In this document: positions 1 through 64,000 of the stretch, piece by piece
Position numbering within the stretch: the first letter of the stretch is position 1
Layout: each line of letters starts with the position of its first letter
Assembly (NCBI GenBank): GCA_007644065.1
Contig: VJWN01000011.1
Location: 186,001-250,000 of the forward strand
From: Margaritispora aquatica
Taxonomy: Eukaryota; Ascomycota; Leotiomycetes; Helotiales; Discinellaceae
Length of the DNA: 64,000 nucleotides
Direction: 5' to 3'
Made by a program: the position numbers and the translations under genes
Notes under the pieces: generated by a model
Seen by the model: only the letters and a program-made list of their open reading frames with translations
Told to the model about the DNA's origin: nothing
Databases searched by the model: none

Positions 1-777
1 ACGACAGCAACAATCAATATCACAGATCTTGAAACTATAAAAGTTTTGATCTCAAGCTCTCCTAGATTCGTTGATACCGAAGACTTTTCCTGGAAACTCT
101 ATAACATTATGTATCAGCACATTTGCAAACTCAATATAACTTTGCGGCTACCGCTAGATTTTTTCAGAGCTCTAGAGAAGAAAGCCATGGCTCCGGTAGA
201 CTTTCCCCACGACAAACCTATATCGGAAATGGTATCTGTCTGGGAAGATCTAGGACCAGCTTTATACCAGCTGCATGACCTTCACAGCTTTCACTTGTGG
301 TTGGACCATAATGACCAATCTTCATGGTCCGTCGTTAATGAACGCGTTGCTCTGCAAAGCATTATTGGCGCTATTACAGCGAACAATCAAGATCAATCTT
401 GCGAAAAGAATGCAGAACCGGCGAGCATCACATTCAATCTGCCGAAGCTACATCCAGGAATAGCTAAACCCAGCACCCACCTTTTTGACGAAAGTGTGTG
501 CGCGCCAGCGACTATCGAGCGACGAATCCGTCAACGCTACCACTGTGAGGAAAATGCAGATGGTAGTTTGCGTGTTAGATACAAGGCCGATTTTCCCGTC
601 TTACACTGGCTGCCAGATTTTAGTTTGGAACCGACTTCGCTGGAAGAGATTGAAGAGAGCGAAACGGCACTGTGGGTGCGGGGTGATGACGTTTATCGCT
701 TGATCTGGGAGTTTTATGAGGAGGATATGTCGCAGTATATTCCAGGGTCGTTTAGTGGGATGTTTCCATATAGCTGA
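1..777 (+). CDS. Hypothetical protein, 3' part (5' end outside window)
   Basis: The reading frame is open from base 1 to a TGA at 775-777, so the gene begins upstream of the window; the apparent start near base 46 is only an internal TTG. About 258 residues are visible. I recognise no catalytic motif. The protein is acidic and rich in aromatic residues towards its C-terminus (residues such as WVRGDDVYRLIWEFYEED), with no membrane segment, and resembles the many fungal F-box- or 2EXR-like hypothetical proteins only in general style. No intron is needed in the visible part. Function is unknown. Confidence 0.6.
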   Translation, partial: TTATINITDLETIKVLISSSPRFVDTEDFSWKLYNIMYQHICKLNITLRLPLDFFRALEKKAMAPVDFPHDKPISEMVSVWEDLGPALYQLHDLHSFHLWLDHNDQSSWSVVNERVALQSIIGAITANNQDQSCEKNAEPASITFNLPKLHPGIAKPSTHLFDESVCAPATIERRIRQRYHCEENADGSLRVRYKADFPVLHWLPDFSLEPTSLEEIEESETALWVRGDDVYRLIWEFYEEDMSQYIPGSFSGMFPYS

Positions 778-2183
778 GAGTAGAGGATCTGGTAAGATAC
801 TCAGCTAGTGAACATGCGATTCAAGCGAGATATGACATCAAATCCGCCCAATATTTTTCAGTTCTAAGAAGGTTCCGATGTTTATATTTTGTAAGATTGC
901 CTACAAAGAGAATAATACAGCATTCAAAATTTAAACAAAACTAGCAGCTCATAATAAGGACATTAGATTACTCGATCTGATCCCCCTCTCCCTCTCCACA
1001 TCCACAGAAATCGCATCCCAAGTGAATATCAGCGCTAAACGCTCTACCTTCGGTACCTTAGTTCCCTAACCAAGCACCCTCAATGCCTCGTACCTGCCTG
1101 ACCCTACTTTAGCCACCTCACCTAACCCACGCGAGAATCTTACTCACATTCTAGTCTCCACGATCCTGCTTCTTCTCCCCCCAAAATGACAAGACTTCGA
1201 TCTGATCTGATCTGATCTGATCTGATCTTCTCATCTCGTACATGAGGCTCCGGATCGAAGTTGATGTGCATCGACGCTAGGCAGCGGCACTGTACAGAAA
1301 AGCATGTTTTGTTTTCGATCCCGCTAGCTTTCCCCCTAAATTTTGACACAAACTCTATTGTTCTCGCTTGACCCCCCTTTATCTCCACCGCTTCATGTCA
1401 GATGCAAGTTGTGTGTTGTGAGGATCGCCCCACTAATGCTGTGAGTGTCTGGGGATACGACGCAACTTTAAGCTGTAGACCGAGCTTGCAAGGTTAAACA
1501 CAGTCAGGATTAGCACTTGGTAGGTAGGCAAGAGTTTGGCGCTCCGCTCCACCTGACCCTCTTGCTGCTGCTGGTATATCAAGACCGGAACTCTGCGTTG
1601 GTTAGGCGAGGGATTGATCACGTTGCGCAAGATCCGTTCGGTCAGTAGGAGTGAGATCGGAAAAAGCTGTGAATTGCTCTAACTCATGTCATGCTCTTAT
1701 TCTGACATGCCGCGTTAAGCGAGGCTTGCCATTACAACATTCCATTGAGTACGATGCTCAAATTTAGTAAGGCTTACAACAACAACCCCGAAGTATGAGG
1801 GAATTAGATGTCTATTGTATTTCTACACTTCTAGTGATTGTCACCTTCCCGAGAACAACAGATGCTTTCCTCTAAGCCAGAGTTAAGTGTCTGAATCACT
1901 CGCCAACAACTAAAGTTGTTCATCTCTTGCATCGCTTACTTCTTTATAGTTAACGATGCTCTTAACTTCAACCGATGTACGGCAATTCCTTTGTGGAGCT
2001 TGAGTATATTAATTTTCACTATAATCAGTGTGTGAGGTTTCTTATTGTTTATACTCGACCAATGGAGTGAGGTTCCTACAAAAATCCTGCCTTCACATGC
2101 TATATACCCCGTTATTACCTTCACCTATAGTACTCTTTTGATCGACTCCAACCATGGCTCTCGCTTGACCTTCCCACATCCCG
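778..2183. other. Gene-free stretch with a short tandem repeat
   Basis: No open frame here looks like a gene; the longest ones lack coding character. It holds a perfect 5-base tandem repeat (six copies of GATCT, 1199-1228) and probably the 3' UTRs of the two converging flanking genes. Confidence 0.5.
1199..1228. repeat. Microsatellite, (GATCT)6
   Basis: Six perfect copies of a 5-base unit, seen directly. Confidence 0.95.
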
Positions 2184-2948
2184 TTAGCTAGTAGCACAAG
2201 CGCATGCTATCGAGATTTTTGCCGAGTTACCATCACAAGCTCTCGCTACCGCCGTAGGTGTGACAACCACTCCCGCAAAGAAAGCAGGGCAGAAAGCCGT
2301 CGGTGTTACTCTGCTGATAGCTCGAGCGCAGTTATTCTTTCGGAAAAGGTTAGTTTCCAATTATGTTTGTGATGCCCACTGATATCAAATAACACAAGCA
2401 ACAAGCACAAGCATTGTACATATGAAACCAAAGATTGAGAAGGGAGGGAGATTGCGTACCTTGTTGCATTTTCCAGGCTGCACAATTGCTACAGTACTCG
2501 AAGTTGTTGTTGCTGTATGGGTAGTAGATAGTGTAGTCAAAGTAGAATTTGTCGTCGTTGGAAAAAGCGAAGATTTTGTTGTCAACACGGTGCTGCTTGT
2601 GGAGGCAACGACTGGAGGCGATTTAGCTGTAGCAGATGTGCCAATCAGACAAGCACACCCACTAGAGACCTTTGATTCATCACAGCCATTGGCAACATTG
2701 GCTGGTGTAGGAATGCCAGCAAAGTAAGCGGAGCAGAAGTCCGTTACAGTAGCTTTTTGGAGCGCACGCATACAGTTGTTCTATGAAGTGATAAATGTTA
2801 GATAAGTCGGAAGCAGTCGCGGATCAATTTGAGTACTTGCCTGGTTGCACTTAGCTGGTTTGACAATGGCTGGGAGGGCGGTGGTCGTTGTTATGCTGGT
2901 CGACGAAAGAGGATCAGAGAAGTCGTTGATGACACGACCGAGCTTAAG
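2184..2948 (-). CDS. Cys-rich tandem-domain exons, possibly the 3' part of the adjacent protease-like gene
   Basis: Three exons are readable: about 2948-2841, 2780-2460 and 2336-2184 (stop TAA 2186-2184). The first codes a Ser/Thr-rich linker ending in KPAKCNQ. The second starts NNCMRALQKATVTDFCSAYF and ends in a Thr/Ser tract and GKCNK. The third starts NNCARAISRVTPTAFCPAFF and ends with CACATS. The block KCN-NNC-(x)n-FC occurs twice, so this is a duplicated fungal secreted-type Cys domain whose repeat units span intron boundaries. The first intron (2840-2781) begins GC (GCAAGT), the second (2459-2337) GT. No start codon or signal peptide precedes the exons. They may be a C-terminal extension of the aspartic-protease-like gene just upstream on this strand, from which they are separated by a frame break, or a gene that lost its 5' end. 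Confidence 0.5.
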
Positions 2949-4522
2949 CTAGTAGATACGCAGACTAAAGCTGGAGGTGTGGGCGCTGGACAGTGACTTA
3001 TAACAAGACCCAATGGGTTCTCTGATCCTTGAACGAGCGTCGCGATATCGGAACCACAATCCACAGCTTGTGCGAGGTGCACATTTTGGTTATCCTGATC
3101 GATAACAACTGAAATCTGTCAATATCTTAAAGGCTTGGGTGTCAGTGAAGTGAACATACCGTAGGCAGCTCGCATAAAGGATGCTGGAAATTTAGATTTA
3201 GCTAGTGCTCACATCATTGTAGGGGATACATACCTCCTAAAGAAAGTAAGGCCCGGACGAGGAACCATGCAAAGGATGCAGAATGAGCCACTTTGGTAGA
3301 TGAGGTCGCTGTAGGCGACCTTGATCATCATGGCGCCAAAGACAAAGTCGACAGAGCCTAGCACGGCTCGTTGAGCACAGTCAACAACATAGACGCTCCG
3401 ACTTGGATGCCATGTGGCAGTTGGAAAGTCGGCCACGAGGGCGTCAACCATGCCGCTAGGTAGCTTACTGAGAGTAGAGACACTGTCGATATTGATGGGA
3501 GTTGAAAGGTCGTAGAGTTTTGAGGGCAAGCAATTTGGCGATATCCCGAAGTTGTCTAATGATATCCAGCAACTGCATATATTAGATACCATCATCATAT
3601 GTATATAAATAACCACGCTCACCGTTGCAAGTTATCTGGCGCTGAACCACTTGGAATTATTGGGATCAGCTCTAATGGCCCGGTATATTTTCCCAGATCA
3701 ATTCCACTGATTATGATTGCGCCTGTCAATATTAGTCCACGAATCTGAACCTAATCTTTGCTCTTACCATTAGGATCAGAGACAGCTCTGAAATCTATGG
3801 AGAATATCCGGCCACCAATCCCATTAGAGGACATAAAATCCAGAAAACTGGGAATCCCTGTATATTCGAATCCTGGACCAATGCCAAATATTCCAGCTGG
3901 TGTAGCGGTGCTTGTATAGGCAACTCCAAAGACTGCACCTGGGACATTTGTGTTTACCGTACCCAGAATAGGTTAGAAACAAACGGATAAACATATCGAT
4001 AACTACTGAACGCCGAAAACATGATCATCTCCCCAGTAGTGAATATCTGCCGATCCACTGCTAGAAAAAACGGTGCTCGGGACGTTATAGTCAAAGGCAC
4101 TTGAGGACTGGCTTGGGTCAAATTGAGGTAGGGTGTTGCAAAAGTCAGTAAGATCTTGAGTGAGAGCCCCGCTGCATGTCGGGTTGACCCAACTGACGTA
4201 GCTGAATGTATCGAGGACTAATCGTTGAGGTTGAGGAGGAGTTCCAATGCCCACTAGAATGTCTTTCAGTTCTAAACTTTCAGAATATATCAAGCAACTC
4301 ACCATTGACTAAGTACAACGTCCCGGCCAAAATGTTGTCCAAAGGCGTGGTGATGTAAACGACTCTTCTCTTGCTGTTCGCTTGAGCATCGGCGCCAGAC
4401 TCTGCGGTGATTGACAGTTTCAGAGCTTTCGGTTCTCTTGCTACACGTGTGCCATTGAAATGGAATGGGAAGGCTTGTGTCAAAGCGACAGACAACGCAA
4501 CAATCGAAAGAGTGTAAAACAT
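2891..4522 (-). pseudogene. Pepsin-like aspartic protease homologue, disrupted, catalytic motifs altered
   Basis: Begins at an ATG (4522) with a signal peptide (MFYTLSIVALSVALTQAF) and a propeptide-like basic stretch. Exon 1 (4522-4303) joins exon 2 (4253 on) through a GTGAGT intron to give VGIGTPPQPQ, the family's N-terminal hallmark. Later exons keep family features: GIFGIGP and FLDFMSSNGIGG, then IIISGIDLGKYTGPLELIPI, a DUF-typical YVVDCAQ, and SFMRAAYVVIDQDNQNVHLA. Both active-site motifs are changed: the first DTG is DTF (LDTFSYVSWV) and the second DSG/DTG is DSV (NIDSVSTLSKLP), although both aspartates remain. The frame breaks by one base near 4015-4025 (before the GTAGTT intron) and again near 3250-3260 (between CMVP and LLSLG). 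Splice sites are otherwise canonical. It is probably a non-catalytic or dead paralogue; sequencing error at two places is the alternative to real frameshifts. Confidence 0.65.
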
Positions 4523-6046
4523 ATTTCCGTTGGAATAAATGAACTAAGCCTGAACGCCTGAAAATAAACACTCTGAGAATGAGATGTCAAGAAGACAAGA
4601 GAAAAACTTGGGCATGATCAGAATTTAGTATAGAAGAACTTGTTCGTATAACGAAAAGGTCTTACCAAGATGTCCGCCATCAATAGAATTGTTAGACATC
4701 ATTGATCGAATCGAGTAATGAAGCGTAAACTTGAGTTACCGAGATATAACAACTGACTTAGAAACGGCCCTTGTTGAGCTTATTTGTGTATAGTTTCCTT
4801 CACAGTTTCCATTCGATGTTCCCATCTTATTCCCTCACTAGACAACTGCACTTCCAGATGATTCCCGGCACATATTATAACATACAGCTTTATAAGGTAT
4901 GTAGACGCACGAAGTATTATGCTTGGGCCGTGTGGGTGTACTTCTCCTTGGGTAAAAGATCTTCCCGGTGCATGCATGGTGGAGATTTTCGACCCAGACC
5001 AAAAAGCAACTCTACCGTGACTTTAGGTGCAGCCCGTTGCAGATCAAAATGTCACGTGGTTCCACCTATTTCCTTTGACGTGGTGGATATCAAGCTGCAA
5101 GCAAGTTGTAATAACTTTGTTAACAATCTTATACTTATCAAGATCTTGTAACCATATCGAGCAGTCCGAAACAACGACAAAATACTAAAATATGCTATAC
5201 AACACTAAGACTTGTCAAAACAAAGCAGAGATTTGACATGCGATTTAGAAACAATGGCGGGCACTCGCCTTCCATATGCCAAAACGCCCTGCTCATAACT
5301 GTTTCTAGCGATCTTCCTCACTTGTAGGAGTCCCTATGAATTTTGCACATTCCCATCTACGCCGGAATATTCTGCAGTGTCGGATCCGGAAGTACTTGCT
5401 AGATAAGTGCATGGATTGACTGATCAGTTCTGAGATATTTACACCGGTCTGGCGACCTGTCGTTACGGATCGTACCAAACCAGAAACGCATCGTAGGCTT
5501 TGCTCAATGTGTAATCGAAGATTCGGCGGATCATGATGAAGAAAATATATTGGATGCTAAGCTCCAGATCTCACACTTGGTGCGAATATCTCTGATTGAT
5601 ATATTTCTTTGCAGTCTAAACCTAGGATCGGAAATCACTTGTGGGACATATATCCATAGTCGATATTCGATGCACCTGGTGCAGAAAACTCGAGAGAACC
5701 AAGACGTCTTCGATCATTGTGGTAGTAGAACCCTCTCACACACGCCGAATATATTATACACTTTTACAGTCCCAAAAAAGGATGGATGAGAAATAACGAA
5801 CATCCGCTTGGCTTCAAGAGATAATCTGGTACGATGTTATGCATGGCTTATTCAAAAGAGACTGGTGATAGGGCAAACTTCAAATCGAGTATGAAACACA
5901 TATCAAGCGGACACTTTGGCTGATATGCGATGCGCTTGCAAATCGCCATGCACAATTATCATGACTGGATGATGCATAGATTTCCAAGAAGAGTAAACTC
6001 GAAAGGATAGAATTTGAATACTTGAAAGAGACTGAAAGAGCCGATA
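4523..6046. other. Gene-free stretch
   Basis: Only short scattered open frames without recognisable domains or splice continuity. It probably contains the promoter of the protease-like gene and the 3' UTR of the phosphoesterase gene. Confidence 0.5.
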
Positions 6047-7283
6047 CTAATTCTCACACAGAGGCAAGTCAATATCCACCACGATAGGTTTGTTGAACTT
6101 CTTTCCGCCTCCAGCAGAATGTGGCCATGAGGAAGCCATCATAGCAGCATTTATAATCATTGTTTCCTCCCTCCCAAGTCTACCAGAGAGTGCTTCAAGG
6201 TCGCATCTTTGAGATGGTGGAGTACCACCCTGGCCTCGAGAAGCCTTTGGTGGCACCTGAATATCTGCATCGACATTAAGCACATTGTGTGGCATGGTGC
6301 TGATATCTCGGCTAGAATCTGGGTGTGAGCTTAGACTCGACCCATTGATGGACATCGTGGAGTACGAAAATCTTGAAGAAGAGTTGACACTGTCGTCTCC
6401 AGTCCAGTCACCAGCTGAACCATCGTTCTTGAGAGAGTTTCCACCCTTATTCGTGAGGTCAACGATTGACATCTTCTTGTTATCTTTTCCAGGGTCTTCC
6501 CAACGGACGACGCCACTCTCCTTATACTTAACATTCGAAGCACTAAGATCCCAATGAACACGCTCAGCACCTCGACCTTCATGCACATGACCACATATTG
6601 CAATACGTGGCCGAATCCTCCATAATGCTTCTCGCAAAGCCTCGCACCCGACAGCTCGACGGTCTTTCCGCTCATCACAATGATACTTTGCAGGTGTATG
6701 CGTCACCACAACATCAGTATCGAGAGGTATACAATCCCACATATGAATTGCCTCCTTCGGGGTATATCCAAAAGCCCACATATCATGCGCTGGCGAGTAT
6801 GGAGACCCGAATATCTTGAATGTTGTCCGTGGGCCTGTAGGGGATGTAAGGCTGACTGTAGCATCTTCGTGCTTTAGCCAAAGTATTGAAGGAGACTCAT
6901 CGAGTAGCTGTTGACAGTCCGCTGGTACTTGGGGGTTTTGATTGTGAAAGTAAAGGCCATAATCATTATAGAAAGTTGAGTCCAGAGTAATATCATGATT
7001 GCCTCGCAAGATCAGTCTGCGATCTGTTTGTGCTTAATTGTGCAAGGAGCATACCAGCAACAACAATTTTGGCCTCAAAATCCGCTTCCTCGATCCACTT
7101 GATTGCCTTCTTCAACTCTGTATAGGATCCTTGATTAGTAAGGTCTCCTGCATGAATCAGTACGTCTCCTTTTGGAAGCTTAAAAGAGCCGTTTGTAGTT
7201 CCATTATGCGTATCGGATATGCACACAAATCGTGTCTTGCGTGTGCTCGGAGCATTGGATGGCTGAACGTGCGAGTCAAACAT
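6047..7283 (-). CDS. Calcineurin-like metallophosphoesterase (UPF0046/MPPED type)
   Basis: Two exons, 7283-7055 and 7002-6047, joined by a 52-base GT-AG intron, give 394 residues. The join restores the metal-binding motif GNHD (VVAG/NHDITLD). All motifs of the metallophosphoesterase fold are present in order: SDTHN (Asp24, His26), HAGDLTN (Asp47), GNHD (77-80), VVTHTPAKYH (about 185) and CGHVHEGRG (about 215). Family members hydrolyse phosphomonoesters or diesters with two metal ions; the physiological substrate of the fungal proteins is not known to me. The C-terminal third is Ser-rich and probably disordered before a conserved-looking end (NKPIVVDIDLP). There is no signal peptide, so it is likely cytosolic. 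The start was chosen because it precedes the first domain strand closely. Confidence 0.9.
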
Positions 7284-7727
7284 CGTCAGGGTTGAGATGT
7301 TCTATGCCTATGGATCGGTGAGGACAATCCATTATGGTGTAGACACAAAGTTCCAAACCTCTAGTTAAGGAACTTGTAGTAGCAAATCAATTCGATGGGA
7401 AGTGACGATGCTTGCCCGCCCTTCTCCTTCACCCTCGTCGCCTTACAATGTCTTTGCTCTGCGATTGGACAGTTCCTTGACGAGCTTTGCCCCTCGTCTG
7501 GCGAATGAAGCATGGAGCTTATGGAGGTCTTTTAGCAAAAGGAAACCTGATACGGTTACAACATTGTGCATGTATGCCATGGATGTATTCTGTATGCTCC
7601 GGGTCATGTTGTAGTCTGAATTGGAGTCTGAATCCATGAATCTCCATTGCAGAGCTACTAGTACCTGAGTAACCTCCTTCAGTAAACAAGAAACAATAAG
7701 CAGGAAACGGATGCAGGATTGATACAC

Positions 7728-7759
<32 letters not shown>

Positions 7760-8675
7760 CTTCTTCTTCTTCTTCTTCTACTATAGGTATAGGATAAATG
7801 TTATCCTCAACTTCCTTCCCTTCCAAAGTGATCTGGATCGATCTGCAGGAGGATCTCGTTTTGTTGGTTGAATGCCGGGGCTGTGTGTAGGTGTGTGGTG
7901 TTTGGACTTGGGACTTTAGGGACGTGGGTGCATCTGAGGATGCGTGGGTTGTATGAGATTAACAACGCTGACTGGTCCTATTTTAGCCTTTTCCAGCCAT
8001 TCCAGCCTTTCCAGCCTTTTCTCTTCGGAGACAATACCTAATTGCGTCGTAGCTTCGTCCGGCTTGAGATTCGCTTGTTTCCTAGGTTCCTAAAGTTCCT
8101 AGGGAAGATAGAGTAGAATCAACATCAGCTCCTTCTATCCCCCCCCCCTTTGCGTGAGAGACAGCAAAGAAAATACCAACCAAACGGTATTCTCTATTTC
8201 TGTTTCTGTTTCTGCCACCATTCAGTCTTCAATGCTTCCCGGATATCTGCAGCTCGCAATTCTCTTCAACATCCTCGTCCTAGGGCATAGAAGCATATAT
8301 TTGACTGGATCAATCAATGCAAAAATCGCGTCCGTGATCCTTTTGTAATCTCGGCGCACGTCCACAACACTACCTCCGTTAGCATCAGCATACTACACTA
8401 CAATTGACAATCGAATCTTGGGGTTTCCAAGTCGCCATCACTCTTTTATCTACTTTGCATCTCCAATTCTAGGAGATTTCCCATCTTTCGCAGTAGTTAT
8501 CTTGGTTGCTGGGACCCGGGAGGTGAAACGGGGTTCTCAGAGAGAGACATTTTAATATCAACAGTTCCATTGACCAACTCCAGCCACACCGATCTGCGAC
8601 TGCAGGCGTTCAGCGAGAAACAAAACAACAAAACAACACCATTCAAGAATTGATCTGGAGATATCGCAGGAAAGT
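7284..8675. other. Gene-free stretch, divergent promoter region
   Basis: Lies between the divergent phosphoesterase and CaaX-protein genes and so holds both promoters and 5' leaders. It contains a long TTC microsatellite. The minus-strand open frame at 7443-7826 owes its acidic run to that repeat and is not believed to be a gene. Confidence 0.55.
7731..7779. repeat. Microsatellite, (TTC)n, about 49 bp
   Basis: Uninterrupted TTC repeats, seen directly. Confidence 0.95.
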
Positions 8676-10362
8676 ATGGCTGCGGTCTCTGCGCCGCAAG
8701 CCCCTAGTGCTTTGACTCCACCAAGCAGTTCTCACGGCGGCCAGAGTTCCTGGAATTTCTCTGTACCCGCTCAAACGGAGGTTTGTAGTCCACCAAGAGC
8801 GGACACTCTTTTTGTCCTCCTTTGTTTGCCATAGAATGAAGACTAATTCTGTGACCCCGCAGAATTCTCTCTCAAAATCTAATGAATATGCCATGAGCAA
8901 TAAACCCCCCTTATCGCACACGACGAACGGACTTTCCCTCGCCCATTCGAATTCTAGACCTAATCTGTCTCGGCGGACCAGTGATACTTCAAACCCGAAT
9001 CGTTCTCAAGATCCGGCCTACCTCGCACCCGCACGGCTCAACGCCTTAGCTCGCAAAGATAGCAGTATCAGCGACACAGGAAGTGCTCCGGATAGTTTGC
9101 TAGAATTGTATGGACAGCAAAATACAATCAACAGCATGGATTATGGAGACCGGAAAGCGACTAATGGGGCAGTTGTTGCAGGCGATGAAGATCCAGAGCA
9201 CTCGAGATGGATTCACAGGGACAAACTTGCGCAAATTGAAAGCCAGGAGCTTCAAGCTGCAGGTATAATACTTCCACGGGCACGGGCTCAAAGCAAATCA
9301 AGTCGACGCGAGAATAGTCGGGATCACAGCAGCGCCGGGAATAGGAGTGAACAGCCAGAGTCGAAGAAACAAAGGATTGGCTCGTTTCCAACGGAGGAGG
9401 AGGAAGAACCCGAGAACAATATTTGGGATCTGCGGTTACCCCAAGAAGCTGCTGAAGATCAAGGAGAGATGTATCGCGATATCAGTGGTGGGGTTAAAGG
9501 AGTATCGCGGATACCAGTCAACAAGAGGAGCCCTTTGCCAATACCGATCCAGCATCTCGAGCGCGATACGCCCATAAAGAGAGGAGCAGGTGGTCAGTTG
9601 CTAGACGAGAATGAACTCTCGTATCCTAAATCGAGAGGGCGAAGCCAAAGCATCAAGGTTTTGGAGGATTCCACAGCAACGTCTACAAATGGCAAGAGAT
9701 TGACCTCTGAACATTCGCCCACCAAAAAGGGGCCATCTGCCAGGAAGGGAACATCTCAACCACGTGTAGCTTCAGGTCAGAAATCAAAAACGCGTTCCAC
9801 TTCAAATACCACCTCCTCGCAGCGACCATCCACAAGGTCAGGGGAACTTGGACACAGCAACAGTATTTCAAAACGTCCCGAGGGCGATCCACCATGGCTT
9901 GCATCCATGTACAAACCCGATCCTCGACTTCCACCGGATCAACAATTGCTGCCAACAGTGGCAAGACGATTACAACAAGAACAATGGGAGAAAGAAGGGA
10001 AGTTCGGGAACACATACGATACCTCTTTCCGACCTCTGAATGACGAATACCCTCGATCGCCTGAACCACCAATACAAACTGCTGAGGTTGTTGTTGAGGA
10101 GAAGAAACCTAATGAACCAAGGACGACTTTGAATACGAAGGTTCAAAATGGTGCGGAGTGGCCATTGACCGGACCCAAAAGCCCTGCTCTTAGTACAGGC
10201 AGACCTGGTACTGCTGGAGGTGGGAGCTATTCCGTGATGCCCAAAATCACAAGCAAGCCCCAACTAGCCCCGCCAATCGCACCTCCAAAGCCTATTCTAA
10301 GGATGCAGGAGCCGTCTGAAGAACCAAAGAAAGAAGGTTGTGGATGTTGCGTTGTTATGTGA
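8676..10362 (+). CDS. Disordered protein with C-terminal CaaX prenylation motif
   Basis: Exon 1 (8676-8780, starting MAAVSAPQAPSAL) joins exon 2 (8863-10362) through an 82-base intron with GTTTGT donor, CTAAT branch-like site and CAG acceptor; phase is 0 and the product is 534 residues. The protein is Ser/Pro/Arg-rich and low complexity with few hydrophobic blocks. More ordered-looking segments lie near SRWIHRDKLAQIESQELQ and PPWLASMYKPDPRLPPDQQ. It ends GCGCCVVM: Cys531 with V-V-M is a CaaX box, predicted to be prenylated, cleaved and methylated, and the neighbouring Cys528 and Cys530 could be palmitoylated. This points to a peripheral membrane protein. I do not recognise the family; the CaaX call itself is firm. 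Confidence 0.8.
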
Positions 10363-12007
10363 AAGGAAATGCTGCGGCTAGAGCAGCCTGATACCAACAC
10401 TTTTCTTTTGTGCATTCTTCGAGGCGTATTTGACTTAAGCGAGGTTTTCGTTGCCATCTGTGCCGCTCCAGTTTCGTCAAAATCTCAGGCAATGACGAGC
10501 ACCCTTTGTGATGGTGATACAGCCTAAGCATACCTCCATGCGCTTCCTACATATTGTCTAAACTCGATTTGTCTTCGTTTCCTTGTATTCTTTGCTTTTA
10601 CACATTACGACATAACGATTCTCCTTACCTTGTTCAGATGTTTCTTTTTTGTAGTGTCATTGCTTGGAGATTCCCCGTTTGCTGCGGTTGCAATTGTAGT
10701 TGCTTTTAGCTGTTGATGGTTGTGGAGGACTGGTGAGCCTGGAATGAGACTTAGCAGAGGAGGATTCGCGGAGCGGATGCGAAAGCTGGCTTATTGCAAT
10801 CAAACCTCGTTGGATTGTGTTTGCACTGTTGGGGTGCTTGGTTCGATTGATACCTAGTAGCGAAGTATTTCAGCTATTGTTGTTTCTGATAGCGATGATG
10901 GTGGTGGTGAAAGGATGTGGTTATTGTGCAAACATTACTGTATAGATGTATTTTTTTTATTTTTTTTGATTCTGAAGAAACCACCGAAAGAGTTGGGGGA
11001 GTACATACCTTGCTTGAGCAAGGAGTAGCGTCAGTCAGTCGAGAGAATTAAGGAGTTAACTATGTGTGTGTCATTTGGTCCCTTTTCTCTATTGTGATTT
11101 TCCCTTCTCTAATCTGCTGTTACTACTGCTGAAGGTTGAGGATTCTGACTGCAGGCAATTGATTGTGTGAGGGCAGGCTCCTGGGTAGGAGGAAGCAAGA
11201 GTATTGTGAACTAGTACAGTGAAGGATAAAAAGGGAAGTGATATATAGTAATTTCGCAATTTCTTGTGTCATTATCTTTTGTCACTGTCACGAATGCCCA
11301 TACAGAAAATAAGGCGTCACATTAACACTTGATACGCAAACTTGCTCCCTTGCATCACCCTTGTTACAAGGACATCGATCCAATAATTCGGTTGGCGACG
11401 AAAGGACATGGGATATCAAGGGGGAAATGGCAAGTGACGGACGGGGTTCAGCCTCACTTTAAGTGAAAACAGGGAGCTAAAGAGCAGTTTTTATTACTCT
11501 CTTACTCCAAATTCAACGTATCTATACAAGATTACATATCCTTCCTTATCCGCCATCACGGCAATTTCATTACGCCATCACCACGATCTCTCCAAAGTCT
11601 ATTCATTCACATTGGCACATCCAAGTTTTCATTTCCAGATACTATACATTTGCTGAGCCACAAAGGCAAAATGTTCTGAACGCAGGATTTTGTTCACCAT
11701 CGTAGCTTAAGCTAGGTTCCAGTTTTACCTGGCTGAGATTCGATCTTCGCTTAGGACAGCAACCCCTCTCGCTGGCGCTGGGGTCGAATTGAGGAGGCTA
11801 TCAGCCAGGCAGTATGCAGATTACTTCAATACCAAAGTCCGGCATCTTGTCCATTCCTTGGGACTGGTACATATTGCCGCACGGCATCTACGGTACTGGT
11901 TAGCTCCAATCTCCATATTCAAGCTCAAGTTCTGTTCAACCACGCCCTCCAACCCCTCCTCTTGTCTTCACATCAAACACAACTTCCTATGTGCAAAGAA
12001 TTCTGAA
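10363..12007. other. Gene-free stretch
   Basis: Contains the 3' UTR of the CaaX-protein gene and, at its right end, the 3' UTR and possibly a last small exon of the minus-strand gene that follows (an alternative stop lies at 11938-11936). Nothing else recognisable. Confidence 0.5.
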
Positions 12008-14522
12008 CTAAAGTGGAAGGGAAAACTCACCCTCAATCCAGCCATCCGGACAAGCCAAACCGCATACAGCAATAATAGCCTTATTGAACGCGACCCTCTT
12101 CGCCATATCACCCAGCAGGACCTTCAACCCCCGCTTATTCCTCTCCTTCCACGACATACCAGTGCACACGAAAGTATTCACAGCCATATTTTCCCGAAAG
12201 AACAGCGGGGCATTCCATCCTGCGGTCACAGAGTCGCGGCTGCGCTCCAAATACGACACTGTGAGCTGGGCTTCGTGCCGCGCTGATAGAGCGGGCTCCA
12301 TGGGCAGGAGAGCACTGTGGTGTTCTTGTAGCAGGGCGTAGAGATACGGTGTTGTGCGGTAGATGATGCCGTAGACGGAGTCGAGCTTGTGGGGTCCTTT
12401 TGGTTTCTTGGGCGAGGGCCTTGGCGTTTGTGGGAGTTGTTTTGCCGAAGAAAGGGATTTAAGTAGGTAAGCTTTCCAGTCTTCTTTAGTCCAGCCCATG
12501 CTCTCGTGCTCGAGAGGAACTATGAAGGCGAATATTAGCTCGGAATTAGAACCGTATCATATGTACCCTGCCGAAAGTTACATTCATACGGCTCACGGAA
12601 CAAGCACGATCGGTCATGAAACATAACGAGAGAGGTATACTTACTAGCCCTCGCTACTACAGAGCTTGCATAGAATAAGTCCCAATTGTCATCCGTCCAA
12701 TCCTTGGTTGCTTCCGCCGTGAGTGGTTTGAAAGACTCCTTGCTCGAAGGTAAATCGCCCTGTGGAGTCTGCACAGGATGAGGGAGATAAGAAGGGAAGA
12801 TCTTAGCCTCTCCAAACTCGTCGATAATCCAAACGAAGTCATCCAGTCTACCCAATCCAACCATTTGATACTGATCACTCCAGTCCCTACTATGTTTCTT
12901 GTGAATGCTTTTGTAGTATTTGTACAAATCCTCGACCTCTTCCTGTTTTCCACGTGGTACGCGTCGTCCTCGCTCTTCTTGTTCTTCCTCTGCTTCCTCT
13001 GACTCGGTCAAGCCGCAGTCCATGTCAACGTCCGAATCTGAAATTTCTGGCACCTCTGCGTTGTCGGCAGTCTTTGTCACCTTTGCTTGAAGCTCGGCAT
13101 CTTGTTCCTCTTTCACTTGTTGGGCTCTGAAGCCCTTTTCGCAAAGCTCTTCGAGCCAAGATGTCAACATGTCCACTCCATAGGCAAAGAACAAATGCGG
13201 AAATTCCTCTGGCGCGGGCTCATGCTTTTTTCGCTTGTCTTTGCTCTTGTCTATCTCCTCTTCAAGATTTGAAGCTTCAATCTTAACCTCCTCTTTCAAT
13301 TCCTCCTCCAGGTCATCGGAACCAGGAACCTCATTGCTGGGCATGACACCCGCTGCCAAAGCATCACTGCGATTGGTAGTGTGCGGCAGGATATCATTCT
13401 CGTCATGTGTCTTGTCAGGTTCAGACGTGCAGTATTTTTCCAAACTAACCGGGTCTATATGGCTGACCTCATCTTCGTCCTCTTGATCGTCGTCCCTCAT
13501 AGTAACGGCTGAGTCTCCTACCTCTGGGCCATCCTTGGTTTTACTGTCTCTAGACGCAAGCTTGTCACCTGTAGCTTCCAAATCTGCTCCCTCCTCAGCA
13601 TCTGAACCACTTTTATTCTTCGCTTCGGAACCGGACTGGCTGTCATTATGGCTCGATTTTGAACGGTCTTCAGATTCGTTCGAGTTCGAATTCGAATTCT
13701 TCTCGGCATCAGCGTCATTCCCATTTTCTAACTCCGAGCTTCGATATTTTTCGGCATCCTCAGAACGTCCTCTGTCCTCTTCATCAGAACTTTGCACGTG
13801 TCCGTCTTCGACATCTTGCAGCATTTCAGCCTCAGATACCTGCTGCTGTTGTTGCTCCTTAGCGTTGAAGAACTGCTTCTCTCCAGATTCTGGGCTTTGA
13901 GAATCCTCAACCTTAATTTCCTCTGTGCTGTTGTTCATTTCGAGATCGTTGTCCGATACTTGGATATCCTGGTTCGCAATCTCTTTTCCGTTGCGATTCG
14001 CGTTGTTCATTCTGTCTGGCGTTGGCTTTAGCGCCTGAGCGCTGCTATCAACAGAAGCAAATGATTCAGCAGACTGCGTTGTGGCGTTCTGATTTTTTGG
14101 TGGATCTAGATCTGTGTCGATGTTGAATTCGCAAAAGCTACTCGCACTGTTGTTGTTTGAAGCTCGAGATTGAGAAGTTGCGCCGTGCTGATTTCCCTCT
14201 AATTACGCCTTTGTGCCCAAGTCCAGAGGTCAGACAGTGGTGCGAGGAGGAAGTTGTAGTATTTCGAGGCTATGCGTGCTATTGTTGTCTTGGTCGCAGT
14301 TGTTGCTGATTTCTATTTCGGTTGAGCAGCAATTGGGTCAGGCGTAAACATGACCTTGGAAGCGAAATTCACTTTTGGGGGAAGTCGAGGAGACGCGAAT
14401 TTTTGCCAAATTCTTGTACTAGCGACTCCATTGTGCTGAGGCTCGTGTGCTCTCTTATTTTCGGCTATAAGCTGGTTTTCTGTCTTGGTGTCATCAAATT
14501 CTCCGGAGCTTCTGGCTGACAT
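12008..14522 (-). CDS. Hypothetical multi-exon acidic protein
   Basis: Read as four exons: 14522-14373 (MSARSSGEFDDTKTE...), 14312-14207 (about KSATTATKTTIARIASKYY), 14162-12645 and 12519-12031/12008. Intron 1 is 60 bases (GTGAAT, CTGAC branch, TAG) and removes an in-frame TAG; the next exon keeps the frame and reads a well-formed segment ending LSDLWTWAQR. Intron 2 (14206-14163, 44 bases) is less certain. Intron 3 (12644-12520) has a strong GTAAGT. The long third exon starts Ser/Asn-rich, then is very acidic (EDGHVQSSDEEDRGRSED), then carries an ordered segment around PEEFPHLFFAYGVDMLTSWL and GLGRLDDFVWIIDEFGEAKI. The last exon begins PLEHESMGWTKEDWKAYLL. The 3' end is unresolved: the frame stops at 12008, or a GTGAGT donor at 12030 leads to a last exon ending near 11936. 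I do not recognise the family; acidic tracts suggest a nuclear protein. Confidence 0.65.
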
Positions 14523-15424
14523 TTCGCACTCGCCTTGGTATCGGTGGCTGGAAACTTCATCGGTATCCGTGAAATCCTTTTCGTAACTCCAAGATCTATA
14601 CTTGAGTTTCCAGTAAGGGCTCTATTCTTGTGTCTCGCTGCTCAATACGTCGAGCTCTCCATGCACAGCACCCTTTTTCATATTGTTACTGGTAGAAGTT
14701 TCCCTACATTCGACCTGGTTTAGAATAAGATTGCACTCGGGCTCTTAGGCGGCGCTATTCCTCACCATCTTGTCTTCGATGTCTTCGATATCCGCATATC
14801 ATTTTTCGGGCACAGTCTTCATTCTAACTCGTTGCCTATGCCAGTGCAGAAACAACACTTGGGGTCTTAATATCCGCACTTCCTTCATGTCCCTTGTCAA
14901 TGGGATTGTCCTATAATGCTTAAATGCTTAGCCTGCGAAATATTTAAGCGAGCCCCCTTTCGCAACCTTGCATTTGCAACAACAGTTACTCCTGATTCCT
15001 GGAACTTAAGAAATATTACATAGCAATTGATAATAATCTGAACTGTTTTAGCTTAGTGTTTTTATCGAAGTAAAACTATCGCTGCATAGCTTCATTCAGC
15101 ATGTTCAACATTCGCACCCGCAAACCAAAATCGTCGATCGGGTCGAAAAAACTCGCAGATCGAATTCTGCATAATAACAATCGCTTGCCATTGTCAATTT
15201 CCTTGACAAAAACGCTTGCATTCTCGGCATTTTGACATTGTGATCTTGCAACTCCAGCCATTGTGAACGTTAGCAATGTGAAGCCCGATTGTACTTCTTG
15301 GGTATTTCATCTCATGTCGAGTTTCTGATACTTTTTTCTTCTGCTCTTCGTCGCAAAGCAACAATTCAATCTGCACTGCATTCAAATCACACATACACAC
15401 TACACACATACACAAACAAACACA
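14523..15424. other. Gene-free divergent intergenic region
   Basis: Separates the divergent genes starting at 14522 and 15425 and should carry both promoters. The plus-strand leader just before 15425 is CA-rich. No coding signal seen. Confidence 0.5.
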
Positions 15425-15988
15425 ATGTCCTCCTCGCCAAAACAACTCTCCTCGCCTCGCCAAGCCTCGCCTGCCACGGAGTTGAGCTGGTCTCCTCCCT
15501 CTTCACCACATGAACAAGACCAAAAACCCACCAAGAAGAAAGCGAAGCGCAAAACAGCACAATACGGCGGCACAAATAAGAAGAAAAAGGCACCAGCCGC
15601 CTCCACGGCCAAGACAACCGCTCCTAAGATTGCCAAGGGCCCAGCCGTCGGCACCAAAAAGTGGGTCGAGGCGGAGGAGGAGCGCCAGAGGCAGGAGAAG
15701 GCGAGCCGAGTCCGATTTTCCGTTCTGAGAAGGGAGATGTCGCGACCCATGCCGGCGGTGACCAGGAAGTTGTGGGGAGAGTGGTTGGATCGAGAGGACG
15801 AGGGGTGGATGGATGGGGAGGTTGTGCGCATCGGGAGTGGTGATCTGGAGGATCTTGTCGTTGAGAGGAGAGATGAGGAGGATATTTGCAATTGTGATGC
15901 TTGTTATGCTGCTTTGGCGGAGGAGTGGGTCGAGAAGAGCTTTGCAGAGAAAGTTGCTAGGCTAGGAAAGGTGCTTTTGTCTGTTTGA
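15425..15988 (+). CDS. Small Lys-rich hypothetical protein
   Basis: Intron-less 187-residue frame starting after a CA-rich leader (CACACAATG). Residues 1-75 are Ser/Pro then Lys/Ala-rich with nuclear-localisation-like clusters (KPTKKKAKRKTA, NKKKKAP). Residues about 80-187 are more ordered, with KKWVEAEEERQRQEKASRVR, LWGEWLDREDEGWMDGE and a small CNCDACYAAL cysteine cluster near residue 158. Probably nuclear or nucleic-acid-associated, inferred only from charge. No recognised domain. Confidence 0.65.
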   Translation: MSSSPKQLSSPRQASPATELSWSPPSSPHEQDQKPTKKKAKRKTAQYGGTNKKKKAPAASTAKTTAPKIAKGPAVGTKKWVEAEEERQRQEKASRVRFSVLRREMSRPMPAVTRKLWGEWLDREDEGWMDGEVVRIGSGDLEDLVVERRDEEDICNCDACYAALAEEWVEKSFAEKVARLGKVLLSV

Positions 15989-16912
15989 TTCTTTGTGGGA
16001 ACGAGTGTCGTTTTTGGTGTTTTTGCGGTTATGAGATGAAATTTGGTAGATATCACGAAAAATGTCAAGATTTAGACCCAGAATAATATCGAGAGTTCCT
16101 ACACTGAAGGTGACTTTGATGTAATTCTTCTTGCTAGTACTGCTTGCTAATCTTCGAAGAACTGGACAAGTTCAAGTTACCTTTATCGTTTGATCTACTG
16201 ATTCGGAAGAGACAGAAAACTCAAGACGCGAAAGTCTTGCTTTGCTCAGTCATTCAAATAGAGCATGCATGGCTTTCATAAAGCGATGGAAAAGGAACTC
16301 CATTTACAAGTACAAAAAAGATATGGTCCTCTACGATCTACGCATCAGAGTATGCTCAGAAAAACCTCAATCGGAATTTGCTTCAATAATTTCGTTGCAG
16401 ATTTGAATCTTGTCAATGGCTACAGTCTGTGGGGTCAAGCCATTTATTTAATAATGACCAAAATAACTCTGTCAATACACAATGTTAGAGTAAATTATCG
16501 TATACTTGATGCCTAATAATTCTTATAATTTGAAGGAAGTTAAATGCCTCGCGCTTGCAAAAGGGTAATTCGGCATCAAGAATCCTTGTGATGCGTCACG
16601 TGTGAAACGCGTTAGGCGTGTGGAAGGTGTTTCGAAAACACGTCCCCTACATTGGCTTAAAGGTAATCTTTGCAAGCCATACACAACATGCTGAAAAGTC
16701 ATTTGCGCGCACTGATTGTGAGTGGGACAATAAAGCGGGGTTGGCTTTATCATGATGATGTTTTGATCTCCTGGCATAGCTTATTTGAGGCCTTGACAAC
16801 GACCTGTCTAGCTAACCTTCAAGACTCACCCATCATCAGAAGGAATAATCTCTCGATCATTCGAGTTCAATACAACACTTTCATTCTATCACCTATCCAT
16901 CGAGACTAAGAC
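15989..16912. other. Gene-free stretch
   Basis: Intergenic between two plus-strand genes; short open frames only. Nothing recognisable. Confidence 0.5.
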
Positions 16913-17671
16913 ATGGCATCAAAGAAAGCCACTCCAGTCACCACTGGCAGAGCATCAGCGAAGAAAGCAGTTGCAGGTTCAGCACGGGTCACAAAGTCAA
17001 AGGCACCTCAAACCAAGAAGAAGGCAGCACCTAAGCCAAAACCCATCTTCGACGACAAGCAACTCCAAAAGGAGATGAAATCGGATTACAAAGCTCTAAG
17101 GAGCGCCGTGAAGGCCAACTGGCACGATGGCTATCAAGAACATTGTGAAATGATCTGCGATATGGCCAATGAGCTCAACGGGTGGCAAGGTGAAGTCTTT
17201 CGTGAAGCCATTGAGCCCGGACATAACCTCATGGAGGCATGCACCACCATGGTGATATTGGGAAGCTGGATCAACAAGTTGGCTTCAAATGAGCTCAACA
17301 CGCGCACGGATTGGGAAGATTTTGATGGAATAGATGATTGTGATGTGAAAGATAGCAACAACGAAAAGATATACGAAGGAAAGCCTGATAGAATCCAAAA
17401 GTGGATGTGGAGAGACTTGGCATTGAAGGCGATTGTGCAAGAGGATCAGAAAACCCTTGATGCTGTCATGGAACACTGCGTTTCTTTCGATTTGAAATCC
17501 TCAAAGACCTTTGTTGGTGAGCTTATCGATCATTTCAATGCTGTTGACGACAAAGCCATTCCTCATAAAAATAAGGAATGGTGGCCACTCCAGGACGAGT
17601 GGTACAGAGATGATGAAGATATGCAGGAGGCTCTTATTGTCTTCAAGGAAATGCTGGCGGTCAAGGAATAG
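16913..17671 (+). CDS. Hypothetical protein with histone-H1-like basic tail
   Basis: Intron-less 252-residue protein. Residues 1-45 are Lys/Ala/Thr/Pro-rich (such as KSKAPQTKKKAAPKPKP), like the tails of H1 or chromatin-linked proteins. Residues 46-252 are mixed helical and Trp-rich (NELNGWQGEVFREA, DRIQKWMWRDLALKAI, KEWWPLQDEWYRDDEDMQ) with no motif I know. The tail argues for nuclear or chromatin localisation, but this is an inference. The start follows a purine context (AAGACATGG) and is the first ATG of the frame. Confidence 0.7.
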   Translation: MASKKATPVTTGRASAKKAVAGSARVTKSKAPQTKKKAAPKPKPIFDDKQLQKEMKSDYKALRSAVKANWHDGYQEHCEMICDMANELNGWQGEVFREAIEPGHNLMEACTTMVILGSWINKLASNELNTRTDWEDFDGIDDCDVKDSNNEKIYEGKPDRIQKWMWRDLALKAIVQEDQKTLDAVMEHCVSFDLKSSKTFVGELIDHFNAVDDKAIPHKNKEWWPLQDEWYRDDEDMQEALIVFKEMLAVKE

Positions 17672-18385
17672 AGCAAAGCTTCAGATCTAGAGATCGTGTG
17701 AGGACTAGTTTGGCAGGCACTTTTGGTGGCTCATGAATAATTTGCTCTTTTACTTTAGGAGCTCAAAAAATGAATGCTTTACCTGAGGAACGGTGCATTA
17801 AATTTAGGAGAGGTAGTGTGCCTACTATGCATTGCGTATTCTCGCTAATTAACACAACTACCGGACACACTTCTGAAGGTCTGTAGGTCTTTCTATTACA
17901 TTTAGCTTCAAAGCCTTGACGTCCTCAAAGAAACTGAGTTGTCGATATTCCATACTGCTTCCCACAATACAACGCTATACAAAACCTTGGCTCCTGCCGA
18001 CCGATCCCGAAAACTCGCCACCTCGTTAATGGTTATTTGATGTCCATCACTTCAATCAATTCAGATACCACTCTTCAATCTCTCTCAAATATTTCTTTTA
18101 CCCTCTATAGAATTCATGTTGCCAACTCATTCAGGCAATTTTCGAGCGATTATTGCTGATTTCCGGTTAATGAATGCTCGTGTCCTAGCTAAGTGGTAGC
18201 AGTCCCACAAATGTTAGTTGCCCCATGCATATCTATCGACCTTCTACATCAAGACGGCTTCTATAGAACTGATGACTTAAGATCTGTTTATCCATCACGA
18301 TGTCTTTCGCACCGATTCCCTTGCCAATCTTGAAGTTTTCTGAATTCCCTTCATCTCCTGCTTAATTTTGGTTACGAATATCAGA
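17672..18385. other. Gene-free stretch
   Basis: 3' UTR of the preceding gene and promoter of the reductase locus; nothing else seen. Confidence 0.5.
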
Positions 18386-19642
18386 ATGGCTATCAAAACT
18401 AAGAATGTACCTTTATCTTCAGAGTACTGTATGCCAGTCATTGGACTTGGAACTTCTGTCAGTAACTTTTTATCTAAATATTCCATTCTGTTGGACTAAC
18501 AGGCAGGCAGATGTCACAAACAGGCGATGATCCAGATCCAATCGAAGCGGAGAATTTTGTCAAGACTGCGCTAAAACTTGGCTATCATCACATAGACTGT
18601 GTGCCAGTCTACGACAATGAGGTAGCAGTCAGTAAAGGTATCAAGGGTTCTGGAATTGCACGAGAAGAGCTCTTTGTGCGTATTATTCCTAGAGCAAGAC
18701 CTTGACATGAAATGTCATGTCATAACTTATGAAGAAACAGATTACGAGCAAGCTATAGAACACTGAACGCTATCCTGCGGATGTAGCACCAGCTCTTGAG
18801 AAGTCACTCAAAGATCTTGGCTTGGATTATGTTCATCTCTACCTCGTATGCATTGTCTCGTTGTTGACGTCATGCGTAATGTATTGATACAACCAGATAC
18901 AATGGCCACAAGCCTATGTTAAACAAACACCTTACACGCCTTACCCGGCAGATACAAATGGGAAGACTCTCACTGCCAATATTCCTCTAGCCTCGCCTTG
19001 GGCGGCAATGGAGGCACTCGTTGCAGCGGGCAAAGCGAGAAGCATAGGCGTCAGTAACTTTAGCCAAGAACTATTAGAGGAGATTTTGTCATCGTAAGTT
19101 TGAAGAATTCAAGTGTGCCCAACTTGCAAACACAAACTTACATTCAATGGCCAGAGCAAAAATTTCACCAGCTGTGAACCAAATCCCCGCTACACCCTTC
19201 TGTCCAAAGACAGACAGACTGGAGTGGTGTCAATCTAAGGTCTATTTACTCCATATTTCTTCCCCATCATCATCACTTATATGAGAGTGGAACTCCACAC
19301 CATATTATGCACGCCTATCTAACATGTCCAGAACATCCACCTCACAGCTTGGGGGCCTCTCACTATCGCCCGTGGCTCTCAAAACGTCGCTTCTGATCCG
19401 ACTACTCAGAAGATAGCCAAGGAGCTCGGTAGCACAGCCGCTCAGCTATGTCTGAGCTGGGTTGTACAGCGAGGCACAAGCGTCATTCCCAAGAGTGCAA
19501 GCGAGAGCAGACTAAGGGAGAACCTGGAAGGTTTGTTCATATCAAATGCACAAGATTGAGATAGCTCTAAGCATTATTGGTAGTCGTTGAGCTTTCGAAT
19601 GAGACTATGGCATTGATAGAGAAGCTTGAGATAATAGCTTAA
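18386..19642 (+). pseudogene. Aldo/keto reductase with in-frame nonsense codon
   Basis: Seven exons can be joined with consistent phases: 18386-18457, 18511-18675, 18741-18845, 18897-19093, 19155-19239, 19332-19530, 19584-19642, giving 293 sense positions. Family marks follow in order: MPVIGLGT, LGYHHIDCVPVYDNE (catalytic Asp and Tyr), ITSKL (catalytic Lys), GLDYVHLYLIQWP, AGKARSIGVSNFS, PAVNQIP, and GTSVIPKSASESRLRENLE (NADPH pocket). The codon after ITSKL, usually Trp in this family (TKLW), is TAG at 18756-18758; every downstream exon stays open and well spliced. In addition the active-site His of YLIHWP is Gln. TGG to TAG is one transition. The gene is therefore a recent pseudogene, or a strain allele or base error at one position. 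AKRs reduce carbonyls with NADPH. Confidence 0.85.
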
Positions 19643-21552
19643 CAACTTTGTTTGCTCGTTAACTTGTAGAGGAAGCAAGCTCGGGTGTTTTCCTCGGTTT
19701 ATCCGAAGACGTCGACACTTGAGATACAGAAAGATCATATAGATAGTTCAATGGCAAAACCGCTTCGCTTCTCTCATAATTCAACTACCGTAATCTCAAA
19801 ACTTGCTTTCAACCTCGTCACGTTTTACACTCTTATCTTTTCCACGGTCTCATTGCTATAACGGTTCGAGGTTCCGACTTGGTTAGATGAGTTGGCATTT
19901 AAGACCTGTACTCAGCCGATACTTGGCAAGTCTGTATTTCAAACTCGAATATCCATCAAATAGTGTCTCAGTACGAATAATCACCGTCACGGGTATAAGT
20001 ACGTCTTGAGTTTCATTATTTCGCTCCTGCGCTTTGAAGTAGACCCGACGCCAAAGGCATTCCTTCTGATATAACTGAAGACTTCTATCGATAATGCTGA
20101 GCAGAAAAATTCCACTCTAGCTGTGGATTAAAGAAAGGACCCTTTGTAAGAGTATATCTTTTCTTTTTAGCGTTATCGTAACTCCCGCATCTTGCAAGGA
20201 CCTGAAAGCACTAAGATGGTATTTCAAAAGAGTGTTTTAGAGATTGCCACAAGGTAGCTCTGCGCACAAACCAGAAGAAAGCCAGTTCGCTACTGTGAAT
20301 ACCTTTTGAATCATTCTTGTGATAATGCTTTTACTGTTCAGCCACGTATGATTTGAACATCGTATCACCCCCCAAAAAATACAATAGTAGTCTACCTACC
20401 TAGATAGGTATTCGCCAGTGGTCACTTGCCCAACTACAAATCTCCCAGCTAATCTGAGGCTTGTGTATGATGGAGCGAACGGGATGCCCTCAATATCCCT
20501 CGGTCCACCTTATATATAATCCTCGTTCACGAGACCCACTCCACGGATGGTCAGCTGATAGTCACGTGATATATTCTCTTCTGCTACCCCTTGAATAATT
20601 CCCCCCTGTCACCAGCAAAATTACATGCAAAAATAAGGTTTATTTGGGGGGGGGAGAGTAGTACCTTACCTTAGGTATGTAAGATCTCACTCACACCTCA
20701 AATCCTCACAAGCCTTCGCAACTTCCAATGCTGAACATTTATTTCTCCAAACCTTATTCATTCCACGAGAAATCAGCCCATGACATGACTTACTGTTAGC
20801 CACTTGGAAGGATGATCTCCTCTTGTTAAGACGAAAGTTTCAGCTTTGAAGCTAGGCAACAGATCTGGTGTGCATGTTTGCATGTTTGCATGTGTGGTGT
20901 GTGGTGTGTGGTATCCCGCCCCCTTGAGTCGTTCACCCTGTTTCATGGTTATGTGTCATCCAGGTAAGGTAGTAGGATTCCAACGGATGAGTGGATCTAT
21001 TTCACTGACGAGATTGTCTAGTACTTTACAGCTTACAGTACAGTAGATTTCAGGAGAACCCTTTCAAGGAACTCACCTTCTACTTTTGGGTATGAATTCA
21101 GCCAAAAACGAGGTGCTGCACCCACTGGGGTATTTGATACAGTATGGGTATGCATGCGGATCGAGGAGTTGTTTGCCTCGTTCTGCAATCAATCGATTAA
21201 GGAGGCTGGAAGAGGTACACGAAGCCTTTGAGGCTACATCTTACCGACCGACATCACCTCATGCCAGCAATGTAGGTAATAGTGTTCTTGATCCCAAGCT
21301 GCTGACGTCAATAAATTCTTCCTGTTCTTTCCGGTTACACATACCTGTACACCCTATTTCATTTTATATTTTCTATCCATTACTTGATCTCATTCTTTTA
21401 CTACGCTCCCTGCAGCTGCCTCCTTAAACTGCCTGGAGCAGAAAGGGAACTCTGTCTGAAAGGCTGAAATTGACATCTCTCGAACGATATTTCACTCATC
21501 GGAGCCAGAAAAAGGCGGCAAATCACCAAAGAGAGGGTACGCTTTTCCGATC
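19643..21552. other. Gene-free stretch with a 5S rRNA relic
   Basis: Apart from the decayed 5S copy described separately, it holds only the leader of the large ATPase gene (several short open frames, including 21086-21427, with no coding character). Confidence 0.55.
20380..20516 (-). pseudogene. 5S rRNA relic
   Basis: On the minus strand this aligns by eye along most of the intact 5S copy at 30006-30124: GGGCATCCCGT, ATACACAAGCCTCAGAT, GTAGTTGGGC, GTGACCAC and GCGAATACCTA are shared. It differs by many substitutions, a degenerate 5' end and an insertion of about 17 bases before the 3' end (containing CTAGGTAGGTAGAC). Both terminal helix strands are impaired, so it should not fold normally. 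Confidence 0.8.
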
Positions 21553-24500
21553 ATGGCCTCAAACAACCCAGGAGCTCTTGATCTTGATGATCGGGTTAGG
21601 TTCAACTTATCACCAATAGCAGTGGAGGATGAGAAGGAGGCCAGAGCTGTGGTAGAGGATATTGCAGCATTGAACGGTATATTCAGTGACGAACTGCATC
21701 AACGAGCCGAAGGACCCCGGGGTGACAGGGACATCAAAAGGCTGATTGCAAGCAATACTAACTTAAAAACAATTGCTAGCAATGCAACTCATAGGTAAGT
21801 AGTTCCAATTCAGGCTTAACAATCGTTGCTAAAACAAAAGCTGTTAGGCTGGCGGAGGATTTGAATGATGACCGCATCCACTTCGTCCTCGAGTGCATTC
21901 AAAATGCTGACGATAATGATTATGAAGATGGTGTCGAGCCGTTTATACGACTCTCCGTTTCACCGCAACAAATCCAGCTCGACTGCAATGAAATTGGGTT
22001 TAAGGAAGAACACGTTCGTGCGCTTTGCAGTGTAGGAGATAGCACTAAAGCAGCGAAGAAGGTCACGGAGGGCTACGTTGGGTGCATAGGCGAGAAGGGT
22101 ATCGGGTTCAAGTCTGTTTTCAAAGTTGCAGAACGTGTCTATGTCCATTCGCCTCCATTCTCTTTCATGTTCGACAAGAAACGAGAACTTGGCATGATTA
22201 CACCTCTCTGGGTTCCGGAAGGGGAAGTTCGATCCACTCGCAGACACGACTCACAAACAGCCATTCTCCTACTGCCAAGTGCACGAGAAACCTACGCTGA
22301 GCTATCGCAGGATTTTCTATCTATTCCCTCTACCCTACTGTTATTTCTCAGAAAGCTCAGAAAGCTAGAGTTGGCTATATCTAACCTTCATCCTGGAGCC
22401 CAACCTACTTCGATCCACAAGACTCTAACATCCGAGATGCTAGATAGCGGGAGAGTTGTCATTTTGACAGAAGAGGACCTAGGTGCTTCAAAGATCGTCA
22501 AGAAAGAAAAGTACTACATTTTTGAACAAGTTCAAAAAATTGCGCCCACAATTGAGGAGCGTCGAAAAGGGGTCGCAAAAACTGAGCTAGCTCTTGCTTT
22601 CCCCGTGGATCCATCTGGGCAGCCTTGCGACTCAACCCAGCCTGTACATGCTTTTCTCCCCATTCGAGACTTTGGCTTCAAAGTGAGAATAGATTCCTGT
22701 GTCATAGATCTGACTAACTTTTGTAACAGTTTCTCATTCAAGCAGATTTCATCACGGCCTCAAGTCGACAAGATGTGGACCAGAAAAATCAATGGAACGA
22801 GGCATTGCGAAATTACGTTCATCTTATCTTCAAGAATGCTGTTGTTGAATTTGTCAATTCATCAAATCATGAGCTCCGTTACACGTGGATGAGATTTTTG
22901 CCTACCGGTGTAACTCATCCATTCTGGAAGCCAATCCAGGACTCTATTCTACAAGTCATGCAGCGAAGCACAGTCCTCGAATCTCGAGCAGGAACGATCC
23001 ACTGCCCCTTTGAGTTGTATCGCCTCCCAAATTATGCAAAAGATCGCTCTGGATGTCCGGTCGTCGGCACCGACTCGAACTACTTGTCGTCAAAATACAT
23101 GACCCAAGACCAAGATCTCTTGAAGAATTTAAATGTTGATTTTTGTTCAAAGGACTGGGTGTTAAAACAGCTTTACCTTCTTGGGGATACTGTCAAGTCA
23201 AAGCCTGTATGTTGGCACGAAGATCTCGCAGGCTCCCTTCTCAGTATTACGTCGACAGCAGCATGGTCCAACTTGGGTAGCCACATCAAACAGCTGCCAC
23301 TCATTCCCCTACAAGATGGTACTTGGGTCTCTGCGATTCAAATAACCAAAAACCCAATCTACTTTCGTCGAGACAATGGCATAATTGACGTGCCAGCCGA
23401 CATCAATCTTCGCCTTGTAGACTCTAGCTCTTCGGTAAATACCAATCGAGAACGATTGTTTAGGCTCTTTGGAGTTAAAGATTGTGACAAGACAGAGGTT
23501 GCTGGCTTGATTTTACAAAAACATCAGGACGGCGGATTTATACCTCGAATAGATGATGCGGTTGCTCACGTCCAGTATCTCTTTGGACTTGATCCTGCTA
23601 TCCGCGACAAGCTTGACTTGAAAAATTTGTGGCTCTATGATGAACAAGACAAACCTGCAAAAGCACAGGATCTCTATGTCCGACATACCAAGCTTAAAAA
23701 ATATAGTGCAGCCTCGATTTTTGGGTCCGATTTCCCTGTGAGATTTTTATCGACCAGGTACGACTCATGCACCACTATCAATGACCAGCACACAGAGCCT
23801 TCGTTGATACAATCCTGGCTGCAGAGGTCAACTGCCATAACGGACATACCCCGACTCACAAGGGCTGGGAAGATGTCCCAAGATTTTATATTCATCCTCA
23901 AGAAGTTTCCGAACGACGTTCTGCACATCCTAAAAGCACATTGGGCCACATATAAATCTTCTGTCGATTGTACGCAAGATGTTAAGGACAGGATTGCCAC
24001 TTGTGAGGTTCAAACATTTGATGGTGTAGCCTTCAAGCAACAGAAACTGAAAAACACGTTTGCGCCGGATCATACACTGAAGCAAATCAGCTCAGACTTA
24101 TGCAGCGAGTCGCGAGGGGTCTTCTTCCTATACCTTGAGTCTTACAAATCCTCCGATTGGAAATTTCTCAAAGTGTTCGAGGTAAAGTTTACCGCCGATC
24201 TCGTCTTCTACGATTGGTTTGTTAGGCAAACCCAATTCCGGGATCTATGTACTCTGCACAAATTCAAGGATCTTCTTCGGAGAATAGCGTCGCTCTCCAT
24301 AATTGACGAGAGTCGAAAATTATTTGTTTGGTGAGTTTGGCAAGATCTCACAGCATACCTCTCTATACATCAGCTGACAAATGAGCAGGAGAACATTTCG
24401 AGATGATAATGTTTTTATCCCAAATGGCATTGGAGGCAGTTGGGTTGGCTCTAAAAACTGCGTTTGGGGTGGTCCTAGTGGTTTTTCGACACAACACTCC

Positions 24501-27500
24501 ATTATGCAATGGTACAACGATGATGACCTCGTTAGCTCTCTGCTCCGCTCTGCAATTAAAATACAGGACGCTACGGTTGAAGCTGTAGTTCAAGAGCTGA
24601 CCTCTATAACGCCATCTGACGAGTATCTACAAGCTGTGTCTGTATACTTTGTTGCAAAACTGAAGGACCTTTCGGATGAAAATGCCTTGAAGAATGTTAG
24701 GTAAGTACCAGCTCATTGGATGTACCAAATAGCAAATTTAACTCGTACATATATAGGGAAGCTTTCAAGAAACATGATTTTCTCCCAATTGATGGTAAAA
24801 TTCCTAGTCGTGTGAAGTCTACTTCGTGCTTTTGGGGAAACCCCAGATATCGAGGGCCAAAACTAAGCTTCAAGCACGATCTCCAACCCGAATATGAGAG
24901 GAATGCCACCATGTCAACTCTATGCAAAAGGATCTTAGGATTATCGACTCCATCCTGGAGGGATCTCATCCGTGAGTTAGACGTGCTGAAGGGTCGAGAT
25001 GCAATCTTTAGAGACATTGAGGATATATATGCCTACATGTTCAACAACTTCTCAGAAAAGAAGTCTAACTGGAAACTTATACTGTAAGGAACATATGGCC
25101 TTCTCCTTGAAGCTAGTTACGAGCTAACATGGCTTCGTTCCAGGGAGATTTTCGAAGAAAATGCATTGGTATTTGTGCAACTACCGACTGGGAACTGTTG
25201 GAAACCACCATCAAAATGCATTTGGCAAACACCAATAACTCTTCGATGCAAATTTGCTCTCAAAAAGCAATACAGCTCCTCAGATATTGGTGTGCTCAAC
25301 CTACTCCGGAGCATACTGAATATCAAGGATGCCGGTGTCCGAGATTATATCTCGGATTTAGAAATTCTGAGCACCGCAAGTAGTTGCAACCGAGACGATG
25401 TTGAAAACTTGTACAGGCATATTGAACTTCAATGGAAACCTGAGGTACAAATTCGGTGAGTCTACCTTCTAAAGTCACTATGTCCAATGATTGATGTTCA
25501 ATAGGCCAGCATTTGTATCGAATCGTCTGATACTGAATCACAAGGAAAAGAAATGGGTATCGTTAGACAGTTGTATATGGTCGGGGCCTAATTGCATCAA
25601 ATTAACTACGAAATTGGCGTCACTCTATCCCAACTTCAAAAGATTATTCTCTGAATATCTTCAGATCCGAAATGCTACCTCGGTAACATATACTCGCGAG
25701 TTCTCAGGTTTGGATATACCTGATCCAGAAAATATCACAGAAGAAACTTTGGTGAGAGTAAAAAGTCTCTTGTTTGGCCTCAATAGTCTTGTGGTCAATA
25801 ATCCTGGCTGCAAATTTCCAAAAGATGTTGAAAATTTCCTGAGAACTCAACGAATCTGGCCACGGAGAGATATGGGATTGGCATCCGTCGCCCTCGTTGA
25901 CCTTGAGCAGCCATTCTTTGTTCCAGATCATCCTCTTCTCCTAAACCTTTTCCAAACGAAAGAAATTTGTAATTTTCCTATTTTGGAATTTCAGTGTGAG
26001 GAAATCAGCTCAATCAAATCACTGCTGCTCATCTTAGGACTCGAGGAAAGATCTCTCTCTTCATCGAAAAAAGAGACTGTTAGCGCCACCGATATGTCAA
26101 ACCCTGCTGATGACCTCACTGAAGACTTACAGAAAAGATCACAAGCATTATTTTCGTAAGACTTTTTTTATTGTTTTTTTTAAAAAAAAAAAGAGAATGA
26201 CTGCTAATTTTCAGCAGCTGTGCTGTTCATTATAATTCCAAAAATCTAGCAGCTAGCGATCTTCTCAAGAAGCTAAGTGATATTCGTGTTTATAGGACTC
26301 CTGATATCTCCACCAAATACGAAGTCAACTCTCAAGGTATTGAGAAGAGTGTGGTGGCAACAGGTTACTTGAGAATGGCAGAAGAACATGGCGAGCTTCG
26401 AGTATTCGTTCCTGATGACGAAGTTCTCCGGAAGACGGGGTATTCAAACTGCCTCGCAACGGAAATGATCAGAATACTTCAAATTCCTGAGGACAAGTCC
26501 TGGCAAACAATCAGTGCTTTGTTGACATCAGAACCCAATGTCGACCAACTTGCTTTGATTCTATCATTGCAAGGGATTCATAACACACTAAGCCGGCAGA
26601 GGGTCTCTTGGCAAGGAGAGACACAAGAGTCAGCAAATGTTCAATCTGACTATGAAGTCGGAGATGAAGTAGGATGCAGTGTCGCAATCCAATTGCCGGC
26701 CAGCATAGAAGGGAGCCCCCGATTTACCACACCCAAACCCCACTTCAATCAATCGCTTGCTATCGAAGAGAACGTGGCTCATGAACAAGCCCCTGAAAGA
26801 TTGCACATAAATTTACAAAGAAGCGCCGGGGATTCGGTACCGCTAGACACAGAAACACTTCAGATATTGCTTCCTTCGAGTATGCCAAGATTGGGAGCCT
26901 CCCACGACTCTCCTAGGTCCTCCCAGAATGATATAGCTACAGTAAAAAGTCGAATCATTGCTAAAGCGAACGCAGCAAGTACTTCGATCTTCACTGTTGC
27001 TCCTGACGTCCGAGGAATAAAAGTTACAACAGATCCAACATCAAAATTTAATCTTTCAGATCTGGCAATGGCATTGCCCCTCACGCCTCCGAGAACAGTA
27101 GATAGAAATAAAAGCGTCGAAAATATTAGATTCACAGAAAGCCAGCGTCTACCAGCTCGTGTTTCACCGGCCACGCCGCCATCACAGACAGAAGTTACAC
27201 CAACGGCGTCTAGGACCAACCCCCATCGTTATGAGGATATAGATATCATTGGGTACAAAGGCGAGCAGTATTGTGTCGAGGTCCTGAAACACCACCTTCC
27301 GGATTTTGAGGAGAGTAAGCACTGGACCAGCAAACTGAGGAAATATGGTGGATTTGGAACGTATGGCAATGCGGAAGTCACAGATTTGACATATCCGGAT
27401 ATCCAGGGTCTTTTAAGCAAATTCATCCTCGATAGAGCGGAGGATGGGAGGGTACCTGATTGGTTGAAAGCCGCCAGCATTACTGGATCAAAGTGTCCAA

Positions 27501-27835
27501 CATACTTTTTGGAAGTCAAGACCACGACTGGAGCGCTTGAAACACCGTTCATCATCTCTCGTAACCAGTTTAAAATCGTGAGTGACTCCTTCGCGTGAGA
27601 TCGCGACCGCGACGCTCTTTAACTGGACATATTCGCTAACACAATGTCACAGATGGAAGACAAGGCTATTACCGTGGATGGTATCCCAAACGAGGTGTAT
27701 GTCATCTTACGAGTGTACGATATCAATGAACAGCCTCGTATAAAGATATACCTAGATCCTTGGAATTCGAGAGAACAGCATGGAGGCCTTCGCTTTATGG
27801 TTGAGAAGTATACTGTAACACAAATATCTACATAG
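21553..27835 (+). CDS. Large GHKL-ATPase of sacsin/NO VEIN type with C-terminal DUF3883-like domain
   Basis: Nine exons keep frame through eight canonical introns: 21553-21794, 21848-22682, 22730-24330, 24389-24700, 24757-25083, 25144-25455, 25505-26155, 26215-27577, 27653-27835. The product is about 1941 residues. The N-terminal histidine-kinase/HSP90-like ATPase has the N-box ECIQNADDND (about 96-104), then EIGFKEEHVRALCSVGDSTK and the G-rich loop GEKGIGFKS (162-170); FLIQADF follows, restored by the second splice. A long central region has no named domain; about 1450-1750 is Ser/Thr-rich linker. The last 175 residues (IGYKGEQYCVEVLKHH ... YFLEVKTTTG ... FIISRNQFKI) resemble the NOV/DUF3883 C-terminal domain, with a nuclease-like E-V-K motif. 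Intact. Role unknown; the family is expanded in fungi, and a stress or defence role is a guess. Confidence 0.85.
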
Positions 27836-30005
27836 TATGATTTGAGGAAATAAGCATAGCGTTTTTAAGCTATAGCATCACATAATTTCAGAAGTGAAAA
27901 CTTTGATTGGCGGTTGGAAAGCTATCTGACAAACCCATAGTGTGGCTGAGCAGACATGGCGTTTGGGAGCAATTGGGCAGTATAGCGGATGGGTCAGTAG
28001 AATATCCCACGTTGAGGGAAGCCCATTAGATTATAGGCTTGTTATAGACAATTTTATGTATCCTAGCGAATCTGCCGTGGAGAGTTGACAGTAGGGGTAA
28101 CTAGATTAAGTGCTTTTCATGATTTGTACTTTTTTCAAAATTGTTTTTGTTATATAGTAGTATCGCAATAAATCTTGAGGCGAAATTCATAGTTCAAATT
28201 GAGAATTCTAAACCTACTTGATAGTAGAGTTTAATAACATCCTAACAAGACATATCAGGACAGCTATTAGGTATAAGGATTATTATTACTTCCTATACTT
28301 TATTCTACCATGAAGTCTTTTGAAAGACAAGCTTTAACGTTTTCGAAAGCAGAATTTTGATAAACGAAAAAAAAAAAAAAACGACGCAGTATTGTAATAG
28401 CTTTTTATAATCAAACTCTGTTTTGGGGACCAAACTACTGGGCTACTGAGTATTTGCCCATAAAGCTATCTTCTAAGTACTTTTTTGAACTTTAATTAGT
28501 TACTAAAGTTATTTATGACCAAGTAAATAATAACTCGGCTAAGTAAATAAGTATTAGATAAGAACATTACGTAAAAGTAAATAAGTAAGATCTAACTATA
28601 CCGCAATATATATATAGATATATACAAATATGATAAGCCAAAACGATTTTTTTACTTAATAATAGGGTATTGGCGTTGTCGATATCGAAGTATTGAAATG
28701 GCGTAACGATCACCTTGAAATTCAAACTGAGTGTGTAGCAAATACTTGTCTCGATGTCTTAGGTCTTCGTATCCCCGCATTGGCGGTTCTGTTCGTTGAA
28801 GCCTATCTTTTGGTGTGGCTTGGCTATTTGTACCAAAATTCGAGGATTCAGAAAATATAGCTGGCAAGGACAAGCGATCTGATATGGAGCACGCAGAATT
28901 AGAGCATGAGGTAAGGTTTGGCGGAGCTTCTCTTTAGCTCCAAGACTTCTAAAGAATAGAATTAAATGATGGTTCGATATGGTTTGATTGCCAAGGAAAA
29001 TACTTATGTGGGTTTGCTATGGCATAAGGATGACCCAAAGGTGGATTCTGATATGATTCTCGAGAATTATTTGAAGCGCCAATAGTTGGCTAAAGGATTA
29101 TATGGAGGAGTGAGCTGACTAAGCTTCGTTCATGATTGAAATATCATGCTATCACATTTGCTCTCATACATATCACGTTTCATTCTCTATTTTTATGTTA
29201 ATATACCACTGAGATTACAATTATATCTTGCAATTCATTTCAGCACTCGTTGCATTTCAAATAGACCAGATGCCAAGACAATCTTTTTGGCGTGAATGAT
29301 ACACTTGTAGAGGATGAAGTCCGATTAGCGAGCCATATGACCCAAACACGAAATCGAAATGAAGATTCACTATATATTCACTAACCTATTTAGCTATCTA
29401 TTTATATCTCGCTCTTTCGAAGACAAAATATAAAGAACGACGCCTTTTAAAAATAAACGACATGAAGCTAGAGCAGTAAATCTCTTAGCTACCACAATCG
29501 ATGTGTGCTGAAGTGACCCCAAAAAGACTCAAGTCTCAACATTTGACACTGTTATTAAGAGGGGTCAGGGAAAGCATCAGTATATAATTCATCTTGATAA
29601 GGGTATGAATATAACTAGGCTATTATATATAAACACAGAAAATAAAGCACAAAACCGAAGCAATGAGTAGACCTGAGCTCGACCTAAGATATTCACATCA
29701 TTTACACTCAAATCAATGACAAACTTCTGACACTATGAACAACTCTAAGCTATTTTTGTAGTCTTTGAAACAGTCAAATTTTGTGATCTCAATATCATAT
29801 ACTGACTGCTTCACAATCGATATAAATAAAAATAACCTCCAAATCCTATCACCCACCGTGCTACGATAGACTAACAAACTTTCTACAGCAACAGGTAACC
29901 ATAATTTAGAAATCAAAATCTTCATCTATCACTTAGGTTATATTGTTTACTCATGGTTCATTTCCTCGTGGTGATTCTCGATTTCGGCAAAAAGCAAAAG
30001 CAAAA
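27836..30005. other. AT-rich stretch without a clear gene
   Basis: AT-rich DNA with a poly-A run near 28370 and TA-rich tracts, like decayed repeat DNA. The minus-strand frame at about 28921-28652 reads a normal-looking peptide (end QGDRYAISILRYRQRQ) but has no start and no family, and may be a gene fragment. A plus-strand frame at about 28970-29085 (start MMVRYGLIAKENTYVG) is similar. Nothing else seen. Confidence 0.5.
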
Positions 30006-30124
30006 ACATACAACAGTAGGTATTCGCTGGTGGTCACCCACCCAACTACTAATCTACCGATCTGAGGCTTGTGTATGGCAGAGCGGACGGGATGCCCAAT
30101 TCTCCTCAGTCTATGGTCGTATGT
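30006..30124 (-). rRNA. 5S ribosomal RNA (intact, 119 nt)
   Basis: Minus strand begins ACATACGACCATAGACTGAG and ends CTACTGTTGTATGT. The ends pair (ACATAC with GTATGT), and the length of 119 is that of fungal 5S. The internal promoter region (about GTAGTTGGGTGGGTGACCAC) is intact and a T-run lies directly after the 3' end as Pol III terminator. Filamentous ascomycetes carry 5S genes dispersed singly, as here. It sits on the same strand as the NLR gene, with its 5' end 11 bases past that gene's stop codon. Confidence 0.95.
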
Positions 30125-30135
30125 GACAGATTCCG

Positions 30136-33100
30136 TCAGATTTGGATAGAAGACCTCGATAACTTGGACATCTCAGATCCAATTAGCACCGTTGCCAGGT
30201 TCTTAACAAGACTGGCAATATCCCCCTTCACAATGACAATCAACTGAGCGATGGGCTGATGCTCTGAAAACAGATCGATCATGATTCGGACCCTTACCTT
30301 GTGGGAACATACAATCACTCGGTATCCTTTGGCGGCTCCAGCGCGCACAATCGAGACATCCGTCACGATATGAACCTCTCCAAAATTCCAGGTGTTTCGG
30401 CCCTACAAGGAAGAAGAAGGATCGTGCTCTTCCCGGCGTTGCTTTCTGAACCTTAAGCAGATTTTCCAACACATCCACGAGCTCAAGACACTTGTCGTAA
30501 TCCGAGCCTGCCTCTGCAGCTGTGAGATCGCCCTCAGCACGACCCAACTCACAAGTAAATCTGAGCTCGAGACAAGCATCCTGTCTCTCTAGGTCAAACT
30601 TCCGCAACCCGTTGGACCTGAATTGCTTAAGTAGCACCAAGTTCTCGTCGCAATACGAGATGCTATCGTTCCATTGCTTCCTTTTGGCTGCTTGGTTCAT
30701 CAGTATCCCCAGAACTTGAGTTTTAGTGATCACGATTTCCTCGGCATCGATGCGGCTGAGCTCGCCCTTGTTCACAAGCTCCAGAAACCAACTGTAGAGT
30801 TTCTGGCAGCTGTTCCATTGGCCTGCCTCCGATGCTGCGTGGAATTCGTACGTGAATTTAAGCAGAAGGTCTCGATCATTCTGCACGTAAAGGAAGTCGA
30901 CATCACTCAAGGTAATTGGTGCGGCTTTCAAAGCAGCACTATCACCCAAATCCTTCAGGAGTGTCTTGACTGATTTAAGATCGTGGGTTGCATACGCAAG
31001 CTTCAAGTCCTGGGTGATCTGGGACTGGCGAAGATTAGTTTCGAGGAATTCTCTGATCCGCTGCAAGGGCGTGGCATGTGAGGCGTAGTCTGTAAACATG
31101 CCATCTCGGCAAAGAGTATCCAACCTTTGCAACAGAGACCACACTTCAGTCACATCACCGGTCATCCACGCGCCATGCGCACCATTCAAGAGTCTGGCTT
31201 CCTCTCCATATTTGGCCGGGTTATCATATACCTGTGCAACCCATGCGGATTCTGGACTTGAGTTACTTTCACACATCTGCCACCATGTGCGTGGGAATTC
31301 TTTGCACTTATTTCTATCCATCGTGGCAGCTTGACTAGCTGGAGAGGGCAGTTGGATCTTGGGAAACGACTTCGGCTGTTTTGAAGCGTTCTTGGGCCGT
31401 GCATTTTCAGAAGTGTCACCACTGTCACCCATTCTCGACTGAGTTAAACAGTATAGCCCCAAGTACTTTTTGTGTTTCTCATCCAAAGTCCTTTTTTTAA
31501 CCTCCAGTGCGTTAAATATATCGATGGGTGCTGAGACCTTAGTTAGGATAGCTCGCATCGAGTCGATATGTTGTTCTGCCTCCTCGAAACGATATCCGTC
31601 TACTGCCCCTGTGATCATTGTTTCGTGAAGCTCCAAGGATTTTATCCATTCGCCCGTGTTGTATGATGTCTCGAGAGCTTTGTTGAGTTTGATTTCGGCC
31701 TTTGTCATTGCCACAGGAATTGTCTGGAGGTTCCGTGCATTAAAACCGAACATTCTTTTGTATTGGCTGACGCTGATTTCTCTGGACTGTTCTAGTAGCT
31801 TTTCTACGATAGCATGTTCTTTAGGGATCATTGTGCGTTGCTGGCACTTCTCGGTACTCCGGGCTCCTGTGGCTAGAAGCTCTGCATTGCACATTCCGCT
31901 CAGAAGGAGACTAATGGCACAAACAAGGTCGTGTATGTCCGGAAGCTTTGTATCAGGATATTGTGTATTTTGGATAACGCTGGTCATAGTGCGAAAGTCA
32001 TCCATCACGGCAGATAGCAAGTTAAGACGTTCTAGGTTTGGGAGAGGTGAGCCAGTCTGATCGAGTTTCTCACACAGTTCATCCTTGAGCGCCATTAAAG
32101 CTGGCCAGCTTTTCTGGCCCCCGCTGGGATGTTGTTCTAGAGGCAAAGCGAAAAGCTGCACCAAGAGTAAACCGTCCTGGTATACGTAAGTATCCAAGGT
32201 GAGATTTTGGTGGTCCAGCGATGCAAGGAGACGAAAACCAATGGATGAAAGCTCGAAAACGTGCTCAGAAGTCTGACGACTATTTTCGAGAGTTGAAACG
32301 ATATGGACCAGAACCAGGACGAAAAATTGCATGTATCGCTCTTTTTCCACGACTTCACCAAATTTGGCAGAGAGTAGCCTGAGTACTTTAAACATCTGTT
32401 CCTCAGGCATGAGACGTGTTGTCAGCGGTAGAGCACTTAGTAGAGCTGGGCTGCTCAGAGCTATAATGAGTCTCAAAGGCCAATCATTAACGGGTATGTC
32501 AGTCAAACAGAAGTTGATGGACGAGACCATATTTGCGAATCCAATCCTGAAATCCTGCTTCTGTTCGACGAACAGGCAGTGTAGAGATTCTAGTGCGAAG
32601 CCAAAGATAGTCCTCAATTTTATTCTTTTCGCGGGCGTCAAGAAGGCAGCGAGATACGCCCGTCCCACGATTGTGAGCAAAGGGTGTACACGGAAGCAAG
32701 TTTTGTCATTATCAATGCGGACATAACCACGATCCATGGCAAACGATAGCCAAGCCAAACACCATGGATTGGAGGGCTCAAAGCAGCCTACCATGGGGAA
32801 ATCCTGGCGCAGCGATACATTTGCCGTAGTGGAGAACATAATTTGCAGCGTAGCCTCCGTGTTTGCTACATCCCAGAATATGGCTAAGATACAGATGAAG
32901 AAGAAATTACCACGGAGGAGGTTGATGGAAGCGTGGCGGATTTCTTGGGCAAAACGAGAGGCACCAAAATCTACCTGCTTCAGGTCGGCCTCAGATTCAA
33001 AAAGGCCGTGGTGAAGACGTTGGTAGAAGTGCCTCCATTCTATCTTGAGTGCTCGCTGGAGCGGCAGAACACTTATCAGGGCAGAAGGATTGCATCCCAG

Positions 33101-35125
33101 CAACTGAACGATGCTTACCAAGTGATCGATATCCTCATAGGCCCATTGCTGGGTGTCCTCGCCACACTTCTGCAGTACTTGGTAGGAGAGGTCGATAGCG
33201 CTGGCGACGTCCAATCCTTCTAGCTCATATAGAAGAGGCACAAATGGGCGACTAATCTGTGTTTCCAACCACTGTGCGTCGCCCCGTCTGGCAGAAAATA
33301 TTAGACGGGTTTTCTGCTCTCTACTTGTTGGATTCTGGCTCAGGGTCACCAAGGATTCCATGAACCGGCATAACTCTACAGTTGCACTTTCGCTCAGTGG
33401 TGCGACTAGATGTGATGGATGTCTCGTGAGGTGAATATCCAGGCTATCGAAGATGAGGATCGACTCTATGCCCAAGAGTATCTCAGCCACAATAGCATCG
33501 ATCATGGCGTTGTCGTAAGATTGAAGCGAATGAGAAAGTATAAACCGATGATCAGGAGCCTTCACTTGTGATAGCAACTGGCGGAGAATGGCGCGAGATA
33601 AATCCCCACACGATGTGATTGAGTCCTTGGAAAAATCAATTGCCACAACTGCGTCAACAAAGTTGGTTGATTTCCAGAGCGAGATGGCACGTTTCAGGAA
33701 AAGGGATTTCCCAACTCCAGCCATTCCGTGTAAATATACTGCGTAGGTTTGCAGCAACTGCTTTTCAAGTCTTAAGAGAGCCATATCACGGCCGTAGAGC
33801 CCTTCCATAACCTGAGTAGAAGGGGACACGCTCTTGATGGCCGTGGCCATGGACGGGTGGAGGATAGGCTCATTTGACGGTACGAGTACACACCGCAGCC
33901 CAGATCCATATGTGATGGCAACAAAACTATCCTGGCACTGCTGCTGCCGTTGATGTCTTGCTGGCCGCGTGGGATTCATTCGCAACGTCCCACGGCCCAC
34001 CGCCGCTGCCTCAGAAAAGGAGCCCCCCCGAATGAGCAAGGCATCGTAGAAGGCTTGAAGGAACATAGCGGCTGCGCTGGCAGCTATTTGGAACGACATA
34101 CCAAGAACACCTTTCACGCCGTGCTTCAAGAACTGTTGAGCAATATTGGCATCGTCACCCAGGGTTGCATTTGCCGATTCGCATGCGTTCAAGACGACGA
34201 AAGGAATTTTGTATTTCTCCAGCACTTGAGCAACAGTCCGTCCTGGTACTGACCAGAAGCCATCAGATTTCGGATCGCTGAAGGAAAGCATGCCGTACTT
34301 CTTCTGCTTCCCCTTCCGAGTTACAATCGTTCCATGCATATCAAAGTGCACTAGATGAAAGTAGCCGTGCTCGCCGTGGATTTTCCTCGCGCGCTCCAAG
34401 TGATCCTCAAACGCCGCGAAGGTTCCTGGTCGGACGATCTCGAGACGGATCTGAACAGGGCTGCTTGTATTTGCCAGCATCTTCTGGACCTTGATGAGTG
34501 TATCTGTTGCGAGGAATGGGTTGACTTCTTCTCCCATCGACGACGCCTGCGTCATGTCCCGTGCCACTACCACCAGCACGTTGAGTGTGAGAGTGCCATC
34601 AGGTTGTTTCCAGCAGTCAAACCTGTCAGGGTGCGACTGCTGATAATTTTCAGTTGGCGACGAAACAGATCGTTCGACTACGATCGCTAATCTTGTGTGG
34701 CCCCAAAGATCCGGGTTTTCCAGCAATTCCCAGAACAGCCGGTGGATGGTGTCGACCGAACACCCTCCATCGGCACTGTTGTGACACACCTCGATGGACA
34801 GCAAGATTGAATCCAGGCTGTACGGTGCATCTTCAAAGTCGGAGGCCAGAATGTGCCTGAGGGAGAGCTGACGCAGTAAATCTTCGGGATAGCGCTCCAA
34901 CAGCAGCTCAGCCTCCCTAGCTCGATCTAAGGAAAAAGGCAAGCTTCTGACGTATTTTTCGAGATACCATCGACAGGTCGATCTCTGATCTGAGTCGAGA
35001 GGATCTCTCACGGGAACATCACGCTTTACGACTACGCCGTTCTTGGCTACTTCTACTAACCACCCTTCGCCTTCGGTGGATTGTCGTGCAACGAGCCGGA
35101 GGGCCACTTTGTTCTGTTTAGACAT
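30136..35125 (-). CDS. NLR (STAND NTPase) with N-terminal CHAT caspase-like protease
   Basis: Two exons, 35125-30452 and 30402-30136, about 1646 residues. The start MSKQNKVALRLV at 35125 (context ATTACCATG) is preferred; the frame is open to another ATG at 35257. Residues about 200-400 form a CHAT domain: HFDMHG (catalytic His about 264) and VVLNACES (catalytic Cys about 315), followed by GVKGVLGMSFQI. A P-loop NTPase follows: GMAGVGKS (467-474), Walker B SILIFDSLD (about 555) and the arginine-bearing RLIFSARRGD; then a winged-helix-like FRVHPLLTIVGRAYL (about 810). The remaining half is helical, probably a TPR-like sensor. The 49-base intron (30451-30403) has a weak GTTCAG donor but a strong polypyrimidine-TAG acceptor; it restores a coding frame ending SSIQI. 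Known from family: CHAT is a caspase-like protease, and NLRs oligomerise on ligand. Inferred: it cleaves the gasdermin encoded head-to-head at 35532. Confidence 0.9.
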
Positions 35126-35531
35126 GGTAATTTTGTGGCTCTTGAGATGGTGAAGTTTCTGTATACTCCCCATGAAAGGGACCAGAGATTGTATTGTGCT
35201 TTTATGACAGTTGTCGTTAGTTGTTGGTGGTGATAGATGTGGCGCATCACCCTGCATATAAGCCGTTTCACAAGATATTGTACTTAGGAGAGCGCAACTT
35301 AAATAGGAAGGTTCAGCTCAGATAGAAGGGCTCAGTTCGAATAGGGGGGCGCAGCTCAAACAAACAGGAGGGCGCAGTTCAAACAGGAGTGTGCAGTGTC
35401 CTGAAAACGACTCGTGGTAGACCATCATATACATATATGATTTCGGCAGCGCCGCATCTGACCTGGAATCTGACCTTACTCTCTTCAACTCCTTACTCTT
35501 CGAATTCCTTACTCTCTTCAATTCTGCTCCA
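35126..35531. promoter_or_regulatory. Shared divergent promoter of the NLR and gasdermin genes
   Basis: The 406 bases between the two start codons must contain both promoters. It holds a degenerate tandem repeat (35289-35395) and, close to the gasdermin start, repeats of a CTTACTCTCTTCAA-like pyrimidine-rich element (35470-35525) that may be the initiator tract. No TATA box was confirmed. Confidence 0.55.
35289..35395. repeat. Degenerate tandem repeat in the divergent promoter
   Basis: About five to six units of roughly 19-22 bases with a common core like GGGCGCAGTTCAAACAGGA; the last two are the most alike, the first ones (GAGCGCAACTTAAATAGGA, GGTTCAGCTCAGATAGAA) more diverged. Confidence 0.75.
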
Positions 35532-36485
35532 ATGTCTCAATCAACTTTCTTCCTTCTAGACCGACCAATTCCAGCGGTCGAGATAGAAAGCTTTTTATGC
35601 CGGGTAGTGGTCTCGGTAACATCACCTCTCGCTCAATTCGCGCCCTTCTCACTTCCGGGGACGCCGAGCCACAATACTGACGATATCATACCCTCAATCC
35701 TTCCAGAACCATCACTGTCGGTCCCAACCAAAACGTTTCGAGCAGCTGCGCGGGGACGAGGCATGGCCGTGAACCTCACCAACCTCGCCAGCGTCAATGT
35801 CTCGCGTAGCGAGGAGCAAAGCCGGACGCTGGAAAGTGAGAGCATGAAGTGCTACGAGCTGCGACATCACAAGCACTACTTCCAAGAGCTCATGAAGAAT
35901 GACGACTACTCGCGAGATGTCCGCACGCTGCTTAGGGAAATCCGGCCCCGTCATGCCTATCTCGTGACGGGCTTTTACACCACGACCAAAAGTGCCTGGA
36001 AGATCGATGGAAGTCGAAATCGCGAAGCAGCACTTAAAGTTACTCTACCCATCTCGGCAGCAGTTCCCGCTCCTGTAGGAGGGCTCGTCGACATTGGTGG
36101 TGGTTTGTCGGGCTCCAGCGCATCCCAGCGGAGCGATGAGAGATTTGTGGCCGAGGAGGAGATTTTCGCAGTCTCGTACTCAATTGTGCAGTTTTCCTAC
36201 AGGCTATTAGCAACGAGTAAATTTTTCATCGCGACACCGAGCATTGGCCCGCCTAAGCGGGCGAAAGATCATCACCTTACCCTAGGGCGTGACGAAGAGG
36301 AGGATGAGGGCGAGGAGGCGGGAGAGGAGATTGATTGGGACTCCGATGACGCCGTAGAACATTTCAAGGCCGGCTCAATCCAGACGAATCAAGATATTGA
36401 CATGGAAGTCATCATTTCTGGGATGGAGACTGATGACATACCGCTGACTGCCGGAGACGGGGAAGTGTTTGTTATGTATGAGTAG
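35532..36485 (+). CDS. Gasdermin-like pore-forming protein (HET-Q1/RCD-1 type)
   Basis: Intron-less, 317 residues. The start MSQSTFFLLDRPIP resembles fungal gasdermin N-termini. The core segment around 115-160 (YFQELMKNDDYSRDVRTLL, then HAYLVTGFYTTTKSAWKI) and the following amphipathic, Gly-rich part (LPISAAVPAPVGGLVDIGGG) fit the family, as does the late EEEIFAVSYSIVQF. Residues 253-273 form an acidic linker (DEEEDEGEEAGEEIDW), followed by a tail of about 44 residues. Known: in HET-Q1 a protease removes a short C-terminal tail, freeing the N-terminal domain to permeabilise the plasma membrane and kill the cell. Inferred here: the partner protease is the divergently transcribed CHAT-NLR. The frame is intact, with no stop or frameshift. 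Assignment is from pattern recognition, not alignment. Confidence 0.8.
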   Translation: MSQSTFFLLDRPIPAVEIESFLCRVVVSVTSPLAQFAPFSLPGTPSHNTDDIIPSILPEPSLSVPTKTFRAAARGRGMAVNLTNLASVNVSRSEEQSRTLESESMKCYELRHHKHYFQELMKNDDYSRDVRTLLREIRPRHAYLVTGFYTTTKSAWKIDGSRNREAALKVTLPISAAVPAPVGGLVDIGGGLSGSSASQRSDERFVAEEEIFAVSYSIVQFSYRLLATSKFFIATPSIGPPKRAKDHHLTLGRDEEEDEGEEAGEEIDWDSDDAVEHFKAGSIQTNQDIDMEVIISGMETDDIPLTAGDGEVFVMYE

Positions 36486-36725
36486 GACTAGCTTAGTCTT
36501 CCGGGCGACAAGATTCGCGGAATTATACACCGATGTAACTGCATTTTGTTAATAATTGTCAACGGCAGAATATCTCTCCTCTCACCTTTCATGTCACTCC
36601 AGGTTTGCGGTTTTGTCATCGACCAAACTATCCAGATGTCAGGGACTATGATCTCTTAATCCCGATCTCTGAGCAAGTGAGCGGAAAAGCCTGTATGCGA
36701 TGTTTTTGAGAATCTGGTTCTCCAA

Positions 36726-36784
36726 TCTTGAATCCTAGAGTCAGTTTGAAAGCCATCTTCAAAACCCGACTCTAGGATTCAAGA
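36726..36784. repeat. Perfect 17-bp inverted repeat (hairpin)
   Basis: Arms TCTTGAATCCTAGAGTC (36726-36742) and its exact complement (36768-36784) are separated by 25 bases. It lies 241 bases past the gasdermin stop. It could be an RNA hairpin, or the trace of a small element. Confidence 0.9.
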
Positions 36785-36845
36785 TATTATGCTTCGACAT
36801 CCCAAGATTGTTCTGATGCTTGAGTAACTTGAGAGTCAAGAAATA

Positions 36846-36877
36846 GCCCAATTCTCCTCAGTCTATGGTCGTATGTG
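36846..36877 (-). pseudogene. 5S rRNA fragment, 5' end
   Basis: Thirty-two bases identical to the first part of the intact 5S gene (30094-30125, including one flanking base). The remaining 5S sequence is absent here. Confidence 0.9.
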
Positions 36878-36930
36878 GAAGGGGTAACAATTTCTTAATA
36901 TATAAAAGACACAACTCTTTGGCACATTTA

Positions 36931-36948
36931 ACGGGATGCCCAATTCTC
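36931..36948 (-). pseudogene. Second 5S rRNA fragment
   Basis: Eighteen bases (ACGGGATGCCCAATTCTC on the plus strand) identical to the 5S segment overlapping that of the preceding fragment; separate from it by about 53 unrelated bases. Chance is unlikely given the close neighbour. Confidence 0.65.
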
Positions 36949-37402
36949 TTCGATCCAACCACCAGACCACGAGATCTCTAAAGCCGAGAGCTGAGAGCCG
37001 AGAGCTCAGATATGAGCTGTCGGCATAGGCATGGGCATGGGTGTCACATGCGTAGAAGAGATGGAGGACTCAAATAAATCAAGCTGATTAAGCCAGAGGC
37101 ACGCTCTGGAGGGGATTCTAACTGCATGAAATTGCCCCATATCTTGTCAGTTAGGGGTCACGTGCTTTTATGCATGATATTCGGTTATTTTGATTCTCTT
37201 CTTAATCTCACTGCATTCCTTATGATATGAGAGCATTCCTTATGAAGTGCTGATCTATCTGTATATATAGAGCTCTCTATTGCGGCAGATGCTCTTCAGA
37301 CTCTTCAATCCTATCTATTTCACCTACTGCTTCCTCACGTGATTCACCCCCTATCATCCCTCATATCTACCCCTATTATTGAATTCCCCAGTAAACGTTG
37401 CT

Positions 37403-39503
37403 TCAAAACCCCATGTCCTCGTCACTTTGACTCTCCTCATTCTTATCTCTCAATAAATACAATTCATCTTTCGCCCACTGAACCCGCTTCGCAACTACCC
37501 TATCCACACAGAGTGCGATCATTTGCGATGTAATGCCATATAAACGAGGCGATTGTGCAAATTCTCGAACCCACTCAGCTTCTTCAGCATACCCATCCCA
37601 ACAAACCAGAATCCGGTATGTCAACCCACTCGCTACTTCGTCGGAAGCTCCATTACCCTCGACCGAGTGGGCTGGCTCGGAGATGTCAACCCACCCTTCG
37701 TGATAAGCCGACAGAGGGTCAGTTGCTCCTAAGCATATTTCTGTAGGACCTTGCATAACTCTGATCCCAGAATGTTAGCATCTTCACAAGCAAGACAGTT
37801 GGTAACAGCTCTTGGAATAGCGGCATTAGAAGTGGGCACTAACTCAAACATGTCATCTAAAAACAGCAGAAATGCTCTCCTCTCTACGGCAGACACTGAT
37901 GGAGCAAGAACAAAGTCAATAACTTCAGCATCAGCGCAGCTTAGGCGCGGATGAAACGCGACACCTGGGGAAGGGGAGGGAGGCCCAGCGGTCGCAAAGT
38001 ACGGTCCGAGTTTTTGCAAGGAATCCTTTGCGAGCTGAGAAGCATGGAAGTTAGCGGAATCTGAAGAAGTAGACCATTCTGTGAGTCTAAATTAGCAGGT
38101 GGACTTCGGGTATATGAGAAGATCTGGGAACCAGGATGATCGATCGTATACACTGACCTATGAATAGCCTGAAGAATCGTGATTTGGATGGGTGGATAAT
38201 AAGGTATACGCTGTTACACTCTCGCTGCAAGTGCAAACATTTACGGTATGCACGAAATGCATCGAACCAATCGGTCTTGGTTCCATTTAGATCTTGAAAG
38301 CCGTTTTTAAAAACGAATGATAAAGTCTCAAAATATGAGTCCTTGTGGCTACGTAGTGAAAGTCTTTGTGGCTCTCGTGGCTCAGCGTTAACCAAGCTGT
38401 CTGTGTAGTTGAAGCAGCGGTCATCTCCTATCCAGTACGCATCTTTGGGTGATCGCCAGGACCCTCTTGGACCTACGATATCAACTTCCAAGAGTATTCG
38501 CGGTTTTGGTACTGTAAGGAGTTTTAGATCTCGGACAAACACATGAGATATGCGAGTAGGGGCAACGACTCCGTGTGAAGCTACAGGCGAAAAATAAGTG
38601 ATGTGTTTCAACTCTATCTATATTCTTTAGAAGAGGGGGAAATAGGGGTGAGCTAAGCTCACAATTTTATCAACGGCGGTAGTGCTCAGGCTCAAAACTC
38701 TCTGGCAGTGAGCCTCGCCTGAAATAACTCCAACCAATGCATGGGCTAACTCGACGAAACGAAGTTCCTCTTTGCCTCTGTGCAGAGAATCAAGATCCCT
38801 CCGGACCTCATCTGCTGCATTCAGACGACAGAGGCTTCCTTCCAAGGACTCAATATCAGTATTCGCCAAGAATATCCTGCAGGATTGAGCTCATCGTCTT
38901 CGGGATACAACAAACTGTTTCAAACTTACTGCCTGCATCGATCCCATACAATATCAAATTCCTCATCCTCGGTACTTCGCACCGGGGTCCTAATCAACAG
39001 GAATTTGTCATTTAGATCAAGCAATTGACTGGGATCCATATTGCGGATTATGAGCAGGCTCATAGGGTTCTCGAGATACTTGTTCAGTGTCCAGAAGTCT
39101 AGCCCGCTATATTGGAAAGCACTCCTCGCCGCCTCATCCTCCCAGACTGCGATTCTGTCAGAGACTAGTGCAGAGTCAATCAGAATGAAGGTCCGGTACC
39201 AAATATGAGACCTACCAGGCTACGATCATCATAGTATCTCCCCCAATAGAGCTGAATTAGGCCTTGTCGTTCTAGTGTGGACTGCAGCTGGGCATGGAAG
39301 ACTCTACCGACGCCTGTGGTGAGGTCTTCAATTGCTAGATTAGGCTCGATGAGTTTCAAGGTCAGAAGATCGAGAATCGCCATAATGATGCCTGATAGGT
39401 ATGTATTGGCGGTCTGTTGTCGAAGTTTCGGACAAAGCTTGAAAATTTCGAAATGAAAAGGATCTGAAGAACTACATGTCAGACAATGAAGAGGATGCGT
39501 CAA
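37403..39503 (-). pseudogene. Decayed multi-exon hypothetical gene
   Basis: Coding-like segments on the minus strand run 39503-about 39210, then to 38930 (HIWYRTFILIDSALVSDR to VWDRC), 38876-38640 (IESLEGSLCRLNAADEVRRD), 38603-38138 (ILLEVDIVGPRGSWRSP), 38083-37755 and 37756-37403 (YRILVCWDGYAEEAEWVREF). Two introns are clean: GTAAGT at 38929 to GCAG at 38877, and GTCAGT (about 38137) to CACAG (about 38084). The frame breaks by one base near 39215, at the GTGAGC intron near 38665-38605, and near 37755, and no GT-AG choice I tried repairs these. It looks like a recently broken gene rather than a noncoding region. I recognise no domain. Confidence 0.55.
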
Positions 39504-41578
39504 GGGGTGTCAGTATTTAGCTCTATGGCTGTGAATCGCCGATCTGCCTTAACGAGTAACGATATTCCTGTTAGGAGATAAAAGCAGGACGTGGCAGCAT
39601 ATTCTTCATTGATTGACTATCAGGAGCGGTCTATGCTTTCTTGGAGACAGAAGTCGGATGCACCATACTCTGGGGAGGTAGTGCATGCACGTGACTAGGC
39701 CATCACTACCTGCCTAGGTAGGTATGTGCAATATATAAAAGACTTAGTAAATAATTAATAATAGTATATTATATAGACTAGCTACTACGATAAAGGATCG
39801 TATAGATATAGTTATAGAAGATAAGGGTTGGTATAATTAATATTAGACTACAAAGTAGTATCTATATCACTTCTGGTATATAAATTATAAAAGGAGGAGG
39901 GGTGGTCAAACTGTTTGTACCCCACTATACCTACTTCTTGGACCCTTGAATCCAGACCTCGGAAACCCCGCTTTGTATATAAAAGCTACTGCTTTTGAGA
40001 TGTCGAAAGCAAGGACAGGAAGAGAGAGGAAATGGGAGGGTTTACCTAGCGCTGAAGCCTGAGGCAAACGCTATCAAAACGCCAAGGCACTAACAACGCT
40101 TGTGCGCGTACCTATCAGATAACCTCTGCGCATTTCTCTTTTTCTTTCTTTTACCTACTTTATACATCAACTGTAGAATCACTTGTGCTCGTGCTCCTGG
40201 CTATGATGAGACAATGTTCACGCGCGAAAGCGTACTATTATTGAACGAATCATTAGAGAAATCCTTTAGATCGGCATACTACGTGTGAATATTTAAAACT
40301 GAGCCCCTAGCTAGTCTGAGAGTTACAGAAGGCAAGAGCTCCCACACATCGCACCCCCTTCGGCTCGAGAAGGCGAAACAGGCAGCGGCGAGTCAGAGCA
40401 ACTTACTTACTTGCGTTACGGGAATGAAGGTTGTAGAATGCGCATGGCCTTGATATTAGAGAAGAGGTTTGATATGTTAATTCTTAGGCTTGAAGATGGG
40501 ATTCTGTTCCTTCCTACAGATCATCCCGTGGAAACTGTCACTTCCGTCATCTTATCCACCATGGGCGTTATAGTCGTGCGAGAACGATCTATCGGGGTAG
40601 TTATTTGTTTCAAGCTTCAATTTCAATTTCCTACCACTCTCCTTTGGGTAGTTCCGAAGGATCTATACAAGGTTTCTTATCACTATAATTGATATTTGTT
40701 TATGATATGGTAAATTTGCTCAAGCTATAGCTATAGCCTATTTATAATAGTTTTAACTTGTGTTTATACTTCAATCTTTAGTCAAGTCAGAAGTTCTTTC
40801 TGGCCTCTATTCTTGAGTATAAAAAATAGGTTTTACTAAAAACGGTTTCAATTTCGCCGATGTTTGAAAAATCCAACCTTTGAGAAAGCAAGTCTAGAAA
40901 GCGATTTATTTAGAAGTTGCACATTAGGCTACTAATGTATTATATAGTAGTTAAAAGGAGACTGGATGATAAAAGTAAGGATCGGTTACTATATATAGAT
41001 TCCGGAAGATTGATCTATCTATTGTATCGATTGGTTCATTCAAGATAATATCTCTCGGTATTTGTTTTATTGTCTTTTGAAAAATACTTTTTAAAAGATC
41101 AATTTCAATATGGTTTGGCTTGGGCAACAAAGTCAACCTTTTTGCCTATTTCTTTTTAATTAAGCCATCAGAAGTATAAACACGACAAATGAAATCGCAC
41201 CACAACAAGACTGAATGAAATGCTATATCTTGAATGATATTAAACCATTTTGAGTATTCTGATTGGACTGTCTCGTTGTCAAATTCAAGGTGACAGTGAC
41301 CTTACAGCTTAGTTTGGCTCGGAAATGTTACAATTCCAATCAAACAAGCTTTGTAACTCGCTAGGGAAACGTAGTAAATTTGCACATCACGGTGACTTGG
41401 TCGAAATTTTGGAGCTGGCATCCAGTTTGAATTTGCTGTTTACGAATACTGATATCTATAGCTTTCCCAACTTTATATAGCTTTCGAGAGCGCGACCAGA
41501 AGATGTATACGGCGTCTCCATTCAAAGAGAGCGCAGTTATTTCTTTGATTAAGTTCTGGTCTATTTTCTCTGCCCATA
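39504..41578. other. AT-rich stretch without a clear gene
   Basis: Includes very TA-rich sections (39720-39900, 40680-41160) that resemble mutated repeat DNA and a palindromic CCTACCTAGGTAGG-like site near 39718. The open frame at 40411-40692 has no recognised character. Confidence 0.5.
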
Positions 41579-42467
41579 CTACTGGATAGGTCCTTGCGAT
41601 AAAAGAATAGCTATAAGTGCCTTCGGCCAGGAATCTTGAGCTGCATTGCTTTTTTCTATTGATATCGCTTCTACAACAACTTCTTTAGATCTCGAGGAGG
41701 TAGTAGTTTCCGAATGAGAACTCTTGCCCACCGGTCGCGCATTAATGGAAACCGGCAAACCGGCTCTGGCACCGACTGAAGCCGGCGCTCGGTTCCCAAA
41801 AACTTGGCTGGAGGATCTTGAGGGTGTTAGCAATATGTGATGTAATTGTAAGTTTGAGACTCACCAGGCGAGGATACAAGCTTAAGAACGTCCCTGCGGC
41901 TTGGAATGGACACAGTTTCCGAGCTAGATGAACAATTGCCAAATACAAAATCAAACTTTTGTGTTTGGTATTCCCCTAGTGGCATTACTTGGGGTGTTTG
42001 AGAGTTTCCTCCAGCACGTCCAATACTTCCGAAGTCGTTGTTACCCCCCCGAGCGTGAAGATGCACGAGAAGCTGATCTCGGTCTATGGAACGATTTTGT
42101 TTCAAAAGTATTATCATCCCTCTTCTCGTCCGGGAAAAATTGAACGTACATCCAGAAATCGGCGTTAAACTTTGACATAACTTCTTCCTTTGACAATCGC
42201 TGCTTTGAAAAGACGGCCCACTTCTCAGAGTAAATTCGTGGTAGCTCTCCAATCGCATGTCCATCACAGAGAACCAATCTAAGTATAAGTTCCATGTCAA
42301 GCTCTGATCCAGCTGTAGTGTAAAAGCTGAGAAGCTCTTGAGCCCTAATTTGCTGCTCTTTGTGTATGAATGTCGGGCATCGCCAACCGCCTGAAGTCAT
42401 TGCGATACATTTTAGATCTTCCTGGTATACGATCTCGAGGCTTGCTACACCTAGTTCAATCGAGGCG

Positions 42468-42477
42468 TAAGACTCCA
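42468..42477. repeat. Target-site duplication, left copy
   Basis: TAAGACTCCA, identical to 42951-42960; together they bracket the MITE. Confidence 0.9.
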
Positions 42478-42950
42478 GAGTGGCCAATAAGCAAGCCAGC
42501 TAATCAGCTAGCTTATAAGCTACGCCAAGAAGCCTATCAGCTTAAGAGTTAATTTATATCAGCAAGTAAGCGTAGTATTCCTCCGCTGATAGGCTAGCTT
42601 CTAAGCTTAAGGGTTAATTTTTATAGTTTTCGAAGTCTGTTTATAGTCGAATAAAGCTCTTTTATTAGTCGAAATCGACGAGTTTTTAATTATACTCTTC
42701 GCTTCCGCCTTAGTTATATAATATAAGATTTATATTATTATAGTATAAAGTTTTATAAATTTTATACCTTGATTTTATACTTTTATACTCTGTATAATTA
42801 ATAATAACTAAGGATATTATTATACTCTTCGCTGTTAGCGAGCTTATAAGCCGCTATCAGTAAGTCAGCGAAGATTCTCAATTATATCAGCGAGTTAGCT
42901 ATGAGTTCCTCTCGCTAATTAGCTGACTGACTGACTTATTGGCCACTCTA
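42478..42950. mobile_element. Non-autonomous DNA transposon (MITE), 473 bp
   Basis: Ends are inverted repeats: GAGTGGCCAATAAG at the left and its exact complement CTTATTGGCCACTC (plus TA) at the right; similarity continues imperfectly inwards (CAGCTAAT...TAGC). It is flanked by a perfect 10-bp direct repeat, TAAGACTCCA, at 42468-42477 and 42951-42960. The inside is very AT-rich with no coding potential. A 9-11-bp target duplication is typical of Mutator-like elements, so a MULE-derived MITE is the best guess; the left end lacks the TA present at the right. Confidence 0.9.
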
Positions 42951-42960
42951 TAAGACTCCA
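42951..42960. repeat. Target-site duplication, right copy
   Basis: TAAGACTCCA, identical to 42468-42477. Confidence 0.9.
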
Positions 42961-43310
42961 TGCCTACAAGTACCGAAATTTCTGGTAGATTTTGGGCAGC
43001 AAGATCAGACTCGGTTTCAGGAAAAGTCGGTGGTTCATGATCTCTGTCTATTTGCATCTGAGCCACTCTAGTCAGAGTTTTCAAATAGCTCTGGTCTATT
43101 GTCAAGTTAGCTCGATAATGATAAGAGATCAGAGTATAAGACCAAAGAGCCCGGAAACCCTCCAGCATCAACCTGACTATTTTTTAAGTTATGAAACGAC
43201 TTGCCTCTTCTGGAGCTATTCGGAGCAGAAATTGGTCTTCCTTGACTATCTAGTGTAGATCTAGAGGAAATAGCAGTATCGAGCCAAGAGCTTTCGTCAC
43301 TGTCAATCAC

Positions 43311-44529
43311 AATGGCTATTTGACGTCGACAACTGTATTCACGAATTGAGGGTGCTCTTGTTTAGAACCATGAACTGACAACCAATCGAGAAACAATGCA
43401 TTGTAATAGACGGTCTTCCCCTAGTGCGTGGAACAGAGCATCAGTGGCATCAGTTTAATGGGTGTCTGGACGCCAGTCAAATCGATCGTGATATAAAGAT
43501 CGGGGGGCTTCAGCCATCAGAATTTTTGATTCCAGGCTATAGCTTTAGGAGATTTAACTTAAATTATGGACTAGCTAGCTATAATGCGAATTATACCGAA
43601 TACAAAAGTCATGGGTCATGTCCAATCTTCTCCGAAAGCGTAGACCGTCTTGGGTGCTACTGAGAACAAGTTCAAAAGCAAAGCAAATAACAGCCTATTA
43701 ATAGAAATAATTTATTCAGATCTTGGATCTAAGGAACTATTTCTCGAATTGTGGAAACCCTAATCGCCCCAATATTATAATATATGCTTTATTTCGTTTC
43801 TCTACCATAATTACACTTTGAAATTCAAATCTACCGGCTCTTAATCTATGTCAGACTAACTTCATAGTAACGACATTAACCCATGTATAAATAGATCGTT
43901 GTAGGCAGATTAGAGCAAATGTTTTAAGATCTAAGGTCTTTATCCTCAAATTCGAGAATAGAACAAGGTTCAGGAACCAGTTCGAAAGTGGTCTCAGATA
44001 CAAGTTACCTAAGACGCATTTGAGACTATTGATACTCAAGGACCAAAAGCTGAATAGATAAGCCACTTATCCTCAATCTATAGTGTATGTGGAGGGAGTT
44101 GAACAATCTAGATTCATATAAGGTTTTGGTAGAGATATCTGTTCTTTCTTGGTCTATATCGTTATAGAATCAGATTGGAGTCTGTCTTTGTCGTCTCGAT
44201 TTCCAAGCTGAAAAGTAAACTCTAATGATTATATTGTACTGAAATAGAATAGCTATTGGGTTGGTTCGCTAAGCGACCAGCAAAGGCGAACCTTAAGCTA
44301 CCTGAGTAACAAATTAGGATTATGAGAACCGACTGATTGTACTTATAAGCCAGCTTGCCAGATACACTATGAATCAAGGCATCTTTTTTCTAGCTTTAGT
44401 CATATATTCATACCTGCCAAAACCCAAGCTCTTCCCTCAAGTACAAATATCAGCACAATCACAGTATCAGTTCTATATAAATCGCCAGCAGGAAGATTGT
44501 TTTTTTATAAGTCCCGTATCATCTCAGTA
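43311..44529. other. AT-rich gene-free stretch
   Basis: No convincing open frame. A stretch near 44070-44092 faintly resembles the 5S 5' end but is too diverged to call. Confidence 0.5.
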
Positions 44530-45075
44530 TCATCTCACAGTCTGGTTACTCCCAATATAGGGCGGCGGTACCTCCCCCACTCCACCTACCATCAACTCCT
44601 CTCTCTCCTCTACCCTTTCGTAATCCGGTAACGCGTTATCAGCCTCTTCCTCCTTCCATGTTCCTAGGACATCCTCATGTTCCATCCCCAACTCTTGTCC
44701 TAATTGGGCAAATCGCGCCGAATACTCTCGCAAGACCTCCTCTCCTTCTCTCAACCACTCTATGATCTGATTCTTTCTATCCTCCACTTCTTCTGTTCTC
44801 GACCGTGGTGCTTGGTTCGCAAAGGCTGTGTATTGGGGAACATCGGCGCCCGAATACGCCGGGAGATCTGGATCGTTGTCACTGGGAGGCACAACAGCTT
44901 CTGAGGAGGGAGCTTGTGCTGGGGTATTCTCAAAGCCGTAGCGTTGGAGCCAGAGGTTGTGTTCACGGAGGGATGTGCGGAGGTCGTCGAGTTCATGGGC
45001 GAGAGAGGGAATGAGGCTTCGGAGGTCTCGGTACGCAGATTCTGAGGTTATGGCTGGGGAGGCATCGGAGGCCAT
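44530..45075 (-). CDS. Small hypothetical protein with PY-type motifs
   Basis: Start chosen at MASDASPAITSES (45075), giving 181 residues; the frame is open further upstream but reads basic, leader-like sequence. Residues 15-45 (YRDLRSLIPSLAHELDDLRTSL) and 95-135 (RKNQIIEWLREGEEVLREYS) look helical, possibly coiled coil. Short linear motifs stand out: LPAYS (about 72), LPDYE (about 156) and PPPY (about 172) near the C-terminus, of the kind bound by WW domains of Rsp5/NEDD4-type ubiquitin ligases. No catalytic domain. Function unknown. Confidence 0.65.
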   Translation of the reverse strand: MASDASPAITSESAYRDLRSLIPSLAHELDDLRTSLREHNLWLQRYGFENTPAQAPSSEAVVPPSDNDPDLPAYSGADVPQYTAFANQAPRSRTEEVEDRKNQIIEWLREGEEVLREYSARFAQLGQELGMEHEDVLGTWKEEEADNALPDYERVEEREELMVGGVGEVPPPYIGSNQTVR

Positions 45076-47376
45076 TTTGAAGTAGTTAGTTAGTATAGAT
45101 GTAGATGTGCTGAGGACTTTTCGTCTAGTTGTGATGTAATATAGAGAGAAAGGTCGTTGATTTGTAACGAGGCTATGGTGGCGGGGGTGCAAGGCTGACT
45201 TTACGACTTGACGTCTGCCCACTGGAAGCGAAAGCATCATCTCCTTAGAAGGCAGTGGAAGTCAATATTAATAGAAACCGACTTTTCATATCCAACTCGC
45301 ATTAATCAGCTTCTTCGGCAGCTGGCTCTCCAATCTCTTACCCCCATATATCCTGGGTACTCGATCTTCAAGGTCTCATGATGCCTGGTGCTGTGATCAT
45401 CATCCAAGGCTCATCGCCCCATAGATGAAAATTCCAAGTGGAACCTGCAATTTCATTCTGTTCAGGCGTCGGACAATATTCCAGAAGTTTGTTGTTCGTC
45501 GGAGACTGTCGACCATTGAGTCAGAGATTAGTAGTTCCACTCTATGACGGTTATGCTTAAGCTTAAGCGAGAGATGTGATATAAGGACAAGATAACCAGA
45601 TGGAACTTGGCAATTTACATCGGCGCACCCGTAAACTATCAGAAGCAATTGCGCCCTGTTTCAATCTAGTCTGGAGGCGTCAAGAGGGAGTACTTCAACT
45701 TCTCTCCAGAGTGAAGTCTCGGTGGAAAGCAATTGTTATTTTCACTACACAGCATGCTCTCACTCAAAGAACGCAGCACATTTCCACTACAACCATGAAA
45801 CGAAAAGAAACTATGAAGCATATCAACTTTCTATCTTGCCCAGACCCCCCTTTGGGAATCAAACCATCAAGCACTTGGCCTCAGAGTCAATTTCTAGGTA
45901 GTTTCCTCAACTCTACTTACTGTGATCAATCATTACAATTCCCTTTACCCAAGCAAATAAATCCTCGGTTAGCTGGTTAGGTAGGTATCTCTCTATTCAC
46001 CCAATACACAAAGCTCAGACGTGATCTTACCTGACACGCAAAATAAACCAAAAGAATGGGACTTCCCTGACTAACCCGTTAGGAAATCAATTAACAACGA
46101 TACAAGAACTACCCCCACATCAACACAGCCGTTCGTCTCACTCCCTAGCAAGCGGTTCGATCCGATCCGACATCACATCGCTTTCACTTACCTACCTATG
46201 TGACAGTAGAAATCGAGCACGGAAGTAAAGTAAATACATAGATAGGAAAGGAGAACAGAAGATACCAAGGTAGTAAGGAGGAAGAGGAGAGAATATCTAA
46301 TGACGAACACATCGCTTACTCTCTCACCCACTGACTCACTCATTTCCTAGGGCGAACAAGAGTATTGGGGTATGATCGCGTTCGAAATTATTGAGCGCAA
46401 CCAGAAAGAGATCAGATCAGATTAGACTGACAAATGAATAGAAGTTGGAGGATGAAAGATGAAAGATGGAAAGGATAGGAGGAAATGTCTTCTTGCTTGC
46501 TTGCTTGATCAGAACCAACTCATACCATCGCATCCTATCATGCTAAGTAAAGTTACTGCGCGACTAACACATCACAGTCTAGATGGAGTGCCATCCATGA
46601 ACTCGCTTCCTCGCTTCCTCAACAGAGTAGGGTGAAGCAAGTTAGAATGACGAGAAGGGAATCAAGCATCTCCATGAGAGATCTTAAACTTCAAGATTTC
46701 AAAAATGGGAATCGATGGCCTTTGCACTCCCTCTCACACTCTCCCTGGCTCAGATTCTCTGGCAATAAACCCCAAAAACATTTTTCACAATCAAAGAGCA
46801 GGTAAAGTCTCAGTTGCAATCAACATGTTATACATTATTCACGCTTCAGACCTGCATCCGCAGTCTTCCCTCCCTTCGTCACGTCGCTGCTACAAGCAAT
46901 GGAACCAAAATCCAACTGCATCCTCCACGATGTCTCCATCTGTGTACACCCTTCAGTCATCAACAACTTGACGCTATCTATCTTACAGATAACTACCAAT
47001 TTCCCTGCTCTTCCACCTCCTCTTTCGTAAAGAGGGCCAGCCTAAATGCGGACAAAGTGCCGTACGCAGATAGAAATATTTACATCATAGCATTCTCATA
47101 CTGCTTCGTCCCACTGCTGATGAATCCGTGAGAGAAAAAGAAAGTCCGTTTATCGTGACTCGTTGGGGTGCCATCTATCTGTTTGGGGTATCTCGAAAAT
47201 GCCCTTTTCCGATGTTCGGCAGAACCATGGTGCAAACAAACGAAAAACAAATGGAAATGCTCAGAATGCTTTGCTCGCTGAAAAAAAAAATACGCCTCAA
47301 AAAACCAAAAATCCCAGATTAGTCGCTTCGACAACTCCATGATTATGTCTTGGCGGAAATCAAAACTACAAGCTAC
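45076..47376. other. Gene-free stretch
   Basis: Long intergenic or UTR DNA; small open frames (45600-45980, 46705-46971) have no coding character. A short TTGC repeat lies near 46494. Nothing else recognisable. Confidence 0.5.
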
Positions 47377-50300
47377 TCATTGGTAGTTAACTGCCTGTCC
47401 AGCAGATGGCGAATCCACAGGTGTGGATTGGCGACTTTTTCTCGTCAAGCTCCCGGTCCTGCCCAAGTAACTAACGGAAGGCTTGCGTTGCTCACGATCT
47501 TCATTTAGCCTGCCCATCAGACTCGAGGTATCTCTCTCTGGCGTCGCTCGCTCTAAAAATCGTCTTCCTCCCAAGCTCGAAATTGGTGGCATAGGAGGGG
47601 GTATCGTATTCGTAAGGCTCGTAGATGTATAGTGTCTCCTGACCGGCAATGAAGACTGAACGGCAGTTGGTCTTTCTGGCAAAGGCTGTTGAGATGTGTA
47701 CTCCCGCTGAGAAGCTACCCGACGCCCAATCTCAGTATTAGCCCTTGATGGTGCTCGAAACCTCGGCTCATCATCTCCTTCTGGCTCCTCTGTCCCGGCA
47801 CGTCTCGTTCTCAGAAACATCGAGGTTCGACGACCGGATGTAGGTGTGTTCCCGACTTCAGATGGTGTGTATCGAGGGCTGGGCAAGGTGCTCGTGGCTA
47901 GGAGGGTACTTCTTCGTTCTTCTAATCGGCTCAATGCCCTTGGGGTTGACTTCGCTCGTGCATTATCCGTGGTTCCCAATTGGCGTTGCTTCATGGGCGT
48001 TTCTATACTTGGGAGTACTTCGTCTTTGTCTTGACTCACTGGGCCCGTAGTGACGGATTTGAATACTGCAGGTACAGGGGTGGCAGACGCTGCTTGAGCC
48101 TCTGATAATGCCAGGCATAGTTCTGTCAGACTTCGACACATGCTATCTGCTTTGCGCCGGACCTGGCGATCAGAAACAGTGGCAGGTCCGCCGATGGTCG
48201 ATTGGGAACTCGATATTGGCCCAGGCTGACCAGAGACGCCCATCATAGAAGCAATTGCTAGCGCGTCCGAGGTTGCTGCCTCCAAGTAGCTGAAAATCTC
48301 GGGGCTTAGTATGTGCTTGGATTTTGCCAATGCAGCATGTAGCAGCGGATGAGTTTCGGTCTGCTGAACTTCACCATTCACTGGTTCATCTTGCGACACG
48401 CTATTCTCCCGTCCCCTTTTAGGTGACGAGGATATAGTAGTCACAGTTGTTGTTGCCGTGGGAGGTCGATCGTGTGAGGCACGCGACATTGCAGCACCAG
48501 ACGTGGCAGGCAGCTTCCCGGTCAATTCTAGTCTGTGTATCCGCGACTTTAAATCCTCCAATTCGTCCCACACTGTAGATGGTGCGGTGGTCGAGACCGA
48601 TGACTCTGTACCTTCAGCAGCGCGTGGTGTCTCGGAAACCTCGTGCATCTCTGTAGAACGTGAGACAAGCGGGGAGGAGTTGTATGTACGAGGAGTCGTA
48701 TATGATAGATTCGATTGTCGATAGGATGTTCGTCCCGGTAAAGTAGTGTCTTGAATATTTTTGCGAGGACCATACGAGGCCGGCGATTCGGGAGACCTCT
48801 CTCGACTGTTGAATGTCCGAGGAGTGGTAGGATTGGAACGGGAATTGTTCGTAAAATATCGATTCCTATTCATGTCTTCAGGGGGAGTGGGTCGATCCTT
48901 GGCAGTGGGACGATAGGTCAAAGCTTGCGCAATACTTTCTTGCTCATCCATGAGTCGTGGCCCATTCGAGCTTTCGTGTAAAGACCCTCGTCGTCGAGAT
49001 ATCGTAGGATTGAATATAACACTTGGAGGTGGGAGCGATGCGCGTTGTCCTGTTTGGGACTAGGGATTATGTTAATGAGATTACAAGCCACAAAGCACGC
49101 ATGGCTGAACAAGCTTAAAGACGAGGTAAGACTGGAAAGAAGAAATGTGTGATACACCGGAATAATCTGGACTGCGTAACGAGAGGAGAGGTAACGCAAG
49201 ATATTCCGAACCAGATCCAAACATGAGGAATGAGGAGAGAGGGTTGTTTATTAGCTGATGTACGTACAAATCTGCCATCAGCACGACTAGGAGAGTTCGA
49301 GTTAGAATGTGTGCTTTGACGTGCCGCCATCTTCTCCTCCTCTCGTGCAGCCCTTAGGAAGAGATCGCTCTCATCGCTCGCAGTTAGCTCATCCTGTTCC
49401 GTCTGCTGCTGCTGCTGCTGTTGTTGTTTTTGGTGGTGGTGGTTCGAAGTTGAGTTGCGTGGTGAATTATTCTCTTCGTACCCATCCAGGGCTTTCATCG
49501 TTTCATCAGGATCGCGCGATCTGCGGCGTGAAGACATTTCGAGGCTCTTTCTCGAAGACGAATTTCTGAAATTTCGGATAGGTTTGATCAAAGGTCTCGC
49601 AGCAGGAATGTCTCCTGTCGGTGAAGGGTCGGATGGAGGTTGCTCGGTTTCTTGCGTAAGTGACATGGACGTCTGTTGAGCGACCCAATTTGTTGTTGAA
49701 TCTGTTTCATGGGCTTGACCATCGTAGAATCCTCTGGTCATCATCGAAGGTGGTGGTCCATAAGACTTTTTGTTATTCCTGCCCAATGCTGGAGTTGTGG
49801 CAGGGTGTCCCCTCCGAGAAGAAGTTGGCAGATCTGATCCTTCGAAGACTCTGGTCTGCGCAGAGTTCAATTTTATGTTGACAATGGGATTCGTGGTTGG
49901 CGAGGTAAGAGTGTGAGGAATGGTAGGAACAGAAGCGGAAGAGGAATGTTTAGGTGTTAGAGTGAGAGTATCGACCGTCAACTTGGTGTTGGAATCGCGG
50001 TTCGTAGGCAACCTGGAGAATGAAGCCGATTGATGACGGGTATGTCTTTTTGGCGGAAGCGGGAGCGGATGTGGTTGTGGAGTTAGAATTGCTGTAAGGT
50101 TCAGGTTCAGGTTGGTATTATTATTATTAATGTTGTTGTTCGTATCGTTCCTACTCGTGCTACTGTTGCTTGTAATTGTTCTCGGTCCTCTTTGATCATG
50201 GTTTGGGTTCGGGTTTGGGTTTGAGTCTAGAGGAGATACAGGCGAAAGTAGCGAACCTGAGCTTGAAGGTAGCGTAGGGAGCCCGAGTGGTAGTGACAGT

Positions 50301-50491
50301 GGTGCAAGCAAAGCATCCACCGCTCGGTATGACGGTAACTTGCTTTGAGTCTGCATTCTGGGAATTGCCTCCGAGACCTCCATCTCTGTCTCCGTGGAAG
50401 GAGTTTGGGATGTGAAAGTTGCCGGCGATCTCGAGAAGCCAGTTGAGTGGCGGCGACGGGCTTTGTTATTAACATTCTGGTCGAAATCCAT
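47377..50491 (-). CDS. Large disordered hypothetical protein with polyQ tract
   Basis: Exon 1 (50491-49268) and exon 2 (49059-47377) join in phase 0 through a 208-base intron (GTACGT ... CCTAG), giving 968 residues. The start MDFDQNVNNKARRRHSTGF is chosen because the residues before it are leader-like, although the frame is open upstream to 50863. The protein is Ser/Thr/Pro/Arg-rich throughout, with Asn-rich (INNNNTNLNLN) and His/Gln-rich (HHHQKQQQQQQQQ) tracts. A conserved-looking stretch crosses the splice (SDLFLRAAREEEKMAARQS, then RRRGSLHESSNG), a short coiled-coil candidate follows (WDELEDLKSRIHRLELTG), and a helical segment lies near HPLLHAALAKSKHILSPE. No catalytic motif. Possibly a scaffold or cytoskeletal regulator, inferred from composition only. 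Confidence 0.75.
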
Positions 50492-53439
50492 TTTGGCTTG
50501 GGTGGGAATGGAAGTGGAGGGATTTGGCTTGGGCTTGGATACCCTGGAAGCGGGCGCGCTTTGATCCCAACTGTTCCTGTAACAGCACTGGACTGGACTG
50601 GTACTGCAGTAATACCGTAACTGGAAATCCACAGTGCATGCATGCGGGTTCATCACATTGCACCTTCTATGATTTCTCTGCTTTCTGTGGTGAAATGGGC
50701 GGTTTGAGAGAAGAGCATTGGGGATGCTGAATGTTGAAAGCGTTTCAAGTGTGAGAAATGTAAAGAAGTACAGCAAAAGGAAAAAAGGAGAAAGAGAAGA
50801 GAAGGAGCAGGTCGTGAAAGTGAACTTGATGATCAGAAGGACAAATCCTCGTTCTAAGTCCAAAACTATCGAAATTCAATAAAATCTACAAAATCTCCGA
50901 TTTGATTCTGATATGAGACGCTATGAACTCTCACTCCCTCGTCCTCGTCGGTCCCACGTCCCTCGTCCTTCGTCTCCAGAAGATCTTCCTGGCCACCAAG
51001 CATATTCAATCTTTTTGCCCGCCTCCCTCGTTGTTAGCTCCGTGGTGGAGTTTGGAGAGCCAGTCTAATCTCTCTTTGAGCCTGGTTGTTCTGACCGCCC
51101 ATAAAGATTTGTTTGCTATTCTAACAATATATCTAGAAGTTGTGTTACTGGTGGAGAGGTACTCCAGTATATACCAACTGTCAAAGATGCGGTGTCCAGG
51201 TCATCCCACCTGATGTTCCGAGTCATTATAATGTGTCACTTTCAACAACACATTCTGCGTGATGCGTCGACGTCTTGCTGCAACCAACCCAAAGCTGCGG
51301 GGCTTCAACCAGTGCTGCTAGTGGCAGAGGTTGGTCAATCACCATTTTCCAAGGGCCTTGGATCGGCCAGGGGACCTGCAGCACCTATGGCGTGACTAGG
51401 TCGACAACACCCTGTTAGGAGTTTGTACTGTGTGTTTTGAGTATGTGGCCTTTATATCATTTCGAGCCTTCTTGAAGATTTGGCCTCATGGCTCCCTCAT
51501 GTCATGTCATCACTTGTGGAGCTGTGAGGCGTCAAAATCTGCAGTATTGAAAGACCAGTCTCTACAACAAGATACGACAGCAGCACCGGATGAGTTGCAG
51601 GGAAGATGAGTTTCAGTATTTCTGCATCGCCATCTCTTCTACTTTCTTTTGCTGGCGGACAAGAAAAGAAAGGAAATTTCGGACGAAAGACAAAGATAGA
51701 AGGGAGATCTTCATAACCTCATGGCAATTGGAGGAATGCCTTTCCCCACGTCTCCCAGTCCTGAGACATGCAGCGTTCAAAGGATAAGAGTTCCAGCCTT
51801 CGCAATTGAATATCTGAATTTGACCAATCGCTTGTACTGGGCATGGGGTGATGCGGCACGAGAGTGATGGTGATTGTGCAAGCAAGCGGGTATGAATCTC
51901 CACCACGGGTCTGAGGACGGGTATTTTCAGACGACATATCGGGAAGAGATGCATGTTTCGAAGTTGCCTCCGGCTATCCGAGTGGCGGTCAGAGCATTTC
52001 CCATCTGAACATTCATGTATAATATGTTGTTACTATAGATATTATTCAGCCGAGAAATACGGAGAGATAAAAGAGAGGGAAAAGGAAGGATATGGCATTG
52101 AAGAAGAAGTAAGGATGTTGAGGTCCGGAGGTCCCAGCCCTCGTGGTGAAGTTTCGACAAGGATATGTCCAGTAACCTGCAGAAGCGAATGTGGATATAT
52201 ATATCTTGAGGCTGGGAGACTTTTGCTTTTTGATCTGTCATCCGATGTTGGGCATCTGAACATGCATTTCCCCCGCATGTCGACTTCGATGGTTGTCAGC
52301 TATAGGGTCAGATATATAATTTTCTTGTTTGTCAAAAGCCACAACATTATGCCGTACAAGAAGCAGGTTCCAGGCTTGCAATTGTTTCATTTGAAATAGT
52401 TTGCGGTAAATGTCTCACTGCAATGAGAGTAGAGTGGGAGAGTGCAGGAGGCAAGCGTTCGCAGCAGCTGTGCCTCAGGAGGCGGACTTCTTGGAAATGC
52501 AGAGACGTCTCTGGATCATGTCTAGTGTAGGTATCGTCCGTATTGGTCGTGGTTCGATGGTTATAGATTTCCGTGACTAGCAGAATGATGCGTCATTGTG
52601 TCTGCCAGGATTGATATAAGGCTCTTTGCTGGAGCCTCTGTGGAGATATGTCCTTTCGTCTTTTTCAGAGTTGTCTTTGGGGTTTCAATTTGAATTTGAT
52701 TGTGACCTTGGTTGAATGTTGACCGGTCTTGACTGTACACATTTCTGGATTCTTGGTCGTCGACTTGATATGTTGCAGTGTGAGTAGTCAGTGGTGATGA
52801 TTGAAGGCGATGTTATCAAAAGCCAAGGTATGAACCTCCCCCCACCTGGTTTGTGTTATGTCTGTCTCGTTATGCAGCGATTCTTTCCTTGCACCAAGCC
52901 CAGATACCCAGATGGTACACCAATAAAGTTTAGATGGTTTATGCATCTTCAATCATACTAGTAGTTCTTCTACCAGGTCTGTATTTGTAGCCTTCCTCTT
53001 GTGAAGAGGTTAGCTAACATTTGACGCCGCCTTGCTTACCATATACTCTCTCTCACTGTCTCTCTGTACATTGGCTATGTAGAGGACATGTGTATACCAC
53101 CATTATCGGTGCGACAAGTGCTGTCCTTCAACTGATTCTTTACCATGATGTTCTGCTGCAGATCTATAACAACTGCACCTGCAGTTGTGATTCTTTGTCC
53201 GGAAAGAGGGCTGAAGGTGATGGAAGGAATTGATAGGCTGATGGGTTGCTTACATATCTGCTTTAAATGATCACACCAAAGTGGAATTCTAGAAATATGG
53301 AGCATGCTTCAAAACAAATGCTAAGTCACGGCTGTCGCGATTACTGTAGGGTTTATTAGGCCATTGATGTAAGATGCTGTGGTAAGCGAGCGCGTCGCAA
53401 CAATACTCGAACTCACCTAGGATGTCAGCTACTTACATA
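50492..53439. other. Gene-free stretch
   Basis: The first part is the leader of the large disordered protein gene. Open frames such as 51953-52399 and 51613-51954 overlap on opposite strands without recognisable features. I see nothing further. Confidence 0.5.
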
Positions 53440-53932
53440 CTTTTGACCTGTAACTTGCTCACTCATTCTCACAGAAATATCGAATTCATTATCCTTTATA
53501 TTCGCACCAGGATTTAGCGGAGGGATAACAGTATCAAGGTCGTCATACTGGGCTTTGTTGCGTCTAAGCTATTAGATTTCACTACATCGAACCACTTAGA
53601 ACTTCCTTACCCTGCCTCGAAGCTATGATTTCTATGCATGGGGATCATAGAGCCTGACTGGATCTTTCTTTAGTGAGAGATAAGAATCTCAATGGTACGT
53701 CAAAACTTCTATTTCCAGTTAGCTGGAGTTCATTGAAGAAGAACGTTAGAGTCGCGTACCTGCTCCTAGAGGTACCATCATCAAGATCATTCCCACAATT
53801 AAACTTGCAGAAGGTTTAGGAAATCCAACTACATATGCAAACTTGTCCTCGGGCTCTTTCCTGGTGTGAAAGTATAATGAATGTTACAGCTACTGTTGCG
53901 AAGGCTTCGAAACTGAGGTATTCCCTTGCCAT
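53440..53932 (-). pseudogene. Relic of a small conserved-looking gene with several stops
   Basis: Minus strand. An ATG at 53932 opens MAREYLSFEAFATVAVTF; a one-base shift near 53886 leads to EPEDKFAYVVGFPKPSASL and a hydrophobic, membrane-like IVGMILMMVPLGAG. A GTACGC donor (53759) and TAG acceptor (53709) lead in frame to exon 2 (53708-53611), which contains three stops: TGA (53691), TAG (53634) and TAG (53625), amid DSYLSLKKDPVRLYDPHA. A GTAAGG donor (53610) and CCCAG acceptor lead in frame to exon 3 from 53547 (YDDLDTVIPPLNPGANIKDN, then EFDISVRMSEQVTGQK). The spliced frame is continuous except for the stops, and each stop is one C-to-T change from CGA or CAG. Family not recognised. Confidence 0.6.
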
Positions 53933-56607
53933 CTTGTCGACTCCACATTCCCTATGGCATCAGGACACAATTAAGTCGCATATAAAACGACGACAACCAT
54001 AATGCTCGAGAGTTTCTACGCACAAAAACGCGCTGTTCAACTATTTGGTTTCAATGACGAGAACTGAACTGAAGAAAGTCTAAAGGAATTAACGAACGAT
54101 AGTACAAAAGCACAGGACACTCGAGAGAGGTTCAACTGTTGAGAACAAGCTTTTCGCTTCTGAAGTTCTGATATCCCATTCGATTAATGGAATTCTTTCT
54201 CATTACATGAAGGACTTTGGTAAGATACAAAGAGCGGTTCGAACGAAGGTGGTCGACTTCATCGCACATGCATGCTATGTTACCTGATATAGTAGCGATG
54301 TCTTGAACGGGAATATTGAGAAGATATTTGCCTATGCAGCTCGCATACTGAATTTTCACATGGGATTTGTCTTTTCTTTGCTGAAGTTGAATTTTGCAAG
54401 GAGTGGTAGGAATACTAATCACGGTCTTTGATAATGAGAAGAAGCACAAATAGAGTCAAATCTCCATTCGCGTTAAAAATTCCTCATGATGTGAGATGAA
54501 TTTGTATTCAACCATCCTTCCTTCTCACAACATTCTCCTTACAAGCTTCTCACGTTATTATTATCATTATTATTATTAGCTTTAGGAGCCGAGTCCGGAT
54601 CGAAGATTAAAAATATCTCGGAGCTGGAAGCGAGAATAGGCAAAAATACACGTGATATTGAATTTCGAGCGGCCGATGGAACTCAGGGCAAAGGCAATCT
54701 CCGAAATTCATCTCCAGTCGTCCAGAAGCGTCCACCCACTCCACCGCTCCTGGCACTCCGAACTCCACCAAGTCGGCACCAGTCTGCACCAAGACCAAAT
54801 CGGCTTCAGATGCCCCGCCGCCGTCCGTCCCCCGTCCAGATCTTCAGCCTTTCCTCGTTCTGCGCGTTTCAGATTGATGAATTTCGACAAAAGTGGAGAG
54901 TCACAAGGGATCATCTCAAACCTTGTGCCTAAGATTAAAGGCTCACACGGCGATCAGGCCACAACAAGTTCAATGTTTTGATCAACATTGAGGCTTATTC
55001 AACACCAAAGCAACACCAAAGCAACACCAAAGCAACACCAATGCCATTTGTATCGTGTTTACATTACTCGGTATAGTATTGTCCATTGACCTCGAAGACA
55101 TACCCGACCTTGCGCTTGTTCGAAGCTGTTTCCTCCTGGGAGATCTGCTGATATCATTCTTGAGACCAAGACTAGACTAGACACTTGAGACTTGACCGAA
55201 TTGATGTCGCAAAGCGCAATATATACTCCCTACTATAGGTATTCTTCATAGCAACCTAGTCTATGAGTGGCTGGCAAACATCAAGCTTGAATCCCATATT
55301 TTTAACGACTTTCGCATACGATTGAACATCAATGTCTTGTTGCATCAACGATTGTTGAAGTATTATACTCACATACTTGCAACGAGTGCCAGTCATTAGC
55401 AATAGCAAGACGACATCCCTCTTTCTCCAGTGGATAATGCATAGTGCATAGTCATTAATACCGGCTCCGCAAAACCATCCGAAGCCATCAACTCTCTCCT
55501 CCTTGTCCTTTGTTTTCGAAGCATGCGCGCAATCGAATGTCGAATCTCCTTTATTGAATAAATCCCTTTCTGCTCCCGGTTTTGTCACAACTTTGCAGAC
55601 GGGAGGCGTAAAGCGATCGCCGAGTCAAGCTCCATCGTTGATTTGCTGGCTGCTCCTGGACTTCTCCCGGCTTGGACTTTCATTTGCCCTTTGCCCATAT
55701 TTGCCTTCATTTTCTGAGGGCGCCAATTTGTGAACGAATAAGGGAACGAACCTGGAGCCCACAATAATACAAAAAGTATTTTTAGATAGGTCTCGGTGAC
55801 TGGCTGGTTTGGACAAGCTGACACTCTTTTAGTCGATTCGACCCTTGCCCATAGCCCATCACCAACACCAATACCAACACCGCTGTCGAGTTCCAGTACG
55901 GAGTGCCATTATTCTACTGATTTCAGTGTTCGTCCAGCAGCCGAAGCGTCTTCATCCCATCCAACTCGAAGAGTGCTCTCTCAGCATTTGTCTCACCTTC
56001 ACCATCACCATCATTGTCCCATTCGAATATCTGCGGGTTGAGTTGACACTCCCGACAAGTGTTCAGAATTGTATGCACTCAGGACCTGAACAGCCACCCT
56101 TCTAGACAACTCTCTGCGACTGCGGCAACATCTCTTCTCTTCCCACCAACCACAGACAATTTCCGATCTTTTGGGGGCTATTCGTGTTCATTCAATATTC
56201 TTCGAGGGCCATTGTGAGCCAGTGTTTATTGCGATACATCCAATTTGTTTTGAATCTTCAGCGTCACACATTCTTTGAATTGGCTGTACAATATTGCAAG
56301 GCGCGACATCTGGTTCACTTCTCAGGGCGCTTAACAAAAGGTCTGTCATCGAATCAGCCTGTGCCGAACCGCCGCATAGTCACAGGTAACTACTCCTCTC
56401 TCATTCTGTCCTTTGAATCTCTATCCTGCACAATCGAAACGAAAAGAGGTCGCATGCTCGAAGGTTGAGGGAAACAACTATTCGCATACCGCTCGTAGCA
56501 GGCTACATTACCGGTTGTGTCCGTTCCAGATCTGCGAACACAAGGGCAGATCATGTTCGCTGGTTAATTCAACACTCACATTCATTGCGCCCTGCTTTTG
56601 TAACAAA
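53933..56607. other. Gene-free stretch, leader of the phosphatase gene
   Basis: A minus-strand frame at 54132-54449 and others have no family marks. The right part is the probable 5' UTR of the phosphatase gene, where the phosphatase frame is open upstream of its chosen ATG. An 11-base tandem repeat lies at 55000-55040. Confidence 0.5.
55000..55040. repeat. Tandem repeat, 11-bp unit
   Basis: About 3.7 perfect copies of CAACACCAAAG. Confidence 0.95.
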
Positions 56608-58932
56608 ATGGCACCATGGTCTTGTCCAAACGCTAACAGTCGAACAATAAAGAGGTCCACAAGTTTTGCAGCACTATCATCCAAGGATCAAAATACCGGA
56701 TCATATCCACTACCAACGAGAAGGTCGAGGCAAGTTGTGGAAGGAGTTTCGGCGCAGGCTGCCGTCTCGAAAGATATAGATTCACAACAGGACCACGCGA
56801 GAATGCCCTCGACAGCAGGTCCAAGGATGTACGAGAACCATATACCGTCTTTCATGTCTGTATATGGTATGGATACCGCACCAACTGAAAACTCCAGCTT
56901 GGGTCACCCACCAAAATTACACTCGACATACATTGAAGAGGAAGAAGAGCGGTCATTGGATGGTAATGAGAAGGATAGTGAGCATACACAGATACACTTA
57001 CATCAACACCGAGAAAGTACGTCGACACAGACCTCGGATTCCACTGATTCCTCGCCCACCACGACTATATCAACGGTTGACTCTTCTTCACTCTCAGATC
57101 CTTCCCCAAGCTCCTCACCTGAGTCGCCCATCACCCTCATTCCACTATCTTCGTTTACCGGGTCATCATTTGGCTTAGACTCCTTCCGTGGTTTGAAGAT
57201 GATTGATACAAGTCCTTCGCGATTAGCAATGAGCACCGAAAGACCCATGACATCTCCTTCACCGAGAAAGTTCAAGAACCCAAAGAGTCTTGCCTTGAAT
57301 TTGAACCCAAGCATAGAGGCATTCGAGTCTTCGGAACCTGCATCCCCTTCGTTCATCAAACCTCCAACTTTGACAGGCAGGAGGAAACCGAGCCTGTTAA
57401 GTTTAAATACTGGAGCAGCAAATACACTTTCTCTTTCAAAAGAAGCTCTTGCGTCTCCTTCGGTACCTACTATGCTTCAAAGACGAGGACTAAAACACTC
57501 AATATCTTCTCCTCAGATGTTAGCAACACCAAGCTTTGGGCCCAGCGGAGGAATGACTTTGGGAGAACGAAAGCCGACTCTAGGACTATCCAGGTTAAAG
57601 GAGTCCAATCTTGGTATGAAAACCTTCACAATCAACGAGGACGTTCCAGAGGTACCGGCTGTCACTCAAATGGCAACAAGAGTACCAGGTGTAGCAGTTG
57701 GAGGTGATAGTTTTGATCGACCACATTCCGGAGAAGATGCCAAATCTCCATCCTACCCTGAGGGTCCAATATTGATGCATGAGCCTAGCGTCCATCTCTA
57801 TCTAGAACCAAAGTTGGAGGAAGCCTTGGAATTTGATGTTATTATTAATGTGGCGAGAGAGGTCAAGAATCCATTCAAGGTGAAAGAGGAAGAAGAAGCA
57901 AGGTCTGAAGCCCAAGCTGTTACAGCACAGAAGTCATCAGACGAACAGCAGGAATTGAGTGACATCCCACCCGATACCGCTGTATCCATGATGTCCTTTA
58001 GAACGGCCTTTGAGACTCAGCCATCAGGATCCACAGAATCTTCACCAACGACACCAAAGCCAAATGTAGAAAAGAAATCTCCAGAATACATACACGTGCC
58101 ATGGGATCACAATACCGATGTCAAGGACGAACTCTGGGGCCTATGCGAGCTCATCGATGCAAGAACTAAAGACGGAAAGAGGGTGTTGGTCCATTGTCAA
58201 CAAGGTGCAAGTAGATCAGCCACCCTGATTATCGCGTACCATATGTATAAGAACCAAGAGCTTGGGCCGAACGAGGCATATTCTCAAGCACAGGCCAAGT
58301 CCCGATGGGTGAACCCTAACATGTCATTATTGTTCTCTTTGAACGACTTCAAAAAGGTCATTGACCAGAAGAAAGCAGAAAAGGCCAATACCATCCGAAA
58401 ACCAGTGGTGAAGCACAGGCCAACGTTATCAGCCGATGGTCTTGACATACCCGGTACTCCCTCGCGGGCGCGTGGAAATTCAACACCTAGCACGTCGGCA
58501 CGAGACACTGCATTGGCAACTTCGAATGCACGATTGGAGCCGACGGCTTATCCACCACCAGCAGTCCATGAAGAACCAGCAGCTCCCAGGCTAGGTGGCT
58601 TTGACTTCGGCTTTTCTAGCCTGACCATCAACGACGAACCTTCGCATAGTGGGATCAGTCCTTGGGGTGACTTGATGTCACCTCGGCTGACAGAAATGAC
58701 CGACAACCCTATTCAAAGTTTCGCACAAAGCTTCTCCCGAAGCTTTGCAACAGCTCCAGATGTACCACCAACACCTGCTCTTTTCTCCCCACGAGCTATG
58801 GAATTTCCCCGGTCGAGTTTCTTTCAACCAGCACCTCCCCCGAGGGTAGCTCTTGTTGTCGAGGAAGACCCCAGGAGTCCGCCAACCAAAGGAGAGGCGC
58901 CGATCATTCGATCAATAGACGATTTCCTGTAA
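56608..58932 (+). CDS. Dual-specificity protein phosphatase, MAP-kinase-phosphatase-like (Msg5-type)
   Basis: Intron-less. ATG at 56608 (context AACAAAATGGCACC) gives 774 residues; the frame is open upstream, but those residues look like leader. The first 390 residues are Ser/Thr/Pro-rich and disordered, with docking-like conserved islands (RSTSFAALSS, PSPRKFKNPKSLALNL, RGLKHSISSPQML). The catalytic domain spans about 405-600: FDVIINVAREVKNPF, then a low-complexity insertion of about 70 residues, then YIHVPWDHNT and the P-loop HCQQGASRS (529-537; nucleophile Cys530, Arg536), and AYSQAQAKSRWVNPNMSLL. All catalytic residues are present. Family members dephosphorylate Tyr and Thr of MAP kinases; yeast Msg5 acts on the pheromone and cell-wall pathways. 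The C-terminus is disordered. Confidence 0.88.
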   Translation: MAPWSCPNANSRTIKRSTSFAALSSKDQNTGSYPLPTRRSRQVVEGVSAQAAVSKDIDSQQDHARMPSTAGPRMYENHIPSFMSVYGMDTAPTENSSLGHPPKLHSTYIEEEEERSLDGNEKDSEHTQIHLHQHRESTSTQTSDSTDSSPTTTISTVDSSSLSDPSPSSSPESPITLIPLSSFTGSSFGLDSFRGLKMIDTSPSRLAMSTERPMTSPSPRKFKNPKSLALNLNPSIEAFESSEPASPSFIKPPTLTGRRKPSLLSLNTGAANTLSLSKEALASPSVPTMLQRRGLKHSISSPQMLATPSFGPSGGMTLGERKPTLGLSRLKESNLGMKTFTINEDVPEVPAVTQMATRVPGVAVGGDSFDRPHSGEDAKSPSYPEGPILMHEPSVHLYLEPKLEEALEFDVIINVAREVKNPFKVKEEEEARSEAQAVTAQKSSDEQQELSDIPPDTAVSMMSFRTAFETQPSGSTESSPTTPKPNVEKKSPEYIHVPWDHNTDVKDELWGLCELIDARTKDGKRVLVHCQQGASRSATLIIAYHMYKNQELGPNEAYSQAQAKSRWVNPNMSLLFSLNDFKKVIDQKKAEKANTIRKPVVKHRPTLSADGLDIPGTPSRARGNSTPSTSARDTALATSNARLEPTAYPPPAVHEEPAAPRLGGFDFGFSSLTINDEPSHSGISPWGDLMSPRLTEMTDNPIQSFAQSFSRSFATAPDVPPTPALFSPRAMEFPRSSFFQPAPPPRVALVVEEDPRSPPTKGEAPIIRSIDDFL

Positions 58933-60266
58933 GGGATTCTGAGATACATGCGAAGTGAACATTTTATTTGATGCTGCGTTTTCGTCTCGACTATAGCGAG
59001 GCATCCTACAAACTGGGGTGCCTGGAATTCAGTTGAGCACATTTGACTTTTCTTTTGTTGATTTCCGTACAGAGCCTGATTATTGGAGCCGGATGGCGTT
59101 TGAATAATGGACTTCGTTATAAAGAGGTCGGGTCGGCGCGTGTTGCTTGGGACTGATGTTCACATGGACAGCCGTTACTTAGCGATTGGGAGTGGAGTTG
59201 CTTGCATACATTAGTTTGGCGTTGATTTCGCTTTTGGGGAATTAGCAGAGGCTTCACTTGTCCTGCTCTGGCAGTGCGGGTGATGGAGCTTGCTTGAATC
59301 GAGATAGGAGATGAGCAAGTACAGATACGTACTCTTAATGAATACCAAGGAAGAAATGGGATGCAGATGAGCTCATCTGAGCTGGGACGAGGACGAGGGA
59401 TGGAAAATAGTGAATAAAGGACGCGCAAAGAAACAGGCACAAAGCATGGATTATAACCTCGTGCTTGCTGATGGGCTGAGAAATATTGGGTTTAGGGTAG
59501 CATGAAATGGAAATGGAAACGTTGAAAACAGATCTGATATGCTCTCCCTTTTTTGCTTTCTTTGTGCTTTAGTACCTTAGGTGAGAAGAGAGGGAGGGAG
59601 GAGGGGAGTTTTGAGACAGACAGAGTCCTGCTTTCCCTACCTTCCCCGGATTGGTAGAGTGAGTGAGTCCTGAACGCCACTCGGCAAGCCTGGAGCAGTG
59701 TAGTCCAGTGCAGTCCGGTGCGTATGTCTTCAACAAAAGCCGAATAAGGCAGAGCCTCGCTCTGTTCAGGATTTCTGGGGCTCTGGTTGTGTGGTAATCC
59801 AGTGTGGACTAGCCGAGGAGTGTCGATTTGGATATGGATAGCGAGTGGATGTCGATTTGGTGATTCCTAAAAGGGTGGGAGGGAGGGGGGGGGGAGAAAG
59901 AGATGGGAATATATGGACGGCGGAGGGAGAGGGGAGGGAGGCTATGAAGTCATATTCATATTCACCAGATTTGATCAGATGAGTGAGATACCCGAGACAG
60001 CACTACGGAGTATTGATATGTCTTCTAATCTACTGAATAATGAACACGGAACACTAGACACTAGACTAGACACTGAACACCGGATATTGAACACCGAATA
60101 TTGAATGCCTAGCCTACCTACCTACCTATCTACCTACCTATTGAAGAAGTCCAAATCCATCGGGAGACTCGGGAGGCAGACTCGAGAGGGAGGCAGAGGC
60201 AGAACTATTGCTTTCCTATCTTGTGCTGTCTTGTGCTGTCTTGACTAATTGTCTTCGCTTGGATCG

Positions 60267-60313
<47 letters not shown>

Positions 60314-61292
60314 AGATTAGATGAGATGGGGGGAAAAGACATGGTAAAAGTGTGGAGTGAGAGTCTAAAAGGGGGGAAATAAGCGAGAAGGCGGCGAGAC
60401 ATTGGTTTCCACTCTGTCCACCGAAGATGGTGGATGGTGGATGATCGGGATTGGGATTGATAATCGATAATTGATAATCTGGAATTCGATAGTTTGAATT
60501 GCGGATTGCAGATTGCAGATTGCAGATACGTCACTCCTCTTCCTCATCTCACTCACTCAGTCACTCATTCATCTCGCTCGTCTCTCATTCATGCCGCCCA
60601 AAGGAGATCTATCTCACCGACCTGACCCGACCTGGCCTGGCCTGGCCTGGCTTGAACGGGTGTGGACGAGTTTGTCTTGTCAGACTGACTAGACGGACGG
60701 CGCGATGTTCTTCACCACCACTGTGACTGGATTCGTAGGGTGGATGAGAGCAAGCAATTATAAGTGAAGATGAATTTAGAGATCTGGGAGTTGGGAATGC
60801 AGGTGGGCAGGCGGCAGACGTCGAGTCGAGATGGAAAATGGATTTGTAAAACGGGATGTATACGTTCGTTTAGTTAAGCAGGGCGGTAGAGTAAGACTAA
60901 GACTAAGACTAAAAGCTAGATGGATGGATAGATAGATAGATAGATAGATGCATTTGGTGTAAACTTAACATCATCTGATACTGTAAGTGAGTGTAGAGAA
61001 GACATTTTCCCCTCCATACCTGCTAGCTTCGCGATATGGTGATGTGATTGTGATATGATGCAACGAATGCAAATGTGGATTGATATAACGCCTGACACCA
61101 CCCAACAATGCAATTCGCTTTCTTGACACTGATCTCCACTTAGATCTAACGTCTCTTTGTCCTTTCTCTTTGATTTTTAATCTCTAATTTCCATCTCCAT
61201 CTATTTTTCAGCGCTCTAGGCGTATCTATCTACAATTCTAACGCCAACCTTACTCTCCCCTTGGCCACACTCAACAATTCACTAGGTGAGAT
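58933..61292. other. Gene-free stretch with several microsatellites
   Basis: Converging 3' ends flank this region. It contains simple repeats: ACCT-rich near 60112-60140, (CT)n at 60271-60311, GATTGCA repeats near 60505, GACTAA repeats near 60891, and GATA repeats near 60926. No gene seen. Confidence 0.55.
60271..60311. repeat. Microsatellite, (TC)n, about 41 bp
   Basis: Uninterrupted TC dinucleotides, seen directly. Confidence 0.95.
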
Positions 61293-62671
61293 CTACGAGC
61301 TCTTCTTCAACCTCGCCTCCTTCTTCGCCTTCTCCTTAGCGGCCTTCTCCCGTCGCTGAATCACGCCCTCGGCTCCAATGCCACCAAACACCAGTCCCAC
61401 GCCCATCCACTGCTTGCCGCCAAGGGTGTGTCCGAACGCGAAGACGGAGAGGATCATGGTGAGCATCTTCCTTGTTACTGTGATGGTGACGAGGAGGAGG
61501 GAGGAGAAGGTCGAGAGCGTGTAGACTTCGTTATAATTAGCACTGCATGTTGTGAGAGTGGAAGGGAGGATATCTTACAGATGAACACCTGTCCGATAGC
61601 ACCACACATAGCGAATCCTAGCACATCAAACCAAACACCTGGGTGACGAGCCATAAATGCCAATGCCTCCTTCAATTCACCACCACCACCTCTAACATCC
61701 ATACCCAAATATTGCCCCAATCCCGTCTGCACTAGATATGGACTCAATGCCAAATACGCAAACGTGAGAAGGGTGCTCATGATGTTGTTTGCGCACATCA
61801 TCTGGGGTCCAGTATATGGCTGGAAAGAGGTGAAGATCCAATCTTGCGTGGTATTCGTGAGGCCATCAAAAAGCAGATTAATGCCCAGGAGGAGAAGTCC
61901 CCAGGTAGCGTTCTTATCCGGATTAAGGGCCGACTTAGAGGGTTTTTTGGACCCAGAGCCCGCATGAAGTGTGAACACCGCCACGCCTGAAGTGACAGCC
62001 AACACGACCAGGTACTTGTACAGCGGGTACTTCTTCTGAAACAGCGTGATGTGGAGGAACATGACGGGAAGGAGCTTGCACGACTTTGCGAGGATGAACG
62101 TCACGTAGTCGATGTGGGCGAGCGAGGCATAGCCAAACGGCGAAGCCAGCGACGTCGTGACGGCCACCAGGAACAAGGGCACGAAGATGCGGCGGTTGGG
62201 GAAGATGGGCTTGGGTGTTGCGGCGCCCGCGGACTCGTAGCTCAGGTACATGTAGCCCACCAGGGCGGCGAAGACGGATTGGAAGGTGTTGAGGAAGACG
62301 GGGAATTTGAAGAGTTCGGGTTTGGAGGCGGGGCCGTAGGGAGTGGTCGTCAGGCGTTCTTGGAGGAGTGCCCATGTTATGCTGCGATCGAAGTTAGCTT
62401 GTGCCGTGGCTATGGTATGTTATGGGAGCTGGGAGACGTACAATGAACCGTATATGCCTAGCACTGCGAAGGCTAATTGCAATGCGCCGGCTTCCTTCTT
62501 CTCTTCCATGTCTTTAACTGGACTCCCTTTCGCATGGCCATTGCTGGCCTCTTTCATGGCCTTATCCAAATTCCTAGGACTCAGAGTCGATGCGCCGTTC
62601 GTCTCGTTCTTGTTGAAGTATTCCGAAGAGGGTTCTCGCCTCAATGGCGTGGTTTGTTTCGTTCGCGCCAT
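61293..62671 (-). CDS. hut1: UDP-galactose/nucleotide-sugar transporter homologue HUT1 (SLC35B1 type)
   Basis: Three exons, 62671-62442, 62381-61579 and 61525-61293, join in consistent phase to give 421 residues, the usual HUT1 length. The first splice restores YGSFITWALLQERLT; the second restores QVFIFYTLSTFSSLLLVTIT, followed by VTRKMLTMILSVFAFGH and the C-terminal KQWMGVGLVFGG. Multiple hydrophobic segments (such as FVPLFLVAVTTSLASPFGYA and YLVVLAVTSGVAVFTL) fit a ten-helix carrier. The protein ends with a Lys-rich tail (KEKAKKEARLKKSS), matching the dilysine-type ER retrieval signal of this family. Members sit in the ER membrane and exchange UDP-sugars or ATP. The third exon's acceptor (AACGAAG) lies unusually close to a CTAAT branch-like site. 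Confidence 0.92.
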
Positions 62672-63407
62672 GATGTCTGTATATCTTATTCTTCTCCCCA
62701 AGTCAAACGAACGTTGTAATGATTGATTGATTGATTGATTGGCAGCGAACTCTGCGCAGATTGCCAGGAAAGCCGAAAGGAAAGCAAATGGTATCTCAAA
62801 CAAGAAAATGAGAAAGAAAAAAAGAGAGAGAGGGTGGTCTGTAAAGCCAGCAAAGCGATTGAAGATATATATAAAGTAATACTTAACTTACTTTACTGCA
62901 AGCTGGCAACAATTCGAAATATCACTAAGTGAATTATCCGCCTTCGCCCACTGGGCTGATCCCTCGCCCTGCCCTGCCCTGCCCTGACGCTTTACCTGAT
63001 CCAGTGACCTCACCGCACTGATCTGCCGCCCCGCTCTCCAACTCGAGACAGCCGAGCCCGACTTCAACCATGCAATGTGCCCGAACCTCTCTTCGTTTTG
63101 ACAGCTTGCACTTCAGTTCAATCCAGCTCAATCCAGCTCAATCCAGTCCAGAGATCAACTTGACCACCAGATATACTTCGTTTGTCCGCAATCATATAGT
63201 CCGTCTCATTGAATTCTACATAGAAACTAAAGACAATCGATTGCGGACCCCATCGATTCGCTATATACCTTATTCTACCCCTCCACCCACACACCCCACT
63301 TCAATCGACTACACCACCACCACCACCACCTCTCTCAATCCAACCTCACAACCACAACCACAACCACCACCCAACTCAACCTCAAACCCAATCCCCAACC
63401 CCCAAAA
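62672..63407. other. Divergent promoter region
   Basis: Lies between the divergent hut1 and coactosin-like genes. It contains a short TGAT repeat (about 62718-62740), a CCCTG repeat near 62970 and a CCACCA/CAACCA-rich leader before the coactosin start. No gene seen. Confidence 0.55.
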
Positions 63408-63848
63408 ATGTCAGGTGCCGACTCCCCCGAAATCCTCGCCGCCTACGACGCCGTGCGCTCCGACAAAGACGCAACAACGTACCTAATAATCTCGTACGCC
63501 TCGGCGGTCGGGGACAAGCTGGTGCTGTCGTCGACGGGGACAGGGACGCTCAGCGAGGTAGCGGACAAGCTGGACCCGTCGCAGGCGCAGTACGCGTACG
63601 TGCGAGTCGAGTACGCCAACGACACGGAGTCGAAGCGGGTAAAGTTCGTGCTGGTCATCTGGATCGGGGAGGGCACCAAGGTGATGCGGAAGGCGCGGGT
63701 CAGCATTGAGAGCGGGACCGTGAAGAAGGTGCTGGGCCATCATAGCATTCAGGTCGATGCGAGGGATAAGGGGGACTTGGACGAGAAGGATATTGTGGTG
63801 AGGTTGAGGAAGGCCGGGGGTGCGGATTATAATGGTGGGAGGGGTTGA
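63408..63848 (+). CDS. Coactosin-like actin-binding protein (ADF-H domain)
   Basis: Intron-less, 146 residues, the usual size of a single ADF-homology domain protein. Family-like features in order: EILAAYDAVRSDKDATTYLI at the N-terminal helix and strand, an AYVRVEYANDTESKRVKF strand pair, FVLVIWIGEGTKVMRKARVS (the F-V-W-I-G core with basic actin-facing residues after it) and a long helix before the acidic turn. Coactosins bind F-actin and can protect it from capping. The start context is CCAAAAATGTC. C-terminus is Gly-rich (GGADYNGGRG). Confidence 0.88.
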   Translation: MSGADSPEILAAYDAVRSDKDATTYLIISYASAVGDKLVLSSTGTGTLSEVADKLDPSQAQYAYVRVEYANDTESKRVKFVLVIWIGEGTKVMRKARVSIESGTVKKVLGHHSIQVDARDKGDLDEKDIVVRLRKAGGADYNGGRG

Positions 63849-63852
63849 GGCA

Positions 63853-63882
63853 AGGTGAGGTGAGGTGAGGTGAGGTGAGGTG
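63853..63882. repeat. Microsatellite, (AGGTG)6
   Basis: Six perfect copies, starting four bases past the coactosin-like stop codon. Confidence 0.95.
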
Positions 63883-64000
63883 GCTTGGGGTTTGGAGTAT
63901 GGGTGGTTCTGTCCTGCTTTGGATGCGGATTTCGGTTTGCATGGAAAAGTATGTATGGTAGGTAGATGATCATTGAGCATTGGTGTGGATATTTGGGGAG

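Follow-up and report, generated by a model that had tools for sequence, protein, structure and literature searches.

A head-to-head CHAT-NLR and gasdermin gene pair bounded by 5S rRNA sequence in Margaritispora aquatica

Organization of the locus and its two genes

The window analyzed here is the whole 64,000-nucleotide stretch of one Margaritispora aquatica contig (C3 below), and a two-gene module occupies positions 30203–36485. A CHAT-NLR gene on the minus strand and a gasdermin gene on the plus strand are arranged head to head, and 406 bp separate their start codons. This intergenic region (35126–35531) contains short tandem repeats of 16–19 bp, and the spacing lies inside the 10 kb published for gasdermin genes clustered with a protease gene. 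An intact 5S rRNA gene bounds the module on the left (30005–30124, minus strand; Rfam RF00001, 74.7 bits). On the right lies a 5S stub (36846–36876, minus strand) that matches 5S nucleotides 1–31 exactly and then runs into unrelated sequence. A perfect 32-nt direct repeat brackets the module: on the left it forms the 5′ end of the intact 5S gene, and on the right it forms the stub. A further 5S relic was identified at 36931–36951 (minus strand; nucleotides 18–38, 20 of 21 identical), and its score of 37 compares to at most 27 in 500 shuffles. An earlier note on this DNA described an NLR frame with CHAT His and Cys motifs and Walker A and B motifs, head to head with an intact 317-residue gasdermin-like gene, and the open frames, the Pfam CHAT match, the motif positions, and the 406-bp gap confirm that description. 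The note began the module at 30136, which belongs to an unrelated small ORF (30136–30402), and the start was corrected to 30203.

The surroundings of the module are mixed. Positions 28001–30000 are AT-rich (34–35% GC compared to 46% across the window). A frame at 21861–22892 matches Sacsin weakly, below the cut-off (E 2.3e-05). Pfam matched none of the three adjoining frames scanned up to 27598, and together these frames may be one broken or intron-rich gene. The frames for a dual-specificity phosphatase (56413–58932; E 1.1e-23) and for a UAA-family transporter (61475–62260; E 1.3e-22) are ordinary neighbors. Beyond the gasdermin gene lies an inverted repeat (36725–36785) whose 23-nt arms are 91% complementary and flank a 15-nt loop. 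A genome search with up to three mismatches found just its own two arms, so a dispersed repeat was rejected, and weak microRNA rows at this hairpin were taken as chance.

The CHAT-NLR gene (30203–35125, minus strand) is a single open frame of 1640 residues that ends in TAA. The stop-to-stop frame extends from 30203 to 35317; the ATG at 35125 (context ACCATG) was chosen as the start, and the frame has another ATG farther upstream, at 35257. The chance of 1640 open codons is about 5e-40 at this base composition, with bases taken as independent. The C terminus agrees with that of the closer full-length relatives, and therefore an intron or frameshift need not be assumed. Relatives are up to 63% identical. 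At least 34 homologues were found among the best 7,997 candidates by shared words, and conservation was scored on an alignment of the query with 31 of them, leaving out P0049 (949 aa) and the weak matches P0070 and P0071. The Pfam search that the earlier note had called for placed the CHAT protease domain (PF12770) at residues 148–387 (33965–34684, minus strand) with an E value of 3.6e-14 and 53.3 bits, above the curated cut-off of 24 bits. A search of the organism's own genome recovered this domain and located CHAT at two other places. In the His motif VHFDMHG (residues 259–265; 34331–34351, minus strand), all 32 sequences have H260, D262, and H264, and C315 is equally invariant in the Cys motif LNACES (residues 312–317; 34175–34192, minus strand). 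Judged from the sequence, the two motifs hold the catalytic Cys and the presumed catalytic His of CHAT.

A STAND-type P-loop NTPase core was assigned to residues ~443–605 (33311–33799, minus strand) from sub-cut-off profiles and fold matches. The nSTAND6 profile scored 27.6 bits against a Pfam cut-off of 27.7, 0.1 bit short, and five further Pfam NTPase profiles matched the same residues, each under its own cut-off. All 32 sequences share G467, G472, and K473 of the Walker A motif GMAGVGKS (residues 467–474; 33704–33727, minus strand), and all have D or E at position 560 in the Walker B-like strand SILIFDSLD (residues 555–563; 33437–33463, minus strand). The NTPase, helical, and winged-helix parts follow the NLR-type arrangement. 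The C-terminal region (residues ~830–1640; 30206–32638, minus strand) is mostly helical in an AF2 model covering residues 441–1640 (mean pLDDT 78) and is proposed to be a sensor superhelix. The top Foldseek match of the model is a TPR STAND protein, and Pfam repeat profiles gave no match to this region. The gene ends in a cysteine-rich segment (residues 1590–1640; 30206–30358, minus strand) common to the closer relatives. P0043, P0044, P0045, P0046, and P0051 have different C-terminal ends, and the distant relatives (P0056 onward) lack the segment. A PDB sequence search with the CHAT part returned 0 matches, and one with the NLR profile gave 17 rows at E values up to 1; most were designed helical proteins, and these rows were not used.

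The gasdermin gene (35532–36485, plus strand) is a single open frame of 317 residues that ends in TAG, and relatives are up to 70% identical. The structure model and fold search gave a strong match to the gasdermin pore-forming N-terminal fold. The pore-forming domain comprises residues 1–249 (35532–36278, plus strand) with two long β-hairpins at residues 66–102 and 154–206, and the closest solved fold is RCD-1. Pfam and NCBIfam gave no gasdermin match to the 317-residue protein, nor did Pfam to any of 38 family members. A PDB sequence search with the protein alone found no gasdermin (one chance row, E 0.22), and one with the 38-row profile found no match. The gasdermin identity is assigned from the fold search, the one search that gave it. 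The earlier note had let either a profile or a structural match decide this identity, and it stands on the structural side.

A short C-terminal segment follows the pore domain after a conserved hinge, PKRAKDHHLTLG (residues 241–252; 36252–36287, plus strand), which is the proposed cleavage or recognition region. The mean majority fraction of the hinge over 32 members (six fragments omitted) was 0.88 compared to 0.34–0.70 in seven other segments. The strict hinge motif occurs in 41 of 56 homologues; P0011 and P0085, among the 15 missing it, stop short of the region, and most of the others carry a looser form. The tail (residues 253–317; 36288–36482, plus strand) is disordered and acidic. The model pLDDT is below 50 across residues 251–317, and 24 of the final 67 residues are D or E. 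Across members, 42–67 residues extend past residue 250, with means of 32% acidic and 5% basic. The alignment of RCD-1-1 to the model ends at RCD-1-1 residue 256 and model residue 249, and RCD-1-1 is described in the available text of PMC12881547 as a 257-residue protein for which cleavage is not required. Since RCD-1-1 works uncut and ends about where the tail begins, we propose by analogy that inhibition comes from the acidic tail and that the cut would fall in or beside the hinge.

Recurrence of the pair and a candidate cell-death pathway

The earlier note had made its reading depend on the pair being present in relatives, and homologues of both genes were found on common contigs at six loci. 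The two genes carry consecutive locus tags in Cadophora malorum (IFR04_012657 and IFR04_012658; P0003/P0043). Five more pairs lie on contigs of identical size in the two homologue lists: P0013/P0042 (6,595 bp), P0018/P0050 (39,541 bp), P0022/P0051 of Dactylonectria estremocensis (1,523,266 bp), P0025/P0053 (14,092 bp), and P0077/P0055 (9,975 bp). Three of these contigs are short, so the genes there must be close neighbors. The six pairs were drawn from 56 gasdermin and at least 34 NLR homologues, data in which pairing is visible and orientation falls outside. Gasdermin profile scans of genome-contig and viral-contig sets found no relative's DNA. The divergence of the two genes is correlated (r 0.89; six loci, 15 comparisons, with P0055/P0077 left out), a value that says little because species relatedness alone would produce it. 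Each protein has one match in its own 42.4-Mb genome by a search less sensitive than a profile search, which distant paralogues may escape.

These data very probably describe a two-gene fungal module for regulated cell death in which the NLR protease cuts its partner gasdermin. The helical C-terminal region of the NLR would sense a cue, the STAND ATPase would oligomerize, and the N-terminal CHAT protease would become active. The protease would then cut the gasdermin within or close to the conserved hinge at residues 241–252 and take off the acidic tail, and the freed pore domain would oligomerize in the membrane and kill the cell. Release of the gasdermin from its tail by CHAT is suggested by the Podospora anserina CHAT/gasdermin pair and HET-Q1/HET-Q2, as portrayed in part of PMC12881547.

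It is unlikely that the gasdermin goes uncut by its neighbor and is triggered by a divergent allele in the manner of RCD-1, with CHAT acting on another substrate. The pairing of alleles activates RCD-1 with no proteolysis involved (PMC12881547, in the part available), and RCD-1 is the closest solved fold, but the gasdermin here, unlike RCD-1, bears a 65-residue acidic tail behind a conserved hinge, and on other contigs homologues of the two genes also occur together. We give still less weight, very little in all, to the pair being a decaying or silent relic on a mobile insertion. The module does have an intact 5S gene on one side and a 5S stub on the other, an AT-rich stretch (34–35% GC) adjoins it, and each gene has a single genomic match; against this, the 1640- and 317-codon frames are fully open, the catalytic residues are intact, and relatives reach 63% (NLR) and 70% (gasdermin) identity. 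As a probable two-gene cell-death module, the locus is a clean example: both frames are open, and each gene has one genomic match. It would represent, for fungi, the shortest path between receptor and pore, with the protease built into the receptor and the adjacent gene as its presumed substrate, and the cleavage step can be tested directly at the conserved hinge.

5S stubs and the intervals they bound

The layout of a 5S gene and a broken 5S copy around an interval recurs in this genome. The 32-mer from 5S has 54 genomic copies at up to three mismatches, compared to 41 for the middle of the 5S gene. Of 47 copies read first, 37 were whole and 10 were broken at ~nucleotide 31. The remaining seven comprised three whole and four broken copies, and a separate search added one broken copy to give 15 stubs. 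A same-strand 5S copy lies 2.5–13.8 kb downstream of 10 of these, where random placement predicts 0.007 per stub; the other five have no downstream partner. Within 15 kb of the 15 stubs there was no 5S copy upstream and none on the opposite strand, and none of the 42 other 5S copies had another such copy downstream in stub fashion. Two partnered stubs on contig C34 share one downstream 5S gene, and hence nine 5S copies are involved. The downstream copy is whole for nine of the ten partnered stubs. The exception, on C47, starts only at ~nucleotide 12, and a lone copy on C48 has the same late start (L046, C47:1025850–1026150; L047, C48:1680900–1681100). Together with the stubs of nucleotides 1–31, these copies define an overlap of roughly 20 bp.

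The sequence next to the junction is related among the seven pieces compared. The junction in the window matches three others at 85–89% over 61–69 nt, 5S part included, and the interiors of the seven pieces have no other mutual similarity at E 1e-3. An eroded 5S remainder after nucleotide 31 was considered and dropped; the 15-row junction consensus is unlike 5S nucleotides 32–120, and 928 of 2000 shuffles aligned equally well. Two of ten junctions hinted at eroded 5S (7 and 3 of 500 shuffles as good).

The cargo of the ten intervals was surveyed by Pfam. Besides the CHAT-NLR/gasdermin pair in the window, the C34 interval between two stubs holds a HET-domain gene (L042:4029–5666; E 1.2e-32), and the C48 interval holds a PF17111 match (8.3e-40). 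PF17111 is PigL_N in Pfam and is given as Helo_like_N among NLR N-terminal domains in the available part of PMC9815663. Clear immune-type cargo is present in these three of the ten intervals. The C34 interval beside the 5S gene (L025) has GTPase-like frames under cut-off or unmatched, the C11 interval has ankyrin-repeat and Clr5 frames, and one C47 interval (L044) has a sulfatase frame cut by the locus end. The frames scanned on C6 (L011; one), C47 (L033; one), and C7 (L037; three) had no Pfam match, and C18 (L018) contributed no scanned frame. HET matches, 150 among the matches listed, were compared to random places on the same contigs. Of 46 clustered 5S loci, 6 had a HET match within 2.5 kb (1.16 at random; 1 of 2000 trials as high), 8 had one within 5 kb (2.05; 0 of 2000), and 14 had one within 10 kb (3.77; 0 of 2000). 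The protein kinase control, 101 places after merging neighboring exons from 139 matches, gave 0 of 46 within 5 kb compared to 1.38 expected. NACHT matches lay near 2 of 46 loci compared to 0.28 expected, an excess not counted as support because one of the two is the module's own NLR. The HET enrichment fits attraction to 5S genes and a shared accessory compartment alike.

The 5S-bounded intervals may be what is left of Starships or may belong to another kind of element. As to the 5S boundary only, it is close to an even call, leaning slightly against, that the interval holding the module is the eroded remnant of a 5S-targeting Starship of the Enterprise family whose captain was lost. According to the accessible text of PMC12153272, Osiris Starships insert into 5S rDNA and fragment the 5S gene, and direct repeats of more than 6 bp accompany this targeting; the module likewise is flanked by a 32-nt identical repeat at a 5S site, and fungal NLRs are said to travel on transposons (PMC9815663, in part). 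Set against this are intervals of 2.5–14 kb compared to ~20–700 kb for Starships, repeats of ~20–31 bp compared to 2–12 (both PMC12153272, same text), and a downstream 5S gene that is whole for nine of ten partnered stubs. A genome-wide search for DUF3435 gave three matches (C23, C29, and C13), one below cut-off and none on C3; no captain was found at either end of the module by this search, which intron-split captains escape. More tentatively, the pair may be cargo of a family of compact integrative cassettes that target the 5′ end of 5S genes, leave a 31-nt stub and a mostly whole 5S gene, and carry self/non-self genes; the gasdermin pair, the HET-domain gene, the PF17111 protein, and the ankyrin repeats would then be the cargo of one cassette each. 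If such cassettes exist, 5S genes would be landing pads for fungal immune modules, and if the 5S boundary means mobility, it would suggest a concrete way in which fungal cell-death genes spread so patchily. A literature search found no paper joining the 5S rRNA gene, the HET domain, and insertion in fungi.

Relation to known systems

Bacterial gasdermins also occur with protease genes, in a prokaryotic setting with a different sensor layout. Insertion into a 5S gene with direct repeats is common to Osiris Starships of the Enterprise family, as far as the available account goes, and to the intervals here, which are far shorter, have a longer repeat and a mostly whole 5S gene on one side, and on C3 lack a detected captain. 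A stub on one side and a whole gene on the other is likewise the arrangement of tRNA-gene islands, as proposed here for 5S cassettes.

HET-Q1/HET-Q2 of P. anserina also combine a protease with a gasdermin that has a removable tail. HET-Q1 loses 40 residues after F238 (PMC10989679, in excerpt) compared to ~65 proposed here. HET-Q2 differs as a subtilisin-like S8 protease, and the HET-Q1 and HET-Q2 genes are idiomorphs at one locus. RCD-1 of Neurospora crassa differs in being controlled by allele pairing without proteolysis (PMC12881547, as above), and the protein ends about where the tail of the gasdermin here starts. A CHAT protein acting in incompatibility is reported for the Aspergillus fumigatus hetB idiomorph (PMC11138114, partial text).

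The earlier note had supposed that the pairing might be undescribed. This was not borne out; published work already describes NLRs that carry CHAT at the N terminus and lie next to gasdermin genes (PMC10197012 and PMC9815663). In the sections of the review available (PMC10197012), ~80% of fungal gasdermin genes cluster with protease genes, 19% have a CHAT protease inside 10 kb, and dozens of the gasdermin-linked CHAT proteins are NLRs or NLR-like. The HET-Q2-like clusters of Clave et al. (2022), as described in reviews, likewise have neighboring genes, N-terminal CHAT on the NLR, and a gasdermin with a short C-terminal tail, and no functional difference between them and the locus emerged here. 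The available portions of the reviews do not mention the hinge motif, the cysteine-rich NLR end, or the 5S boundary. The CHAT-NLR/gasdermin pair is of a kind already known, and its 5S-bounded, mobile-looking setting is less expected.
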